This document shows, in pieces, positions 1-55,886 of a stretch of DNA of 55,886 nt. Each line of letters begins with the position of its first letter. The stretch's first letter is position 1. The notes below the pieces were generated by a model. It worked only from the letters and a program-made list of their open reading frames with translations, did not search any database and had not been told where the DNA came from. Both the position numbers and the translations under genes were made by a program. Source of the stretch: Gammaproteobacteria bacterium (GTDB taxonomy: Bacteria; Pseudomonadota; Gammaproteobacteria; S144-34); the NCBI GenBank assembly GCA_026989495.1, contig JALSJE010000090.1, positions 1 through 55,886 of the forward strand, written 5' to 3'.

Positions 1-16
1 CCTACAAGGATAGGAA

Positions 17-159
17 ATCGATCCGCTGCGCGGAGCGATCAGCGCGATAGTGCCTTGCATTCCATTTCGATTTTTCGCGTGTCGTCATACACTTCCCTGT
101 GCATGGGCCGTCCCTGGCCGCGGGGAAGGCCTGAAAAGTCTCGATTTTTCAGGCCTTCC
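17..159 (-). repeat. Four-hairpin intergenic element, copy A
   Basis: Read on the minus strand, this begins 35 bases after the YqeY stop with a terminator-like hairpin (124-159; arms GGAAGGCCTGAAAA / TTTTCAGGCCTTCC). It then carries a GGCC dyad, a CATGCAC...GTGTATG hairpin and a final TCCGC-gca-GCGGA hairpin. The same order of modules occurs at 35978-36142 and 46405-46568, and its first two modules at 46633-46690. The left boundary is uncertain because the copy diverges towards the window edge. Confidence 0.85.
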
Positions 160-194
160 GACCGACTCCGGCCGCCGGCCCGGGGGGGCCGGGC

Positions 195-650
195 TCAGCC
201 GCCCAGTCGGGCCTTGACCCGGGCGCTGAGCGCGCCCATGTCGGCACGTCCCTGGACCTTGGGCTTGAGCCAGCCCATGACCTTGCCCATGTCGCGCATC
301 CCTTGGGCGCCGGTGGCGGCGATGGCCTCCTCGACGAGGGCCTCGAGGGCCGCCTCGTCCAGCGGCTCCGGAAGATAGGCCTGGATCAGCTCGAGCTCGT
401 AGCGCTCCTGCTCGGCCTGCTCGGAGCGACCGGCCTGGGCGTACTGCTCGGCCGCCTCGCGGCGCTGCTTGGCCAGCCGCTGGAGCACGGCGATGCCGGC
501 CGCCTCGTCCAGGGGGCCCTTGCCCTCCTTCTCCTTCTCCTGGAGGGCGGCGAGCACGAGGCGCAGCGCGCGGAGCCGCCGCTGGTCGCGCGCCTTGAGC
601 GCGGCCTTCATGTCCTGCTCGATGCGCGCCTTGAGGGTGGGCTCGGCCAT
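195..650 (-). CDS. GatB/YqeY domain protein
   Basis: This 151-residue protein is a free-standing YqeY-type domain related to the C-terminal tRNA-binding tail domain of the amidotransferase subunit GatB. It is mostly charged helix, opening with a KARIEQDMKAALKARD-type segment and containing a conserved IQAYLPEPLDE stretch, which is the family signature. Its usual length is about 148 residues, so it is complete. It follows rpsU on the same strand, the common gammaproteobacterial order (rpsU-yqeY, normally followed by dnaG and rpoD). Here an intergenic repeat follows instead and the window ends. Its cellular role is not established; tRNA-dependent amidation is an inference from the domain. Confidence 0.93.
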   Translation of the reverse strand: MAEPTLKARIEQDMKAALKARDQRRLRALRLVLAALQEKEKEGKGPLDEAAGIAVLQRLAKQRREAAEQYAQAGRSEQAEQERYELELIQAYLPEPLDEAALEALVEEAIAATGAQGMRDMGKVMGWLKPKVQGRADMGALSARVKARLGG

Positions 651-686
651 GGCGGCGGGGTGGGCCTGGCTGCCCGCGGCACGGCC

Positions 687-902
687 TCAGTAGGGCCGCT
701 GGAGCCGGGCCTGCTCCTTGGCGAGGCGCTTGAGGTGACGCTTGATGGCGGCGGCGCGCTTGCGCTTGCGCACCTGGGTGGGCTTCTCGTAGTACTCGCG
801 GCGGCGCAGCTCCGTCAGGATGCCGGCCTTCTCGCAGGCGCGCTTGAAGCGCCGCAGCGCCACATCGAAGGGCTCGTTCTCTTTGACCTTGACCGTGGGC
901 AT
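687..902 (-). CDS. rpsU: 30S ribosomal protein S21
   Basis: This 71-residue basic protein is ribosomal protein S21 of the small subunit, which helps initiation complexes form on mRNA. The sequence starts [20 protein letters not shown] and ends in a Lys/Arg-rich tail, and both length and motif match the family exactly. It is the first gene of a minus-strand unit with the YqeY gene, 36 bases apart, and is divergent from tsaD. This is the classic macromolecular-synthesis operon arrangement. The leader contains a perfect 16-bp palindrome (931-946) about 30 bases upstream of the start. Confidence 0.98.
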
Positions 903-930
903 GCGCTCCTGACCTCGGTTCGTGCTCGTG

Positions 931-946
931 CCCGGGGATCCCCGGG
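931..946. promoter_or_regulatory. Perfect 16-bp palindrome in the rpsU/tsaD divergent region
   Basis: CCCGGGGATCCCCGGG is a perfect palindrome in the 138-bp gap between rpsU (minus) and tsaD (plus). It could be an operator, or a hairpin in the rpsU leader RNA. In DNA this GC-rich a short GC palindrome can arise by chance, so any function is a guess. Confidence 0.35.
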
Positions 947-1040
947 AAGCGCGCCATTCTAGCGGCCGCTACCCGCGAATGCAAAACGCGCCGCGACGAG
1001 CCGTCCCATGAGGGTGGCGTTGCGGGTACAGTTGGGCGCC

Positions 1041-2072
1041 ATGCGCGTGCTGGGCATCGAGACCTCCTGCGACGAGACGGCCGCGGCCCTCTACGAGCCT
1101 GGTCGGGGGCTGCTGGCCCAGGCCGTGCACAGCCAGGTGGCGGTGCACGCCCCTTACGGGGGCGTGGTGCCGGAGCTCGCCTCCCGCGACCACGTCCGCA
1201 AGCTCCTGCCGCTGGTGCGGCAGGTGCTGGAGGCGGCCGGCTGCGGGCCGCGCGACCTCGGCGGGGTGGCCTACACGGCCGGACCGGGCCTGGTCGGGGC
1301 GCTGCTCGTGGGCGCTTCGGTGGGGCGGGCGCTCGCGCAGGGGCTCGGGGTGCCGGCCCTGGGCGTGCATCACATGGAGGGCCATCTGCTGGCCCCCATG
1401 CTGGAGCCCGAGCCGCCGGGCTTCCCCTTCGTCGCCCTGCTGGTCTCGGGCGGGCACACGCTGCTGGTGGCGGTGGAGGGCGTGGGCCGCTACCGCATCC
1501 TGGGCCAGACCCTGGACGATGCCGTGGGCGAGGCCTTCGACAAGACGGCCAAGCTGCTGGGTCTGCCCTATCCGGGCGGGCCGGCGCTGGCGGCGCTGGC
1601 CGAGCGGGGCCGCCCCGGCCGCTTCGCCTTCCCGCGGCCGATGACGGAGCGGCCCGGCCTCGATTTCAGCTTCAGCGGCATCAAGACCCACGCCATCCAG
1701 GTGCTGCGGCAGGCCGGGGGCGAGGCGGCGGATGAGCAGACGCGCGCCGATATCGCCCATGCCTTCCAGGAGGCCATCGTGGAGACGCTGGTCATCAAGT
1801 GCCGGCGGGCCGTGGAGGCCACCGGCTTCGGGCGCCTGGTGGTGGCCGGCGGCGTGGGGGCCAACCGCGCGCTGCGGGCGGCGCTGGCCGCCTGGGGCGG
1901 GCGTGCGGGCGTCGAGGTGCGCTATCCGCGGCCCGAGCTGTGCACGGACAATGCCGCCATGATCGCCTATGCGGGCGCGGTGCGTCTGGCGGCGGGCGAG
2001 CGCGAGGGACCGGCCATCCGGGTGCGGCCGCGGTGGCCGCTGGACGAGCTCCGTCCCCCCGGCGCGACGTAG
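1041..2072 (+). CDS. tsaD: tRNA N6-adenosine threonylcarbamoyltransferase TsaD
   Basis: This 343-residue protein transfers the threonylcarbamoyl group to A37 of ANN-decoding tRNAs, working with TsaB and TsaE. It begins [13 protein letters not shown], the near-invariant N-terminus of the family, which is why this ATG is chosen over the in-frame ATG at 1008. The ASKHA-fold HxEGH iron-binding motif (H111-MEGH) is present, as are an SGGHT segment and the C-terminal [10 protein letters not shown] and [12 protein letters not shown] motifs. It is divergent from rpsU, as in many proteobacteria, and convergent with plsY 7 bases downstream. Confidence 0.98.
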
Positions 2073-2079
2073 GCCGCGC

Positions 2080-2676
2080 TCAGCCCCGACGCGCCCCGAT
2101 GCGGTCCTCGGTGCCGGCGAGCAGCCGCGCCATGTTGCCGCGGTGGCGCCACAGGAGCAGCGCCGCCATGAAGGCGGCCGCGGCCACGTAGGCCGGCTCG
2201 CCCGAGAGCCACAGCGCCCAGCCTGGCGCCAGCGCCGCGGCGACGATGGCGGCCAGCGAGGAGTAGCGGAAGGCCGCCGCCACCGCGAGCCAGGTCCCCA
2301 CGGTGGCGAGCCCCACCGCCCAGGAGAGCGCGAGCAGCGCGCCCAGGGTGGTGGCCACGCCCTTCCCTCCGCGGAAGCCGAAGAAGACCGGGTAGAGGTG
2401 GCCGAGGAAGGCGGCGCAGGCGGCGAGCGCGGCCACCGCGGGGCGCCCGTCGAGGGCGAGGGCGGCCAGCGGCGGGACGGCGCCCTTCAGCATGTCGCCC
2501 GCGAGCGTGAGGGCGGCGGCCGCCCGGCCCCCGGTGCGCAGCACGTTGGTGGCGCCCGGGTTGCGCGAGCCCACCGTGCGGGGGTCGGGCAGCCCCAGCA
2601 GGCGCGCCACCACGATGGCGGTGGCCACGGAGCCCAGGAGATAGCCGGCGAGGATGACGAGGGCGGCGGTGAGCAT
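2080..2676 (-). CDS. plsY: Glycerol-3-phosphate acyltransferase PlsY
   Basis: This 198-residue integral membrane enzyme acylates glycerol-3-phosphate with acyl-phosphate, the first step of phospholipid synthesis. The sequence shows several hydrophobic helices, the GSRNPGATN substrate loop and a FFGFRGGKGVAT loop, all characteristic of PlsY. The start MLTAALVILAGYLLGS is chosen because it places the first transmembrane helix at the N-terminus; an in-frame ATG at 2715 would add a Pro-rich 13-residue extension. It is divergent from folB by 78 bases, the conserved tsaD-plsY-folB neighbourhood of gammaproteobacteria. Confidence 0.96.
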   Translation of the reverse strand: MLTAALVILAGYLLGSVATAIVVARLLGLPDPRTVGSRNPGATNVLRTGGRAAAALTLAGDMLKGAVPPLAALALDGRPAVAALAACAAFLGHLYPVFFGFRGGKGVATTLGALLALSWAVGLATVGTWLAVAAAFRYSSLAAIVAAALAPGWALWLSGEPAYVAAAAFMAALLLWRHRGNMARLLAGTEDRIGARRG

Positions 2677-2754
2677 AGGCCGCCAATTGGACGGCGGGCC
2701 GGGCGCCGGGGTCAAGCTCGCCGCGGCGCGGGCGCTCCGGTATCCTGCGCGGCC

Positions 2755-3126
2755 ATGGACATCGTCTTCCTGCGTGAGCTTCGCGTCGAGACCGTCATCG
2801 GCATCTTCGAGTGGGAGCGGCGCATCCGCCAGGTGGTGAGCCTGGACCTGGAGATGGCGACGGACGTGGCGCGCGCGGCGGCCTCCGACGCCATCGAGGA
2901 CGCGCTCGACTACAAGGCCGTGGCCAAGCGCCTCATCCAGTTCGTGGGCGAGAGCCGCTTCCAGCTCGTGGAGACGCTCGCCGAGCGCGTGGCCGCGCTG
3001 CTTCGCGAGGAGTTCGGCATCCCCTGGGTGCGGGTGACGGTGAGCAAGCCCGGGGCGGTGCGCGGCGCGCGGGAGGTGGGCGTGGTGATCGAGCGCGGCG
3101 AGCGCCCCGCGGGCCGGGGGTCGTGA
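2755..3126 (+). CDS. folB: Dihydroneopterin aldolase
   Basis: This 123-residue enzyme cleaves 7,8-dihydroneopterin to 6-hydroxymethyl-dihydropterin in folate synthesis. It starts MDIVFLRELRVETVIGIFEWER, matching the family's IxGIxxWER segment, and carries the LDYKAVAKRL and LVETLAERVA stretches that form the pterin-binding pocket. Length matches the usual 115-125 residues. Its TGA stop overlaps the ATG of folK by one base, so the two are translationally coupled. The start is the first ATG that gives the conserved N-terminus. Confidence 0.96.
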   Translation: MDIVFLRELRVETVIGIFEWERRIRQVVSLDLEMATDVARAAASDAIEDALDYKAVAKRLIQFVGESRFQLVETLAERVAALLREEFGIPWVRVTVSKPGAVRGAREVGVVIERGERPAGRGS

Positions 3127-3638
3127 TGCGCGCCTACGTCAGCGTCGGCAGCAACCTCTCGCCCGAGCGCCACGTGCCCGCGGCGCTCGCGGCCCTGGAG
3201 GCGCGCTTCGGTCCCCTGCGCGTCTCCACCGTCTACCGCTGCCGGGCCGAGGGATTCGAGGGCCCGGACTTCCACAACCTGGCCGTGGCCTTCGACACCG
3301 CCGAGCCGCCGGAGGCGGTGGCGGCGGCCCTGCGCGCCATCGAGGCCGCCCACGGCCGCCGCCGCGGGGGGCCGCGCTTCGCCTCGCGCACCCTGGACCT
3401 GGATCTCGTCCTGTGGGGCGAGGAAGTGGTCGCGCGCGCGGGCCTGCGCCTGCCGCGCGCGGAGGTGCTGCGCTACGCCTTCGTGCTGCGGCCGCTCGCC
3501 GAGATCGCCCCGGGGCTGCGTCACCCCGAGGCGGGCCGGACGCTCGCGGAGCTGTGGGCCGAGATGGCCCCTTCCGCGCCGCGCATGGAGCCGTTGGGCC
3601 GGCCCCCGGTCAGTGGTGGCCGCCGTGGGGGGGGCTGA
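3126..3638 (+). CDS. folK: 2-Amino-4-hydroxy-6-hydroxymethyldihydropteridine diphosphokinase
   Basis: This 170-residue HPPK uses ATP to pyrophosphorylate 6-hydroxymethyl-dihydropterin, the step after FolB. It begins MRAYVSVGSNLSPE and has the signature RTLDLDLVL around residues 90-100 plus the LPRAEVLRYAFVLRPLAEIAP C-terminal motif. The ATG overlaps the folB stop. The last residues are a Gly/Arg-rich tail (SGGRRGGG) that overlaps the convergent His-rich gene by 29 bases. The pterin theme recurs in the pteridine-reductase-like gene at 9823-10590. Confidence 0.96.
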   Translation: MRAYVSVGSNLSPERHVPAALAALEARFGPLRVSTVYRCRAEGFEGPDFHNLAVAFDTAEPPEAVAAALRAIEAAHGRRRGGPRFASRTLDLDLVLWGEEVVARAGLRLPRAEVLRYAFVLRPLAEIAPGLRHPEAGRTLAELWAEMAPSAPRMEPLGRPPVSGGRRGGG

Positions 3639-3927
3639 ACCAGACCCCGTGGAGAAGGCTCCAGCCGCCGTGATGCCACTCGCGCCATCCGTGACGGTAG
3701 ACGTGCCGGTACCCGTGACGGTAGACGTGCCGCCACCGGTGGCCGTGGCCACCTGGGGCATCGTGGTGACCGGCCCCGTCCCAGCCGTGGGCCACCTCCT
3801 CGACCAGCACCTGGACGGCGAGCCCACCATGGGGGTGGTGGTCGTGCGCACCGGCCGGCCCCGCCCAGGCGAGGGCTGCCGTCAGCGCCATCGCGGCTGT
3901 CACGGCACCTGCCGATCTCCTGCCCAT
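3610..3927 (-). CDS. Histidine-rich secreted small protein
   Basis: This 105-residue protein has a clear Sec signal peptide (basic start MGRRS, hydrophobic core, cleavage near AGPAGA-HDHH). The mature part is about one fifth histidine, with aromatic and glycine residues. A tandem 24-bp DNA repeat (3690-3737) encodes YRHVYRHG-type repeats. No catalytic domain is visible. The composition suggests periplasmic binding of a metal such as nickel, copper or zinc, but this is inference. It is a single gene overlapping the end of folK by 29 bases on the opposite strand. Start and signal peptide make it more than a chance frame. Confidence 0.7.
   Translation of the reverse strand: MGRRSAGAVTAAMALTAALAWAGPAGAHDHHPHGGLAVQVLVEEVAHGWDGAGHHDAPGGHGHRWRHVYRHGYRHVYRHGWREWHHGGWSLLHGVWFSPPHGGHH
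3690..3737. repeat. Two tandem 24-bp units in the His-rich gene
   Basis: Two adjacent 24-bp units (3690-3713 and 3714-3737), both starting CGTGACGGTAGACGTGCCG, differ only in their last few bases. Translated on the minus strand they give Tyr-Arg-His-Val repeats, so in-frame duplication has lengthened the His-rich stretch. Confidence 0.8.
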
Positions 3928-4155
3928 GCCGCACCTCCGTCGGGTCGGATGGGGGAACGGTTCCCCAGATTCGCACCGGCAATCCTTCCATACCTTGGCT
4001 GAACCGAACCTGAACGCACGCAGCCCTGAGACGCGTTTTGTGATCGCGTTCCCCGACCCGGCCCCGCGCCTGCCGTAGATTCAGGCTGGCGCCCCTTCCC
4101 CCCGGGGCGCCGCGCCGCCCCGGGGCGGCCGCACGGGAGAGAGGAGGAGAGGACG

Positions 4156-7100
4156 GTGGGCGCCGCCACCCGGCTCGTGGACGTCAAGGTCCTGCGCGGC
4201 TTCGAGCCGCTCGCGGGGCTCCCCCTGGACCGGCTCAAGGAGCTCGCGGCCAAGGCGCGCGTGATCCAGTATGCCGCGGGCCGGCCCGTCTACCGCCGGG
4301 GCGAGCGGACGCGCCACACCCTGTTCCTGCTCTCGGGCCAGGTCGTCTTCCGGCGCGAGGGCCGCCGCGACCAGACCGTGAAGGCCGGCAGCGCCCGCGC
4401 GCGCCGCGCCATCGTCCCCCCGGATGCCGGCACCGTCGAGGTCGTGGCCAAGGGGCAGGCGAGCCTGCTCTCGGTGGACACCGACCTGCTCGAGATCCTG
4501 CTGAGCTGGAACGATCCCGCCGCCTACGAGGTCACCGAGATCGACCTCGCCGAAGAGGAGGAAGGCGACGGCTGGCTCGCGCGCCTGCTGCAGCGGCCGG
4601 GCTTCCGGCGCCTGCCGGCCGAGGCGCTGCAGCGCCTCATGGGCCGCCTCGAGGAGGTGGCGGCGCAGGCCGGCGAGGCGGTGGTGCGCCAGGACGAGCG
4701 CGACGACGGGTACTACATCGTCAAGAGCGGGGCCTTCCGGGTGACGCGCCGGCCCGAGGCGGGCGCCGCGGAGGTGGAGCTGGCGCGCCTCGGCCCGGGC
4801 GACGGCTTCGGCGAGGAGGCGCTGATCACCGGCGGCGTGCGCAACGCCACCGTCACCGCCCTCGAGCAGGGCGTGCTGCTGCGGCTCGCGCGCCAGGACT
4901 TTCTCGAGCTGCTGGTCGGGCCCCTGGTGGAGTCCCTGGACGAGGAAGCCTGCGCCCGCCTGCTGCGCGAGGGCGCCGTGCTGCTGGACGTGCGCAGCCC
5001 CGAGGAGCACGAGCGCCAGCCCGTGGGTCTCAACGTGCCGCTGTCGGTGCTGCGGCTCAAGGCCGACAGCCTCGACCGCAGCCGCCGCTACGTGGTCTGC
5101 TGCGACGACGGCGCCCGCAGCCGCGCCGCCGCCTATCTCCTGGTGCAGCTCGGATTCGACGCGGTCCACCTCGCGGGCGGGCTCGCCGCCGCGGGGACGC
5201 CGGCAGGCGGCGAGGGGCAGGGCGCGGAGGTGGTGCCGCTGGCGGCGGCGCGCGAGGCCCGGGCGCGGCAGGCCCAGGAGGCCGAGCGCCGTGCCGAGCA
5301 GGCCGCCGAGCAGGCCCGGGCCGCCGACGCGGCGCGGGCGGCCGCGGAGCGGGAGCTGGCGGCGCTGCGCGCACGGCTGGCCGAGCTGGAGGGCGAGCTC
5401 GCCGCCGCGCGCGAGGCCGCCCAGGCGGCAGCCGCGGAGCGCGAGCGCCTCGCCGGGCGGGCGCAGGCGGCCGAGGCCGCCCGGCAGGAGGCGCAGGCGC
5501 GGCTGGAGGGCGCGGTCAGGGACGCGCGCGAAGCGGCGGGCGCCTCCCTGCGTGCCCTGCGCGACGAGGTGCAGACGCTGCGCCGCGAGCTCGCCCAGGC
5601 CCGCGAGGCCGCAGCCGCCTCGGCCGAGGCGGAGGAGGCCGCGCGGTCGCGGGTGGCGGAGCTGGAGCGGGCGCTCACCGAGCTTCAGGCGGACATGTCC
5701 GCGGCGGTGGAGCAGGCCCATGCGGACGTCGAGGGCCTGAAGCAGCGCATCGACAGGCTGGAGTCGGCACGGGCCGAGGCCGAGCGCCGGGTGGTCGAGC
5801 TCGAGCGCGACCTGGAGGCGGCCCGGGAGGATGCCGCGGCGGCGGCGCGGTCCGAGGAGGCCGAGGCGCGTGTGGAGGCCCTGGAGCGCGAGCTCGCCGA
5901 GGCGCGTGCGGCCGCCGAGCGGGCCCAGGCACGCGCGGACGAGCTCGCCGCCGCGCACGAGGCGGCCGAGGCCAGGGCCCGGGCGATGGCCCGGGAGCTG
6001 GAGGCGCTGAAGGCGCGGTCCGGCGAGGCCGAGTCGCTCCAGGGCCGGCTCGCCGAGCGCGAGCAGGCGCTGGCGCAGCTTCGGGCCCGGGTGGGCGAGC
6101 TCGAAGCGGCGGCGGAGGCCGCGCGCCGGCAGGAGGCGGATCTGCGCCGCCTGCTGGAGGCACGCGCGCGCGACGAGTCGGAGACGCTGGAGCGGCTGCA
6201 GGCCGAGCTGGCCCGGGCGCGGGAGGCGGAGGCCGGGCGGGCCGAGGCGGCCCGTCGGGCCGAGGCCGCCGCCGAGGCCGCCCGCGACCGGGCGGCCGCG
6301 CTGGAGCGGGAGCTGGCCAGCGCGCGGGCGGCGGCCGAGGCCTCGGAGGAGGCCCTGTGCGCGGCGCGCGCCGCCCTGGAGGAGGCCGGGCGCGAGCGCG
6401 ATGCCCTGCGCGAGCGTACGGTGGAGCTGGAGCGGGCGCTCGCCGAGCAGGAGCGGGCGCTCGAGGCGCTGCGGGCGCAGGCCGAGGGTACGGAGGCCCT
6501 GCGCGCGGAGCTCGAGGCGGCCCGCGCCGCCCGTGACGAGGCCGCCGGCCGTGCCGCCGGGCTGGCGGAAGAGCTCGAGACCCTGCGTGCGCAGCTTGAG
6601 GCCGTGCGCGCCGAGCTGGGCACGCGCGTGCGGGGGCTCGAGGAGCGTCTCGCCGCCGAGGAGGCCGCGCGCGCCGCGGCGGAGTCAGAACGGGACGCGC
6701 ATCGTGCCGCACTGGAGGCGGCGGGGCGCGAACGCGACGAGCTGCTGGAACGCATACGCGTCCTGGAAGCCGAGCTCGCCTCCCGCGAGGAGGCATTCGG
6801 TGCGTTGCGGGCGCAGGCCGAAGCCGATGCCGAGGCCGCCCGCGACCGGGCGGCCGCGCTGGAGCGGGAGCTGGCCAGCGCGCGGGCGGCGGCCGAGGCC
6901 TCGGAGGAGGCCCTGCGCGCGGCGCGCGCCGCCCTGGAGGAGGCCGGGCGCGAGCGCGAAGCCCTGCGCGAGCGTACGGCGGAGCTGGAGCGTGCCCTCG
7001 CCGAGCGTGAGGAGGCGCTGCGTACCGCCGAGGAGCGCGCGGCGAGCCTGCTGCGCACCCGCATCGGGACGCTCGAGCGCGAGCGCGACGAGGCCCGTGC

Positions 7101-9204
7101 CGCGCTCGAGCAGGCCGAGCGGCGCCGCGAGGAGGCCGAGGCACGGCTCGAGGCGGCCCGCGAGGAGGCTGCCCGGGCGGCCTGGAAGGAGGCGGCCGAG
7201 CGGCTCGAGCGGCTCGAGGGCGAACGGTCCGCGGCGCTGGGACGGGCGGAGGCGGCCGAACGCGCCGCGGCCGAGCTGCGCGGGCGGGTCGAGACGCTGG
7301 AGCGGGAGCTCGAGGCCGCGGGCGCCGCCCGCCGCGAGCTGGCCTCGCGCCTCGAGGCCGAGGCCGGCCGTGCGGAGGCGGCCGAGGCGCGGGCGGCCGA
7401 GCTGGAGGGGAAGGCGAAGGCCCTGGAGGCCGAGCTGGCCGAGGCCCGCGCCCGGCTGGGGGCGGTCCCGGAGCCGGGGGCGCTGGAGGCGCAGGCGCAG
7501 CGGCACCGGGAGGAGGTCCAGGCGCTGCAGGAGGCCGTCGATGCCGCCGTGGCCCGGGCCGCCGAGGCCGAGGTGGTGCGCGACGAGGTGCTGCGCGACC
7601 TCGAGCAGCTCCGGTCCGAGGCGCAGGAGGCGCGCCGGGCCCTGGAGGCCGTGCGCGCGGAGCTGGCCGAGGCGCGGGACGCGGTCGAGGCGGCGCGGGC
7701 CGAGCGGGATGCGGCCTTCGAGCAGGCGCGCGCGGCCGAGGCGGCCCGGCGCGAGGCCGAGCAGCGGATCGCGCGGCTGGAGCGCGAGCGTGCGGCCCTG
7801 GAAGCGCGGGCGGCCCAGGCCGGCGACGCCGCCACGGTGGAGGTGGCGCGCGTGGAGGCCGAGCTCGGTGCGCTGCGCGAGCGGCTCGCCGAGGAGACGC
7901 GGCGCGCCGCCGGGGCCGAGGCGGAGCTGGCCGCGCTGCGCGCGCGGCTCGAGGCCCAGGAGGACCGGACCGCGGAGGCCGAGCGGCGCGGCAGCGAGCT
8001 GGAGGCCGAGGTGCGCCGGCTCGAGGCGGCGCTCGAGGCCTTGCGCGCCGCGCATCCGGCCGGGAGTGTCACCATGGAGCCGGGCCCGCGGCGGCAGGAG
8101 CCGGAGCCGGTCGCGCCGGCCGGCGGCGGGCCGGGGCCGGCGCTGCCGGTCCCGGAGATCCCGCCGGAGGGCGGGCAGGCGCCGGCCCTGGCCGGGCCGC
8201 CACCGGGCGCGGGGCCGGCGGCCGCCGGGCCGGAGGAGGGGGATGACGCCTTCGTGGTGGCCGCGGCCGTGCCCGTGCTGGAGCCGGGGCCGGGCCCCGA
8301 AGGGGCGGAGCCTGCGCCGGCGCCGGAGGCGCCCGGGCCGGCCGCCGTCGCCCCCATCGAGCAGGCTCCCGAGGCCGCGCCCGCGGCCGGGCCCCGTCCC
8401 GGGACAGGGGTGGCCCCGGCGGAGACGGAAGCCGATCCCGCTTCCGGCGAGGGCCCCTCGTCGCGTCCGCGCCGCCGCGGCCTCCTCTACCTGGGCGTGG
8501 CCGCGGCGAGTCTCGCAGCGCTGGCAGTGACCGCCTGGGTGCTGCTGCGCGTCTCGCCGCCGCCGCCGGAGATCGCGGCAGAGCCGGTGGCGGCGGCGGG
8601 TGTCGTCGTCCGCGCCCCGTCGCCGCGCCGCGACGGTGGCGCGGCCGGGAACCCGGATGGGAGTGCCGCCGCCGGCGGGCCGGCGGCGCCTCGTCCGGCC
8701 CGCGCCGCCGGACGGGGCCGTCCTTCCGGGGACGCCGGCGGGCCGTCCGGCCGGCGGGAGGCGGCGGCGCCGGCCCGCCCGCATCCCGGCGCTGATGCGG
8801 CCGAGCGGCGGCTGCTCGCGGCCGCCGAGGCGCGCTGGCGGGCCCGCCTCGCGGCGGCGGCCGGCAAGGCGCCCGCCGCACCGGCGCCCGCCGCGGCCTC
8901 CGCGCCAGCGTCGGGTCCGGCCGCGGGCCGGGTGGCGGCGGAGAAGTCCGGCGCGCCCGAGACCCGCGCCGCTGCGCCGGAGCGGAGCGGACCGGAAGAG
9001 GAGGTCTACGAGGGTGATCCGGACGGATCCGACGCGTCCGCCGGAGGCGGCGCGGTGGGCGCCGGCCGGGAAGCGTCGCCCGGCGGGGCGGGGCTCGCCG
9101 CCGGCGCCGTCCCGGAGCCCCTGGCCGGCGGAGCCGCCGGCGCGTCGCCCCCTGCGCCGGGCCCGGTGGACGAGGAGACGGCGGCGTCCGCGCCCGCGGG
9201 CTGA
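4156..9204 (+). CDS. Giant cNMP-binding / rhodanese / coiled-coil membrane protein
   Basis: This 1682-residue protein has an unusual layout. Residues ~1-120 are a degenerate cyclic-nucleotide-binding fold. Residues ~150-260 are a second one with an intact-looking phosphate-binding cassette (FGEEALITGGVRNATV). Residues ~265-345 are a rhodanese domain with loop CDDGARS (Cys316 as likely catalytic residue). Residues ~360-1300 are an almost unbroken Ala/Glu/Arg coiled coil. A Pro/Ala-rich linker leads to one transmembrane helix (~1443-1465, LLYLGVAAASLAALAVTAWV) and a low-complexity tail. The GTG start follows a strong AGGAGGAG-type site. Presumably the N-terminus and rod are cytoplasmic and the protein is anchored near its C-terminus. 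A cyclase is encoded at 11878-12942, so cNMP signalling is plausible. Its function is unknown; a structural or tethering role is a guess. Confidence 0.85.
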   Translation: MGAATRLVDVKVLRGFEPLAGLPLDRLKELAAKARVIQYAAGRPVYRRGERTRHTLFLLSGQVVFRREGRRDQTVKAGSARARRAIVPPDAGTVEVVAKGQASLLSVDTDLLEILLSWNDPAAYEVTEIDLAEEEEGDGWLARLLQRPGFRRLPAEALQRLMGRLEEVAAQAGEAVVRQDERDDGYYIVKSGAFRVTRRPEAGAAEVELARLGPGDGFGEEALITGGVRNATVTALEQGVLLRLARQDFLELLVGPLVESLDEEACARLLREGAVLLDVRSPEEHERQPVGLNVPLSVLRLKADSLDRSRRYVVCCDDGARSRAAAYLLVQLGFDAVHLAGGLAAAGTPAGGEGQGAEVVPLAAAREARARQAQEAERRAEQAAEQARAADAARAAAERELAALRARLAELEGELAAAREAAQAAAAERERLAGRAQAAEAARQEAQARLEGAVRDAREAAGASLRALRDEVQTLRRELAQAREAAAASAEAEEAARSRVAELERALTELQADMSAAVEQAHADVEGLKQRIDRLESARAEAERRVVELERDLEAAREDAAAAARSEEAEARVEALERELAEARAAAERAQARADELAAAHEAAEARARAMARELEALKARSGEAESLQGRLAEREQALAQLRARVGELEAAAEAARRQEADLRRLLEARARDESETLERLQAELARAREAEAGRAEAARRAEAAAEAARDRAAALERELASARAAAEASEEALCAARAALEEAGRERDALRERTVELERALAEQERALEALRAQAEGTEALRAELEAARAARDEAAGRAAGLAEELETLRAQLEAVRAELGTRVRGLEERLAAEEAARAAAESERDAHRAALEAAGRERDELLERIRVLEAELASREEAFGALRAQAEADAEAARDRAAALERELASARAAAEASEEALRAARAALEEAGREREALRERTAELERALAEREEALRTAEERAASLLRTRIGTLERERDEARAALEQAERRREEAEARLEAAREEAARAAWKEAAERLERLEGERSAALGRAEAAERAAAELRGRVETLERELEAAGAARRELASRLEAEAGRAEAAEARAAELEGKAKALEAELAEARARLGAVPEPGALEAQAQRHREEVQALQEAVDAAVARAAEAEVVRDEVLRDLEQLRSEAQEARRALEAVRAELAEARDAVEAARAERDAAFEQARAAEAARREAEQRIARLERERAALEARAAQAGDAATVEVARVEAELGALRERLAEETRRAAGAEAELAALRARLEAQEDRTAEAERRGSELEAEVRRLEAALEALRAAHPAGSVTMEPGPRRQEPEPVAPAGGGPGPALPVPEIPPEGGQAPALAGPPPGAGPAAAGPEEGDDAFVVAAAVPVLEPGPGPEGAEPAPAPEAPGPAAVAPIEQAPEAAPAAGPRPGTGVAPAETEADPASGEGPSSRPRRRGLLYLGVAAASLAALAVTAWVLLRVSPPPPEIAAEPVAAAGVVVRAPSPRRDGGAAGNPDGSAAAGGPAAPRPARAAGRGRPSGDAGGPSGRREAAAPARPHPGADAAERRLLAAAEARWRARLAAAAGKAPAAPAPAAASAPASGPAAGRVAAEKSGAPETRAAAPERSGPEEEVYEGDPDGSDASAGGGAVGAGREASPGGAGLAAGAVPEPLAGGAAGASPPAPGPVDEETAASAPAG
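6271..7005. repeat. Long direct repeat inside the coiled-coil gene
   Basis: Bases 6271-6447 and 6829-7005 are near-identical direct repeats spaced 558 bp (186 codons) apart. They differ at only a handful of bases and encode the same coiled-coil segment (for example AARDRAAALERELASARAAA). This points to recent in-frame duplication or gene conversion within the rod. Confidence 0.85.
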
Positions 9205-9716
9205 GCCGGCGCGGCCGGCGTCCCTGCGGGACGCGGGGGGATCACCACCCGCGAGCTGCCGTCCGGGGCGCGTTCCCGGTATTCCATCACTGCCGCGGCC
9301 AGCGGCCAGCCCGTCGCCCGGTCCACCACCACCACGCTCCAGCGGCCCACGCCGTCGGGGCCGAGGCGCTTGCGCGAGTAGACCCGCCAGCGCGGCCCGC
9401 CCACGCGGAACGGCACCTCGGCCATCACCCGGCCCCCGTGCTTCCAGCGGTGGACGACGGTGCGTCCCTGGAGGCCGCGCAGGTCCGTGAAGAAGAGGAC
9501 CTGACTGTCGCGCGTGTCCAGCGCGAGCACCTCGTCCACGGGCTCGCGCGCCACCACGGCGGTGGTGAAGAGCGCGCGGGCGACACGGGCGCCCGCAAGC
9601 TCCGGGGGCCGGCCGGCGACCGCCGGCGCCGGATCGGCGCCGCGCGCGGCGGGCGCGACGAGGGCCGCCAGCAGGGCGGCCGCGGCGAGCGTGCGAGACG
9701 GATTTCCGGTTCTCAT
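9006..9716 (-). CDS. DUF2914 domain secreted protein
   Basis: This 236-residue protein has a Sec signal peptide (MRTGNPSRTLAAAALLAALV...ARGAD). A central DUF2914-type domain follows (about residues 40-160), with FFTDLRGLQGRTVVHRWKHGG, then GGPRWRVYSRKRL, then WSVVVVD; spaced Trp and Arg residues are typical. The last ~75 residues are Pro/Ala/Ser-rich. The 3' end overlaps the giant coiled-coil gene by 199 bases on the opposite strand, and both proteins are low-complexity there. The true C-terminus could be shorter only if a stop is misread, since the frame is open to 9006. DUF2914 has no assigned biochemical function; periplasmic location is inferred. Confidence 0.8.
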   Translation of the reverse strand: MRTGNPSRTLAAAALLAALVAPAARGADPAPAVAGRPPELAGARVARALFTTAVVAREPVDEVLALDTRDSQVLFFTDLRGLQGRTVVHRWKHGGRVMAEVPFRVGGPRWRVYSRKRLGPDGVGRWSVVVVDRATGWPLAAAVMEYRERAPDGSSRVVIPPRPAGTPAAPAQPAGADAAVSSSTGPGAGGDAPAAPPARGSGTAPAASPAPPGDASRPAPTAPPPADASDPSGSPS

Positions 9717-9822
9717 CGGGGCACCTCCCTGTCCTGCGGCGGAACGACGACCCCGAGGCTAGCCGTGGCGGCAGCGGCCCGCCGTGCGGGCCGTCACACC
9801 CCCCCCGCGCGGGCGCGGATGC

Positions 9823-10590
9823 TCAGTGGCCCAGGCTGCGGCCGCCGTCGACGGCGAGTATCTGACCGGTGACGTAGTCGGCCTCGCGCACCAGGAAGAG
9901 CACGGCGCGGGCGATGTCGAGGGGGTCGCCGCGGCGCTTGAGCGCGGTGCGCTCGATGATGCGTCGCTTGGTGTCGGCGTCCATGCCCTCAGGCCACAGG
10001 ATGGCGCCCGGCGCCACCCCGTTGACGCGCACCTCCGGCCCCAGCTCGCGCGCCAGCGCGCGCGTCAGCATGGCCAGCCCCGCCTTGGCGATGCTGTAGA
10101 CGGGATGGCCGGCGAGCGGCCGTTCGGCGTGGATGTCCACCAGGTTGACCACGCAGCCCCCGCTCGCGCGCAGGTGCGCCGCGGCGGCCTGGGTGAGGAA
10201 GAAGGGCGCCTTGAGGTTGGTGCCGATGAGGTCCTCCCACTGGGCCTCGGTGACGCTGCCGAAGGGGGTGGGGTAGAAGCTCGAGGCGTTGTTGACCAGC
10301 ACGTCGAGCCGGTCCCAGGCGCCCGCCGCCTCCTCCACCAGGGGGGCGAGGGCCTCGAAGCGGGTGAGGTCGGCGGCCGCGAGCCGCACCGAGCCCGGGC
10401 GGCGGGCCTCCAGCGCCGCGCGCAGGCGCTCGGCGGCCTCCCGGGAGCGGCGGTAGTGGAGCACCACGTTCATGCCTGCCCCGTGGAGGGTGCGCGCGAT
10501 GGCGGCGCCGATGCGGTGGGCGGCGCCCGTCACCAGCGCCACGCGGCCCGCGAGCTCGCGTGCGCTATCATTGGCCTCGGCTTCCGTCAT
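9823..10590 (-). CDS. Pteridine reductase-like short-chain dehydrogenase
   Basis: This 255-residue SDR enzyme has the NAD(P) motif TGAAHRIGAAIA near the N-terminus, NNASSFYPTPFG after strand 4, the catalytic YSIAK pair, and the VNGVAPGAILWPEG loop. The TGAAHRIG form of the glycine motif and the overall sequence resemble pteridine reductases (PTR1/FolM type), which reduce dihydrobiopterin or dihydrofolate with NADPH. The start MTEAEANDS is chosen because upstream codons give a non-homologous Arg-rich extension. It is divergent from the MidA-type gene by 82 bases. The nearby folB and folK fit a pterin role. Substrate is not provable from sequence. Confidence 0.85.
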   Translation of the reverse strand: MTEAEANDSARELAGRVALVTGAAHRIGAAIARTLHGAGMNVVLHYRRSREAAERLRAALEARRPGSVRLAAADLTRFEALAPLVEEAAGAWDRLDVLVNNASSFYPTPFGSVTEAQWEDLIGTNLKAPFFLTQAAAAHLRASGGCVVNLVDIHAERPLAGHPVYSIAKAGLAMLTRALARELGPEVRVNGVAPGAILWPEGMDADTKRRIIERTALKRRGDPLDIARAVLFLVREADYVTGQILAVDGGRSLGH

Positions 10591-10672
10591 CCCCTCACGT
10601 CCCCGGCGTCCGGGCCTGCGCCATGCTACCGGCCCCCGCGCCGCCGGGCCAGCGCCGCAGCCGCACGCCCGC

Positions 10673-11872
10673 ATGCGACCCACCCGCCAGCCCGGACGCT
10701 TCCGCCTCCCGCCTCCGTCGCCGGAGGCGGCCGCCCACAGCGCGCGCCTCGCGCGCGCCATCGGCGCCGCCATCGAGGCCGCGGGCGGCGCCATCCCCTT
10801 CGAGCGCTTCATGGAGCTGGCGCTCTACGCGCCGGGGCTCGGCTACTACGTCGCCGGGGCCCGCAAGCTGGGGGCGGCGGGCGACTTCGTCACCGCGCCG
10901 GAGCTGGGCGGGCTGTTCGGGCGCTGCCTGGCGAGCCAGTGCGCCGAGGTGCTGGCGAGGGTGGATGGCGACACCGTGGTGGAGTTCGGCGCGGGCACGG
11001 GGGCGCTCGCCGCGGACCTGCTCGCGGGGCTCGCCGAGGAGGGCCGCCTGCCGGCGCGCTACGCCGTCGTCGAGGTGAGCCCGGAGCTGCGCGCGCGGCA
11101 GCGCGAGACGCTCGGGCGGCGGGCGGGGCGGCTGGCGGAGCGGGTGGTGTGGTGGGAGCGGCTGCCGGAGCCCGGCACCGTGCGCGGCGTCGTCGTGGCC
11201 AACGAGGTGCTGGACGCGCTCCCCGTGCACCGCTTCCGCATCCGCGCGGGGGCGGTGCGCATGCTGGGCGTGGCGTGCGCGGGCGTGGGCTTCCGCTGGG
11301 TGGAGCTGGACCCCGCGCCCGCGCTCGAGCGGGCGGTGCGGGCGCTGGAGGCGGCCCTCGGCCGTCCCTTCCCCGAGGGCTACACGTCCGAGGTCTGCCT
11401 GCGGCTCGGGCCCTGGGTGGCCACCGTGGCCGGGCTGCTCGCCGCGGGCGCCGCCCTCTTCATTGACTACGGCCACCCCCGGGCGGAGTATTACCATCCC
11501 GACCGCAGGGATGGGACCCTCATGTGCCATTACCGCCACCGGGCCCACGGGGAGGCGCTCGCACGCGTGGGCCTGCAGGACATCACCGCCCACGTGGACT
11601 TCACCGCGGTGGCGGAGGCGGCCGCCGGGGCGGGCACGGAGGTGCTGGGCTACACCACCCAGGCCTGGTTCCTGATGGGCTGCGGGCTGGAGCGCCATGC
11701 GGCCGCACTCGCCGAGGCCCCCGCGCCCGCGCGCTGGCGCCTGGCGCAGGAGATCCGCACGCTGACCCTGCCCGGGGAGATGGGCGAGCGCTTCAAGGCC
11801 ATGGCGGTGGGTCGGGCCCTCGACGGGCCGCTCATGGGCTTCGCCCTGCGCGACCAGCGCCACCGCCTCTAG
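10673..11872 (+). CDS. MidA/NDUFAF7-type SAM-dependent methyltransferase
   Basis: This 399-residue protein belongs to the COG1565 family, whose mitochondrial member NDUFAF7 methylates an arginine of complex I subunit NDUFS2. Visible family segments include FERFMELALYAPGLGYY near residues 42-58, the SAM-binding VVEFGAGTGALAADLL, NEVLDALPVHRF and FIDYGHPRAEYYHP. Length is normal. The start ATG is the first that keeps the Pro/Arg-rich short leader without running into the divergent SDR. The cyclase gene begins 5 bases downstream, so the two are probably co-transcribed. The bacterial substrate is not known. Confidence 0.9.
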   Translation: MRPTRQPGRFRLPPPSPEAAAHSARLARAIGAAIEAAGGAIPFERFMELALYAPGLGYYVAGARKLGAAGDFVTAPELGGLFGRCLASQCAEVLARVDGDTVVEFGAGTGALAADLLAGLAEEGRLPARYAVVEVSPELRARQRETLGRRAGRLAERVVWWERLPEPGTVRGVVVANEVLDALPVHRFRIRAGAVRMLGVACAGVGFRWVELDPAPALERAVRALEAALGRPFPEGYTSEVCLRLGPWVATVAGLLAAGAALFIDYGHPRAEYYHPDRRDGTLMCHYRHRAHGEALARVGLQDITAHVDFTAVAEAAAGAGTEVLGYTTQAWFLMGCGLERHAAALAEAPAPARWRLAQEIRTLTLPGEMGERFKAMAVGRALDGPLMGFALRDQRHRL

Positions 11873-11877
11873 CCCTC

Positions 11878-12942
11878 ATGCGCGGACCGGACCCCTGCAC
11901 CGTGCTCGTGGTGGACGACGACGCCACCAGCCGCCGCCTGCTCGCGCGCATGCTGGCCGGCGAGGGCTACACGGTGCTGGAGGCCGCGAGCGCCGAGGAC
12001 GGCCTGCGCGTGGCCCTGCGCAGCACGGTGGACGCCTTCCTGCTGGACGTGCGCATGCCGCGCATGGGCGGCATCGAGCTGTGCCGCAGGCTGCGCATGG
12101 TGGCGCGCTACCGCATGGCGCCCATCCTGTTCGTCACGGCCGTGGACGAGGAGCGCTCCCTGCGCGAGGCCTTCGCCGCCGGCGGCGACGACTTCATCAC
12201 CAAGCCCTTCAGCGCCGTCGTGCTGCGCGCGCGCCTGGGCGCGCACCTGCAGAAGCTCGAGTACTACCGCCAGCTCGAGCGCGTGCGGCGCAACCTCGCG
12301 CGCTACGTCTCGCCGCGCACCCAGCAGCTGGTGGAGGCCTACACCGTCACGGGGATCCTGCCGCCGCCCATCGCGCGCGAGGTGTGCGTGCTGTTCTCGG
12401 ACATCCGTGGCTTCACGGCGCTCGCGCACGAGATACCGCCGGTGCAGCTCTTCGACATCCTCAGCCGCCACCTGGGCGTGCAGGTGGACCTCGTCTACAG
12501 CCACGGCGGCTACATCGACAAGTTCGGCGGCGACGGGGTCATGGCCGTGTTCGAGGGCCCGCAGAAGTCGGAGAACGCCTGCCGCTGCGCCCTCGACATC
12601 CTGGAGGCGGCGGCGGCCGATCCCGCCAACCAGGAGCGCCCCCTGCTGCAGGTGGGCATCGGGATCCACACCGGCGAGGCCCTCATCGGCAACATCGGCT
12701 CCGAGGAGCACCTGGACTACTCCGTCATCGGCCAGACCGTGAACATCGCCTCGCGCCTGTGCGACCTCGCCGAGCCCGCCGCGGTGGTGGTCTCGGAGGC
12801 GGTGGCGCGCGGCGTGCGCGACGAGGGGCTGCGCTTCGGCCCGGCGCGCACGGCCTGGGTGCACGGCCTGCGCGAGCCCGTGACGGTGCGCGCGCTCGAG
12901 CCGCCCTACCGCCCCGCGGGCGGCTTCCGCAACCGCGCCTAG
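11878..12942 (+). CDS. Response regulator with class III adenylate/guanylate cyclase domain
   Basis: This 354-residue protein starts with a receiver domain (~8-125): acidic pair VVDDD, phospho-acceptor Asp in LLDVRMPRMGG, and the conserved Lys in FITKPFSA. A short helical linker (KLEYYRQLERVRRNLARYV) leads to a class III nucleotide cyclase domain (~160-340). That domain has both metal-binding aspartates (FSDIRGFTAL and KFGGDGVMAVF) and the transition-state Asn/Arg in TVNIASRL, so it should be active. It makes cAMP (or cGMP) in response to a partner histidine kinase, which is not in this window. One possible receiver of the signal is the cNMP-binding giant protein at 4156-9204. Confidence 0.93.
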   Translation: MRGPDPCTVLVVDDDATSRRLLARMLAGEGYTVLEAASAEDGLRVALRSTVDAFLLDVRMPRMGGIELCRRLRMVARYRMAPILFVTAVDEERSLREAFAAGGDDFITKPFSAVVLRARLGAHLQKLEYYRQLERVRRNLARYVSPRTQQLVEAYTVTGILPPPIAREVCVLFSDIRGFTALAHEIPPVQLFDILSRHLGVQVDLVYSHGGYIDKFGGDGVMAVFEGPQKSENACRCALDILEAAAADPANQERPLLQVGIGIHTGEALIGNIGSEEHLDYSVIGQTVNIASRLCDLAEPAAVVVSEAVARGVRDEGLRFGPARTAWVHGLREPVTVRALEPPYRPAGGFRNRA

Positions 12943-13045
12943 CAGGCCGTTGAATACGGCCTGCGGGCGCCTCGACCGCCCGCCCCCTTGACACTACCGC
13001 GCGTGCCCGGCACCGTGCGCGCTCTGCGCGGCACGCGGAAAGGGC

Positions 13046-13840
13046 ATGGACTGGAACCAGGTGGTGTGGCTGGCGGTGCTGCAGGGGCTGCTGGAGTTCC
13101 TGCCGGTCTCGAGCTCCGCCCACCTCGTCCTGCTGCCGCACCTTGCGGGCTGGCCCGATCAGGGCCTCGCCTTCGACGTGGCCGTGCATGTGGGGACGCT
13201 CGTGGCCGTGCTGGCCCACTTCCGCCGCGAGGTCCTGTGCCTGCTCGGCGGGTGGTGGCGCTCGCTGCGCGAGCGGCGGCTCGACGAGCATGGCCGCCTC
13301 GCCTGGGCCGTGATCCTGGCGACCGTGCCCGTGGGGCTCGCGGGCCTCGCCCTGGAGCCGCTGGTGGCGACGCACCTGCGTTCTCCCGCCGTCATCGCCT
13401 GGGCCACCGTCGGCTTCGGTCTGCTCCTGTGGGCGGCCGACCGTTGGGGGCCGCGCCGGCGTCCCCTGCGGGCGCTCGGCTGGCGCGACGCCCTGGCGGT
13501 GGGGCTCGCCCAGGCGCTGGCGCTGGTCCCGGGCGCCTCGCGCTCGGGCGTGACCATGACGGCGGGGCTCGCGCTCGGGCTCACGCGCGAGGCCGCCGCG
13601 CGCTTCTCGTTCCTGCTCTCGATCCCGGTGATCCTGCTCGCGGGCGGGCTGGAGACCGTGCGGCTCGCCACGGCGGGCGGGCCCGTGCCCTGGGCGGCCA
13701 TCGGCGTGGGCGCGGCGCTCTCGGGGCTGACCGCCTGGGTGGTGATCGCGCTCTTCCTGCGCTGGATCGAGCGGGTGGGGATGGCCCCCTTCGTGCTCTA
13801 CCGGCTAGCCCTCGGCCTGCTCCTCCTCTGGGCCTTCTGA
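13046..13840 (+). CDS. uppP: Undecaprenyl-diphosphatase UppP
   Basis: This 264-residue polytopic membrane enzyme dephosphorylates undecaprenyl diphosphate, recycling the lipid carrier of cell-wall synthesis, and is linked to bacitracin resistance (BacA family). The two signature loops are present: [17 protein letters not shown] near residues 15-32 and [19 protein letters not shown] near 155-175. About eight hydrophobic helices are visible and the length is typical. The leader contains a CAGGCCG/CGGCCTG dyad (12943-12963) and a TTGACA hexamer (12988), but no convincing -10. The 3' end overlaps cca by 36 bases. Confidence 0.97.
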
Positions 13841-15079
13841 GGCGGCCGGCTCGGGTCTGAGGCGACCGCGGGCCTCGCGGATGGCGGCGATGCGCGCCCG
13901 GCGCAGGGCCTCGCCGACGGCGGCGCCCTCGAGGCCGGCCTCCACGAAGCGGCGCGGCGAGACGGCCGCGGCCACCGCGCGTGCGGCACGCAGGAACCCG
14001 CCCTGGGGGTAGGGCTGCGATTCGTAGCCCGGCCGGCCGCGGCTGTCGGCCTCGCAGGCGAGCAGGAAGCGCTCGAAGCGCTCCGGGCGCCTGAAGGCGT
14101 CGGCGCGCTCGAGCAGCTCGAGCACCGTGGCCGGGCGCAGCTCGAGCGCCCGGTGGGCGAGGCCGTGCTCGGCGGCGGTGAGGACGGCCAGCTCGCGGAA
14201 GGCGGCCGGCGCGCGCAGCCGCTCGCTCACGGCGCGGGCGAGCTCGGCGCCGCGCGCCTCGTGGCCGCGGTGGCGCGGCCATTCCTCGGGAGGCGTCTCG
14301 CCCTTGCCCAGGTCGTGTAGGAGCGCCGCGTAGCGCACCTCGGGCTCGGGCGAGAGCCGCGCGGCCTGGTCCAGCACGAGCAGGGTGTGCACGCCCGTGT
14401 CCACCTCCGGATGGTGCTCGGGCGGCTGCGGCACGCCGAAGAGCCGGTCGAGCTCGGGAAGGATGCGCCCGAGCGCCCCGCAGTCGCGCAGCACCTCGAA
14501 GAAGCGCCGCGGGGCGGGCTCGGCGAGCGCGCGCGCGAGCTCCTGCCACACGCGCTCCGGCACCAGGTGGTCCACCTCGCCGGCGGCCACCATCCCGCGC
14601 ATGAGGTCCAGGGTCTCGTCGGCCACCCGGAAGCCGAGCGGGGCGAGCCGGGCCATGAGGCGCGCCACGCGGAGGATGCGCACCGGGTCCTCCGCGAAGG
14701 CGGGCGAGACGTGGCGCAGCAGGCGCCGCTCCAGGTCCCGTCGCCCGCCGTAGGGGTCGATGAGCGTGCCGTCCGGCGCCTCGGCCATGGCGTTGATGGT
14801 GAGGTCGCGCCGGCGCAGGTCCTCTTCCAGGGTCACGTCGGGGGCGGTGTGGAAGGTGAAGCCGTGGTAGCCGGGCCCGGTCTTGCGCTCGGTGCGCGCG
14901 AGCGCGTATTCCTCCCCGGTCTCCGGGTGCAGGAAGACGGGGAAGTCCTTGCCCACGGGCCGGAAGCCGCGCGCGAGCATCTCCTCGGGGGTGGCGCCGA
15001 CCACCACCCAGTCGCGCTCCCCCGCCGGCAGCCCCAGCAGCCGGTCGCGCACGGCCCCGCCCACGAGGTAGACCTTCAT
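13805..15079 (-). CDS. cca: CCA tRNA nucleotidyltransferase
   Basis: This 424-residue enzyme adds or repairs the 3'-CCA end of tRNA. The N-terminus [18 protein letters not shown] is the class II nucleotidyltransferase motif, followed by the acidic pair region and [13 protein letters not shown]. The C-terminal part has an HD-type phosphohydrolase signature ([15 protein letters not shown]), as in gammaproteobacterial multifunctional Cca. The start is the ATG giving the conserved N-terminus; the longer reading frame upstream is not conserved-looking. It is convergent with uppP (36-base overlap) and head-to-head with the lipoprotein peptidase gene. Confidence 0.97.
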
Positions 15080-16277
15080 GCGGGGAAAGCTACCCGAAAA
15101 GGCCGGCCACGGGGAGCGCCGCAACGCCCGCAGGTGGGGTGACCTGCCCTCGGCACCGGTCCCGAACCCCCGGCGCCGGAATGCGGACGGGGCACGGCGG
15201 GCAGCCTGGATGCTCGCGCTGGTCGCGGCCGCGGCGGCGCTGGCCGGCTGCACGGAGCTCGGTTACTACGCGCGCCTTGCGGGCGGCCACCTCGGGCGGG
15301 TCGCGCGGGCCGAGCCGGTCGAGGCACTGCTGGCCGATCCGGCCACGCCGCCGCGGCTGCGCGAGCGGCTGCGGCTGGCCCGGGCGATGGTGCGCTTCGC
15401 CGCGGCCGAGCTCGGCCTGCCGGCGGACGGGTCCTATGCCCGCTACGTGGATCTCGGCGGACGCTGGCCCGCGTGGGCCGTCTTCGCCGCGCCGCGGCGG
15501 CGCATGGCGCTGCTCGCCTGGTGCCATCCGGTGGTGGGCTGCCTCGGCTACCGGGGCTTCCTGGACGAGGCCCGCGCCCGCGCCTTCGCGCGCCGGCTCG
15601 CGCAGCAGGGCTACGACGTGCACGTGGGCCCGGTGGCGGCCTACTCAACCCTGGGATGGACGGAGGACCTCATCACCTCGTCCATGCTGGCCTGGCCGGA
15701 GCCGCAGCTCGCGGCGCTGGTCTTCCATGAGCTGGCGCACCGGCGGGTGTACGTCCCGGGCGCGACCGCCTTCAACGAGGCCTACGCCACGGCGGTGCAG
15801 CGTGCCGGCGTGCGCCGGTGGCTGCGCCGCCGCGGCCGTCTGCGGGCGCTGGCCGCCTGGGAGCGGGAGGAGGCCATGGCGCAGGCCATGGCCGCGCTCG
15901 TGGCGCGCTACCGCCGGCGCCTGGCCGCGGCCTATGCCGCCCCGGGCACAGCGGCCGAGCGGATGCAGGCCAGGGCGGCGCTCGCCCGGGCGCTGCGCGC
16001 CGAGTACCTGCGCCTGCGCGCACGGCTCGGCAGCGAGGCCTGGGACGGCTGGACGCTCTCCGGCCTGAACAACGCCAAGCTGCTGGCCTTCGCCACCTAC
16101 CGTGAGGATGTGCCCGCCTTCGAGTGCCTGCTGGCGGCCGCGGGCGGCGAGATCGCCCGTTTCCACGCCCGGATGGCGGCACTGGCGCGCCTGGATGCGG
16201 CGGCGCGCCGACGCGCGCTGGCGCGCGCCTGCCTCAGCGGAGCTGGCGCAGGGGGAGCTCGCGCCGGTAGCGGTTGA
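15078..16277 (+). CDS. Predicted zinc aminopeptidase lipoprotein (COG4324 type)
   Basis: This protein resembles the COG4324 predicted aminopeptidases. It has a lipobox (ALAGC) followed by [14 protein letters not shown], a typical start of the mature family members. The zinc motif [13 protein letters not shown] comes with a downstream [10 protein letters not shown] glutamate. The frame opens at 15078, giving 399 residues, but the in-frame ATG at 15210 places the hydrophobic lipoprotein signal almost at the N-terminus. The 44 extra residues of the long form are charged and Pro-rich. I report the longer form because the Arg residues before the hydrophobic core may serve as the n-region and 15210 has a poor ribosome site. 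Predicted outer- or inner-membrane lipoprotein. Confidence 0.85.
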
Positions 16278-17211
16278 GGCGCAGGCGCCAGCCCTGCCGG
16301 CCCAGGTACCGGGGCGCCACGGCCTCCAGGGGGGTGGGCTCGATGCCGAGCTCGCGCAGGCCGTTGCGCGGCCCGCACACGCTCGCCACCTGGAGGGAGC
16401 GGTAGTTGTCGCGGGTGAAGGGCTTGCCGGGGACATGCTCCAGCACGGCCGCCTCCAGACGCGAGATCCAGTCGGGCAGCCCGACGACCACACGCCGCAG
16501 GCCCGCGGTGCGCAGGGCGTAGGCCACCAGCTCGCGCAGGGTGTACTCGCGCGGGCCGCACAGCGGGTAGCGCCGGCCGTGGGTGTGGGGATCGTCCAGC
16601 GCACGGGCGAGGGCCTCCGCCACGTCGCCCACGTGCACCGGCGCGAAGCGCGCCCGCGGGCAGGCGAGCGGGAAGACCAGGGGGACGGGCCGCGCGAGCG
16701 CCACGAAGCGGTTGAGGAAGCTGTCGCCGGGGCCGAAGATCACCGAGGGCCGGAAGCTGGTCACGTGCAGGCGTGCGTCCGCGGCGGCATGCACCAGGTC
16801 CTCGCCCTCGCCCTTGGTGCGGAGGTAGGCGCTCGCGCCGGCGCGCGCGTCCGCGTTGAGGGCGCTCATGTGCAGCAGGCGCCGCACGCCCGCCTCGCGG
16901 CAGGCGGCGACGAGCCGGCGGGGCAGCTCCACGTGCGCCTCCCGGAAGGTCCGGCCCCGCCCGCGGCCCTCGTTGAGGATGCCCACCAGGTTGACGGCGG
17001 CGTCGCAGCCGGCGAGCCGGCGCGCGAGCGTGGCCGGATCGTGGACGTCTGCCTCGACGAGCTCCACGGTCGGCAGCACCGTGAGCTCCCTGTGGGCCTC
17101 GGCGTTGCGGGTGAGCACCCGCAGGCGCCGGCCCTCGGCCGCGAGGCGGTCGAGGAGATGGCGGCCGACGAAGCCCGTGCCCCCGAGCACGCAGATGGTC
17201 CGGTGTGGCAT
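16234..17211 (-). CDS. NDUFA9-like NAD(P)-binding protein
   Basis: This 325-residue atypical short-chain dehydrogenase begins MPHRTICVLGGTGFVGRHLL, a Rossmann GxxGxxG motif. It continues with AAVNLVGILNEG, HMSALNAD, YLRTKGEGE and RPSVIFGPGDSFLNRF. This series characterises the complex I NDUFA9 subunit family and bacterial homologues. The catalytic Tyr-x3-Lys is degenerate, as in that family. Bacterial members have been linked to quinone or lipid metabolism, but no reaction is proven. It overlaps the end of the lipoprotein gene by 44 bases (convergent) and is divergent from the aldehyde dehydrogenase by 97 bases. Confidence 0.9.
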   Translation of the reverse strand: MPHRTICVLGGTGFVGRHLLDRLAAEGRRLRVLTRNAEAHRELTVLPTVELVEADVHDPATLARRLAGCDAAVNLVGILNEGRGRGRTFREAHVELPRRLVAACREAGVRRLLHMSALNADARAGASAYLRTKGEGEDLVHAAADARLHVTSFRPSVIFGPGDSFLNRFVALARPVPLVFPLACPRARFAPVHVGDVAEALARALDDPHTHGRRYPLCGPREYTLRELVAYALRTAGLRRVVVGLPDWISRLEAAVLEHVPGKPFTRDNYRSLQVASVCGPRNGLRELGIEPTPLEAVAPRYLGRQGWRLRLNRYRRELPLRQLR

Positions 17212-17308
17212 GCTGGACTCCTCTCTTCTCCGGTCCCCTTCGCGGGTGCAGTGTAAGGCGAAGGGGCGGGATCCGGACAGGATCCGTCTCAGATCCGGGA
17301 GGTGGGCC

Positions 17309-18676
17309 ATGGCCTTCAGGGCGGTCAACCCGTATGACGGGACGCTGATCGAGGAGGTGCCGGAGGCGACGGAGGCCGAGGTGGAGGCGGCGCTGGCGGC
17401 GGCCGCGCGCGCGGCCCCGGCCTGGGCCGCCACGCCCGTGGACGCGCGCTGCGCGGCCCTGCGCGCGGTGGCCGAATGCCTGCGGGCGCGGCGCGAGGCG
17501 TATGCGCGCCTCATCACGCGCGAGATGGGCAAGCGCATCGCCGAGGCACGCGCCGAGGTGGACAAGTGCGCCTGGGGCTGCGAGTGGTACGCGGAAAACG
17601 CCCCGCGCTTCCTCGCCGACGAGCCGGTGGAGACCGACGCCGCCCGCAGCCAGGTCGCCTACCAGCCGCTGGGGACGGTGCTCGCCGTCATGCCCTGGAA
17701 CTTCCCCTTCTGGCAGGTGATCCGCGCCGCCGCGCCCGCGCTCGCGGCGGGCAACACGGTGCTCCTCAAGCACGCCTCGAACGTCCCGGGCTGCGCCCGC
17801 GCGCTGGAGGCGCTGATGCGCGAGGCGGGGCTGCCCGAGGGGGTCTTCCGGACCCTGATGGTCGGGGCAGGCCGGGTGGCGGCGGTGATCGCCGACCCGC
17901 GCGTGGCCGCCGTCACCCTCACGGGGAGCGAGGCGGCGGGCCGCAGCGTGGCGGCCGCCGCGGGCGCCGCCCTCAAGAAGACCGTGCTGGAGCTCGGCGG
18001 CTCCGATCCCTTCATCGTGCTCGAGGACGCGGACCTGGAGCGGGCCGCCGAGGTGGCGGTGACGGCGCGCTTCCAGAACGCGGGCCAGTCCTGCATCGCC
18101 GCCAAGCGCTTCATCCTGGTCGAGGCGGTGGCGGATGCCTTCCTCGAGCGCTTCCGCGCCCGCGTCGAGGCCCTGCGCCCGGGCGATCCCCTGGACGAGG
18201 CCACCACGCTGGCGCCCATGGCGCGCCACGACCTGCGCGATGCGCTCCACGCGCAGGTGCAGGACGCCCTCGGCAAGGGGGCGCGCGCGGTGACGGGCTG
18301 CGCGCCAGGCGAGGGGCCCGGCGCCTTCTACCGGCCCTCCATCCTCGACGGGGTGCGGCCCGGCATGCGCGCCTGGACCGAGGAGGTCTTCGGTCCCGTG
18401 GCGCTGGTGATCCGCGTGCGCGACGAGGCCGAGGCCGTACGGGTGGCCAACGGCTCGCCCTACGGGCTGGGCGGGAGCGTGTGGACGCGTGACGCTGGAC
18501 GCGGCGAGCGCGTGGCCCGCGCCCTCGCCTGTGGCAACGCCTTCGTCAACGGCCTGGTCAAGAGCGACCCGCGCCTGCCCTTCGGAGGCGTCAAGGCCTC
18601 GGGCTACGGCCGCGAGCTCTCCTGGCACGGCCTGCGCGAGTTCGTCAACGTCAAGACGCTCTGGATCGGCGCCTGA
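17309..18676 (+). CDS. NAD(P)-dependent aldehyde dehydrogenase, succinate-semialdehyde type
   Basis: This 455-residue enzyme of the ALDH superfamily most resembles the short succinate-semialdehyde dehydrogenases (Sad/YneI type, about 460 residues). It has AVMPWNFPFWQVIRA, the general base Glu228 in LELGGSDPF, the nucleophile Cys262 in GQSCIAAKR, and the C-terminal LPFGGVKASGYGREL. A GGGAGGTGGG ribosome site precedes the ATG. The gene stands alone, convergent with moaA 28 bases away. The family is clear; the physiological aldehyde is not, and succinate semialdehyde is the best guess. Confidence 0.88.
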   Translation: MAFRAVNPYDGTLIEEVPEATEAEVEAALAAAARAAPAWAATPVDARCAALRAVAECLRARREAYARLITREMGKRIAEARAEVDKCAWGCEWYAENAPRFLADEPVETDAARSQVAYQPLGTVLAVMPWNFPFWQVIRAAAPALAAGNTVLLKHASNVPGCARALEALMREAGLPEGVFRTLMVGAGRVAAVIADPRVAAVTLTGSEAAGRSVAAAAGAALKKTVLELGGSDPFIVLEDADLERAAEVAVTARFQNAGQSCIAAKRFILVEAVADAFLERFRARVEALRPGDPLDEATTLAPMARHDLRDALHAQVQDALGKGARAVTGCAPGEGPGAFYRPSILDGVRPGMRAWTEEVFGPVALVIRVRDEAEAVRVANGSPYGLGGSVWTRDAGRGERVARALACGNAFVNGLVKSDPRLPFGGVKASGYGRELSWHGLREFVNVKTLWIGA

Positions 18677-18704
18677 GCCGCGCCTTCCTGCGAGGGCGCG
18701 GGGC

Positions 18705-19691
18705 TCAGCCGCCGGTGACGGACATGAAGCGCAGGGTCTTTTCCGGGCGCTCGCGGAACTCGTGGCGCTCGGGCTTGCGGGCGATGGCCGCGCGCACGGC
18801 CGCCTCCAGCGCCGCATCACTGGCACCGCCGCGCAGCAGGGGGCGGAAGTCGTAGCGGTGCTCCTGGCCGAGGCAGAGGTAGCAGACGCCCTCGGCCGAG
18901 AGACGCACGCGGTTGCAGGTGGCGCAGAAGTGCTGGGAGATGGGCGTGATGAAACCGATCCGTAGCCCCGTCCCCGCAAGCTGCACGTAGCGGGCGGGCC
19001 CGCCTCCCGGCATGGTGGCCGGCAGCAGCTCGAAGCGCGCGGCGAGCCGCCGGCGGATCTCATCCAGGCTGACGTAGCGCCGGCTCGCGGCCTGCCCCGT
19101 CGCGCCCATGGGCATGGTCTCGATCAGGCGCAGCGTGTAGCCGCCGGCCGCGCAGAAGTCCACCATGCGCTCGACCTCGTCGTCGTTGATCCCTCGCATG
19201 ACGACCATGTTGATCTTGATGGGGTCGAAGCCCGCCGCGCGCGCCGCCTCCAGCCCCGCGAGCACCTTCCCGAGCTTGCCGCCGCCGGTGATGGCGGCGT
19301 AGCGCTGCGGATCGAGCGAGTCGAGGCTCACGTTGAGCCGCCGCACGCCCGCCGCGCGCAGGGTGCGGGCGAGGCGCGCCAGCCGCACCGCGTTGGTGGA
19401 GAGGCTGAGGTCCTCGAGGCCCGGGAGCGCGGCGAGCCGGGCGGCCAGCTCCGGCAGGTTGCGCCGCACCAGGGGCTCGCCGCCGGTGATGCGCACGCGC
19501 CGCACGCCGAGGCGCACGAAGGCGCCCACCAGGCGCTCGATCTCGTCGAAGCGCAGCCAGCTCTCCGGCTCGAGGAAGCCGTCGTAGCCCTTCGGCAGGC
19601 AGTAGCTGCAGCGCAGGTCGCAGCGGTCCGTGACGGACAGCCTCAAGTATTCGATGGTGCGGCCGAAGGGATCGACGAGGCGCGCGTCCAT
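18705..19691 (-). CDS. moaA: GTP 3',8-cyclase MoaA
   Basis: This 328-residue radical-SAM enzyme converts GTP to (8S)-3',8-cyclo-7,8-dihydroguanosine 5'-triphosphate, the first step of molybdopterin synthesis. The SAM cluster motif C24-x3-C28-x2-C31 is present, with TGGEPLVRRNL, LSTNAVRL, the second-cluster motif HFCATCNRVRLSAEG...CLG, and the C-terminal Gly-Gly (MSVTGG) typical of MoaA. An in-frame ATG at 19703 would add four residues. It is divergent from the nap operon, whose catalytic subunit needs the cofactor. An FNR-like box lies in the shared control region. Confidence 0.96.
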   Translation of the reverse strand: MDARLVDPFGRTIEYLRLSVTDRCDLRCSYCLPKGYDGFLEPESWLRFDEIERLVGAFVRLGVRRVRITGGEPLVRRNLPELAARLAALPGLEDLSLSTNAVRLARLARTLRAAGVRRLNVSLDSLDPQRYAAITGGGKLGKVLAGLEAARAAGFDPIKINMVVMRGINDDEVERMVDFCAAGGYTLRLIETMPMGATGQAASRRYVSLDEIRRRLAARFELLPATMPGGGPARYVQLAGTGLRIGFITPISQHFCATCNRVRLSAEGVCYLCLGQEHRYDFRPLLRGGASDAALEAAVRAAIARKPERHEFRERPEKTLRFMSVTGG

Positions 19692-19734
19692 GCCTGCGAG
19701 CATAGCGTGGGCCCGGGCGCGGTCAACCCTGCCA

Positions 19735-19775
19735 TTGATCCGGATCATTCTTGATCTGCGGCAATGATTCGGATC
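19735..19775. promoter_or_regulatory. FNR/CRP-family-like box within a long inverted repeat, moaA/napF control region
   Basis: TTGATCCGGATCAT (19735-19748) matches the FNR/Anr consensus TTGAT-N4-ATCAA at 9 of 10 positions. It sits in the left arm of a larger inverted repeat: 19737-19749 (GATCCGGATCATT) against 19763-19775 (AATGATTCGGATC), 12 of 13 positions matching, with a 13-bp spacer. It lies 44 bases upstream of the moaA start and about 111 bases upstream of napF. Oxygen-responsive control of both genes is an inference. Confidence 0.6.
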
Positions 19776-19858
19776 GCCGGCAGGGACATAAGCATGCTCG
19801 TGGGCACCAACCTTGTGCAGGTGCCGGCCACGACGGTGCAGGGAGAGGAAGGCTGCCG

Positions 19859-20356
19859 ATGACCATGCTATCGCGAAGGTCTTTCCTGCGGGCGGATCCC
19901 GGCGGGCGACGGGCGGCGCCGTATCCGCCCTGGGCGGTGGCCGAGCCGCGCTTCCTCGAGCGCTGCGACGGCTGCCGGGCCTGCGTGCGGGCCTGCCCGG
20001 AAGGCATCCTGCGGGCGGGCTGGTCCGGCGTGCCGCACGTCGATTTCTCCCGCGGCGAATGCACCTTCTGCGCGGCTTGCGTGCGCGCCTGCGACCGCGG
20101 TGCGCTCGACGGGAGCATGCCGCGGCCGTGGGCCCTGCGCGTCTGCATCGGCGGCCAGTGCCTGGCCCGGCAGGGGGTGGCCTGCGGGGCCTGCGTGGAT
20201 GCCTGTGGGCCGCTCGCCCTCGTCCTGCGCCCGGCGCCGGGCGGTGTCGCGGTGCCCGAGGTGGATGTGCAGGCCTGCACGGGATGCGGGGCCTGTGTCG
20301 CGCCCTGCCCCGTGGGGGCGGTGACGATGGAGGTCCGGATGGAGGCGGCGGCATGA
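19859..20356 (+). CDS. napF: Nap accessory ferredoxin-type protein NapF
   Basis: This 165-residue cytoplasmic iron-sulfur protein of the periplasmic nitrate reductase system is thought to act on NapA before export. It has three ferredoxin-type 4Cys motifs (C36-x2-C-x2-C-x3-C in [12 protein letters not shown], then [12 protein letters not shown], and C-terminal [12 protein letters not shown]) plus a Cys-rich stretch around CIGGQC and CGACVDAC. The N-terminal SRRSFLRA resembles a Tat motif, as in other NapF proteins. A purine-rich GGGAGAGGAAGG site precedes the ATG. It is first gene of napFDAGHBC and overlaps napD by 4 bases. Confidence 0.93.
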
Positions 20357-20619
20357 GCATGAACATTTGCGGCGTGCTGGTGCGCGCGCGCCCCGAACGG
20401 CGCGCGGCGGTGGTGCGTGCGCTGGAGGCCATGCCCGGCGTGGAGGTCCACGCCGCCACGGAGGACGGGCGCATCGTCGTCACCCTGGAGCGCGCGGGCC
20501 GCGCGGGCGTGGCCGATACGCTCAGCGAGATGCACAACGTCGAGGGAGTGCTGACCGCCGCCCTCGTCTACGAGCACAGCGAGACCGGAAACGAGACGGA
20601 GGCCGAGCCATGCGACTGA
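20353..20619 (+). CDS. napD: NapD chaperone
   Basis: This 88-residue cytoplasmic chaperone binds the Tat signal peptide of NapA and holds back its export until the molybdenum cofactor is inserted. It begins [16 protein letters not shown] and contains [20 protein letters not shown], the usual NapD pattern (family length about 85-100). The ATG overlaps the napF stop (ATGA), and its end overlaps the napA start by 10 bases, so the three are translationally coupled. Confidence 0.93.
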
Positions 20620-23105
20620 CCAGGCGCGAGTTCATCAAGGCCAACGCGGCCGCGGCCGCCGCGGCGGCCGCGGGCATCACCCTGCCGGGCGCGCGGGAGG
20701 CGCTCGCCGGCAGCGGACGCATCCGCTGGGACAAGGCGCCGTGCCGCTTCTGCGGCACCGGCTGCGGCGTGCTGGTGGGCGTCAAGGACGGGCGCGTGGT
20801 CGCCACCCAGGGCGATCCGGACGCGCCGGTCAACCGCGGCCTCAACTGCATCAAGGGCTACTTCCTCTCCAAGATCATGTACGGCAAGGACCGCCTCACC
20901 AGGCCGCTGCTGCGCATGAAGGACGGCAAGTACGACAAGAACGGCGAGTTCACGCCCATCAGCTGGGAGCAGGCCTTCCAGATCATGGCCGAGAAGTTCA
21001 AGGAGGCCCTCCGCACCAAGGGGCCGACCGCCGTGGGCATGTTCGGCTCCGGCCAGTGGACGGTGTGGGAGGGCTATGCCGCGGTCAAGCTCATGAAGGC
21101 GGGCTTCCGCTCCAACAACATCGACCCCAACGCCCGCCACTGCATGGCCTCGGCGGTGGCCGCCTTCATCCGCACCTTCGGCATCGACGAGCCCATGGGC
21201 TGCTACGACGACATCGAGCATGCCGACGCCTTCGTGCTGTGGGGCTCGAACATGTCCGAGATGCACCCCATCCTGTGGTCGCGCGTCACCGACCGGCGCC
21301 TGAGCGCCGACCACGTGCGCGTGGCGGTGCTGTCCACCTTCCGCAACCGCAACTTCGATCTCGCCGACATCGGCATCGTCTTCCGTCCGCAGACCGACCT
21401 CGCCATCCTCAACTACATCGCCAACCACATCATCCAGACCGGCCGCGTCAACGAGGACTTCGTGCGCGAGCACGTCAACTTCCGCGTGGGCGTGACCGAC
21501 ATCGGCTACGGCCTGCGGCCCGAGGATCCGCGCCAGCGGCGCGCCAGGAACGCCAAGAACCCGGGTGCCTCCAAGCCCATGAGCTTCGAGGAGTATGTGC
21601 GCTTCGTCTCGGAGTACACGCTGGAGAAGGTCTCGCGGCTTTCGGGCGTGCCCGAGAAGGAGCTGGAGGCGCTGGCCGAGCTCTACGCCGATCCGAAGAC
21701 GAAGGTGGTCTCATTCTGGACCATGGGCTTCAACCAGCACACCCGCGGCACGTGGGTCAACCACCTCGTCTACAACGTGCACCTGCTCACGGGCAAGATC
21801 GCCGAGCCCGGCAACGGCCCCTTCTCGCTCACGGGGCAGCCCTCGGCCTGCGGCACCGCGCGCGAGGTGGGCACCTTCGCGCACCGGCTGCCGGCCGACA
21901 TGGTGGTCAAGAAGAAGAAGCACCGCGAGATCGCCGAGCGCATCTGGAAGCTGCCGGAGGGCACCATCCCGGCCAAGCCGGGCTTCCACGCGGTGCTGCA
22001 GAACCGCATGCTCAAGGACGGCAAGCTCAACGTCTATTGGGTCATGTGCAACAACAACATGCAGGCCGCGGCCAACATGAACGAGGAAGGCTGGCCCGGC
22101 TACCGCAACCCGGACAACTTCATCATCGTCTCCGATCCCTATCCGACGGTGACCGCGCTCGCCGCCGATCTCATCCTGCCCACCGCCATGTGGGTGGAGA
22201 AGGAGGGCGCCTACGGCAACGCCGAGCGCCGCACGCAGTTCTGGCGCCAGCAGGTGCGGCCGCCGGGCGAGGCGCGCTCGGACCTGTGGCAGATCGTGGA
22301 GTTCTCCAAGTACTTCAGGGCCGAGGAGGTCTGGCCCGAGGAGCTGCTCGCCAGGAAGCCCGAGTACCGGGGCAAGACGCTCTACGAGATCCTGTTCCGC
22401 AACGGCCAGGTGGACAGGTATCCGCTGAGCGAGCTGCAGCCGGGCTTCCCCAACGACGAGTCCGAGCACTTCGGCTTCTACATCCAGAAGGGCTTGTACG
22501 AGGAGTACCGCCGGTTCGGCCTCGGCAAGGCCCACGACCTCGCCCCCTTCGAGATGTACCACAGGACCCGCGGCCTGCGCTGGCCGGTGGTGGACGGCAA
22601 GGAGACGCTGTGGCGCTACCGTGAGGGGTATGACCCCTATGTGAAGAAGGGTGAGGGCGTGCGTTTCTATGGCAAGCCCGACGGGCGCGCCGTGATCTAT
22701 GCCCTGCCCTACGAGCCGCCGGCCGAGGTGCCGGACGAAACCTACGATCTGTGGCTGGTGACCGGGCGCGTGCTGGAGCACTGGCACTCGGGCTCCATGA
22801 CGCGGCGCGTGCCCGAGCTCTACCGGGCCTTCCCGGACGCGGTGCTGTTCATGCACCCGGACGATGCGCGCGCGCGCGGGCTGCGTCGCGGCATGGCCGC
22901 GCGCATCCGCACGCGCCGCGGCGAAATCACCGCGCGCGTGGAGACGCGCGGGCGCAACCGGCCGCCGCGCGGGGTGGTCTTCATCCCGTGGTTCGATGCC
23001 GGTCGCCTGGTGAACAAGCTCACGCTGGACGCCACCTGCCCCATCTCCAAGGAGACGGACTTCAAGAAGTGCGCCGTCCGGGTGGAGCGGCTGCCGGAGG
23101 CCTGA
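20610..23105 (+). CDS. napA: Periplasmic nitrate reductase catalytic subunit NapA
   Basis: This 831-residue molybdopterin enzyme reduces nitrate to nitrite in the periplasm, taking electrons from NapB. It has a Tat signal (TRREFIK followed by an Ala-rich core). A [4Fe-4S] site uses Cys45, Cys48, Cys52 and Cys80, and Cys178 in RHCMASA is the molybdenum ligand. [12 protein letters not shown] and the C-terminal [15 protein letters not shown] typify NapA. Length agrees with the family (about 830). The start is fixed by the Tat motif directly after MRLT. It requires MoaA-derived cofactor. Confidence 0.98.
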
Positions 23106-23115
23106 GGCACGGGCG

Positions 23116-23874
23116 ATGGCGGCAAGGGGCGGGCACCGGACGCGCAGCGGGCGCCGCCGCTTCCTGCGGGATGCGTGGCGGCTCGCGGCCGCGGCCGGCC
23201 TGGTGGGGCTGGGCCTGGCGGCGCACGGGCGGCGCGTGGCCGCGCGCCCGGCCCAGGCCCTGCGCCCGCCCGGTGCGCTGCCCGAGCGGGAGTTCCTGGG
23301 CGCCTGCCTGCGCTGCGGGCTGTGCGTGCGCGCCTGCCCCTACGGCACCCTGCGCCTGGCCTCGGCCGTGGGGCCCGTGGCGCCGGGCACGCCCTACTTC
23401 GTCGCGCGCGCGGTCCCGTGCGAGATGTGCGAGGACATCCCGTGCGTGGCCGCCTGTCCCAGCGGCGCCCTCGACCCGGCGCTGGAGGACATCACCCGGG
23501 CGCGCATGGGGATCGCGGTCCTGGTCGACCATGAGAGCTGCCTCAACTGGCGGGGGCTGCGCTGCGACGTCTGCTACCGCGTGTGCCCTCTGATCGACGA
23601 GGCCATCACGCTCGAGCCGCAGCACAACCGCCGCACGGGGCGGCACACCCTCTTCATCCCCACGGTTCACGCCGACCGCTGCACCGGCTGCGGCAAGTGC
23701 GAGAAGTCCTGCGTGCTGGAAGAGGCCGCCATCAAGGTGCTGCCACCGCGGCTCGCACGGGGCCGTGCGGGGGGTCACTACCGCCTCGGCTGGGAGGAGA
23801 AGGCCAAGGCGGGCCGGCCGCTGGTGCCGGGCCTGATCGACCTTCCCGACCGGCTGCCGGGAGGCGGGCCATGA
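23116..23874 (+). CDS. napG: Ferredoxin-type protein NapG
   Basis: This 252-residue periplasmic iron-sulfur protein forms, with membrane protein NapH, a quinol dehydrogenase that feeds electrons to the Nap system. The N-terminus has a Tat-like GRRRFLRD with a hydrophobic stretch. Four ferredoxin Cys clusters follow: [43 protein letters not shown] and [11 protein letters not shown]. The third has the NapG/MauM-type insertion. It begins 10 bases after napA and its stop overlaps the napH ATG. Confidence 0.95.
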
Positions 23875-24758
23875 GGCGGGTGCCGGGCAGGGCGGCGGCC
23901 GAGGCGCGCGGCCGGCTCGCCGCGCACCGGTGGCTGCTCGCGCGAAGGGCCGCGCAGCTCGGCGTCTTCGGCCTGTTTCTGCTGGGGCCGCTCGCCGGCG
24001 TGTGGCTCATACGCGGCAACCTCTCGGCGAGCCTGGTGCTGGATACGGTCCCGCTCACCGATCCCTTCCTGCTCGCGCAGAACCTGGCAGCCGGCCATCT
24101 GCCCGAGGCGGCCGCGCTCCTGGGTGGCGCGGTCGTGCTCGCCTTCTACCTGGCCGTGGGCGGACGCAGCTACTGCGGCTGGGTGTGCCCCCTCAACCCG
24201 GTCACGGACGCGGCCGCGTGGCTGCGCGCGCGCCTGGGGATCGCCGGCGGCGGGGCACGCGTCGATGCGCGCCTGCGCTGGGCGCTGCTGGCCATGGTGG
24301 TGGCGCTCGCCGCGCTGACCGGCACGGCCGCCTGGGAGCTGTACAACCCGGTCTCCATCGTGCAGCGCGGCATCATCTACGGCCTGGCGCCGGCCGCGGC
24401 CGTGGCGCTGGCCGTGTTCCTGTTCGACCTCTTCGTGGTGCCGCGCGGCTGGTGCGGGCGGCTGTGTCCCGTGGGGGCCTTCTGGGGGCTCGTCGGCAGC
24501 GGCGCGCTGGTGCGCGTGACCGCCCCGGCGCGCGAGCGCTGCGACCGGTGCATGGACTGCTACGCGGCCTGCCCGGAGCCGCAGGTCATCCGCCCGGCGC
24601 TGGAGGGCGGCGGCGCCCCGGTGATCCTCTCCGGACTGTGCACCAACTGCGGGCGCTGCATCGACGTCTGCCCGCAGGAGGTCTTCCGTTTCGGCACACG
24701 GTTTCACGGCAGGACCATGACCGCCGGCCTGCCCGGCGGACGGGAGGAAGCGACATGA
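23871..24758 (+). CDS. napH: Membrane quinol dehydrogenase component NapH
   Basis: This 295-residue membrane protein with four hydrophobic helices is the partner of NapG. Two loop motifs ([10 protein letters not shown] and [12 protein letters not shown]) are the conserved CxxxCP pairs of the NapH family. The cytoplasmic C-terminal part carries two [4Fe-4S] motifs, [14 protein letters not shown] and [12 protein letters not shown]. The ATG overlaps the napG stop (ATGA) and its own stop overlaps the napB ATG, so translation is coupled along the operon. Confidence 0.96.
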
Positions 24759-25234
24759 AGAAGACGGCCATCGTCGGCGTGATGCTGGCCCTGGGCACGG
24801 CGGCAGTCGTCCCCGCGCTCCACGGCCAGGCGGGCAACGGGTCCAGCGGCGGCAACGGCGTGGTCTCGCTGCGAGGCAACGTCGCCATCGACGAGACCTC
24901 CCGCCCGCCGGACCTCAAGCGCTGGCAGCGCGACCGCAGGCCGTTGCCCCGCCAGCACGTGGGGCAGCCTCCGCTCATCCCCCATTCCATCAAGGGCTAC
25001 AAGATCAACCTCAAGTTCAACAAGTGCCTCACCTGCCACTCCTGGGCCAACGCCGACGAGGCGGGCGCGCCCAAGGTGAGCGTCACCCACTTCAAGGACC
25101 GCGAGGGGAACGTGCTGGCCAACATCGCTCCCCGGCGCTACTTCTGCACCCAGTGCCACGTGCCGCAGGTGGACGCGCCACCCCTGGTCGAGAACACCTT
25201 CGAGCCTCTCAGGACCATCCATCCGGGCCGCTGA
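24755..25234 (+). CDS. napB: Dihaem cytochrome c NapB
   Basis: This 159-residue periplasmic electron-transfer subunit passes electrons to NapA. It has a signal peptide ([24 protein letters not shown]) and two haem c sites, CLTCH and CTQCH. VSVTHFKDREGNV and PRRYFCTQCHVPQ are the typical family segments, and the His residues that serve as distal ligands lie in between. Length fits NapB precursors. It overlaps napH by 4 bases and precedes napC by 13. Confidence 0.95.
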   Translation: MKKTAIVGVMLALGTAAVVPALHGQAGNGSSGGNGVVSLRGNVAIDETSRPPDLKRWQRDRRPLPRQHVGQPPLIPHSIKGYKINLKFNKCLTCHSWANADEAGAPKVSVTHFKDREGNVLANIAPRRYFCTQCHVPQVDAPPLVENTFEPLRTIHPGR

Positions 25235-25247
25235 AGGGGGGCAGGTC

Positions 25248-25868
25248 ATGAGCCAGGCGAGAGACGGGGACGGTGGCGGCATGGTCGCGCGGGTGCGGAG
25301 CTGGCTGCGCAGGCCCTGCGGGCGGTGGTCGCTGGGTACGGTGCTCGGCGGGGGGTTCGTGGCCGGGATCGTCTTCTGGGGCGGCTTCAACACCGCCATG
25401 GAGGCCACCAACACCGAGGAGTTCTGCATCTCCTGCCATGAGATGCGTGAATTCGTGTACCAGGAGTACAAGGACACCATCCACTACAGCAACCGCACCG
25501 GCGTGCGGGCCACCTGCCCCGACTGCCACGTGCCAAAGGAGTGGATCTACAAGTTCGTCCGCAAGATCCAGGCCACCAACGAGCTCTTCCACAAGGTGAT
25601 GGGCTCGATCTCGACGCGCGAGAAGTTCGAGGCCAAGCGGCTCGAGCTCGCCCGCCACGTATGGGACTCGATGAAGAAGACGGACTCGCGCGAGTGCCGC
25701 AACTGTCACGAGTTCGAGTCCATGGACTTCACCGAGCAGCAGCGGCGCGCCGTGCGCCAGCACATCAAGGGGCTGGAGGGCGGCAAGACCTGCATCGACT
25801 GCCACAAGGGCATCGCCCACTCGCTGCCCGATCTGCGCGAGGTGGACGCGAGCGCCACCGCGGGCTGA
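25248..25868 (+). CDS. napC: Tetrahaem cytochrome c quinol dehydrogenase NapC
   Basis: This 206-residue NapC/NirT-family protein is anchored by one N-terminal helix (GTVLGGGFVAGIVFWGGF). It has four CxxCH haem sites: CISCH, CPDCH, CRNCH and CIDCH. It oxidises menaquinol or ubiquinol and reduces NapB. With both NapC and NapGH present there are two possible quinol-oxidising routes. It is the last gene of the operon and is followed by a GC-rich hairpin before the convergent soeC. Confidence 0.96.
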   Translation: MSQARDGDGGGMVARVRSWLRRPCGRWSLGTVLGGGFVAGIVFWGGFNTAMEATNTEEFCISCHEMREFVYQEYKDTIHYSNRTGVRATCPDCHVPKEWIYKFVRKIQATNELFHKVMGSISTREKFEAKRLELARHVWDSMKKTDSRECRNCHEFESMDFTEQQRRAVRQHIKGLEGGKTCIDCHKGIAHSLPDLREVDASATAG

Positions 25869-25887
25869 GCGCACCCACCCTCACCCT

Positions 25888-25908
25888 CCCCGCCCCCTGC
25901 GGGCGGGG
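25888..25908. terminator. GC-rich hairpin between convergent napC and soeC
   Basis: CCCCGCCC (25888-25895) pairs with GGGCGGGG (25901-25908) around a 5-base loop, in the 90-bp gap between two convergent operons. There is no T-run on either strand, so it would be at most a rho-assisted or mRNA-protecting end. Confidence 0.4.
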
Positions 25909-25958
25909 GGCGGGCCGGGGTGGGGGCGGCCCCGTCTCTCGCCTCTGGCCGCAGGCCC

Positions 25959-26936
25959 TCAGCCCACGGTCTGGTAGTACAGGTTCTGCGGGTGGTTCGC
26001 CTGGGCGAAGAAGAACCAGCGCTCGGCGAGCAGCCCCAGGTACTGCACGCCGAAGGCGGCCACGAGCGGCACGGCGCCGCCACCCTCCAGCCCCACGGCG
26101 AGCAGCAGCGCGGGCAGCGGGAAGGCCAGCACCAGGAAGGCCCAGCGCATCCCCTCGTACACTGCGGGGCTCGCCCCGTGGAAGAACTCGCGCGTGTTGA
26201 AGCTGCCGCACATGAAGCCTTGCGAGCGCTGCACGATGCGGCTGTGGCGCACGCCGATGGCGGTCTGCAGGGTGGACTTGGGCTTGAGGCGGGCGTTGCG
26301 CACCAGGGCGGCCACGCGCGTGGCCATGCCGAGCAAGGTGAGGATGATGGCCCAGCGCCCGAGGAAGGCCGTGTGCGGGGGTGAGGCCAGCGCCGCCAGC
26401 CCCGTGGCCGCGGTGAAGCCCGAGGCGACGCCCAGCAGGGTGTAGTTGATCACGGTGAGCGGCGTGTGCCACTCCTGCAGGAAGCGGATGCAGGCGTAGA
26501 TCATGCCGGTGCAGAGGTAGAGGGCGAAGGCGAGGGCGGTGCCGATGCCGCCGACGAGCAGCGTCACGTGCCCCGGCAGCGGCAGGGCCTCGCCGAACAG
26601 GCGCCAGTCGAGCCCCAGCAGGTGGGCCAGCCCGTAGGCGGCCACCGTGGCCATCAGCGCCGGCAGCACGATCACCTCGCGCGACAGCCAAGAGGTGCGC
26701 CAGCGCGCGGCGGCGCGCCAGGCCCGCTCCGGGTGGCCCAGGTGGAAGAAGGAGGCGGCGAGCCCCAGGGACAGCAGCGCCAGCGCCGCGAGGCTCCCCC
26801 GGGTGTAGAAGGCCTGTGGCGGGGCGGGCAGCAGGTCGAGCGCCGCGTAGAGCTCCACCGTGTAGAGGGCCAGGAACAGGCCCTGGCCCGCGCCGATGAG
26901 GGTCGTCAGGAAGATGACCGAGAACGCGGGGTGCAT
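25959..26936 (-). CDS. soeC: Sulfite dehydrogenase membrane subunit SoeC
   Basis: This 325-residue polytopic membrane protein of the DmsC-like anchor family starts MHPAFSVIFLTTLIGAGQG and has about eight hydrophobic helices. It anchors the SoeAB module to the membrane and passes electrons to quinone. Conserved-looking polar segments include HLGHPERAWRA, CIRFLQEWHTPLTVINY and FFFAQANHPQNLYY. It is third gene of the minus-strand soeABC operon, 13 bases after soeB. Assignment to SoeC instead of another DmsC-type anchor rests mainly on its neighbours SoeA, SoeB, Sat and AprBA. Confidence 0.9.
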   Translation of the reverse strand: MHPAFSVIFLTTLIGAGQGLFLALYTVELYAALDLLPAPPQAFYTRGSLAALALLSLGLAASFFHLGHPERAWRAAARWRTSWLSREVIVLPALMATVAAYGLAHLLGLDWRLFGEALPLPGHVTLLVGGIGTALAFALYLCTGMIYACIRFLQEWHTPLTVINYTLLGVASGFTAATGLAALASPPHTAFLGRWAIILTLLGMATRVAALVRNARLKPKSTLQTAIGVRHSRIVQRSQGFMCGSFNTREFFHGASPAVYEGMRWAFLVLAFPLPALLLAVGLEGGGAVPLVAAFGVQYLGLLAERWFFFAQANHPQNLYYQTVG

Positions 26937-26949
26937 GACGATCCAGCTC

Positions 26950-27681
26950 CTACCAGCTCGTGACGTCGTCGAGCGAGGGCTCGTCGAAGGCCGGACGGGG
27001 GAGCTTACGCTCCTTCTTGAGCGGGTTGTCCGCCCGCACCAGCTCCTCCTCCGTGACCTCGATGCGGGTCTTGCGCCGCGGCAGATAGTGGTTGGCGGGC
27101 TTGGTGCCCCACTCGGGCATGAGCGCGTAGCCGCCGCGCTCGCGGATGGCCACGGAGACCTCGGACTCGGGGTCGTGCACGTCGCCGAACAGCCGCGCAT
27201 TCGTCGGGCAGGCCAGCACGCAGGCGGGCTTGCGCTCGGCCTCGGGGAGCGACTCGTCGTAGATCCGGTCCACGCACAGCGTGCACTTCTTCATCACCTT
27301 CTGGTGCTCGTCGAGCTCGCGCACGCCGTAGGGGCAGGCCCAGGAGCAGTACTTGCAGCCGATGCACTTGTCGTAGTCCACCAGCACGATGCCGTCCTCG
27401 GCGCGCTTGTAGCTCGCGCCCGTGGGGCAGACCGGCACGCAGGGCGGCTCCTCGCAGTGCAGGCAGCTCTTGGGGAAGTGCACCGTCTCGGTGAAGGGGA
27501 AGGCGCCCACCTCGAAGGTCTGCACGCGGTTGAAGAAGGTGCCGGTGGGGTCGCGCTCGTAGGGGTTCTGGTCGGCCATGGGTCCGGCCCAGCCGGAGGT
27601 GTTCCACTCCTTGCAGCTGGTGACGCAGGCGTGGCAGCCGACGCAGACGTTGAGGTCGATGACGAGGGCGAGCTGGGTCAT
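26950..27681 (-). CDS. soeB: Sulfite dehydrogenase iron-sulfur subunit SoeB
   Basis: This 243-residue protein is the four-cluster electron-transfer subunit. It has cysteine groups CVGCHACVTSC, CLHCEEPPCVPVCP, CIGCKYCSWACP and CTLCVDRIYDESLP...CVLACP, as in DmsB/PsrB-type subunits. It has no signal peptide, which fits the cytoplasm-facing SoeABC of purple sulfur bacteria and argues against a periplasmic polysulfide reductase. It sits 17 bases after soeA and 13 before soeC. Confidence 0.93.
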   Translation of the reverse strand: MTQLALVIDLNVCVGCHACVTSCKEWNTSGWAGPMADQNPYERDPTGTFFNRVQTFEVGAFPFTETVHFPKSCLHCEEPPCVPVCPTGASYKRAEDGIVLVDYDKCIGCKYCSWACPYGVRELDEHQKVMKKCTLCVDRIYDESLPEAERKPACVLACPTNARLFGDVHDPESEVSVAIRERGGYALMPEWGTKPANHYLPRRKTRIEVTEEELVRADNPLKKERKLPRPAFDEPSLDDVTSW

Positions 27682-27698
27682 GCCGGTTACCCCCTGCT

Positions 27699-30600
27699 TC
27701 AGGCGCGGGCCTTGCGGCGCGCCGAGAAGACCAGCCAGCGGCGCGGGCGCTCGGGCTCGCCGGGCACGGGGCGCGCCGGCTCGAACTCGGGTGCGCTGCG
27801 GGCGGGCTCGTCCGCGGCGGCCGGATAGATCCGCACCCGCACGTCGTACCAGCCGGCCTGTCCCGTGACGGGGTCGGAGTTGGAGATGCGGCCGCCCGCC
27901 GTGCCGGGCCTGGGCGATGCGGCATCGGGTTCGGCGGCGGTGCCGGCGGCAGGCCGCCCCGCCTGCGGGCGCTGCGGCGCTCCCCGCGACTGCGCGCTGC
28001 GCGCGCCCGTGTCCGCGCCGCCCGCCGTCCCGACCGGGAGCTCCTCGGTGATGAGGTGGTTGAGGAGGAAGCCCTCGCGCCCCTCGTTGGCGTCGGGGGC
28101 GAGGTTCCAGGCCCCGGGCTGCTTGCCGATGGCGTTCCAGGTCCAGACCGTGTTGGGTTCGACCGCCTCGGAGAAGCGGCAGCGGCAGCGCACCCGCCCC
28201 CAGGGCGACTCCACCCACACCCAGCCGCCGTCCTCGACGCCGATGCGCTCGCCGAGGCGCGGGCTCATGTAGAGGTAGTTGTAGGTATGGATCTGGCGCA
28301 GCCAGGCGTTCTGCGAGTCCCAGGAGTGGTACATGGCCATGGGGCGCTGGGTGACGGCGCTGAGCGGGTAGCGCTGCGTGTCCGTCACCTGCGCCTCGAG
28401 CGGCTCGTAGTAGAAGGGCAGCGGATCGAAGTAGGTCTCGACGCGCTTGCGCAGGCGCTCGGGCGGCCGCTTGCCAGGCCACTTGCCCCTGGCGGCGAGC
28501 CGGAACTTCTGCAGCACCTCCGAGTAGATCTGGATCATGATGGGCTCGGCGTAGCGCGTGAGGCGGTGGCGCTGAGCCCACTCCAGGTAGCCCTGGTTCC
28601 AGTTGCGGAAGTACTGGTAGCTGCGCGGCAGCTCGTAGTGGAAGACGCAGCCGTTCTTCTCGTACATCTCCCACTGGCGCGGGTTGGGCTCGCCGCGCAG
28701 GTGCTTCTCGCCGCCCCTGCCGCGCCAGCCGGCGAGGAAGCCGATGCCGGAGCCGGGCTCGGTCTCGTAGTTGACGATGAAGTCCGGGTAGTCGCGGTAC
28801 TTGCGCGAGCCGTCCGGGTTGACGAAGGCCGGGAGCCGCAGGCGCGTGCCGAGCTCGATGAGCACCTCCTGGAAGGGCTTGCATTCGCCGAGCGGCGGCA
28901 CCACCGGGATGCGCACCGAGTCCACCGGCCCGTCGAACTCCGAGATGGGCCGGTCGAGCAGGCTCATGACGTCGTGGCGCTCGAGGTAGGTGGTGTCGGG
29001 CAGCACCAGGTCGGCGAAGGCCACCATCTCCGACTGGAAGGCGTCGCACACCACCAGGAAGGGGATCCTGTACTCCCCGTTCTCGTCCTTGTCGTTGAGC
29101 ATGCGGCGGATCTCCACCGTGTTCATGGTGGAGTTCCAGGCCATGTTGGCCATGAAGATCATGAGCGTGTCGATGCGGTAGGGGTCGCCGCGCCAGGCGT
29201 TGGTGATGACGTTGTGCATCAGCCCGTGCACCGACAGCGGGTACTCCCAGGAGAAGCCCTTGTCGATGCGCACCGGCTCGCCGCGCTCGTCCACGAAGAG
29301 GTCGTCGGGGTCGGCGGGCCAGCCGAGCGGCATGCCGTTGAGGGGCTCGCCCGGGCGAACGTCTGCGGGGCCCTTGGGCGGCTTGGCGCAGGGCGGGATG
29401 GGGCGCGGGAAGGGCGCCTTGTGGCGGAAGCCGCCGGGCCGGTCGATGGTGCCCAGCACCGTCATCAGGATCGAGAGCGCCCGGATGGTGTGGAAACCGT
29501 TGGAGTGGGCGGCCAGGCCCCGCATGGCGTGGAAGGCCACGGGGTTGCCCGTCACCGACTCGTGCTCCTTGCCCCAGGCGTCGGTCCAGGGGATGGGGAG
29601 CTCGATACGGTAGTCGCGCGCGGTCACGCCCATCTCGTGGGCGAGCCGCCGGATGGTCTCGGCCGGGATGCCGGTGATGCGTGCCGCCCACTCGGGCGTG
29701 TAGTCCTTGAGGCGGTCGACCAGGAGCTGGAAGGCCGGCTTGACCGGCGTGCCGTCGTCGAGGCGGAAGCTGCCGAGGAGGTAGGGGTCGGCGCCCTCGG
29801 TGTGGGTGCGCACGGGCCGGTCGGTGTGGCGGTCCCACCAGAGCTGGTTCTGGGGGTCGAAGCAGCCCTCGGGGGCGGGATCGTCCGTGCGCACGAACAG
29901 GCCCTCCTCGGGGCTCGCGGGGTCCACGTTCACCAGCTGCGGCGCGTTGGTGTAGCGCACCAGGAAGTCACGGTCGTAGAGGCCCTTGCGGACGATCTCG
30001 TGGGTGATGGCGAGCAGCAGGGCGCCGTCGGTGCCGGGGCGGATGGGCACCCACTCGTCGGCGATGGCCGAGTAGCCCGTGCGCACCGGGTTGATGGAGA
30101 TGAAGCGCCCGCCCCGGCGCTTGAACCTGGAGATCGCGATCTTGAGCGGATTCGAGTGGTGGTCCTCGGCGGTGCCGATCATCACGAAGAGGCGGGCGCG
30201 CTCCAGGTCCGGGCCGCCGAACTCCCAGAAGGAGCCGCCGATGGTGTAGATCATGCCGGCGGCCATGTTGACCGAGCAGAAGCCGCCGTGGGCCGCGTAG
30301 TTGGGCGTGCCGAACTGCTTGGCGAAGAGCCCCGTGAGGGCCTGCATCTGGTCGCGGCCGGTGAAGAGGGCGAACTGCTTCGGGTCGGTCTCGCGGATGC
30401 GCGCGAGGCGCTCCTCCAGGATGCGGAAGGCCTCGTCCCAGGAGATGGGCTCGAACTCGCCCGCGCCGCGCTCGGCGCCCGGCTTGCGCAGCAGGGGCCG
30501 GGTCAGGCGCGCCGGCGAGTACTGCTTCATGATCCCCGAGGCGCCCTTGGCGCAGATCACCCCCTTGTTGAGGGGGTGGTCGGGATTGCCCTGGATGTAG

Positions 30601-30722
30601 CGGACCTTGCCGTCCACCACGGTGACGCGGATGCCGCAGCGGCAGGCGCACATGTAGCAGGTGGTGTTGCGCACCTCCATGCGCCCGCCGGGGGCCTGGG
30701 ACTCGGGTATGGGCTCGCTCAT
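27699..30722 (-). CDS. soeA: Sulfite dehydrogenase molybdopterin subunit SoeA
   Basis: This 1007-residue molybdopterin oxidoreductase of the CISM family oxidises sulfite to sulfate in the cytoplasm. The N-terminal [4Fe-4S] motif is CYMCACRCGIRVTV...GVICAKG. There is no Tat signal, in keeping with cytoplasmic SoeA. IGTAEDHHSNP and the C-terminal SNSDPVTGQAGWYDVRVRI fit the family. An Ala/Gly/Pro-rich insertion of about 48 residues (27892-28035) interrupts the protein just before that C-terminal motif. It is first gene of soeABC and is divergent from sat. Distinction from thiosulfate or tetrathionate reductases rests on the neighbours and missing signal. Confidence 0.93.
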   Translation of the reverse strand: MSEPIPESQAPGGRMEVRNTTCYMCACRCGIRVTVVDGKVRYIQGNPDHPLNKGVICAKGASGIMKQYSPARLTRPLLRKPGAERGAGEFEPISWDEAFRILEERLARIRETDPKQFALFTGRDQMQALTGLFAKQFGTPNYAAHGGFCSVNMAAGMIYTIGGSFWEFGGPDLERARLFVMIGTAEDHHSNPLKIAISRFKRRGGRFISINPVRTGYSAIADEWVPIRPGTDGALLLAITHEIVRKGLYDRDFLVRYTNAPQLVNVDPASPEEGLFVRTDDPAPEGCFDPQNQLWWDRHTDRPVRTHTEGADPYLLGSFRLDDGTPVKPAFQLLVDRLKDYTPEWAARITGIPAETIRRLAHEMGVTARDYRIELPIPWTDAWGKEHESVTGNPVAFHAMRGLAAHSNGFHTIRALSILMTVLGTIDRPGGFRHKAPFPRPIPPCAKPPKGPADVRPGEPLNGMPLGWPADPDDLFVDERGEPVRIDKGFSWEYPLSVHGLMHNVITNAWRGDPYRIDTLMIFMANMAWNSTMNTVEIRRMLNDKDENGEYRIPFLVVCDAFQSEMVAFADLVLPDTTYLERHDVMSLLDRPISEFDGPVDSVRIPVVPPLGECKPFQEVLIELGTRLRLPAFVNPDGSRKYRDYPDFIVNYETEPGSGIGFLAGWRGRGGEKHLRGEPNPRQWEMYEKNGCVFHYELPRSYQYFRNWNQGYLEWAQRHRLTRYAEPIMIQIYSEVLQKFRLAARGKWPGKRPPERLRKRVETYFDPLPFYYEPLEAQVTDTQRYPLSAVTQRPMAMYHSWDSQNAWLRQIHTYNYLYMSPRLGERIGVEDGGWVWVESPWGRVRCRCRFSEAVEPNTVWTWNAIGKQPGAWNLAPDANEGREGFLLNHLITEELPVGTAGGADTGARSAQSRGAPQRPQAGRPAAGTAAEPDAASPRPGTAGGRISNSDPVTGQAGWYDVRVRIYPAAADEPARSAPEFEPARPVPGEPERPRRWLVFSARRKARA

Positions 30723-30830
30723 GATCTTTTGAGGCCTCTGCGTGCTCGGCGCGTCGTGCCGCGCCGGATGCGGGAGCTCGGCACCTTAGCCCCTGCCGAA
30801 AATTGAGGCCAATCGGCATTTTTGAGGAGC

Positions 30831-30859
30831 TCATAAATATTATGAATTTCTAATATTCA
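30831..30859. promoter_or_regulatory. Two overlapping AT-rich dyads upstream of soeA and sat
   Basis: TCATAA-ATA-TTATGA (30831-30845) is an exact inverted repeat. TGAAT-N7-ATTCA (30843-30859) overlaps its right end. Both lie within the likely minus-strand promoter of soeABC, about 110-135 bases upstream of the soeA start, so they are good candidates for a regulator site. Confidence 0.55.
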
Positions 30860-30967
30860 AGCTGAGCGGCATCCAACGGGCAGGGAATGAGAATTATTTG
30901 CAGATCAAGCCCTTGGGAAGAGCCGCATGTGATAAATGCCCCTTATGGGCAGGCAAGAGAAAACTGG

Positions 30968-30996
30968 TTGGACTTGCCGGGTGAAAGGTCTATCGT
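30968..30996 (+). promoter_or_regulatory. Candidate sigma70-type promoter of sat-aprBA
   Basis: TTGGAC (30968-30973) and TATCGT (30991-30996) are separated by exactly 17 bases. Transcription would start near 31003, leaving a leader of about 108 bases before the sat ATG. Confidence 0.45.
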
Positions 30997-31110
30997 TATA
31001 CGCCCCTCACGCCCGAGGGCGGCCCCGCCGGCTGCACCGGGCGGCCGAATCCAGCGCAGGCGAGTCAACGGGATAAGCATCCCGGCTGCACAGAGACGAC
31101 GGGAGGCGCG

Positions 31111-32328
31111 ATGTCGAGACTGGTCAGACCCCACGGCGGCGGCGAGCTCAAGCCCCTGCTCCTCGAGGGCGAGGCGCTCGCCGAGGAGAGGAAGCGTGCC
31201 GAGACCCTGCCCCGCGTGACGCTGAGCTCACGCGAGGCGGGCGACATCATCATGATGGGCATCGGCGGCTTCACGCCGCTCGAGGGCTTCATGACCCGTG
31301 CGGACTGGGAAGGGGTCTGCGACGGGATGAAGATGGCCAACGGGCTTTTCTGGCCCATTCCCATCACGCTCTCCACCGACCAGGCGACGGCCGATTCCAT
31401 CAAGGAGGGCCAGGACATCGCGCTCTACGACCCCGAGCGCGACGAGATCCTCGCCACCATGAAGGTCACCGAGAAGTACACCATCGACAAGGCCCACGAG
31501 GCCATGATGGTGTACAAGACCACAGACCTCGAGCACCCCGGCGTCAAGATGCTCATGGAGCAGGGCGACGTGAACCTCGCCGGGCCGGTGAAGGTGCTCT
31601 CCCAGGGCGGCTTCCCCGAGAAGTACGGCGAGCTCTTCAAGACGCCGGCCGAGACGCGGGCGCTGTTCGAGTCCAAGGGGTGGAGCACGGTCGCGGCCTT
31701 CCAGACCCGCAACCCCATGCACCGCTCGCACGAGTACCTCGCCAAGATCGCTATCGAGATCTGCGACGGTGTGCTGATCCACTCGCTGCTCGGCAAGCTC
31801 AAGCCCGGCGACATTCCCGCCGAGGTGCGCACCCGCGCCATCGACACCCTGATCGAGAACTATTTCGTCAAGGACACGGTGGTGCAGGCCGGCTATCCGC
31901 TGGACATGCGCTACGCCGGGCCGCGCGAGGCGCTGCTGCACGCACTGTTCCGGCAGAACTACGGCTGCTCGCACCTCATCGTGGGGCGCGACCACGCCGG
32001 CGTCGGCGACTACTACGGGCCCTTCGACGCCCACAAGATCTTCGACGAGATCCCGGCCGACGCCCTCGAGACCAAGCCGCTCAAGATCGACTGGACCTTC
32101 TGGTGCGACAAGTGCGAGGGCATGGCCTCCATGCGGACCTGCCCGCACGATGCCGAGCACCGCCTGCTCCTTTCGGGCACCAAGCTGCGCAAGATGCTCT
32201 CCGAGGGCCAGGAGGTGCCGCCGCACTTCAGCCGGCCCGAGGTGCTCGCCATCCTCCGCGAGTACTACGAGAGCCTGAGCGAGGACCAGAAGGTCAAGGT
32301 CGAGCTCAAGGGCCACTCGGCCCGCTGA
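31111..32328 (+). CDS. sat: Sulfate adenylyltransferase (ATP sulfurylase)
   Basis: This 405-residue homomeric ATP sulfurylase here runs in the sulfur-oxidation direction, releasing sulfate and ATP from APS and pyrophosphate. The nucleotide-binding motif [12 protein letters not shown] (two conserved His) and [12 protein letters not shown] are present. A Cys/His group ([19 protein letters not shown]) matches the zinc-binding site of bacterial dissimilatory Sat. A GGGAGG site precedes the ATG. It leads the sat-aprB-aprA operon, the expected layout for indirect sulfite oxidation. Confidence 0.97.
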
Positions 32329-32407
32329 GAGGGCTCCTGGAGGCCGCCGGCGGCGGTCGGCGGCAGGTTGTACAACCTGAGAACGCAAGCGAAACGGAGA
32401 AACCGCC

Positions 32408-32872
32408 ATGCCTACGTACGTACGTACCGACAAGTGCGATGGCTGCAAGGGTCAGGACAAGACCGCTTGCATGTACATCTGCCCCCACGACCTGATGAAG
32501 CTGGACAAGGACGGCTCCGAGACCGGCTGGGCGATGAAGGCCTTCAACCAGGAGCCGGAGCAGTGCTGGGAGTGCTACAGCTGCGTGAAGATCTGCCCCC
32601 AGCAGGCCATCGAGGTCCGGCACTATGCCGACATCGTGCCCCTGGGCGCGCAGGTGCAGCCGCTGCGCGGCACCGATTCCATCATGTGGACCATCCGGTT
32701 CCGCAACGGCACGATCAAGCGCTTCAAGTTCCCCATCCGCACCACGCCCGAGGGCTCGGCCGATCCGACCGCCGGCAAGCCGAAGCCGGACAAGGCCGAC
32801 CTCACCAACCCGGCGGTGCTGTTCACCAAGGACACGCACCCGGGTGACATGGGCCAGTTCGTCGCCGGCTGA
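32408..32872 (+). CDS. aprB: Adenylylsulfate reductase beta subunit AprB
   Basis: This 154-residue iron-sulfur subunit carries two [4Fe-4S] clusters: CDGCKGQDKTACMYICP with an insertion between the first cysteines, and CWECYSCVKICPQQAIE. The C-terminal tail wraps AprA in known structures. It begins MPTYVRTDKCDGC, the usual AprB start. It lies 79 bases after sat and 83 before aprA. The start codons run through a short ACGT tandem repeat, which is simply coding for Thr-Tyr-Val-Arg. Confidence 0.97.
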   Translation: MPTYVRTDKCDGCKGQDKTACMYICPHDLMKLDKDGSETGWAMKAFNQEPEQCWECYSCVKICPQQAIEVRHYADIVPLGAQVQPLRGTDSIMWTIRFRNGTIKRFKFPIRTTPEGSADPTAGKPKPDKADLTNPAVLFTKDTHPGDMGQFVAG

Positions 32873-32893
32873 GGCGCGGCGCACGGGGGAGCT

Positions 32894-32908
32894 GGGCCGG
32901 ACCGGCCC
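32894..32908 (+). other. Intercistronic hairpin between aprB and aprA
   Basis: GGGCCGGACCGGCCC is a perfect palindrome with a single central base in the aprB-aprA gap. As RNA it would form a short stem (tight loop) that might affect processing or relative expression of the two subunits. Confidence 0.4.
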
Positions 32909-32955
32909 ATGCTCGCAAGGATCCGGACAACCACGCATCGAGAGGGTAGCTAGAG

Positions 32956-34917
32956 ATGGCTGAATACGAGTTCGGAAATCCCGAGATCGTCGAGGAGGAG
33001 GTCGATATCCTCATCATCGGCGGCGGGATGGCGGCCTGCGGCTGCGCTGTGGAGATCGTCCAGTGGGCCGACGGCACGGACCTCAAGATCAAGCTCGTGG
33101 ACAAGGCCGCGCTGTCGCGCTCCGGCGCCGTGGCCCAGGGCCTGTCGGCGATCAACACCTACATGGGTGAGAACGACCCCGCCGACTACGTCCGCTACGT
33201 GCGCGGCGACCTCATGGGCATCGTCCGCGAGGACCTGGTCTATGACGTCGGCCGCCACGTGGACTCCTCGGTGCACCTGTTCGAGGAGTGGGGCCTGCCG
33301 ATCTGGAAGCAGCCGGGCGACGAGGGCAAGAAGCTGGTCGAGGGCGGCAAGCCCGTGCGCTCCGGCCGCTGGCAGATCATGATCAACGGCGAGTCCTACA
33401 AGTGGATCGTGGCCGAGGCGGCGAAGAAGGCGCTCGGCATGGAGAACATCCAGGAGCGCGTCTTCATCGTCAAGCTCGTCAAGGACAAGAACGACCCCGA
33501 GCGCGTCGCCGGCGCCGTGGGCTTCTCGGTCCGCGAGCACAAGGTCTACGTCTACAAGTTCAAGTGCTGCCTGCTCGCCTGCGGCGGCGCGGTGAACGTC
33601 TTCCGTCCGCGCTCGGTCGGCGAGGGCACGGGCCGCGCCTGGTATCCGGTCTGGAACGCCGGCTCCACCTACGCCATGGCCCTGGAGGTGGGCGCCGAGG
33701 CGACCATGATGGAGAACCGCTTCGTGCCGGCCCGCTTCAAGGACGGCTACGGCCCGGTCGGCGCCTGGTTCCTCCTGTTCAAGGCCAAGGCGATGAACGC
33801 CTACGGGGAGGACTACCAGACCAAGAACGCCCATACCCTCGAGGAGCACGGCTACGGGCGCTATGCCAACGGGCCGAAGATGGGCACCTGCCTGCGCAAC
33901 CACCTCATGATGAAGGAGATGCGCGAGGGCCGCGGTCCCATCTTCATGGACACGCCCACCGCCATGGCCAAGCTGGCCGAGACCATGACGCCCAAGGAGA
34001 TCAAGCACCTCGAGGCGGAGGCGTGGGAGGACTTCCTCGACATGACCATCGCCCAGTGCGGCATCTGGGCCGGCGAGAACATCGAGCCGGACAAGAAGAT
34101 GTCCGAGCTCATGCCCACCGAGCCGTACCTGCTGGGCTCCCACGCCGGCTGCGCCGGGCTGTGGGTCTCCGGCCCCGAGGACCTGCCGGGCGTGCCCGAC
34201 CACTACCACTGGGGCTACCGCGCCATGACCACCGTCAAGGGCCTGTTCACGGCCGGTGACGGCGTCGGTGCCTCGGGCCACAAGTTCTCCTCGGGCGCCT
34301 TCACCGAGGGTCGCATCGCCGCCAAGGCGATGGTCAAGTTCGCCCTCGACAACAAGGACTGGAAGCCCGAGCTGGCGAAGTCGGTCGACGAGCTGGTGAA
34401 GGAGATCTACCAGCCCGTGATGACCTTCCTCGAGCACAAGGACTACACCACGGCGATCGACGTCAACCCCCACTACATCACGCCCAAGATGCTGCAGTTC
34501 CGTCTGCAGAAGATCATGGACGAGTACGTGGGCGGCGTCGCGACCTGGTACCAGACCAACGCGAAGATGATGGAGATCGCCGAGCAGAAGCTGCAGATGC
34601 TCAAGGAGGACTCGCTCAAGATGCGGGCGAAGGACCTCCACGAGCTGCTGCGGGCCTGGGAGAACTACCACCGCATCATCGCGGCGGAGGCTCACCTCAA
34701 GCACATCAAGTTCCGCGAGGAGAGCCGCTACCCGGGCTACTACTACCGCACGGACTTCATGGACATCGACGACGACAACTGGAAGTGCTTCGTCAACTCC
34801 AAGTACAACGCGGAGACCGGCGAGTGGACCTTCCGCAAGGTGCCCTATGTGCAGCTCATCAAGCCGGCCGACGACGAGCCGGAGGGCATCAAGCACCCGG
34901 GCGCCAAGGTCGCCTGA
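32956..34917 (+). CDS. aprA: Adenylylsulfate reductase alpha subunit AprA
   Basis: This 653-residue flavoprotein subunit interconverts sulfite plus AMP and APS; in this organism it would oxidise sulfite. It has an N-terminal FAD-binding Rossmann motif (VDILIIGGGMAACGCAVE), a SRSGAVAQGLSAINTYMG segment, GEGTGRAWYPVWNAGSTYAMALE, and a C-terminal helical domain of the fumarate reductase type. The length fits AprA of sulfur oxidisers (about 625-665). It ends 28 bases before a strong terminator hairpin. Its likely electron acceptor is the QmoAB-HdrCB complex encoded at 37296-42398. Confidence 0.98.
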   Translation: MAEYEFGNPEIVEEEVDILIIGGGMAACGCAVEIVQWADGTDLKIKLVDKAALSRSGAVAQGLSAINTYMGENDPADYVRYVRGDLMGIVREDLVYDVGRHVDSSVHLFEEWGLPIWKQPGDEGKKLVEGGKPVRSGRWQIMINGESYKWIVAEAAKKALGMENIQERVFIVKLVKDKNDPERVAGAVGFSVREHKVYVYKFKCCLLACGGAVNVFRPRSVGEGTGRAWYPVWNAGSTYAMALEVGAEATMMENRFVPARFKDGYGPVGAWFLLFKAKAMNAYGEDYQTKNAHTLEEHGYGRYANGPKMGTCLRNHLMMKEMREGRGPIFMDTPTAMAKLAETMTPKEIKHLEAEAWEDFLDMTIAQCGIWAGENIEPDKKMSELMPTEPYLLGSHAGCAGLWVSGPEDLPGVPDHYHWGYRAMTTVKGLFTAGDGVGASGHKFSSGAFTEGRIAAKAMVKFALDNKDWKPELAKSVDELVKEIYQPVMTFLEHKDYTTAIDVNPHYITPKMLQFRLQKIMDEYVGGVATWYQTNAKMMEIAEQKLQMLKEDSLKMRAKDLHELLRAWENYHRIIAAEAHLKHIKFREESRYPGYYYRTDFMDIDDDNWKCFVNSKYNAETGEWTFRKVPYVQLIKPADDEPEGIKHPGAKVA

Positions 34918-34945
34918 GTCGGTCTGGCGGAGTCATGCCGGCGTC

Positions 34946-34985
34946 GGGGCCGGGCGCGGGAGCGCCCGGCCCCTTTTCCTTTGTT
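34946..34985 (+). terminator. Rho-independent terminator after aprA
   Basis: GGGGCCGGGCGC (34946-34957) pairs perfectly with GCGCCCGGCCCC (34962-34973) around a 4-base loop, followed by TTTTCCTTTGTT. This ends the sat-aprBA transcript and separates it from the next gene. Confidence 0.9.
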
Positions 34986-35052
34986 GGACCTGAAGACCAT
35001 GACGGGGCCGTGGCCTCCTGGGCGGCGGCCTGACGCAGCGGGGAACGAGGCC

Positions 35053-35976
35053 ATGAGCGACATCGGCAAGCTGGTGCAGGATCCGCCCAAGGGACCGATC
35101 GAGCCCGTGCGTCTGGGGCTCGACGATGTCATCCAGTTCCACTGTCGGCCCGGCATCGCCTGCTGGAACGCCTGCTGCCGCAGCATCGACATCCAGCTCA
35201 CACCCTATGACGTGCTGAGGCTCTCGCGCAGGCTGGGCATTCCCACCTGGCGGTTCCTCGCCGAGCACGCCGTGCAGTTCGACCTCGATCCGCACGGGAT
35301 GCCGGGCATCAAGCTCAAGCCGGTCGAGGGCGGCACGGAGTGCCGCTTCCTGCGTGAGGAGGGCTGCGGGGTGTACGAGGACCGCCCCGCCGCCTGCCGC
35401 TACTATGCGCTCGGCGCCATGGGGCTGCGCAGGATGGGCACCAGCGAGGTGGAGGACATCTACTTCCTGGTGAAGGAGCCGCACTGCCTCGGCCACAAGG
35501 AGCCGCGCCGCATCACGATCCGCGAGTACCGGCGCGAGCAGGGGGTCGAGAAGTACGACGACATGAACCGGGAGTGGCGCGAGATCGTGCTCAAGAAGCG
35601 CTCTTCCGGCCCCACCATCGGCGCGCCTTCCGAGCGCAGCTTCGACCTCTTCTTCATGGCGAGCTACGACCTCGACAGCTTCCGGCTCTTCACCCAGAGC
35701 GAAGGCTTCCGCGAGATGTTCGACCTGCCGGAGGCCGAGCTGAAACGGCTCGAGGAGGACGACGAGGCGCTGCTCGCCTTCGCCATGCGCTTCCTGAAGC
35801 AGGTCCTGTTCGGCGAGCAGACCATCCCCCTGCGGCCCGGGGCGCGGGAGCGGCGCCTGGCGCGGCGTAAGGACAAGATCGAGCAGCGGCTCAAGGCCGA
35901 GGCCGCGCGCCGCGAGGCGCACGATCCGAGATATGACGAACCCGGCGAGGACGAGGGCAAGGGGAAGAGCGACTAA
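35053..35976 (+). CDS. YkgJ-family cysteine-cluster protein
   Basis: This 307-residue protein has an N-terminal Cys-rich zinc/iron-chelating domain of the YkgJ/CxxCxxCC type (HCRPGIACWNACCRSIDI, then CRFLREEGCGVYEDRPAACRYYA) up to about residue 120. A charged helical C-terminal half with no recognised domain follows. It begins 135 bases after aprA, beyond a terminator, so it may have its own promoter, although read-through is possible. A role in metal-centre assembly for the island is conceivable but unproven. The start is the ATG giving MSDIGKLVQDPPKG. Repeat copy B begins 2 bases after its stop. Confidence 0.85.
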   Translation: MSDIGKLVQDPPKGPIEPVRLGLDDVIQFHCRPGIACWNACCRSIDIQLTPYDVLRLSRRLGIPTWRFLAEHAVQFDLDPHGMPGIKLKPVEGGTECRFLREEGCGVYEDRPAACRYYALGAMGLRRMGTSEVEDIYFLVKEPHCLGHKEPRRITIREYRREQGVEKYDDMNREWREIVLKKRSSGPTIGAPSERSFDLFFMASYDLDSFRLFTQSEGFREMFDLPEAELKRLEEDDEALLAFAMRFLKQVLFGEQTIPLRPGARERRLARRKDKIEQRLKAEAARREAHDPRYDEPGEDEGKGKSD

Positions 35977-35977
35977 A

Positions 35978-36142
35978 GGAAGGGCTGAAAAATCTCGATT
36001 TTTCAGGGCTTCCCCGCGGCCAGGGACGGCCGCGGAATGGTCCATGCACAGGGAAGTGCATGACGACAAACGGAAAATCGAGATGGACCGCGAAGCGCCA
36101 TCGCGCTGATCAGTCCGCGCAGCGGATTGATCAGAGTTTCCG
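35978..36142 (+). repeat. Four-hairpin intergenic element, copy B
   Basis: This is the clearest copy. H1 is 35978-36013, a terminator-like stem with two internal mismatches. H2 is CCGCGGCC (36014-36021) with GGCCGCGG (36028-36035). H3 is CATGCAC (36043-36049) with GTGCATG (36056-36062). H4 is TGATCA-g-TCCGC (36107-36118) with GCGGA-t-TGATCA (36122-36133). It fills the whole gap between the convergent YkgJ-type gene and the PstS-like gene. Confidence 0.92.
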
Positions 36143-36146
36143 TTCA

Positions 36147-37088
36147 CTATCTGCGATACAGGCCACGCTCGCGCGCGCGCTTCTCCTGCTCCACCTCCTT
36201 CATCACCAGGCGCAGGGCCTCCAGATAGGGCACGGTGCCGTTCTCCCGGATGACACGCCGGCCCGCCGAGCTGTGGGCGAACTTCACGAACTTCTCGAGC
36301 TCGGCGTAGCCGGGGTGGTTGGGGTTGAGCACCAGGTAGAGGGGGCGGTAGAGGAGGTACTCACCCTTCCTGATGTTCTCGAAGGTGGGCTCCTTGCCCT
36401 CCAGCTTCAGGATCTTGACCTTGCGCTTGCGGGCGCTGGAGATGCCGGTGATCCCGACGGCATTGACGTCCTTCTCCACCGCCTTCTCCAGCGGGCCCGA
36501 GGACTTCACCACCTTGTAGGCCTTGAACTCGACGTCGTAGTCGGCGAAGACCAGCTTGCGGATGGCCCGCCCCACGCCGGAGATCTTGCCGCGGCGAACG
36601 TACAGCCGGATGGGCGCGTCGTTGCCGCCGAGCTCCTTCCAGTTGCGGATCTTGCCCAGGTAGAGGCCGCGAATCTGGTCGAGGGTGATGTCGGAGACGG
36701 GGTTGTCGGGGTGGACGATCACCGCCAGCGCGTCCCAGGCCACCGGACGGAGCTCGGCGCCGAGCTCCTGCGGGTGGCCCGTGATCTTGTTGCGGCAGGA
36801 GCCGCCGATGTCGGCCTTGCCGGCGGCGACCTCGCGGATGCCGCGCGTGGCGCCTCCGCCCTCGATCTCGATCTTCACGCCGGTCCTGGCCTCGTAGGCG
36901 GCCGCGAGCTCCTTCATGAAGGCCTTCTTGGTGATGCCGCAGCCGACCCAGCGGTAGGTCTTCTTGGACGGTGCCGCAGCCGGACCGGGCTTCGCGGCAC
37001 CCTGATCTGAGGCGCCCAGGACGTTCCCCACGGGAAAGGCCAGGGTGGCGGCCAGGATGCCGCCCGCCAGGAAACGCAACCCGCGCAT
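36147..37088 (-). CDS. PstS-like periplasmic substrate-binding protein
   Basis: This 313-residue type II periplasmic binding protein of the phosphate-binding (PBP-like) group has a signal peptide ending near VLGA. Then come YRWVGCGITKKAFMKEL, EIEGGGATRGIREVAAGKADIGGSCR and PVAWDALAVIVHPDNPVSDITLDQIRG, standard PstS-family segments. No ABC permease or ATPase gene is nearby, so it is an orphan. Its place between aprBA and qmo-hdr suggests a link to sulfur oxidation or oxyanion sensing, but the ligand cannot be told from sequence. An AGGAGGA site and a perfect TATAAT precede it. Confidence 0.85.
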   Translation of the reverse strand: MRGLRFLAGGILAATLAFPVGNVLGASDQGAAKPGPAAAPSKKTYRWVGCGITKKAFMKELAAAYEARTGVKIEIEGGGATRGIREVAAGKADIGGSCRNKITGHPQELGAELRPVAWDALAVIVHPDNPVSDITLDQIRGLYLGKIRNWKELGGNDAPIRLYVRRGKISGVGRAIRKLVFADYDVEFKAYKVVKSSGPLEKAVEKDVNAVGITGISSARKRKVKILKLEGKEPTFENIRKGEYLLYRPLYLVLNPNHPGYAELEKFVKFAHSSAGRRVIRENGTVPYLEALRLVMKEVEQEKRARERGLYRR

Positions 37089-37115
37089 CGCTCCATCCTC
37101 CTGTTATTTATGTGC

Positions 37116-37145
37116 GGTTGTGCGTGGCTGTAAACAACCATTATA
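37116..37145 (-). promoter_or_regulatory. Promoter with start-site dyad upstream of the PstS-like gene
   Basis: On the minus strand a perfect TATAAT (37140-37145) is immediately followed by a dyad GGTTGT-N12-ACAACC (37116-37139) that would span the transcription start. No good -35 hexamer is visible 17 bases upstream. The layout suggests a regulated promoter: an activator replacing the -35, or a repressor on the dyad. Confidence 0.55.
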
Positions 37146-37244
37146 GGATGAGACGTCCACCGTTTGACTGCCGGACGGTGCCGCAGGTCGCCGGCCGGTA
37201 TGGCAATTCAGAATATCCTTCTTTGCTGTGGGACGCGCGGAGCC

Positions 37245-37271
37245 AAACAAAAGGGGGCCGGTTGGCCCCCC
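37245..37271 (-). terminator. Rho-independent terminator after hdrB
   Basis: GGGGGCC (37253-37259) pairs with GGCCCCC (37264-37270). Read on the minus strand the stem is followed by TTTTGTTT, giving an intrinsic terminator for the qmoA-qmoB-hdrC-hdrB operon 25 bases after the hdrB stop. Confidence 0.9.
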
Positions 37272-37295
37272 TGATCCGCGAACGACGGAGGCGTC

Positions 37296-38195
37296 CTAGC
37301 GCTTGGCGATCTCCTCGAGCTTGGTGGCCGGGATGACCTGGCCGTCGAGGCCGGCCTCCTTGGCGCTCTTGCCGTAGGCGACGGCCAGCAGCGTGGAGTA
37401 GTAGACCACCGGCATCTTGAACTTGGTGCCATACCTCTTGTTGATCTGTTCCTGGTAGACCTCCACGTTCATCTGGCACACGGGGCAGGGGGTGACGATC
37501 ATGTCGGCGCCGCCGTCGTAGGCCGCCTCGATGATGTCCTTGATCATGGCCTGGCTCTTCTCGGGCTCGGAGAAGGCGAGCGCCCCGCCGCAGCACTGCA
37601 CCTTCTTCTCGTAGTCCTCGACCGGCTCGGCCCCCACGGTCTCGATCATCTTGTCGAGATACTTGGGGTTCTCGAAGGACTCGCCGGCGATGCCGAAGGG
37701 GCGGTTGGTCTGGCAGCCCACGTAGCCTGCGATCTTGAGGCCCTCGAGCGGCTTCTTGACGTGCTTGCCCAGCTCCTCGTAGCCGATGTCCTCGATCAGG
37801 ACCTCGACCATGTGGCGCACGCGCTGCTTGGCCTCGTACTTGAGGCCTGCTTCGGCCAGCGCCTCGTTGCATTCCTTCATGAGGGCGTCGTCCTCGAGCA
37901 GGCGCTCCTTGGTCTCGCGCTGGGCGAGCCAGCACGCGGCGCAGGTGGCGACCACGTCGAGCTCGGGATTCTCCTGCTCGGCGATGGCCAGGTTCCGCGC
38001 GTTCATGGCGAGCCGCGGAAGCTCACCCCCGCCCGCGTAGCCGATGGAGGCCCCGCAGCAGTTCCAGTCGGGGATCTCCTTGAGCTCGATGTCGAGGACC
38101 TCGCACATGGCCATCACCGAGGTCTCGTAGTTGGAGGCCGAGGCGTTCTTCTCGGCCGTGCAGCCCGGGTAGTAGTGGTAGGTCTTCTTGGCCAT
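37296..38195 (-). CDS. hdrB: Heterodisulfide reductase subunit B-like protein
   Basis: This 299-residue protein with two CCG domains is the type that binds noncubane [4Fe-4S] clusters in HdrB. The first domain spans YYPGCTAEK to NCCGAS and CAACW. The second spans GCQTNRPFG, QCCGGALAFSEP and CPVC. In the QmoABHdrCB version of the complex, HdrB and HdrC replace the membrane subunit QmoC and are thought to link electrons from AprBA to the quinone pool. It is last gene of the minus-strand operon, 3 bases after hdrC, and is followed by a terminator. Confidence 0.92.
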   Translation of the reverse strand: MAKKTYHYYPGCTAEKNASASNYETSVMAMCEVLDIELKEIPDWNCCGASIGYAGGGELPRLAMNARNLAIAEQENPELDVVATCAACWLAQRETKERLLEDDALMKECNEALAEAGLKYEAKQRVRHMVEVLIEDIGYEELGKHVKKPLEGLKIAGYVGCQTNRPFGIAGESFENPKYLDKMIETVGAEPVEDYEKKVQCCGGALAFSEPEKSQAMIKDIIEAAYDGGADMIVTPCPVCQMNVEVYQEQINKRYGTKFKMPVVYYSTLLAVAYGKSAKEAGLDGQVIPATKLEEIAKR

Positions 38196-38198
38196 GGT

Positions 38199-38825
38199 TC
38201 AGCCTCCGAACTTGGCCGCCTTCGCGAGCTCGATCTCGCGCGCCTTGGCCAGGATCTTCTGGATGTCACGCTTGCCCTTGCAGCCCTTGTGGAAGAACAG
38301 GCCCCAGGGGTTGAAGCGCTTTGCCTTCAGCATTCCCAGCCCAACGGGCAGCATCTCCAGGGCGCGCTTGATGCCGGCCGAGAAGCCGTCCATGAAGTAG
38401 AGCTTGATGCTCAGCACGGTCTCGTTCACGCGTCCGTGCTTGGCGATGTTGTCCCAGAACATGAGCGCGAAGCGGCGTGTCGGGTTCTGCTTGGGTGCGA
38501 GACCCAGACGCTCGGCGTAGTGGGCGAGCCCGTGCATGATGTGCGTGATGGGCAGCCCCCGGGGGCAGCGCACGATGCAGTTGTAGCAGGAGGTGCACAT
38601 CCACATGGACTCGCTCTTGAGCACCTCCTCGCGCTTGCCCGCCCGGATCATCATGAAGATCTCCTGGGGCGGGTGCTCCCAGTAGGGGCCCAGGGGGCAG
38701 GAGCCCGAGCAGACCCCGCACTGCATGCACATCTTGACCCACTCGCCTTCCTCGACGTTGGCTTCCACCTCCTTGAGGAAGCTGTTGCGGTATTTCTCCA
38801 CCATCTGCGCGTTCAGGTCGCTCAT
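38199..38825 (-). CDS. hdrC: Heterodisulfide reductase subunit C-like protein
   Basis: This 208-residue iron-sulfur protein has two [4Fe-4S] ferredoxin motifs, CMQCGVCSGSCPLGP near residue 33 and CTSCYNCIVRCPRGLP near residue 77. A C-terminal part with amphipathic helices (LKAKRFNPWGLFFHKGCKG) has no membrane segments. It pairs with HdrB. The qmoA-qmoB-hdrC-hdrB order is known from other sulfur oxidisers such as Thiobacillus (established knowledge recalled, not checked). It starts 12 bases after qmoB. Confidence 0.92.
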   Translation of the reverse strand: MSDLNAQMVEKYRNSFLKEVEANVEEGEWVKMCMQCGVCSGSCPLGPYWEHPPQEIFMMIRAGKREEVLKSESMWMCTSCYNCIVRCPRGLPITHIMHGLAHYAERLGLAPKQNPTRRFALMFWDNIAKHGRVNETVLSIKLYFMDGFSAGIKRALEMLPVGLGMLKAKRFNPWGLFFHKGCKGKRDIQKILAKAREIELAKAAKFGG

Positions 38826-38837
38826 GGTCCCGCCTCC

Positions 38838-41108
38838 TCAGAACTTGAACGGGCTCATGCCGATCTTCTCGATCAGCTGCTCCATCTCGTTGATGAGCCG
38901 GGGCGCCCGCTCGATGTCGGTGATGGCGACCTCGTAGGTCTGCACGCGCTCGACCTCGAGCTGGAGCTGCTCGAGCGAGTCGCCGATCTTGCCCATGCGG
39001 TAATGGGCCATCTCCGAGCCCTTGACGAAGTGGCACTGGTAGTTCTCGCCCTTCTGGCAGCCCATGAGGATGACCCCGTCGTAGCCGCTGTTGAGGGCGT
39101 CGGTGACCCAGATGGTGTTGACCGAGCCCAGGCAGCGCACGGGGACGATGCGCACGAAGGGGCTGTAGTGGATGCCGTTCTGGGCCGCCATGTCGAGGGC
39201 CGGGTAGGCGTCGTTCTCGCAGGCGAGCACGAGGATGCGCGGCTTCTCCGAGAACTCGTCGGGGATGTCCACCGCCTTGATCTGCTGGCCGACGGTGTCC
39301 ACCGAGTAGTTCTCGAAGGAGATCACGCGCACGGGGCAGGCGCCCATGCAGGTGCCGCAGCGCCGGCAGCGCGACTCGTTGAAGACGGGATAGCGCTCCT
39401 CGTCCTCGTCGATGGCGCCGAAGGGGCACTCCACCGTGCAGCGCTTGCACTGGGTGCAGCCGTCGCGCCGGAAGCTGGGGTAGCTGAGGTCGCCCACGCG
39501 CGGGTGCGCGGCGCGCCCCTTGCCCGCGTTCTCGAGGGCCTGGATGGCCTTGAGGGTGGCGCCCACGGCGTCCTCCATGGCCTGGGTGATGTCCATGGGC
39601 CTGCGGACGGGGCCGGTGGCGTAGATGCCGGTGCGGCGCGTCTCGTAGGGGAAGCAGATGAAGTGCGAGTCGGCGAAGCCGTAGCGCAGCTTGGGCAGGT
39701 CCGGGCCCTGGCGGTACTGCAGGTTGAGGACGGATTCCTCGCCCGGGTTGAGGCCCATGCGCACGCGGGCCTCCTCGAGCGCCTTCTGGTAGTCCTCGTC
39801 CGACTGCCCCTCGCGCTTCTCGGGCTTCTCGATGTCCACGCCCGAGTTGGGGATCATGCCGGTGGCGAGCACCACCAGGTCGGCCTCGACCTGCACGTCC
39901 TCGTCCAGGATCAGGTCCTTGAAGTGGACCACCGCGCCGCCCCCGTTGGCGGGCTTCACCTCGCTCGCCACACCCTTGGTGAAGATCACGCCCTTGCGCT
40001 GGCCGGAGCGGTAGAAGTCCTCCAGGTAGCCGGGCGTGCGCAGGTCCGTGTAGAGGATGGTGGTGTCGATGTCCGGGTTCTGGTCCTTGAAGTACATGGC
40101 CTGCTTGATGGAGGCCGTGCAGCAGAACCCGGAGCAGTAGGGGAGGTGCCCCTCCTTGTCCGACCGCTGGCCGGCGCACTGGACGAAGACCACGCTGCGC
40201 ACCTCCTTGCCGTCGGAGGGGCGCTTGACGGGGCCGCCGCCGGCCTGGCGCACGAGCTCCTCCAGCTCGAGCTGGGTGACCACGTCCGGCGTCTTGCCGT
40301 AGCCGAGCTCGGGCAGCTTGCTGGCGTCGTAGGGGATGAACCCCGAGGCCTGGATGATGGCGCCGAAGTTCTCGGTGCGGGTCTGTCCGCTCTCGGTGGT
40401 GATGTCGGCCGAGAAGCGCCCCGGCGCGCCGCTGGTGCGGGTGATGCGCGCGTTCAGTACCACCTCGATCCTGGGGTCGGCCTCGACCGACTGGATCATC
40501 GCCTCCACGCCGGTCTCCTGGGGATCGGCGTAGGGGGCATGGTCGGGCACGCGCCGGTGGAGCTTGGCGGCCCAGCCGCCGAGGGCGCCGCTCTTCTCGA
40601 CGATGGTGACCTCGTAGCCCGCCTTGGCGGCCTCGAGCGCGGCCGTCATGCCGCTGACGCCGCCGCCCACCACCAGGATGCGCCGGTTGGTCTGCGCCTC
40701 GGGGTTGGGCTGCGGCGGGGTCATGTAGCGCACCTCGGCGCAGGCCATGCGCACGTAGTCCTCGGCCATCTCCTGCGTGGTCTCGCGCGCCTCCTCGGTG
40801 TCCGGGCGCGCCCAGATCACGCCCTCGCGCAGGTTGGCGCGCGAGACCGCGACCCCGTCGCCGTCGAAGGCGAAGGCGTCGGTCTTGGCGCGCCTCGAGC
40901 AGGCGGCGATCACCACGCGGTTGACGCCCTCCTTCTCGATGTCCTCGCGGATCATGGCCACGCCCGCCTCGCTGCAGAGGAAGTCGTGCTCCTTGGCGAA
41001 AGCGGCCTTGCCCTCGCGCTCGGCGATCTTGGCGAGCGCGGCCGTGTCGAGCCGGTCCCCCAGCCCGCAGCCCTTGCAGATGTAGGCGCCGATCTTCACG
41101 TCAGACAC
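38838..41108 (-). CDS. qmoB: Quinone-interacting oxidoreductase subunit QmoB
   Basis: This 756-residue HdrA-like flavoprotein fused to an MvhD-like domain has an N-terminal YICKGCGLGD segment. A FAD Rossmann fold follows near residue 143 (ILVVGGGVSGMTAALEAAK). Two ferredoxin motifs lie near 555-600 (CTQCKRCTVECPFGAI and CRRCGTCMGACPVRVI). The C-terminal MvhD-type [2Fe-2S] region contains VRCLGSVNT and GCQKGENYQCHFVKGSE. This is the classic QmoB architecture and length. It should accept electrons from AprBA with QmoA and pass them on to HdrCB. Confidence 0.95.
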   Translation of the reverse strand: MSDVKIGAYICKGCGLGDRLDTAALAKIAEREGKAAFAKEHDFLCSEAGVAMIREDIEKEGVNRVVIAACSRRAKTDAFAFDGDGVAVSRANLREGVIWARPDTEEARETTQEMAEDYVRMACAEVRYMTPPQPNPEAQTNRRILVVGGGVSGMTAALEAAKAGYEVTIVEKSGALGGWAAKLHRRVPDHAPYADPQETGVEAMIQSVEADPRIEVVLNARITRTSGAPGRFSADITTESGQTRTENFGAIIQASGFIPYDASKLPELGYGKTPDVVTQLELEELVRQAGGGPVKRPSDGKEVRSVVFVQCAGQRSDKEGHLPYCSGFCCTASIKQAMYFKDQNPDIDTTILYTDLRTPGYLEDFYRSGQRKGVIFTKGVASEVKPANGGGAVVHFKDLILDEDVQVEADLVVLATGMIPNSGVDIEKPEKREGQSDEDYQKALEEARVRMGLNPGEESVLNLQYRQGPDLPKLRYGFADSHFICFPYETRRTGIYATGPVRRPMDITQAMEDAVGATLKAIQALENAGKGRAAHPRVGDLSYPSFRRDGCTQCKRCTVECPFGAIDEDEERYPVFNESRCRRCGTCMGACPVRVISFENYSVDTVGQQIKAVDIPDEFSEKPRILVLACENDAYPALDMAAQNGIHYSPFVRIVPVRCLGSVNTIWVTDALNSGYDGVILMGCQKGENYQCHFVKGSEMAHYRMGKIGDSLEQLQLEVERVQTYEVAITDIERAPRLINEMEQLIEKIGMSPFKF

Positions 41109-41111
41109 GGT

Positions 41112-42398
41112 TCAGCCCTCCGTCCCCGCAACCCGGTTCACCACCTGGATGGCCTTGAGCGCCGCCGCGGTCCCGCTCTGGACGGCGCGGTTGACGTCCA
41201 GGGCGTCCTCCGCGCAGCCGGCGGCGAAGATGGCGCCGTTGGCGGGGTCGCTCTGGATGAAGCCGTTGTCGTCCACCACGAGCTCGATCGGGAACTCGCC
41301 CGCCGGCACGCTCGGCTCCATGCCGATGGCCAGCACGCACAGGTCGTGACGGTTGCTGTAGCGGTGGTAGCCCTCGGTGTCCACCCCGTGGAGGATGACG
41401 TCGCCAGTCTTCTCGTCCTCGGTGATGCTGGCCACCTTGGACTTGATGAAGCTCACGTTGGGATCGGCCTTGACCCTGGCGTAGAAGTCCTCGATGCGGT
41501 CGATGGCGCGGATGTCGATGTAGTAGATCGTCGCTCTCCCCTCGTCGCCGAACTTCTCGCGCAGGTAGGTGGCCTGCTTGAGCGAGGCCATGCAGCAGAT
41601 GCGCGAGCAGTGCTTGAGGTGGTTGCGGTCGCGCGAGCCGGCGCACTGGATGAAGGCGATGTTCTTCGCCTCCTTGCCGTCCGAGGGGCGCACGAGGCGG
41701 CCGCCCGTGGGCCCGTTCGGGTCCATGATGCGCTCGAGCTCGACGCTCGTGATCACGTTCCGGAAGCGGTCGTAGCCGTAGGGCTGGATGCGTGCGGCGT
41801 CGTACGGCTTCCAGCCCGTGGCCCACACCACGGCGCCGACCTTGAGCTCCACCGTCTGCTCCTGCATGTCGAGATCGATGGCGTCGTACTTGCACGCGGC
41901 CTTGGCGCGCTCGGCGTCCTCGGTGCCGATGATGCGCGGGTCGAGGACGTAGCGCTGCGGATAGGCCATGATGAAGGGCAGGTAGGCGCCCTTGCGCTTC
42001 TTGAGGCCGAAGTGGAACTCGTCGTCGAACTCAGCCTCCACCGCCTCGGCGCAGGCGCCGCAGGCGGTGCAGTTCTCGTTGACGTAGCGCGGGCGGATCC
42101 TGATCGTGGCGGTGTAGTCGCCAGGCTCGCCCTCCAGCCGCGTGACCTCCGCCATGGTGAGGAGACGGATGTTGCGGTTGGCCTTCAGACGGCGCAGGTT
42201 GATCTCCAGCCCGCAGGCGGGGAAGCACATCTTGGGGAAGTACTTGTAGAGCTGGGTGATCCGGCCGCCCACCGAGGGGTTCTTCTCGACCAGGATGACC
42301 TGCTTGCCGCACTCGGCCGCCTCGAGCGCCGCCGTCATGCCGCTGATGCCGCCTCCCACGACCAGGATGGTCTGGTTGGTCGCGACTGGCTCCGACAT
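41112..42398 (-). CDS. qmoA: Quinone-interacting oxidoreductase subunit QmoA
   Basis: This 428-residue HdrA-like flavoprotein starts MSEPVATNQTILVVGGGISGM (FAD motif). It has VEKNPSVGGRITQLYKYFP, a shortened Cys group (NENCTACGACAEA), the QCAGSRDRNHLKHCSRICC segment shared with HdrA, and a C-terminal FAAGCAEDALDVNRAVQSG. Length and lack of the extra ferredoxin and MvhD domains identify it as QmoA and not QmoB. It is first gene of the operon and divergent from the CbbQ-like gene, with a 318-bp control region between them. Confidence 0.95.
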   Translation of the reverse strand: MSEPVATNQTILVVGGGISGMTAALEAAECGKQVILVEKNPSVGGRITQLYKYFPKMCFPACGLEINLRRLKANRNIRLLTMAEVTRLEGEPGDYTATIRIRPRYVNENCTACGACAEAVEAEFDDEFHFGLKKRKGAYLPFIMAYPQRYVLDPRIIGTEDAERAKAACKYDAIDLDMQEQTVELKVGAVVWATGWKPYDAARIQPYGYDRFRNVITSVELERIMDPNGPTGGRLVRPSDGKEAKNIAFIQCAGSRDRNHLKHCSRICCMASLKQATYLREKFGDEGRATIYYIDIRAIDRIEDFYARVKADPNVSFIKSKVASITEDEKTGDVILHGVDTEGYHRYSNRHDLCVLAIGMEPSVPAGEFPIELVVDDNGFIQSDPANGAIFAAGCAEDALDVNRAVQSGTAAALKAIQVVNRVAGTEG

Positions 42399-42716
42399 GG
42401 GTCAGTCCTCCTTTGCGGAACGAAAGAGGCTTGCTCGGGGCCCGCTGCCGGCCCTGGGGGACGGGGCAAAACTGTGATTTTTGGCCCGGCCCAGGGGCAG
42501 GGGCGCCCGGCACTTCGCCCCGGGGAAACCGCGGAAACTTTACCGCCTCGCGGCCGGGGGCGCCATAGCCCCGGAAGGGATAAAGCATCGAATTTTCCGA
42601 TGCGGAAATAGAAGCCCCGTATATCACACCATTTTTGTAATAGAAACCCGGGCTTGCCGGGCCCGCGGGAACGTATTAGGCTGGCCCGTCACCAAAGCTG
42701 ACGGAGCCCGGCGATC
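42399..42716. promoter_or_regulatory. qmoA/cbbQ-like divergent control region
   Basis: This 318-bp gene-free region is AT-richer between about 42580 and 42650. It contains the exact dyad GCATCG-N7-CGATGC (42585-42603) and a minus-strand TTCTAT-N16-TATACG pair that could be part of the qmoA promoter. No small gene is apparent. Confidence 0.55.
42585..42603. promoter_or_regulatory. Dyad GCATCG-N7-CGATGC upstream of qmoA
   Basis: An exact 6-bp inverted repeat with an AT-rich 7-base centre lies about 187 bases upstream of the qmoA start and about 114 upstream of the CbbQ-like gene. It may bind a dimeric regulator. The evidence is symmetry and position only. Confidence 0.4.
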
Positions 42717-43529
42717 GTGACCGCCCAGACCCTCCGGCCCGAGGAGCACTACATCGAGGCGGAGCCCTACTACGAGCCTGTCGGCGACGAGATCGAGATC
42801 TTCGAGGCCGCCTGGCGCAACCAGCTCCCGGTCCTGCTCAAGGGGCCGACGGGCTGCGGCAAGACCCGCTTCATGGAGCACATGGCCTGGCGCCTCAGGC
42901 GCCCCCTGATCACGGTCTCCTGCCACGACGACCTCACCGCCTCGGACCTGGTGGGCCGCTTCCTCGTGGCCGGCGGCGAGACCGTGTGGGTGGACGGGCC
43001 GCTGGCGCGGGCCGTGCGCTGCGGGGGCATCTGCTACCTGGACGAGATCGTCGAGGCGCGCAAGGACACCACGGTGGTGATCCATCCCCTGGCCGACGAC
43101 CGCCGGGTGCTGCCCATGGAGAAGCGCGGCGAGATCCTCAGGGCCCCGCCGGAGTTCTGCCTCGCCATCTCCTACAACCCCGGCTACCAGAGCGTGCTCA
43201 AGGACCTCAAGCAGAGCACGCGCCAGCGCTTCGTGGCGCTGGAGTTCGACTACCCGGAGCCGGAGCTCGAGCGGCGCATCATCGAGAAGGAGACCGGGCT
43301 CGACCCCGCGATGGCCGAGCGCCTCGTCAAGTTCGCCCACATGACCCGCAACCTGAAGGGCTCGGGGCTGGACGAGGGGGCCTCCACGCGGCTCCTGGTG
43401 CAGGCGGCCAAGCTTATCGTCTCGGGGATTCCCCCGGTGGCGGCCTGCCGGGCGGCCGTGGCCGAGGCCCTCACCGACGACCCGGAGATGCTGGCCGCCA
43501 TCCACGAGCTGTCGGCCTCCCTGTTCTGA
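42717..43529 (+). CDS. CbbQ/NirQ/NorQ-family MoxR AAA+ ATPase
   Basis: This 270-residue AAA+ protein has Walker A GPTGCGKT (residues 43-50), Walker B ICYLDEI near 105-111, and [19 protein letters not shown], characteristic of the CbbQ/NorQ group. These ATPases work with a VWA partner (the next gene) to insert or remodel metal centres or to reactivate enzymes such as RuBisCO or nitric oxide reductase. The GTG start is the only one giving the short conserved N-terminus. No RuBisCO or nor gene is in the window; the divergent neighbour is qmoA, so a role in activating a sulfur-oxidation enzyme is possible. Confidence 0.92.
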
Positions 43530-43542
43530 GGCCGGGGCGGCC

Positions 43543-45696
43543 GTGGCCGAGCGGCTGGCAGCGCCGGACCCGGCTGAGGCCCCCCTGGCGGCCGAGGCCA
43601 TCGAGGCCCGCCTCGACGAGCACCTGGACCTGGTGCTCTCCTCCCGGCGCACCGCGGCGGGCCCGGCGCGCGAGCTGGCCGCCTTCTCCCGCGCCGAGCA
43701 GGAGCTCGTGCTGCGCTGGGTGGCGGTGCTGGCGGCCGCCCACGCCGAGCTCGCCTACCAGTTCGCCAGCCTCGCGCCCCGCGCGCTCGTGCTCATGGAC
43801 GAGACGGGCGTGGAGGCCTGGGCCCGCCAGGCCATGGACACCTACGACCGGGCCGGCCTCTACCCCGCGGTGGCGGCGCTCAAGGAGGTGGAGGCCTTCG
43901 CCGAGCGGGCCCGTGCCCGCGCGGCGGGGCTCGCCCTGGAGGAGGTGGCGGGCGTGCTGGAGCGTCTCGTGCAGGGGCTCGGCGGGCGGCCCCTCAAGGT
44001 CGAGGCCGCCGAGGGCGGCGCCCGCCCCTGGACCGACACCGAGACGCTGCGGCTGCCCCCGGTGCTGGGCCTGCTCCCAGGCCGGGAGGAGAATTTCCGC
44101 CTCTACAAGGCCATGGCCGTCACCCTGTGGGCTCAGGGCTGGTTCGGCACCTGGCGGGCGGGGCTGGCCGAGCGTCTCGCCGGCGCGGCCCCGGCGGTGG
44201 TGGCGCTGTACGAGGCCTGCGAGGCCTTGCGGCTGGAGGCCTGCCTGGGGCGGCTCCTGCCCGGGGTGCGCCGTGAGCTGGCGGCGCTCGGCGAGGCGCT
44301 GGGGGCGGCGCCGTTGCCCGCGCCGTGGGACGAGGCGGCCCGCCGGCTGGCGGCCCCGGAGGCGAGCGCCGCCGACAGCCTGGCGCTCGCCGAGGCCTGG
44401 GCCGGGCGCGTGGCCCCGCCGCCGCCGCGCCCGTGGCAGGGCGAGGCGCGCCCGGCCGAGGTGGCCGCCGTGCAGGCCGCGCGCATCGAGCGCGAGCGGG
44501 GCGAGCTGCGCCGGGCGCTGGCGGCGCTGGCCGAGGAGCAGCGCGGGCCCGTGGCCGACCCGATCCGCCTCGAGGCCGCCCCCTTCCGGCTGGAGCGGGT
44601 CGAGGACCCGGTGCTGCCCGAGGGCTTCACCTTCCGGCTGGAGCTCGACGGCCAGCCGCTGGAGCCACCGGACGAGGTGCGCGGCCTCATGGCCTCCATC
44701 GTCCAGGACCTGGGCGAGATCCCGGAGGAGTACCTGGTCCCGGCCGGGCCCGGCGAGTACGACGCCGAGGCGCGCCCGCCCGAGCGCGACCCCCGCGACG
44801 TCTGGAAGGGCATGTACCACGAGGAGGGCGCTTGCCTCTACGACGAGTGGGACCACCGCCGCGGCCACTACCGCAAGCGCTGGTGCGTGCTGCGCGAGCT
44901 CGACGTCCACCCGGTGCGCGACGGCTTCGTGGAGCGCACCCTGCGGAGGCACCGCGGCCTGGTGGCGAGCCTGCGGCGCACCTTCGAGGTGCTGCGCGGC
45001 GAGGACCGGCTGCTCAGGCGCCAGCCCGAGGGCGAGGAGGTGGACATCGACGCCCTCGTCGAGGCCCATGCCGACGCCGCCACCGGCCGCGAGATGACCG
45101 ACCGGCTGTTCATGCGCAAGCGGCGCGAGGAGCGCAGCATCGCGGTCATGTTCATGGTGGACATGTCGGGCTCGACCAAGGGCTGGATCAACGACGCCGA
45201 GCGCGAGGCGCTGGTGCTGCTGTGCGAGGCGCTCGAGGCCCTGGGTGACCGCTACGCCATCTACGGCTTCTCCGGCATGACGCGCAAGCGCTGCGAGCTC
45301 TTCCGCATCAAGCGCTTCGACGAGCCCTACTCGGAGGAGGTGCGCGCGCGCATCAGCGGCATCCGCCCCCAGGACTACACCCGCATGGGGGTGGCGATCC
45401 GGCACCTCGCGCGCATGCTGCGCGAGGTCGAGGCGCGCACCAAGCTGCTCATCACCCTCTCCGACGGCAAGCCCGACGACTTCGACGGCTACCGTGGGGC
45501 CTACGGCATCGAGGACACCCGCATGGCCCTCATCGAGGCCAAGCGCGAAGGCATCCACCCCTTCTGCATCACCATCGACCGGGAGGCGCGCGAATACCTG
45601 CCCCACATGTACGGGGCGGTCAACTACGTCATCGTCGACGACGTGCGGCGCCTCCCCTTCAAGGTCTCCGACATCTACCGCCGCCTGACGAGCTGA
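43543..45696 (+). CDS. CbbO/NorD-family VWA-domain activation protein
   Basis: This 717-residue protein has a long helical N-terminal part with Ala/Glu-rich stretches and a C-terminal von Willebrand A domain (~530-717) with an intact MIDAS start (Asp540-x-Ser542-x-Ser544 in VDMSGST). The downstream metal-site region includes QDYTRMGVAIRHL and TLSDGKPDDFDGYRG. CWKGMYHEEGA-like and EYDEWDHRRGHYRKRWC-type segments before the VWA are typical of CbbO/NorD. It begins 13 bases after the AAA+ gene, the usual two-gene module. The client enzyme is not evident locally. Confidence 0.92.
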   Translation: MAERLAAPDPAEAPLAAEAIEARLDEHLDLVLSSRRTAAGPARELAAFSRAEQELVLRWVAVLAAAHAELAYQFASLAPRALVLMDETGVEAWARQAMDTYDRAGLYPAVAALKEVEAFAERARARAAGLALEEVAGVLERLVQGLGGRPLKVEAAEGGARPWTDTETLRLPPVLGLLPGREENFRLYKAMAVTLWAQGWFGTWRAGLAERLAGAAPAVVALYEACEALRLEACLGRLLPGVRRELAALGEALGAAPLPAPWDEAARRLAAPEASAADSLALAEAWAGRVAPPPPRPWQGEARPAEVAAVQAARIERERGELRRALAALAEEQRGPVADPIRLEAAPFRLERVEDPVLPEGFTFRLELDGQPLEPPDEVRGLMASIVQDLGEIPEEYLVPAGPGEYDAEARPPERDPRDVWKGMYHEEGACLYDEWDHRRGHYRKRWCVLRELDVHPVRDGFVERTLRRHRGLVASLRRTFEVLRGEDRLLRRQPEGEEVDIDALVEAHADAATGREMTDRLFMRKRREERSIAVMFMVDMSGSTKGWINDAEREALVLLCEALEALGDRYAIYGFSGMTRKRCELFRIKRFDEPYSEEVRARISGIRPQDYTRMGVAIRHLARMLREVEARTKLLITLSDGKPDDFDGYRGAYGIEDTRMALIEAKREGIHPFCITIDREAREYLPHMYGAVNYVIVDDVRRLPFKVSDIYRRLTS

Positions 45697-45889
45697 GCCT
45701 GCCCGGGCGGCGCCCGCGCCTCGGGCCCGGAGCGGTGTGAGGGCGATGGCGGTGGGGTTGTCCGGCCTCGATCCTGCTCGAGATCCGCGCCGGGACAGGC
45801 CGCGGCGAGCCGACGGGCGGACTCAAGTCCGCCGGGGCGGTGCCGACCATGCGGACGAGCCCGGATCGTCCGGCAGGGAGGAAGCCCTC

Positions 45890-46402
45890 ATGGGAACGGT
45901 GCCGACAGTCAGTGCCGCCCCGGTCCGCACGGTGGATCTCACGGGGCTCGGCCTGCACCGCCTGCTGCCCGAGCTGCGCCGGGCGCTCGCGGCCGTGGAC
46001 GTGGGCCAGGTGGTGCGCTTCGTGTGCGACGCCCCGGGCGTGGCCGAGGACGTGCGCGCCTGGGCCCGCCACCTGGGCTACGAGATCACCGAGCTGGTGC
46101 GCCGCGGAAGGCTGGTGCACGTGGACGTGCGCAACGGCGATCCCTGGACCCCGTGGCGCACCCTCCGTCTCGAGGGCGAGCGCTGCCCGCGGCCTGCGGT
46201 GGAGGCGCGCCGGGCGCTCGCGGCCATGCCGCCGGGGGCGGTCCTGAAGCTGGTGAGCGGCTGTCCCGGCGCGCCCACGGACATCCCCGCGTGGGCGGCC
46301 CGCACCGGCCATACGCTCCTGGGCGCCACCCGCGACGCCGATGGCGTGTGGTCCTTCTACCTTCGGGCCCGACCGGCGGACGCCCCTGCGCGGGTTTCCT
46401 GA
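45890..46402 (+). CDS. Tandem TusA-like sulfur carrier protein
   Basis: This 170-residue protein consists of two TusA-like (SirA) domains, residues ~13-82 and ~90-166, joined directly. The second has the sulfur-carrying motif C99-P100-x-P102 (EGERCPRP), followed by ARRALAAMPPG and TDIPAWAARTGH, the standard TusA pattern. The first aligns without gaps (LTGLGLHR, then RRALAAVDVG) but has Leu22-His23 in place of Cys-Pro, so it cannot carry a persulfide there. Each domain has another Cys in the equivalent strand (Cys46, Cys125). A GGGAGGAA site makes the ATG start clear. It lies 193 bases after the CbbO/NorD-type gene. A role in cytoplasmic sulfur transfer is inferred. Confidence 0.85.
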   Translation: MGTVPTVSAAPVRTVDLTGLGLHRLLPELRRALAAVDVGQVVRFVCDAPGVAEDVRAWARHLGYEITELVRRGRLVHVDVRNGDPWTPWRTLRLEGERCPRPAVEARRALAAMPPGAVLKLVSGCPGAPTDIPAWAARTGHTLLGATRDADGVWSFYLRARPADAPARVS

Positions 46403-46404
46403 AG

Positions 46405-46568
46405 GGAAGGTCTGAAAAATGGCGATTTTTCAGGCCTTCCCCGCGGCCAGGGACGGCCGCGGGAGGGGCCATGCACAGGGAAGTGCATGACGACTCAAGG
46501 AAAATCAGAATGACCGCGAAGCACTATCGCGCTGATCGATCCGCGCAGCGGATTGATCAGAGTTTCCG
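46405..46568 (+). repeat. Four-hairpin intergenic element, copy C
   Basis: It starts 2 bases after the stop of the tandem TusA-like gene. H1 is 46405-46440 (one G-T pair, 4-base loop), followed by the CCGCGGCC/GGCCGCGG stem, the CATGCAC/GTGCATG stem and the TCCGC-gca-GCGGA stem in the same order as copy B. It lies on the left side of the gap before convergent pyrE. Confidence 0.92.
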
Positions 46569-46632
46569 AAGAAAATCCTGATAGATCCGCCGTGCGGCTG
46601 GATTCAGCGCGAAGGTGCTTCGCGATCCAACT

Positions 46633-46690
46633 GGAAGGGCTGAAAAATCACGGTTTTTCAGCCCTCCCCCGTGGCCAGGGATGGCCGCGG
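46633..46690 (+). repeat. Four-hairpin element, partial copy D
   Basis: Only H1 (GGAAGGGCTGAAAAA with TTTTTCAGCCCTCCC, one mismatch) and H2 (CCGTGGCC with GGCCGCGG, one G-T pair) remain. It follows copy C by 64 bases, which hold a CGCGAAG-gtg-CTTCGCG hairpin (46608-46624) and a degraded H4-like sequence. Confidence 0.85.
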
Positions 46691-46920
46691 GTTCCTGAAA
46701 TGTTCCGGTCTCCGTGGTGGCAGCTTTCCAACGCATTGAGGCCGGCTGGAAGCCGGCGCCACGGGCGAGAAGCCGCGCTGCCGGACGCGGTCGCTCCCGC
46801 CGCCCCCGCCCCTGGGCATCATCTTGGGACGATCGAAGCTGGGCGCATGCGGGAGGCGTTCGCCGCGGAAGGTGCCTGGGCGGGGTGACCCCCGCGGGCC
46901 ACGTCACGGTTCGGCAGCGC
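46691..46920. other. Non-coding gap before pyrE
   Basis: No gene is seen in this stretch. It contains a short GCCGGCT-gga-AGCCGGC hairpin (46741-46757) and otherwise GC-rich sequence without a convincing promoter, terminator or RNA. Apparent open frames here are continuations of repeat sequence. Confidence 0.6.
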
Positions 46921-47562
46921 TCAGGCGCCGTACTCGGCCTGGTAGGCGCGCAGGCGCTCGAGGTCGTCCGCGCGCGCGGGGTCTCGCTCCAGGAAGCGGA
47001 TCAGCTCGTCGAGCGAGACGATGGCGAGTGCCCTGAGGCCATGGCGCTGCTCGATCTCGCGCATGGCCGCGAGCGCCCCGCTGCCCCGCTCGCGCCGGTC
47101 GAGCGCCACCATCACCCCCACCGGCTCGGCCCCCGCCTCGCGGATGATGGCCACCGACTCGTTGACCGAGGTGCCGGCCGAGACCACGTCGTCGACGATC
47201 ACCACGCGGCCCGCGAGCGGCGCGCCCACGAGGCGCCCGCCCTCGCCGTGGTGCTTGACCTCCTTGCGGTTGAAGGCCCAGGGCACGTCGCGTCCGTGGT
47301 CGGCGGCCAGCGCGATGGCCGTGGCCGCCACCAGCGGGATGCCCTTGTAGGCCGGGCCATAGAGCATGTCGAAGTCAAGGCCGGACTCCACCAGGGCGCG
47401 CGCGTAGTAGCCGCCGAGGCGGCGCAGGCGCCCGCCCGTGTCGAACAGCCCCGCGTTGAAGAAGTAGGGGCTGAGGCGTCCCGACTTGAGGCGGAATTCG
47501 CCGAAGCGCAGCACCCCCGTCTCGAGGGCGAAGGCGATGAACTCCTGCTGCCAGTCTTTCAT
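46921..47562 (-). CDS. pyrE: Orotate phosphoribosyltransferase
   Basis: This 213-residue enzyme of pyrimidine synthesis joins orotate and PRPP to form OMP. It starts MKDWQQEFIAFALETGVLRFGEF. FKLKSGR-type RLKSGRLSPYFFNAG, GPAYKGIPLVAATA, FNRKEVKHHGEGG and the PRPP-binding loop VVIVDDVVSAGTSV are all present. Length is normal. It is divergent from xth by 114 bases; pyrE next to an exonuclease III gene is a common gammaproteobacterial pairing. Confidence 0.98.
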   Translation of the reverse strand: MKDWQQEFIAFALETGVLRFGEFRLKSGRLSPYFFNAGLFDTGGRLRRLGGYYARALVESGLDFDMLYGPAYKGIPLVAATAIALAADHGRDVPWAFNRKEVKHHGEGGRLVGAPLAGRVVIVDDVVSAGTSVNESVAIIREAGAEPVGVMVALDRRERGSGALAAMREIEQRHGLRALAIVSLDELIRFLERDPARADDLERLRAYQAEYGA

Positions 47563-47568
47563 GGGAAG

Positions 47569-47669
47569 TTTACGGTGGACCGTGGACGGTGTACGGTGGC
47601 CGGCCGGCGCGGGGCGGCGCCCGCGACGTCGGGCGCACGAACCGTACACTGTCCGTCGCAAGCCGTAAA
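47569..47669. repeat. Imperfect inverted repeat between pyrE and xth
   Basis: The 29-base arms 47569-47597 and 47641-47669 are complementary at about 21 of 29 positions. The arms are themselves built of ~8-base GGTGGACC/GGTGTACG-like units. A similar GGTGGACGGTGAGCG string occurs at about 50157 upstream of the PfkB gene. It looks like a small dispersed repeat; function is unknown. Confidence 0.6.
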
Positions 47670-47676
47670 CTCTTTC

Positions 47677-48462
47677 ATGCGGGTCATCACGCTGAACGTC
47701 AACGGAATCCGCGCGGCCGCCCGCAAGGGGCTGTACGAATGGCTCGCGCGCCAGCGCGCCGACGTGGTCTGCCTGCAGGAGATCCGGGCCCCGGCCGGCG
47801 GACTGCCGGAGCGGCCCTACCGGCCCCGCGGCTGGCACTGCCTGTTCGCCCCCGCCGAGCGGCCGGGCTACAGCGGCGTGGCGATCTACAGCCGGCACGA
47901 GCCCGACGAGGTGGTCGAGGGCCTCGGCTGGGAGGGCGCCGACGACGAGGGCCGCTATCTGGAGGTGCGCTTCGACGGGCTCGCCATCGCCTCGGTCTAT
48001 CTGCCGTCCGGCTCGGCGGGCGAGCACCGCCAGGCGGCCAAGTTCGCCTTCATGGAGCGCTTCTATCCCTTCCTCGCCGGGCTGCGCCGGCGCCGGCGCG
48101 AGTACCTGCTCTGCGGCGACTGGAACATCGCCCACAAGCCCATCGACCTGCGCAACTGGCGTTCCAACCAGAAGAACTCCGGGTTCCTGCCCGAGGAGCG
48201 GGCCTGGCTCGACCGGGTCTTCGGCGAGGCGGGGCTGGTGGACGCCTTCCGCGTGGTCGACCCCCGGCCGGAGCAGTACACCTGGTGGTCCAACCGCGGG
48301 CGTGCCTGGGAGAAGAACGTGGGCTGGCGCATCGACTACCAGGTGGCCACCCCGCGGCTCGCCGCCGCCGCCCGCCGCGCGCGCATCTACAAGGGGCGGC
48401 GCTTCTCGGACCACGCCCCCCTCATCATGGACTACGACTGGCCGCTGGGCGGGGAGCGGTGA
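47677..48462 (+). CDS. xth: Exodeoxyribonuclease III
   Basis: This 261-residue AP endonuclease/3'-5' exonuclease of base-excision repair starts MRVITLNVNGIRAAARKGLY. It has the metal-binding Glu in CLQEIRAP, the catalytic CGDWNIAHKPIDLRNW, and the C-terminal SDHAPLIMDY, all signature motifs of the ExoIII branch of the EEP superfamily. Length is typical. Its TGA stop overlaps the GTG start of the AmpG-like gene, indicating translational coupling. Confidence 0.97.
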   Translation: MRVITLNVNGIRAAARKGLYEWLARQRADVVCLQEIRAPAGGLPERPYRPRGWHCLFAPAERPGYSGVAIYSRHEPDEVVEGLGWEGADDEGRYLEVRFDGLAIASVYLPSGSAGEHRQAAKFAFMERFYPFLAGLRRRRREYLLCGDWNIAHKPIDLRNWRSNQKNSGFLPEERAWLDRVFGEAGLVDAFRVVDPRPEQYTWWSNRGRAWEKNVGWRIDYQVATPRLAAAARRARIYKGRRFSDHAPLIMDYDWPLGGER

Positions 48463-49685
48463 GGGGGGCCGGCCTCCTCAACCGTCGCGTGCTGGTGATG
48501 GCGCCCCTGGGCTTCGCCTCGGGGCTGCCGCTGGCGCTGACGGGGGCCACGCTCCAGGCCTGGCTCACCGTCTCGGGGGTGGAGCTGGCCGCCATCGGCC
48601 TCTTCGCGCTGGTGGGCCTGCCCTACACCTTCAAGTTCCTGTGGGCGCCGTTCATGGACCGCTTCGTGCCCCCGTGGCTCGGGCGGCGCCGCGGATGGAT
48701 GCTCTCCGCCCAGGCGGCGCTGGCGGCGGCCATCGCCTGGATGGCGGGTCTCGACCCCGCCACGATGCCCTGGGCGGTGGCGGCGCTCGCGCTCGCCATC
48801 GCATTCGCCTCCGCCTCGCAGGACATCGCCTTCGACGCCTACCGCACGGACGTGCTGCGCCCTCGCGAGCGCGGCGCGGGGGCTGCGGTCTCCGTGGCCG
48901 CCTACCGCATCGCCATGCTGGTCTCGGGCGCAGGCGCGCTGGCGGTGGCCGAGCGCCTCGGCTGGGAGACGGTCTGGCTCGCCATGGCGCTGCTCATGGC
49001 GGTGGGCGTGGCGGGCACGCTCGCCGGCCCCGCCCCCGAGCGCCCGTCGCCGCCGCCACCCTCCCTCGCCGAGGCCGTCGCGGGCCCCTTCCGGGCCTTC
49101 TTCCGCCGGCCCGGGGCCTGGGCCCTGCTGGCGCTGGTGGTGCTGTACAAGCTGGGCGACGCCTTCGCCGGGGCCCTCGCCACGGCCTTCCTCATCCGCG
49201 GCGTGGGCCTGAGCCTCGGCGAGGTCGGTTTCTACGCCAAGGTGCTGGGGCTGGCGGCGCTGCTCGCGGGCGCGCTGTGGGGCGGGGCCTGGATGGCGCG
49301 ATTGGGCCTGTGGCGGGCCCTGCTGCTCTTCGGCGCCCTGCAGGCGCTGACCAACCTGGGCTTCCTGGCGCTGGTGGCGGTGGGCCACGTGCCGCTGCTG
49401 GTGGGGGCGGTCATCGGCCTCGAGAACCTCGCCGGCGGTATGGGCACGGCGGCCTTCGTGGCGCTCCTCATGGGGCTGTGCGACCACCGCTACACCGCCA
49501 CCCAGTTCGCCCTGCTCTCAGCGCTGGCGGCGGTGGGGCGCGTGCTGGTGGGGCCGGCGGCGGGGCTCGTGGCCGGGCACCTGGGCTGGAGCGCCTATTT
49601 CCTGGCCAGCTTCGCCGTCGCGCTGCCGGGCCTGGTCCTGCTGGTGCGCCTGCGCGGGCCCGTGGCGGCGGCGGGGGCGGCCTAG
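48459..49685 (+). CDS. AmpG-like MFS transporter
   Basis: This 408-residue polytopic membrane protein with about 12 hydrophobic helices opens VLVMAPLGFASGLPLALTGATLQAWL. It has GLPYTFKFLWAPFMDRF, then SASQDIAFDAYRTDVL. These match the AmpG family of muropeptide permeases, which import GlcNAc-anhydroMurNAc peptides for cell-wall recycling. The GTG start overlaps the xth stop (GTGA). No ampC or ampR is near. It could transport a different substrate, since AmpG paralogues are common. It ends convergent with the NTF2-like gene, overlapping by 4 bases. Confidence 0.88.
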   Translation: MRGAGLLNRRVLVMAPLGFASGLPLALTGATLQAWLTVSGVELAAIGLFALVGLPYTFKFLWAPFMDRFVPPWLGRRRGWMLSAQAALAAAIAWMAGLDPATMPWAVAALALAIAFASASQDIAFDAYRTDVLRPRERGAGAAVSVAAYRIAMLVSGAGALAVAERLGWETVWLAMALLMAVGVAGTLAGPAPERPSPPPPSLAEAVAGPFRAFFRRPGAWALLALVVLYKLGDAFAGALATAFLIRGVGLSLGEVGFYAKVLGLAALLAGALWGGAWMARLGLWRALLLFGALQALTNLGFLALVAVGHVPLLVGAVIGLENLAGGMGTAAFVALLMGLCDHRYTATQFALLSALAAVGRVLVGPAAGLVAGHLGWSAYFLASFAVALPGLVLLVRLRGPVAAAGAA

Positions 49686-50101
49686 TGGAGCTGCCTGGCG
49701 GCTTCGGTGACGGCGCGCTGCGGCCGCGGCGCGGGCGAGGCGTGGTGCAGGATCATGCGCCAGCCGTCGCGCTCGAGCTGATAGACGTTGGTGGCCTCCA
49801 CCGGCGGGCGGGGCTCGCCCTCGCCGGCGACGTGGATCAGCTCGCGCACCACGTGCACGGCGAGCGCCGGGCCCTGCACCCGGTGCAGGGCCTCGAGGCG
49901 GAAGCGCAGCCGCTCGCCCGAGGCGAAGATCTCCGCCCAGCTGCGACGCACGGCCTCGACGCCCGTGAGGCGGGGCCCCATGGGATGGATGCAGACCACG
50001 TGGTCCGCCGCGGACCACACGCCCATCATGGCCTCCAGGTCGCGCCGCTCGAAGGCGCGGTAGAAGGCCTCCTCGGCCTCCTCGGGAGTCGCATAGCGCA
50101 T
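49682..50101 (-). CDS. NTF2/SnoaL-like domain protein
   Basis: This 139-residue protein begins MRYATPEEAEEAFYRAFERRD and has MMGVWSAADHVVCIHPMGPRLTG, VRRSWAEIFASG and a C-terminal VYQLERDGWRMILHHASP. These are hallmarks of the SnoaL_3/DUF4440 group of the NTF2-like fold. Members are small cone-shaped barrels, often enzymes or binding proteins of unknown substrate. No function can be named. It is convergent with the AmpG-like gene and divergent from the PfkB gene. Confidence 0.85.
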   Translation of the reverse strand: MRYATPEEAEEAFYRAFERRDLEAMMGVWSAADHVVCIHPMGPRLTGVEAVRRSWAEIFASGERLRFRLEALHRVQGPALAVHVVRELIHVAGEGEPRPPVEATNVYQLERDGWRMILHHASPAPRPQRAVTEAARQLH

Positions 50102-50175
50102 GGGGGGGGAGCATAGCGCGCCGATGCGGAGGGTGTCTCCCGGGCGGGTCCCGGGCGGTGGACGGTGAGCGGCGA

Positions 50176-51075
50176 ATGGCGACGGTGGAAGGCGAGCGCG
50201 TGCTGGTGGTGGGCAACGCGGTGCTGGACGTGGTGCTGCGGGTGCCGCACCACCCGGCCGAGGACGAGGAGCTGCGCGCCTCCGGCCGCCGCCTCGCCCC
50301 GGGCGGCAACGCGGCCAACACGGCGGTGGCGCTGGCGGCGCTGGGCCGGTGTCCGGCCCTGCTCGCTGTCCTCGCCGAGGATGCCGAGGGGACGGCGCTC
50401 GCGGGGATGCTTGCCCGCCGGGGGGTGGACCTGGCCCACGCCGTGCGCCGCCCCGGCGCCACGCCGGTCTCGTACGTGCTGCTGAGCGCCGCCACCGGCG
50501 CGCGCACCATCGTCCACCATCGCGACCTCCCGGAGCTCGAGGCGACGGACCTCGAGGCCGTGCCGCTGGAGGGTTTCGCCTGGGTCCACTTCGAGGGGCG
50601 CAACGTGGCCGCCCTGGGGGCCATGCTGGATCACGTGCGCCGTCGCGCCCCGGCGGTGCGGGTCTCGCTGGAGCTGGAGAAGCCGCGCCCGGGCCTGGAG
50701 GCGCTGGCCGGCCGGGCGGACCTGGTGGTGGCGGCCCGCGCCTACGCCGCCGCGCGCGGCTGGGCCACGCCCGAAGCCGTGCTGGCGGCCCTGCGGGCGC
50801 GGGCGCCGCGGGCGCTCCTCGTGTGCGCCTGGGGCGCGGCCGGGGCCGTCTGGTCGGCGCCCGGCGGCGCGGGCGGGCGGGTGCCGGCCTTCCGTGCCGG
50901 TCCGGTGGTCGATACCCTCGGGGCCGGCGACGTGCTCAATGCCGGGCTCGTCCACGGCCTGCTCGCGGGGCTCGATCCGGGCGAGGCGGTGGCGCGGGCG
51001 GTGCGGCTCGCCGGCCGCAAGTGCGCGCGCGAGGGGCTGGACGGGCTTGGCCCGGACGACTGGGAGACGCCGTGA
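50176..51075 (+). CDS. PfkB-family sugar kinase
   Basis: This 299-residue ribokinase-like carbohydrate kinase has the N-terminal VLVVGNAVLDVVLRVP, the GGNAANTAVALAALG substrate motif, and the C-terminal PfkB signature DTLGAGDVLNAGLVHG with its catalytic Asp. It most resembles ketohexokinase/fructokinase-like members, but the sugar cannot be decided. An in-frame GTG at 50158 would add six residues; the ATG is preferred for codon choice. It precedes the Rieske gene by about 58 bases on the same strand. Confidence 0.88.
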   Translation: MATVEGERVLVVGNAVLDVVLRVPHHPAEDEELRASGRRLAPGGNAANTAVALAALGRCPALLAVLAEDAEGTALAGMLARRGVDLAHAVRRPGATPVSYVLLSAATGARTIVHHRDLPELEATDLEAVPLEGFAWVHFEGRNVAALGAMLDHVRRRAPAVRVSLELEKPRPGLEALAGRADLVVAARAYAAARGWATPEAVLAALRARAPRALLVCAWGAAGAVWSAPGGAGGRVPAFRAGPVVDTLGAGDVLNAGLVHGLLAGLDPGEAVARAVRLAGRKCAREGLDGLGPDDWETP

Positions 51076-51133
51076 GCGCGGGTCGTCTGGCGGCAAGGGC
51101 ACAGGGGGGCGGGATGGGGAGGGCGTGCATCCC

Positions 51134-51472
51134 GTGAGTGCGACGGTGCTGTGCCGGCTCGACGACATCCCGGACGGCGGGGCACGGGGGCTCGAGCTCC
51201 CGGACGGCACGCCGGTGGTGGCCGTGCGCCGGGGTGCGGCCGTGCACGTCTATCTCGACCGCTGCCCCCACACGGGCGTGACCCTGGCCTGGCGGCCCGA
51301 CGACTTCCTCACCCCGGAGGGCGACCTCATCCGCTGCGCCACGCATGATGCGCGCTTCCGGATCGAGGACGGCCTGTGCGTGGCCGGCCCTTGCGCGGGC
51401 GACGCCCTGGAGCCCGTGCCCGTGGTGGTGCGCGGCGGGTGCGTGCTGCTCGCGGAGGGCGATGGCGCGTGA
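51134..51472 (+). CDS. Rieske [2Fe-2S] domain protein
   Basis: This 112-residue single-domain Rieske protein has its cluster ligands in RCPHTG (Cys-x-His) and RCATHDARF (Cys-x2-His), followed by RIEDGLCVAGPC. Such small soluble Rieske proteins act as electron carriers or ferredoxin-like partners of oxygenases; none is in the window. The GTG at 51134 is chosen because a GGGGAGG site lies 11 bases upstream, whereas an in-frame GTG at 51125 is too close to it. Its stop overlaps the GTG of the following transporter. Confidence 0.88.
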   Translation: MSATVLCRLDDIPDGGARGLELPDGTPVVAVRRGAAVHVYLDRCPHTGVTLAWRPDDFLTPEGDLIRCATHDARFRIEDGLCVAGPCAGDALEPVPVVVRGGCVLLAEGDGA

Positions 51473-52407
51473 TCGCCACCGCCACCACGCTCTTCCCCCT
51501 GTGGGCGCTCGCCGCCTGCGCCGCCGCCTGGGTGTGGCCCGGCCCCTTCGCGGCGCTCGAGCCCGCCATCGTGCCTCTGCTGGGCGTGGTCATGTTCGGC
51601 ATGGGCGCCACGCTCACGGCGGGGAGCTTCGCCGCGGCCCTGCGCCGGCCCGGCGTCGTGGCCCTCGGGGTGGCGCTGCAGTACCTGGTGATGCCGCTCG
51701 CGGGCTGGGCGGTGGCGACGCTCGCCGGGCTGCCGCCGCTCGCCGCCGCGGGCGTGATCCTCGTGGGGAGCTGCCCGGGCGGGACGGCCTCCAACGTCAT
51801 CTGCTACCTGGCGCGGGGCGACGTGGCGCTGTCCATCACGCTGACCGCCGCCTCCACGCTGCTGGCCGCCTGGGCCACGCCGCTGCTGACCTGGCTCTAC
51901 GCCGGCACGCGCATCGAGGTCCCGGTGGCGGCCATGATGGGCGACATCGCCCTCGTGGTGCTGGTGCCCGTGGGGCTCGGCGTGCTCGCCAACACCCTCT
52001 GGCACGACCGCATCGCGCGCCTGCGCCGCCTCATGCCCCTGGTCTCGGTGGCGGCGATCGCGCTCATCATCGCCATCATCGTGGCGCTGACCCGCGAGCG
52101 GCTGGCCGCCGTGGGCGCGGCGGTGGCGGCGGCCGTCGTCGCGCACAACGGCCTCGGGCTGGCGCTGGGCTACGCGGCCGCGCGTCTCGCGGGACTCGAC
52201 CGGCGGCTCGCCCGCACACTCGCCATCGAGGTGGGGATGCAGAACTCGGGCCTCGGCGTGGCGCTCGCGGCCAAGCACTTCGGGCCGGTGGCGGCCCTGC
52301 CGGGGGCGCTCTTCTCCGTCTGGCACAACCTCACGGGCTCGGCGCTCGCCGCCTGGTGGTCGAGACGGGCCGCGTCGGGCAGCGGCTGGCGGCAGGGCGG
52401 CTCATGA
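51469..52407 (+). CDS. Bile acid:sodium symporter (BASS) family transporter
   Basis: This 312-residue membrane protein with nine to ten hydrophobic helices is of the BASS family. Motifs include VVMFGMGATLTAGSF, GSCPGGTASNVICYLARG and EVGMQNSGLGVALAAKHF, all conserved around the sodium sites of this fold. Bacterial BASS members move organic anions such as pyruvate, pantothenate or bile-acid-like molecules; the substrate here is unknown. GTG start overlaps the Rieske stop. The 3' end overlaps the convergent phosphatase gene by 6 bases. Confidence 0.93.
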   Translation: MIATATTLFPLWALAACAAAWVWPGPFAALEPAIVPLLGVVMFGMGATLTAGSFAAALRRPGVVALGVALQYLVMPLAGWAVATLAGLPPLAAAGVILVGSCPGGTASNVICYLARGDVALSITLTAASTLLAAWATPLLTWLYAGTRIEVPVAAMMGDIALVVLVPVGLGVLANTLWHDRIARLRRLMPLVSVAAIALIIAIIVALTRERLAAVGAAVAAAVVAHNGLGLALGYAAARLAGLDRRLARTLAIEVGMQNSGLGVALAAKHFGPVAALPGALFSVWHNLTGSALAAWWSRRAASGSGWRQGGS

Positions 52408-53007
52408 CATCTGGGCGGGCGCGGCGAGGACGCGCTCGCGCAGGAGCTCGGCCTGCACCCCCTCGCGCACCAGCGCCCGGGTCTCCTCGCCGGCGTCCGC
52501 GGGGCAGCGGGCGGCGGTGCGGCGCTCGATCTCGGGACCGGCACCCAGCAGGAGGTCGGTGCGGCAGCCCATGAGGGCGTCCCACAGGGGGACCACCTTG
52601 GGCCGGGCGCGCCGCACGCGCGCGTAGGCCTCCACCGGGTCGAGCCCTTCCACGAAGCTCAGGTAGGCGGCCACCACCAGCGGCGAGCGCCCCACGCCCT
52701 GGGTGCAATGCACGTAGACGGCGCGGCACCCCGCGAGCAGCCCGTGCAGGGTGCGCACCGCCTCGGGGAGCCTCCGGCGCATGTCGGCCTCGTCGAAGTC
52801 GCGCATGGGCACGCGCGCGGGCCGGAGGCCCGCGGCGCGCAGGCTCGCGGCGAGCGCGTCCCAGTCGAGGCCCAGGCCGGCGAGGCAGGCATCGTGCTGC
52901 ACGCTGAGGACGCCCTCGACCCCCTGCGGGCGCAGGGCGAGCACGTCCTCGGAGGAAGACGGGCACTCGCCGAGAAGGATGCGCTCGGTCACGGGCGTCC
53001 AGTCCAT
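52402..53007 (-). CDS. Dual-specificity-type protein phosphatase
   Basis: This 201-residue member of the cysteine-based protein tyrosine phosphatase superfamily has the active-site loop HCTQGVGRSP (HCx5R plus Ser) at about residue 105. The general-acid Asp lies in PMRDFDEADMRRRLP, followed by AAYLSFVEGLDPVEAY. The N-terminal PVTERILLGECPSS fits bacterial DSP-like proteins. It lies immediately after the endonuclease V gene on the minus strand with only 2 bases between, so the two are likely co-transcribed. The biological substrate is unknown. Confidence 0.88.
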   Translation of the reverse strand: MDWTPVTERILLGECPSSSEDVLALRPQGVEGVLSVQHDACLAGLGLDWDALAASLRAAGLRPARVPMRDFDEADMRRRLPEAVRTLHGLLAGCRAVYVHCTQGVGRSPLVVAAYLSFVEGLDPVEAYARVRRARPKVVPLWDALMGCRTDLLLGAGPEIERRTAARCPADAGEETRALVREGVQAELLRERVLAAPAQMS

Positions 53008-53009
53008 GG

Positions 53010-53738
53010 CTATACGGTGCGGGCACCGGCGCGGCGGCGTCCGTGACGCCCTTCGCGCGCACCCCGTGCGGATTTCTCGGAAGCGAGGTGGTGGGCCGCG
53101 CGGGCGGGCTCCGGCAGCCGGTAGCGGGTCACACAGGCCATGACGAGCGCGACCGCCGTGGGCAGGCTCACCCGGTGCCCGGTGGAGACATAGAGCGGCC
53201 GCACGCCGGCGCGGGTGCGCAGCACCGCGCCGATGCGCTCGCTGCCGTCCGTGAGCGGCGTCCAGGCCCCGCGCACCGCCGGCACGGGCCCGTGCGTCCC
53301 GACGAGACGCGACTTGGCCACGCCGATGCTGGGGATGCCGGTGACCACGCCCAGATGGCAGGCGAGGCCGAAGCGGCGCGGATGGGCGTAGCCCTGGCCG
53401 TCGCACAGCAGCAGGTCCGGCTCGGTCGCCAGCGCCTCGAGCGCCGCCAGCGCCGCCGGGACCTCGCGGAAGGAGAGCAGGCCTGGCACGTAGGGGAAGG
53501 CCGTGGGCCGGCGCACGAGCGCCGTCTCCACGGGCTCGAGGCCCGGCAGCGCGAGCACCGCGACGGCGGCGCGGGTCACGCGACCGCCCGCCTCGAAGCC
53601 GATGTCGATCCCGGCCACCCGGTGCACGGGCCCGAGCCGGTCGGCGGTCTCCACCCGGCGCGCCAGCCGCGCCTGGATGGCGCGCGCCTCGGAGGGGCTC
53701 ACGTCCCAGGGATGCGGGGCCTCGTAGCGCCGCTTCAC
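53010..53738 (-). CDS. nfi: Endonuclease V
   Basis: This 242-residue endonuclease cuts DNA next to deoxyinosine and other base damage. Motifs include [21 protein letters not shown] (first metal Asp), [52 protein letters not shown] and [10 protein letters not shown], all typical of the Nfi family. The GTG start at 53738 gives [18 protein letters not shown] at the N-terminus, the usual family start; the open frame further upstream runs through the RNA gene and is not protein-like. It lies downstream of an intrinsic terminator. Confidence 0.94.
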
Positions 53739-53781
53739 GGGCGGGCGTGTCCGGAGCTGGACCAGGTCCAAGCGCTTGGCC

Positions 53782-53810
53782 AAAAAAAGCGGGCGCAAGG
53801 GTGCGCCCGC
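53782..53810 (-). terminator. Intrinsic terminator of the structured RNA
   Basis: GCGGGCGC (53789-53796) pairs with GCGCCCGC (53803-53810) around a 6-base loop. On the minus strand it is followed by seven T (53788-53782). It lies upstream of nfi, so it terminates a separate short transcript. Confidence 0.88.
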
Positions 53811-53996
53811 GCCGGGAACCGTCCCCGCCGCCTGGCGAGCGGGCCGCGTGACGGCTGCGTGCCCTCGGGGTGTGCCTCGGGATGATGGCTCCGGTCGAGG
53901 TGCCGCACCGCCTCGATCCGGTGCTCGGGCACGTGCGCGGTGCGCGCGCTCTGCCGTCTGGCGGCCAAGCCCCGGTCCTGCGTGCCGGTTCCCGGA
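53782..53996 (-). ncRNA. Rod-shaped structured RNA, candidate 6S RNA (SsrS)
   Basis: On the minus strand a 184-nt segment (53995 to 53812) folds into a symmetrical rod. Its ends pair perfectly over 10 bp (53986-53995 with 53812-53821). Two further stems are collinear: 53960-53965 with 53827-53832, and 53947-53951 with 53837-53841. An apical hairpin (53891-53921, stem TCGAGG/CCTCGA plus CCGG/CCGG) sits exactly at the midpoint. An intrinsic terminator follows. Length, closing stem, internal bulges and central loop match 6S RNA architecture, but I see no decisive primary-sequence match and the neighbour is nfi, not zapA/ygfA. A TATACT at about 54085-54090 could be an upstream -10. Confidence 0.55.
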
Positions 53997-54131
53997 AAAC
54001 CCGCCGCCCCTCGGGGCGGGGCGGCCCACTATGCCCTGCCCCGGCCCGTCCCGCAAGCGGGTCCGCCCGGGTGCCCACCGCACAAGTATAGCGCCGCGGC
54101 GATCGGCTGCACGGGCAGGAATGTCGTTTCA

Positions 54132-54150
54132 AAACAACAAGTTGTTGTTT
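54132..54150. promoter_or_regulatory. 19-bp AT-rich palindrome upstream of marC
   Basis: AAACAACAAGTTGTTGTTT consists of two exact 9-base arms around a central G, an AT-rich island in GC-rich DNA. It is 80 bases upstream of the marC start and about 40-60 bases upstream of the candidate -10 of the structured RNA. It is a good operator candidate. Confidence 0.6.
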
Positions 54151-54229
54151 CGTGGCCGAGCCCGTGCCGGGCCCGGGCGCAAGCCCTTGAAGCGCAAGGG
54201 CGGCCGGCGGCGTGCTAACCTGCCTCCCC

Positions 54230-54847
54230 ATGGAGGGTCTGGTGCATGCCTTCGTGGTGCTGTTCGTGGTGGTGGACCCGGTGGGGCTCGCGCCCATCTA
54301 CGCGGGCCTCGCCGCGGGGCTGCCCGCAGACGAGCGCCAGCGCACGGCCCTGCGGGCCGTGGCCCTCTCGGCCGGACTGCTGCTCGCCTTCGCCTTCACG
54401 GGTCGCCAGATCCTCGGCGCGCTCGGCATCAGCCTGCCCGCTTTCCGCATCGCGGGCGGGCTGCTGCTGTTCCTGCTCGCCGTGGACATGGTCTTCGTGC
54501 GCCACTCGGGCCTGCGCACCACCACGCCGGCCGAGCGCGAGGAGGCGCGCCGCCGCGAGGACATCTCGGTCTTTCCCCTGGCCTTCCCGCTCATCGCCGG
54601 GCCCGGCGCGCTGACCACCGTGCTCCTGCTGGCCTCGGGCGAGGAGGGAGCGCCCGGCTGGCTGGGGCTCACGCTGGTCATCCTCGCCGTGATCGCGGTG
54701 ACGGCGGCGGCCCTGTGCCTCGCGACGCGCATCACGCGCCTGCTGGGCGAGACCGGCGCCAACGTGGTCACCCGCGTGCTGGGGCTGGTGGTGGCGGCGC
54801 TCGCCGTGCAGTACGTGCTCGACGGCGTGCGTGCGGCGCTGGCCTGA
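54230..54847 (+). CDS. MarC-family integral membrane protein
   Basis: This 205-residue MarC/UPF0056 membrane protein with six hydrophobic helices has [15 protein letters not shown] near residue 14, [15 protein letters not shown] near 80, and [23 protein letters not shown] near 115, the family's conserved segments. The molecular function of MarC proteins is unresolved; they are not antibiotic exporters as once proposed. The ATG gives the normal N-terminus; a GTG at 54212 would add six residues. It is convergent with the YdjM-like gene. Confidence 0.93.
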
Positions 54848-54860
54848 ACGGCCGCGGCGG

Positions 54861-55886
54861 TCAGTCGGCGGTGAGGGGCGCGTGGACGCCGCGCGCGCGC
54901 CGCGGCAGGTGGCGCAGCCGCCATGTGGTGCCGTCGCCCCCGCGGCACAGCCCGAAGCGGAAGGGGGGCGCCAGCCCCGGCACGGCGAAGCGCAGGTCCG
55001 AGAACCAGGCGCAGGGCATGCCGCCCTCCCGGGTCTCCCCCACCACGAAGGGAAAGCGGGCGAAGCGGCGGAAGGCCGCCAGCTCGGGGCGGGACCAGGC
55101 GCGCGCCGCCAGCGGCCGGGCCCTGCCGTCGCGGGCCGGGTGGGGCACGAGGCGCCAGGGCGGCCGCGCGGCCGGGGCGTAGGCCGCCGCGACCCGGTCC
55201 AGGATCCCCTCGGGGGGGGCCGCCCCGGCGGCCTGCACCCCTCCGGCGCGCGCGAAGAGCCGCACGTGGGCCACGGCATAGCCCGCCGGCGTCTCCACCA
55301 CCAGCTTCCAGCGCAGCGGCGAGAGGGGCTGCGGAATGGCGTGGGCCCGCTCGGGGCCGAGCCCCAGGGCGGCGGCGTGCGCGCGCGCGAGGGCCAGGGC
55401 CCGCTGGTGGAGCGCCTGCTCGGCTGCCAGCACGCCCCCGGCCAGGAGCAGGGCGACCCCCGCGACCGCACCGCCCCGGCCGTCCCCCCGCCGGTCGGCG
55501 CGCCATGCCAGCACCAGTCCGGCGAGCAGCGGCACCGTCACGAGGGGGTCCACCACGAAGGTGGACGAGAGGCTGAAGCGGCGCCCGTCGAGCGGCCACA
55601 GGACGGCGGTGCCGAAGGGCGTGACGAGGTCGAGCAGGATGTGGAGCGCCGTCCCGGTGGCGACGATGAGCCCCGTTCGTCCGCTTCCCAGCCGGCGCCG
55701 GGCCGGCCCCAGCAGCGCCGTGAGCAGGCCCGCCCACAGGGGCAGCAGCAGGAGCGAGTGGGTGAAGGTCCGGTGCCAGTTGAGGTAGGTGAGGGGATCG
55801 GCCGCAAGGCGCAGGAGATAGTCCGCGTCCGGCGCCATCGCCGCCGCCAGCCCCGTCCAGAGGGCCGTGCGGGCCGTTCCTGCGGG
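54861..55886 (-). CDS. Membrane-bound metal-dependent hydrolase (YdjM/DUF457 type), 5'-truncated by window edge
   Basis: The frame is open to the right edge, so the N-terminus lies outside the window; the in-frame ATG at 55838 is probably internal. The visible part has APDADYLLRLAADPLTYLNWHRTFTHSLLL, where Asp and the HRxxTHS motif mark the YdjM-type hydrolase family. Then come TALHILLDLVTPFGT, further hydrophobic helices, and a long extramembrane C-terminal domain (about 190 residues) ending in an Arg-rich stretch. The reaction is unknown. Confidence 0.88.
   Translation of the reverse strand, partial: PAGTARTALWTGLAAAMAPDADYLLRLAADPLTYLNWHRTFTHSLLLLPLWAGLLTALLGPARRRLGSGRTGLIVATGTALHILLDLVTPFGTAVLWPLDGRRFSLSSTFVVDPLVTVPLLAGLVLAWRADRRGDGRGGAVAGVALLLAGGVLAAEQALHQRALALARAHAAALGLGPERAHAIPQPLSPLRWKLVVETPAGYAVAHVRLFARAGGVQAAGAAPPEGILDRVAAAYAPAARPPWRLVPHPARDGRARPLAARAWSRPELAAFRRFARFPFVVGETREGGMPCAWFSDLRFAVPGLAPPFRFGLCRGGDGTTWRLRHLPRRARGVHAPLTAD

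Follow-up and report, generated by a model that had tools for sequence, protein, structure and literature searches.

A mobile MITE of a gammaproteobacterium with paired hairpins that match the CsrA/RsmE recognition consensus

The stretch of DNA analysed here (hereafter the window) comprises 55,886 nucleotides from a member of the Gammaproteobacteria and carries several copies of a dispersed repeat, one of which (copy B in Table 1) lies between a gene for a CxxCxxCC-domain protein on the left (34981-35976, plus strand) and a gene for a PBP-domain protein on the right (36147-37088, minus strand). In the same neighbourhood, positions 32956-34917 encode a protein with an FAD-binding domain and a fumarate-reductase-type C-terminal domain; as far as can be guessed from this domain content, it is possibly the alpha subunit of adenylylsulfate reductase, which hints at a sulfur-metabolising host. 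The consensus of the repeat is 164 bp long, from GGAAG to GTTTCC, and includes four hairpins, H1 to H4, with H1 formed by GGAAGNNCTGAAAAATC..GATTTTTCAGNNCTTCC and H4 by GATCAATCCGC-GCA-GCGGATTGATC. The first-pass annotation of this DNA had placed four copies in the window and described four stems common to them in the same order; the copies are indeed there, with their ends refined as listed in Table 1, and the shared stems are real on reading of the sequence. The individual differences that it had pointed out are also present, namely the double change in H1 between GGCCTG/CAGGCC in copy A and GGGCTG/CAGCCC in copy D, the H4 pair that is A-T in copy B, G-C in copy A and G-T in copy C, and the G-T pairs in H3 of copy A and in H2 of copy D. 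The description of H1 as terminator-like needs correcting: the T-run forms part of the 3' arm itself and no U-tract follows the stem, so that H1 as a classical intrinsic terminator is ruled out. In copy A, a deletion shortens the stem of H2 and the 3' end, and both of the ANGGAN loops discussed below are retained.

Table 1. Copies of the element in the window, with the parts of copy B and the target-site duplications of copy C
Feature	Position	Strand	Evidence
MITE copy B, full (164 bp)	35978..36141	+	sequence, genome matches
5' terminal inverted repeat GGAAGNNCTGAAAAATC, also outer arm of H1	35978..35994	+	13/17 match to 3' terminal repeat, consensus
Terminal inverted repeat of the 3' end (as reverse complement, GGAAACTCTGATCAATC), at the same time an arm of H4	36125..36141	-	
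H1, terminal palindrome hairpin	35978..36013	+	strongest covariation
H2, hairpin CCGCGGCC-AGGGAC-GGCCGCGG; loop 36022-36027 fits ANGGAN (CsrA/RsmE consensus)	36014..36035	+	
H3, hairpin CATGCAC-AGGGAA-GTGCATG; loop 36050-36055 fits ANGGAN	36043..36062	+	
H4, hairpin GATC..TCCGC-GCA-GCGGA..GATC, 3' end of element	36108..36132	+	covariation
MITE copy C, full; begins 2 nt past stop codon of TusA-domain gene	46405..46567	+	
Target-site duplication GAAG, left of copy C	46401..46404	.	
Target-site duplication GAAG, right of copy C	46568..46571	.	
Copy D, 5' fragment of a further copy, H1 and H2 only	46633..46690	+	
Copy A, 3' of YqeY-domain gene (195-650, minus strand)	17..159	-	

The dispersal of the element, likewise proposed in the first-pass annotation, is far above chance. 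A sequence search of the same genome (2.54 Mb in 143 contigs) retrieves at least 41 near-full matches, and a search with the two inner stems fixed and the loops free gives 76 matches, against 1 for the reversed-pattern control. We extracted 83 full copies, related copies being counted as separate, from 1.02 Mb of the 2.54-Mb genome, a sample that consists of stretches picked because they contain copies; this number is a minimum for the genome. Two sister genomes of the same genus (G001 and G002) hold many more copies, which are 83-89% identical. According to a home-made and approximate gene caller, which assigns 89.5% of the first 0.78 Mb to coding sequence, 1 of the 74 placed copies is inside a called gene and the other 73 are outside; between co-directional genes, sense copies outnumber antisense copies 31 to 13 (p = 0.0096), and convergent regions are not strongly preferred to divergent ones in this genome. 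The nearest start codon is tens of bases away from most copies, so occlusion of ribosome-binding sites would be exceptional. A good candidate for an effect in cis is the copy at L211:16385-16548, which directly adjoins an AAGGAGG ribosome-binding site and has a start codon about 20 nt downstream of it.

The element is a MITE, that is, a non-coding, multi-copy, intergenic unit of 164 bp, under the limit of about 500 bp, with imperfect terminal inverted repeats (GGAAGGTCTGAAAAATC and GGAAACTCTGATCAATC, 13 of 17 positions matching in the consensus). Exact 4-bp duplications flank 35 of 82 copies, compared to a mean of 0.87 after shuffling, and among the same 82 copies there is no excess of duplications of 3 or 5-7 bp. 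The copy at L211:16385-16548, where GAAA is duplicated, has a simple pre-insertion site in both G001 and G002: the aligned sister sequence runs straight through the site of insertion, and the matches of the two flanks overlap by 5 bases. Copy number and sites differ among the three species, and nested and tandem remnants of the element ends are common. Mobility of the element is thus near certain. In the window, copy C is missing from both sister genomes, with G002 carrying a separate copy close by; copy B, which has no target duplication, is also absent from both sisters at the orthologous position, where some 100 bp of different sequence stand between the two genes that flank copy B. The segment between copy C and fragment D (46568-46632) looks like what remains, in inverted orientation, of the 3' end of a further copy, so that the entire region 46405-46690 is apparently a composite of nested insertions.

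A mobilising transposase was not found among the DDE_Tnp_1 genes of the three genomes; in particular, the one DDE_Tnp_1 gene of the genome to which the window belongs, on contig C47, and the one of G001 were considered as parts of a parent IS and rejected, the ends not matching in either case. MITEs can outlive their parent element, and therefore a missing autonomous parent is compatible with membership in this class.

Besides this transposed nature of the element, manifest in the terminal repeats and 4-bp duplications, the first-pass annotation overlooked a second feature: the loops of the two inner hairpins are hexaloops of the CsrA/RsmE consensus. Both H2 and H3 display ANGGAN hexaloops on stems closed by a C-G pair. 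In each of the 152 loops, G occupies positions 3 and 4 (304/304); position 5 is A in 148 of the 152, with position 2 varying in 28; counted by parsimony, the changes in the six consecutive loop columns are 6-16-3-0-4-12 for H2 and 3-12-0-0-0-4 for H3, the mean for the other unpaired columns being 8.4. In the predicted fold, both loops are fully open, and the distance from GGA to GGA is 28 nt. The high-affinity site for CsrA or RsmE is an ANGGAX hexaloop placed directly on a stem, in which the looped-out N and X are variable (PMC4005645), and the consensus of RsmA and RsmN is ANGGAN (PMC3791407). The genome encodes one canonical csrA, the product of which has the RNA-binding residues L4 and R44 and is close to the solved CsrA/RsmA proteins and to the RsmE structure 2jpp. 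Given this consensus from the literature and a csrA gene in the genome, it is likely, on sequence grounds, that CsrA recognises the cargo of the MITE. With respect to such hairpins in general, the sample contains 175 ANGGAN hexaloops on perfect 5-bp stems, of which only 19 are left after masking of the element, 8 of these 19 still having its stem; after masking, ANGGAN does not exceed the majority of the other loop classes in number. Thus, the element supplies about 90% of the ANGGAN hairpins in the sample.

To what extent is the fold itself maintained? When all column pairs are ranked by covariation over 107 copies of the three species, the twelve highest include the H1 pairs 6-31, 7-30, 4-33, 2-35 and 8-29 and the H4 pair 133-153; the H1 pairs dominate the ranking, and the H4 pair comes next. 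Parsimony yields 46 changes from one Watson-Crick pair to another in H1 and 11 in H4, approximate counts given that the tree is weakly resolved, and in the diverged copy L266:6284-6411 the arms of H1 and H4 are wholly different and still paired. The pair-preserving change that had been suspected from the copies in the window is accordingly well founded. The stems of H2 and H3 hardly vary in this genus, and hence covariation cannot test them here. Within the genus, H1 has no RNA-strand bias (34 G-T versus 32 A-C events), so that the folding molecule is not indicated and the palindrome may be kept up at the DNA level. Stem constraint is likewise not detected among singleton substitutions (0.43-0.73 per stem column versus 0.55 for unpaired columns), so the comparison of stems with loops that the first-pass annotation had called for shows no per-copy bias; nor do the singletons of this genus avoid the GGA positions. 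All four stems are conserved at the level of lineages, and the constraint is seen between source lineages and is not detectable in individual copies after insertion. These may decay neutrally once inserted, and the per-copy signal could be obscured by errors in the assembly or by the young age of the copies.

Relatives of the double hairpin are found in other Gammaproteobacteria. Scanning of GTDB contigs for GGCC-ANGGAN-GGCC / GCAC-ANGGAN-GTGC returns at least 109 stretches, and the matches listed come mainly from dozens of Marinobacter genomes, along with Halomonas, Haliea, Parahaliea, Microbulbifer, Idiomarina, Sedimenticola, a Solemya symbiont and the present genus. In 12 Marinobacter genomes searched with the loops free in the query, each genome has 1-32 copies, and the reversed-pattern control gives zero; both loops are ANGGAN in 60 of the 60 distinct Marinobacter cores tabulated, with A, G, G and A at positions 1, 3, 4 and 5 and variation at positions 2 and 6. 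An outer stem (median 28 bp, with a locus-specific sequence) surrounds the core in 101 of 102 Marinobacter elements, and in these outer stems G-T outnumbers A-C 88 to 13 (p = 7.5e-15; the scoring favours neither mismatch). This large excess of G-T indicates that the strand that shows GGA in its loops, that is, RNA, is selected to pair, and selection on the RNA fold in the Marinobacter relatives is clear. The Marinobacter elements are located at the ends of genes, 36 of them in convergent and 4 in divergent positions. The claim of the first-pass annotation that the folded form is selected can therefore be retained in part: the pair-preserving change and the strand bias of the relatives speak for it, whereas the unbiased H1 of this genus and the equal rates of private substitution in stems and unpaired positions do not. 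The search with a covariance model that had also been proposed was productive: out of 275 genomes from the class, 54 have a match to the double-hairpin model at E <= 0.01 (the E-values being rough), and many of these contain at least 4 copies. When genomes are drawn from the whole phylum, those with high scores and multiple copies all belong to the same class, with only weak matches outside it. These relatives may share ancestry with the core of the MITE or may have converged on the same protein, the inner stems having been fixed by the query.

All this considered, we regard as probable the interpretation of the element as a non-autonomous MITE of about 164 bp that carries, as cargo, paired hairpins predicted to bind CsrA with high affinity. 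A transposase would act in trans on the terminal repeats; in a copy transcribed in the sense direction, H2 and H3, with their 28-nt spacing, could jointly bind one CsrA dimer; and many transcribed copies might bring CsrA to neighbouring mRNAs or jointly constitute a dispersed sponge. A physiological effect of the copies is, in our view, slightly less likely than not. A broader proposal is that an undescribed, class-wide dispersed RNA element, with paired ANGGAN hairpins each holding one CsrA dimer, was captured by a MITE in this genus, providing mobile CsrA capacity in the form of a distributed sponge or a roving regulon; we put it forward tentatively, as a possibility that falls just short of an even prospect.

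The main rival is a purely selfish MITE with inherited cargo, in which H1 and H4 are transposase-binding ends, and H2 and H3 are baggage from the DNA captured at its origin, with nothing in the element acting on CsrA. Transposition is established, private substitutions show constraint in neither stems nor loops, and the strongest covariation is in H1, which contains a terminal repeat and lacks the strand bias of an RNA, all as such a MITE would have it. Nevertheless, no columns of the family change less than the GGA positions and the stems of H2 and H3, whereas N2 and N6 are free to vary; other genera conserve this double ANGGAN hairpin in unrelated contexts, and the copies are biased to the sense orientation (31:13), so that we consider mere baggage rather unlikely. 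Still less probable is the possibility that the stems are kept paired by mutation, namely quasi-palindrome correction through template switching in replication, as opposed to selection. The near-perfect palindrome of H1 and its equal numbers of G-T and A-C intermediates are what such a DNA-level process predicts, but it leaves unexplained both an invariant GGA next to a variable N and the 88:13 ratio in the Marinobacter relatives.

The view of the first-pass annotation, in which selection at every single site has spread a structured regulatory RNA, with no mobile element involved, accommodates the pair-preserving changes and fits the Marinobacter relatives, given their G-T excess and 3'-end sites (36 convergent versus 4 divergent). 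For this genus, however, it is contradicted by the evidence of insertion, that is, terminal repeats, 4-bp duplications and empty sister sites, and the singletons reveal no per-copy constraint, which makes it very improbable. Equally hard to credit are repeats of the REP/REPIN type moved by a RAYT transposase: intergenic hairpin repeats, some in tandem or inverted pairs, and the 3'-end placement in Marinobacter are reminiscent of this group, whereas the length of about 164 bp, the terminal inverted repeats and the duplication of 4 bp at the target are characteristics of DDE-type MITEs. More generally, the element shares with REP, BIME and REPIN sequences the dispersed intergenic palindromes, some of them inverted pairs and, in Marinobacter, near 3' ends, and differs from them in length, ends and duplications and in that its loops are protein-recognition hexaloops.

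As a CsrA-binding MITE, the element would combine traits of two known systems. Like the bacterial MITEs Correia/CREE, ERIC and MITEAba12, it is short and non-coding, has terminal inverted repeats, short target duplications and many intergenic copies, and would fold when transcribed; unlike them, it carries two hairpins of the CsrA consensus as cargo. Multiple ANGGA hairpin loops of the high-affinity type are typical of the sponge RNAs CsrB/CsrC and RsmX/Y/Z/W (PMC4005645, PMC3791407), but these concentrate many sites in one sRNA whereas the MITE has two sites per copy, spread over many loci. The double-ANGGAN elements of Marinobacter and other Gammaproteobacteria have the same inner stems in the same order, GGCC-ANGGAN-GGCC followed by GCAC-ANGGAN-GTGC, and are distinguished by the long locus-specific outer stem and the location mostly at convergent 3' ends. 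Neither the MITE nor its double-hairpin relatives give a gathering-level match in Rfam, matches being sub-threshold only, among them RsmW against one sister copy (25.7 bits, with a cut-off of 52 bits, E 0.51), and we found no description of the element sequences, or of the concept of a MITE with CsrA/RsmA sites, in the open-licence literature. In the case of the TAACTGA repeats of Beggiatoaceae, recognition by canonical CsrA was judged unlikely by the author (PMC4679880).

For Marinobacter and other culturable genera, the class-wide relatives, unknown to Rfam, provide directly testable candidates for 3'-end RNAs that bind CsrA. The free level of CsrA, which regulates globally and post-transcriptionally, is set by a few dedicated sponge RNAs. 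If the hypothesis is true, a transposon with ready-made CsrA hairpins would be a simple route by which mobile DNA could wire, rewire or buffer a regulon, and at each place of insertion the element may establish CsrA regulation or absorb it.

Several other sequences are worth recording. In the stretches L059-L167, mainly from Marinobacter, the dispersed RNA element has three stems, with the two ANGGAN hairpins inside a long locus-specific stem, and double ANGGAN hairpins within long, near-perfect inverted repeats occur in other families (L289 of G261, L292 of G114 and L288 of G226), which could be further MITE-like carriers. Solo 3'-end palindromes GGAAACTCTGATCAATCCGC..GCGGATTGATCAGAGTTTCC of about 40 bp, at L230:22-64 and L276:12764-12806, perhaps have a mobility of their own or are footprints. 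A plain DNA search of other families of the class gave four weak matches (L035-L038), of which L035 and L036 resemble the element over a short length and L037 and L038 appear to be chance matches to coding sequence; near position 1500 of L036 (G017, from a different family), a short palindrome GGAAGCGCTGATCAATCCG..CGGATTGATCAGGGATTC is similar to the 3' end of the MITE and may point to the lineage of the parental IS. Finally, a longer variant of the MITE in G001 and G002 (L249-L254) contains a very stable, GC-rich folded insert of about 130 nt exactly between H2 and H3. Sequences similar to parts of this insert, mostly to its 3' half, are present in the window at 27959-28021 and in L203, L222, L234, L235 and L260, with several tandem units in L234, and apparently represent a second dispersed repeat family.

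Follow-up and report, generated by a model that had tools for sequence, protein, structure and literature searches.

Organisation of the repeat in the analysed DNA

The window, which is the whole stretch of 55,886 nt that was analysed, has three copies (A, B and C) and one fragment (D) of a non-coding repeat element of 163 bp at full length. The G+C content of the element is 57% as against 73% for the genome. The copies, their hairpins (H1 to H4) and the adjoining genes are given below.

17..159, minus strand: copy A, a MITE in which the H2 arm is shortened and a segment close to the right end is deleted
195..650, minus strand: YqeY gene, upstream of copy A
35053..35976, plus strand: CxxCxxCC (zinc/iron-chelating) domain gene, upstream of copy B
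35978..36141, plus strand: copy B, full-length MITE that takes up the whole gap between its two convergent neighbours
36014..36035, plus strand: H2 of copy B, loop AGGGAC at 36022-36027
36043..36062, plus strand: H3 of copy B, loop AGGGAA at 36050-36055
36147..37088, minus strand: solute-binding protein gene (PBP_like_2), convergent, past copy B
45890..46402, plus strand: TusA-domain gene, upstream of copy C
46401..46404, no strand: left target-site duplication GAAG of copy C, overlapping the TGA stop codon at 46400-46402
46405..46567, plus strand: copy C, full-length MITE of 163 bp, the top-scoring copy in the family model
46405..46440, plus strand: H1 of copy C, a palindrome made of the left terminal inverted repeat and its own inverted copy
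46441..46462, plus strand: H2 hairpin of copy C, loop AGGGAC at 46449-46454 closed by C-G, predicted CsrA-type ANGGAN site
46470..46489, plus strand: H3 hairpin of copy C, CATGCAC-AGGGAA-GTGCATG, loop at 46477-46482, predicted CsrA-type ANGGAN site
46532..46560, plus strand: H4 of copy C, a palindrome that includes most of the right terminal inverted repeat
46568..46571, no strand: right target-site duplication GAAG of copy C, read from the sequence
46572..46703, no strand: copy D, a rearranged fragment with an inverted right half (about 46572-46630) followed by H1 and H2
46921..47562, minus strand: phosphoribosyltransferase-domain gene, probably pyrE, convergent to the TusA-domain gene

A preliminary description of this DNA had placed the copies shortly after stop codons, and the positions agree with it. 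Copy C starts at 46405, 2 bases past the TGA ending at 46402, and copy A, on the minus strand, begins 35 bases past the stop at 195. The distance for copy B, given as 2 bases, is right within a base, the start at 35978 being 1 base past the TAA that ends at 35976. Copy B occupies the gap up to the convergent gene with its stop at 36147, and copies C and D lie between the convergent TusA-like and phosphoribosyltransferase genes, as had been described. The H1 (46633-46667) and H2 (46668-46691) of copy D are in the plus orientation and the fragment is not an ordinary copy. Copies C and B fold with a stability far beyond chance in comparison with shuffled sequences (z of -11.0 and -6.7 respectively).

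The window also has repeats of other kinds. A second, unrelated dispersed repeat is present at 15110-15169 and 27892-28021, with inverted arms of 60 nt at 15110 and 27927 (85%), and matches of 71-78% to it are seen at L161:509-583, at L042:15689-15817 and beside a copy of the MITE in the congener G001 (L117). A direct repeat of 204 bp (94%) at 6258-6461 and 6816-7019 is situated within an open reading frame of 1682 codons (4156-9204) that probably encodes a long coiled-coil protein.

Family size and distribution

The genome from which the window is derived (G000, a draft of 2.54 Mb in 143 contigs, of an uncultured gammaproteobacterium) has 112 occurrences of the H3 pattern when as many as 3 mismatches are allowed, and the reversed pattern used as a control has none. 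A slightly different H3 pattern occurs 45 times in the congener G001 and 38 times in the congener G002. The sequence examined comprises 1.44 Mb of G000 (57%) and 0.30 Mb of the congeners, all from draft genomes; 118 full copies were used for the column statistics and 114 for the count of duplications. Full copies have a median identity of 90% to the consensus, and the family, with its 163 bp, its lack of coding capacity and its at least 112 near-identical copies, is in these respects a typical MITE, a non-autonomous transposon. Contigs C34, C40, C53, C63, C74 and C96 of G000 end in or beside a copy (for example C74:1-148 and C96:13293-13420), which indicates that the assembly has been broken at the repeat and that the true copy number is probably higher.

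No full-length relative has been identified in 34 other genomes of the class, and a scan for the terminal repeat found none in 366 others. In a sample of 398 genomes of the phylum, just short matches of 22-29 bp to H2 or H4 are found outside the genus. The element was not found in plasmids or phages, the exact H3 pattern has no match in the contigs of GTDB r220 and no Rfam family matches the element at the gathering score. The TsaD gene of the genome has an identity of at most 72% (best segment) to the database records compared, which assigns the host to the Gammaproteobacteria and no further.

Ends, target duplications and empty sites

The two ends of the element are near-invariant and form terminal inverted repeats (GGAAGSTCTGAAAAATC at the left and GGAAACTCTGATCAATC, reversed, at the right). 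Exact repeats of 4 bp are found at the inferred boundary in 52 of 114 copies, as compared with a median of 1 over shifted boundaries, and the count becomes 62 of 117 once duplicated ends are allowed. Copy C is bordered on both sides by GAAG; copies A and B are without an intact target duplication. The targets reconstructed for 54 sites have a palindromic AT-rich core, roughly A-A-W-C-[WGNA]-G-W-A-T-T.

Filled and empty sites are found between the congeners. The copy at L136:9620-9782 of G002 corresponds to an empty site in G001 (L121) where CTAA occurs once, and the copy at L119:2281-2443 of G001 to an empty site in G000 (L051) where TACC occurs once; more than a dozen further alignments to empty sites span the junctions. 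At the locus of copy C, G002 is without the element but shares the stop codon of the TusA gene, in its orthologue, and the convergent neighbour, and the stop codon therefore predates copy C. The preliminary description had raised a mobile element as one of its options, and this part is borne out by the terminal inverted repeats, the exact 4-bp target duplications and the empty sites in congeners: the element is almost certainly mobile, as judged from these sequence comparisons.

Variant copies with altered ends are also present. The terminal 12 bp (ATCAGAGTTTCC) is tandemly duplicated at the right end of five copies (L073:3221-3395, L047:17023-17198, L045:17628-17803, L053:6971-7153 and L041:2576-2750), and an extra left half-end of about 18-19 bp precedes H1 in three others (L066:8402-8583, L063:8743-8922 and L053:74-255). 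The 4-bp duplication lies outside the extra right end or left half-end, and such variants have therefore moved as units. A rearranged fragment similar to copy D is found at L163:6864-6963, in which an inverted right half is followed by the 37-bp H1 palindrome with TTCT on both sides; this palindrome is perhaps a minimal mobile unit. In-frame insertion of the kind known for the Rickettsia palindromic elements was considered and rejected, since the sum of 163 + 4 bp is not divisible by 3 and no copy is intragenic according to the gene calls.

A transposase acting in trans, putatively of the DDE type, would recognise the terminal inverted repeats (GGAARSTCTGAWMAATC) and duplicate 4 bp of the AT-rich palindromic target. 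A search for such a partner with five DDE families (PF01609, PF05598, PF13586, PF13701 and PF13546) and Y1 gave no transposase with matching ends in the three draft genomes, with 57% of G000 covered, and drafts of this kind may omit multi-copy IS elements. The single IS1182-like transposase gene (L138, G000:C47) and the single IS5-like one (L139, G001:C192) have ends that do not match the MITE. The start with GGAAG and the 4-bp duplication are features that we take to resemble the IS5 group; derivation from this family is not supported, the sole IS5-like element (L139) having ends (GAAGCTATCTCAAAAAT) without a match to those of the MITE. The L139 element, located at a contig end, has perfect ends of 19 bp (TAGAAGCTATCTCAAAAAT) with a vague likeness to the MITE ends.

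Position and orientation with respect to genes

Genes were called with a codon-position Markov caller trained on G+C content, for which the starts are approximate. According to these calls no copy of substantial score lies inside a gene and all are intergenic. The gaps of G000 that hold a copy comprise 51 tandem, 16 convergent and 14 divergent ones, where 45.7, 12.3 and 23.0 are expected by length (p=0.07). The location between convergent genes emphasised in the preliminary description is hence mostly small-sample luck, the gaps being mainly tandem.

Within the gaps the copies are not placed at random. Twenty-two copies are found within 10 bp of a stop codon as compared with 10.7 expected (p=0.0005). 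Start codons show the opposite, with 8 copies at a distance of up to 20 bp where 15.6 are expected (p=0.003). Both expectations are for copies put at random positions of their own gaps. Of the 68 copies in tandem gaps, 48 have H1 towards the upstream stop and the plus strand co-directional with transcription (p=0.0009), and this holds near stops or not. The preference for AT-rich targets does not account for the surplus at stop codons. Some of the insertions near stops interrupt the ancestral gene in its last codons, as in L059 where the native stop is seven codons further on; this agrees with insertions being tolerated at the ends of genes.

The rule that the element sits after stop codons with its hairpin first holds as a real but moderate bias and not as a general rule. 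Random positions and orientations over the genome had been named as what would speak against it, and the genome-wide mapping gives an intermediate picture of strictly intergenic copies with moderate stop-codon and orientation biases.

Inner hairpins with CsrA-type loops

The two inner hairpins are H2 (CCGCGGCC-AGGGAC-GGCCGCGG) and H3 (CATGCAC-AGGGAA-GTGCATG). Both have an ANGGAN hexaloop closed by a C-G pair on a stem, which is the arrangement of a CsrA/RsmA site. CsrA and RsmE are known to recognise a hairpin with an ANGGAN loop in which the A and the GGA are contacted and the N is free (PMC7652899). H3 reads CACAGGGAAGUG and matches both ANGGAN and the consensus RUACARGGAUGU obtained for CsrA by SELEX (PMC7652899). 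The stems of H2 and H3, with 7-8 bp, are longer than those of most SELEX sites, for which four or fewer base pairs are usual (PMC7652899).

H2 and H3 are the best-conserved part of the element, above the terminal repeats themselves. The GGA of H3 is unchanged in all 118 copies, and the preceding N varies (82 copies have G, 27 have T and 8 have C). Mean divergence from the consensus is 0.2% for the A.GGA positions of H3 and 4% for those of H2, as compared with 17-20% for the N positions and 17-19% for the linkers; among the stems it is 1.0-1.5% for H2 and H3, 9.6% for H1 and 3.7% for H4. Parsimony on a tree from which H2 and H3 had been left out assigns 0.25 changes per A.GGA site to H3 and 4.75 to H2, as compared with 9 and 18 per N site and 9.0 per linker site. 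The A.GGA choice has the fewest changes among all 225 ways of picking 4+4 loop sites; the loop motif was noticed after the alignment, so that this rank of 1 in 225 is the fairest single figure.

The A, the GGA and the closing pair are kept together in 116 of 118 copies for H3 and in 99 of 118 for H2. In 93 copies a distance of 28 nt separates the GGA motif of one hairpin from that of the other. The minimum free energy fold of the plus strand has the closed hexaloop in 102 (H3) and 78 (H2) of the 118 copies, and that of the minus strand in none. In the 1.44 Mb of G000, 166 of the 193 strong C-ANGGAN-G hairpins (with five more base pairs) are inside elements. Copies read in the plus sense keep intact sites more often (intact loops in 39 of 44 against 9 of 16, p=0.010), a weakly supported tendency that is not robust to a stricter hairpin definition (32 of 44 against 8 of 16, p=0.13).

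The genome has a csrA gene at L156:249-503 (Pfam PF02599, E=9.5e-26), and its product is 83% identical to CsrA of E. coli. Its neighbours at this locus are presumably the genes of aspartate kinase and alanyl-tRNA synthetase. In Rfam, copies B and C come closest to the TwoAYGGAY RNA (RF01731), with 22.2 and 26.5 bits respectively as against a gathering score of 43; this sub-threshold likeness is only suggestive, and 12 other loci have no TwoAYGGAY match at E<=1. The TwoAYGGAY RNA has been predicted by others to bind CsrA (PMC4333381).

In an unrelated genome of another gammaproteobacterial genus a perfect H2-like hairpin (CGCGGCCAGGGACGGCCGCG) has been observed a few bases past an apparent stop codon (L277, about position 1502, minus strand). 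The occurrence of ANGGAN hairpins at the ends of genes may be a wider phenomenon.

Proposed role of the element

These observations point, with moderate confidence, to a MITE that would be moved in trans and would carry a two-hairpin CsrA-binding cargo, by which it would affect or titrate the CsrA of the host. Within one gammaproteobacterial genus the element would have colonised the intergenic DNA. Selection would have removed most copies from gene bodies and start regions, leaving a surplus just past stop codons, and copies in transcribed spacers, oriented so that the GGA loops are in the mRNA, would have been retained more often. The cargo would consist of H2 and H3, with their C-ANGGAN-G hexaloops 28 nt apart on the plus strand. 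Where transcription passes through a copy along its plus strand, as expected for most tandem-gap copies, host CsrA would be expected to bind both hairpins, and a CsrA dimer bridging H2 and H3 could change the stability or translation of the flanking mRNA. Many transcribed copies together may titrate CsrA.

The first alternative to be weighed is a purely selfish MITE, in which H2 and H3 would be needed by the transposase or by a host DNA-binding protein during transposition, with no role at the RNA level, and the bias in position would reflect what selection tolerates. Mobility itself is demonstrated by the duplications and empty sites, a transposition requirement would look conserved because copies descend from active sources, and insertions near starts are depleted as such a reading would have it. 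The pattern of conservation is however that of an RNA-protein signature, with a single-stranded ANGGAN kept and the N positions and linkers free, the inner hairpins are better conserved than the terminal repeats, and an orientation bias of 48:20 with respect to transcription is unexpected for a parasite acting only as DNA. We regard the selfish reading as rather unlikely.

The preliminary description had suggested a role of another kind, with H1 as the terminator stem of a transcription terminator, an insulator or a protector of mRNA 3' ends. The twofold surplus within 10 bp of stops, the H1-first orientation of most tandem-gap copies and the very stable hairpins agree with it. On the plus strand G-U pairs also exceed A-C pairs by 71:42 (p=0.008 with one polymorphic column left out), which suggests that the structure is kept as plus-strand RNA, the copies not being independent. 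An intrinsic terminator has a GC-rich stem followed by a U-run, but H1 is followed by CCGCGG without such a run. A terminator scan gave no site at copy C and one weak site, in H4, at copy B, near the level of shuffled sequences. Furthermore, H1 is less conserved than H2 and H3. Strong termination would also often do harm at the many copies that are closely upstream of genes: among 84 copies of G000, 32 start codons are found at most 50 bp from a copy. The terminator role is not upheld by these results, and this group of explanations as a whole is improbable. A role of the element in the 3' region of mRNAs is plausible, and the best-supported candidate for it is the predicted binding of CsrA by H2 and H3, which the preliminary description did not see.

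The same description had offered a mobile element that targets transcription terminators, for which the surplus near stop codons and the frequency of A/T runs of 4 near the targets (17.5% against 4%) could be cited. The reconstructed targets, however, fold less than random intergenic DNA (median MFE of -24.9 as against -30.6 kcal/mol, p=2e-6) and have shorter stems, the target is defined by an AT-rich palindrome, and some near-stop insertions such as that in L059 lie within the last codons. Targeting of terminators is accordingly not supported and is very improbable.

A REP/BIME or REPIN array mobilised by a tyrosine transposase of the RAYT (Y1) type can hardly be entertained. The repeats are palindromic, extragenic and in more than 100 copies and the genome has one Y1 transposase gene (G000:C114). 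Long terminal inverted repeats together with exact duplications of 4 bp, however, are characteristic of DDE transposition and not of Y1, and the empty sites and reconstructed targets speak against a presence of the 4-bp repeats before insertion. The locus of the Y1 gene (L193) has no match to the H1, H2 or H3 motifs, and the two congeners carry the repeat yet have no Y1 match.

Comparison with known repeats and RNAs

The ERIC or IRU elements of enterobacteria are similar in being short (127 bp), high-copy, intergenic, palindromic and MITE-like and in being often co-transcribed with genes (PMC2229807, PMC10969869). In Yersinia the effect of ERIC on the mRNA depends on orientation (PMC2229807, PMC10969869). 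ERIC differs in that its reported effect is an RNase E site and its ends carry 5'-TA (PMC2229807), whereas in the present element the ends are GGAA/TTCC, the target is AT-rich with a length of 4 bp and the loops are of the CsrA type. Its consensus starts with GGAAG and ends with TTTCC, the flanks are not TA and it is without the ERIC sequence.

The Correia or NEMIS elements of Neisseria are MITEs of about 100-200 bp with terminal inverted repeats and more than 100 copies, and influence the processing of mRNA (RNase III) when transcribed. Unlike the present element they have TA termini, an IHF site and reported promoters. A search of the present element gave no IHF consensus site, and a hybrid promoter built by the right end was rejected as the composition of the flank has no -10 signal at the right spacing. 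CsrA-type loops are not described for Correia or NEMIS in the literature examined.

YPAL or RU-2 of Yersinia is likewise about 168 bp long and not A+T-rich, with target duplications and with filled and empty sites between species (PMC2229807). It differs in its duplications of 3-26 bp beside dyad symmetry and its internal inverted repeats, where the present element has 4-bp duplications, terminal inverted repeats and unstructured targets. REPINs, the repeats associated with RAYT, are also high-copy, extragenic, palindromic and mobile (PMC3116915); the present element differs from them in the 4-bp target duplications, the terminal inverted repeats and the absence of the Y1 gene from the vicinity of the repeat.

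The inner hairpins have their counterparts in the TwoAYGGAY RNA (RF01731) and in the sponge RNAs CsrB, CsrC and RsmXYZ, which have two or more hairpins of ANGGAN type with predicted or known binding of CsrA (PMC4333381, PMC7652899). Sponges of the CsrB type are dedicated sRNAs, in contrast to the present element, which is a transposable repeat in more than 100 copies for which no promoter of its own has been found.

Significance of the element

The element is a new family of MITE. Promoters, IHF sites and RNase sites are among the features already known from MITEs of bacteria (PMC10969869), and ERIC and Correia elements set the precedent that MITEs inside transcripts can alter the fate of the mRNA (PMC2229807, PMC10969869). 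No report of a MITE with paired CsrA-type hairpins as a conserved cargo was found in the open-access literature.

The copies hold most of the strong CsrA-type hairpins in the sequence examined, and it is tentatively suggested, at less than even confidence, that they may both place mRNAs under CsrA and act as a dispersed CsrA sponge, replacing CsrB-type sRNAs or beside them. Filled and empty sites between sister species make the origin of CsrA sites testable. If CsrA is bound, the element would be a direct example of a global post-transcriptional regulon that gains many targets quickly, by insertion and not by point mutation, and an example of a protein sponge built from transposon copies.
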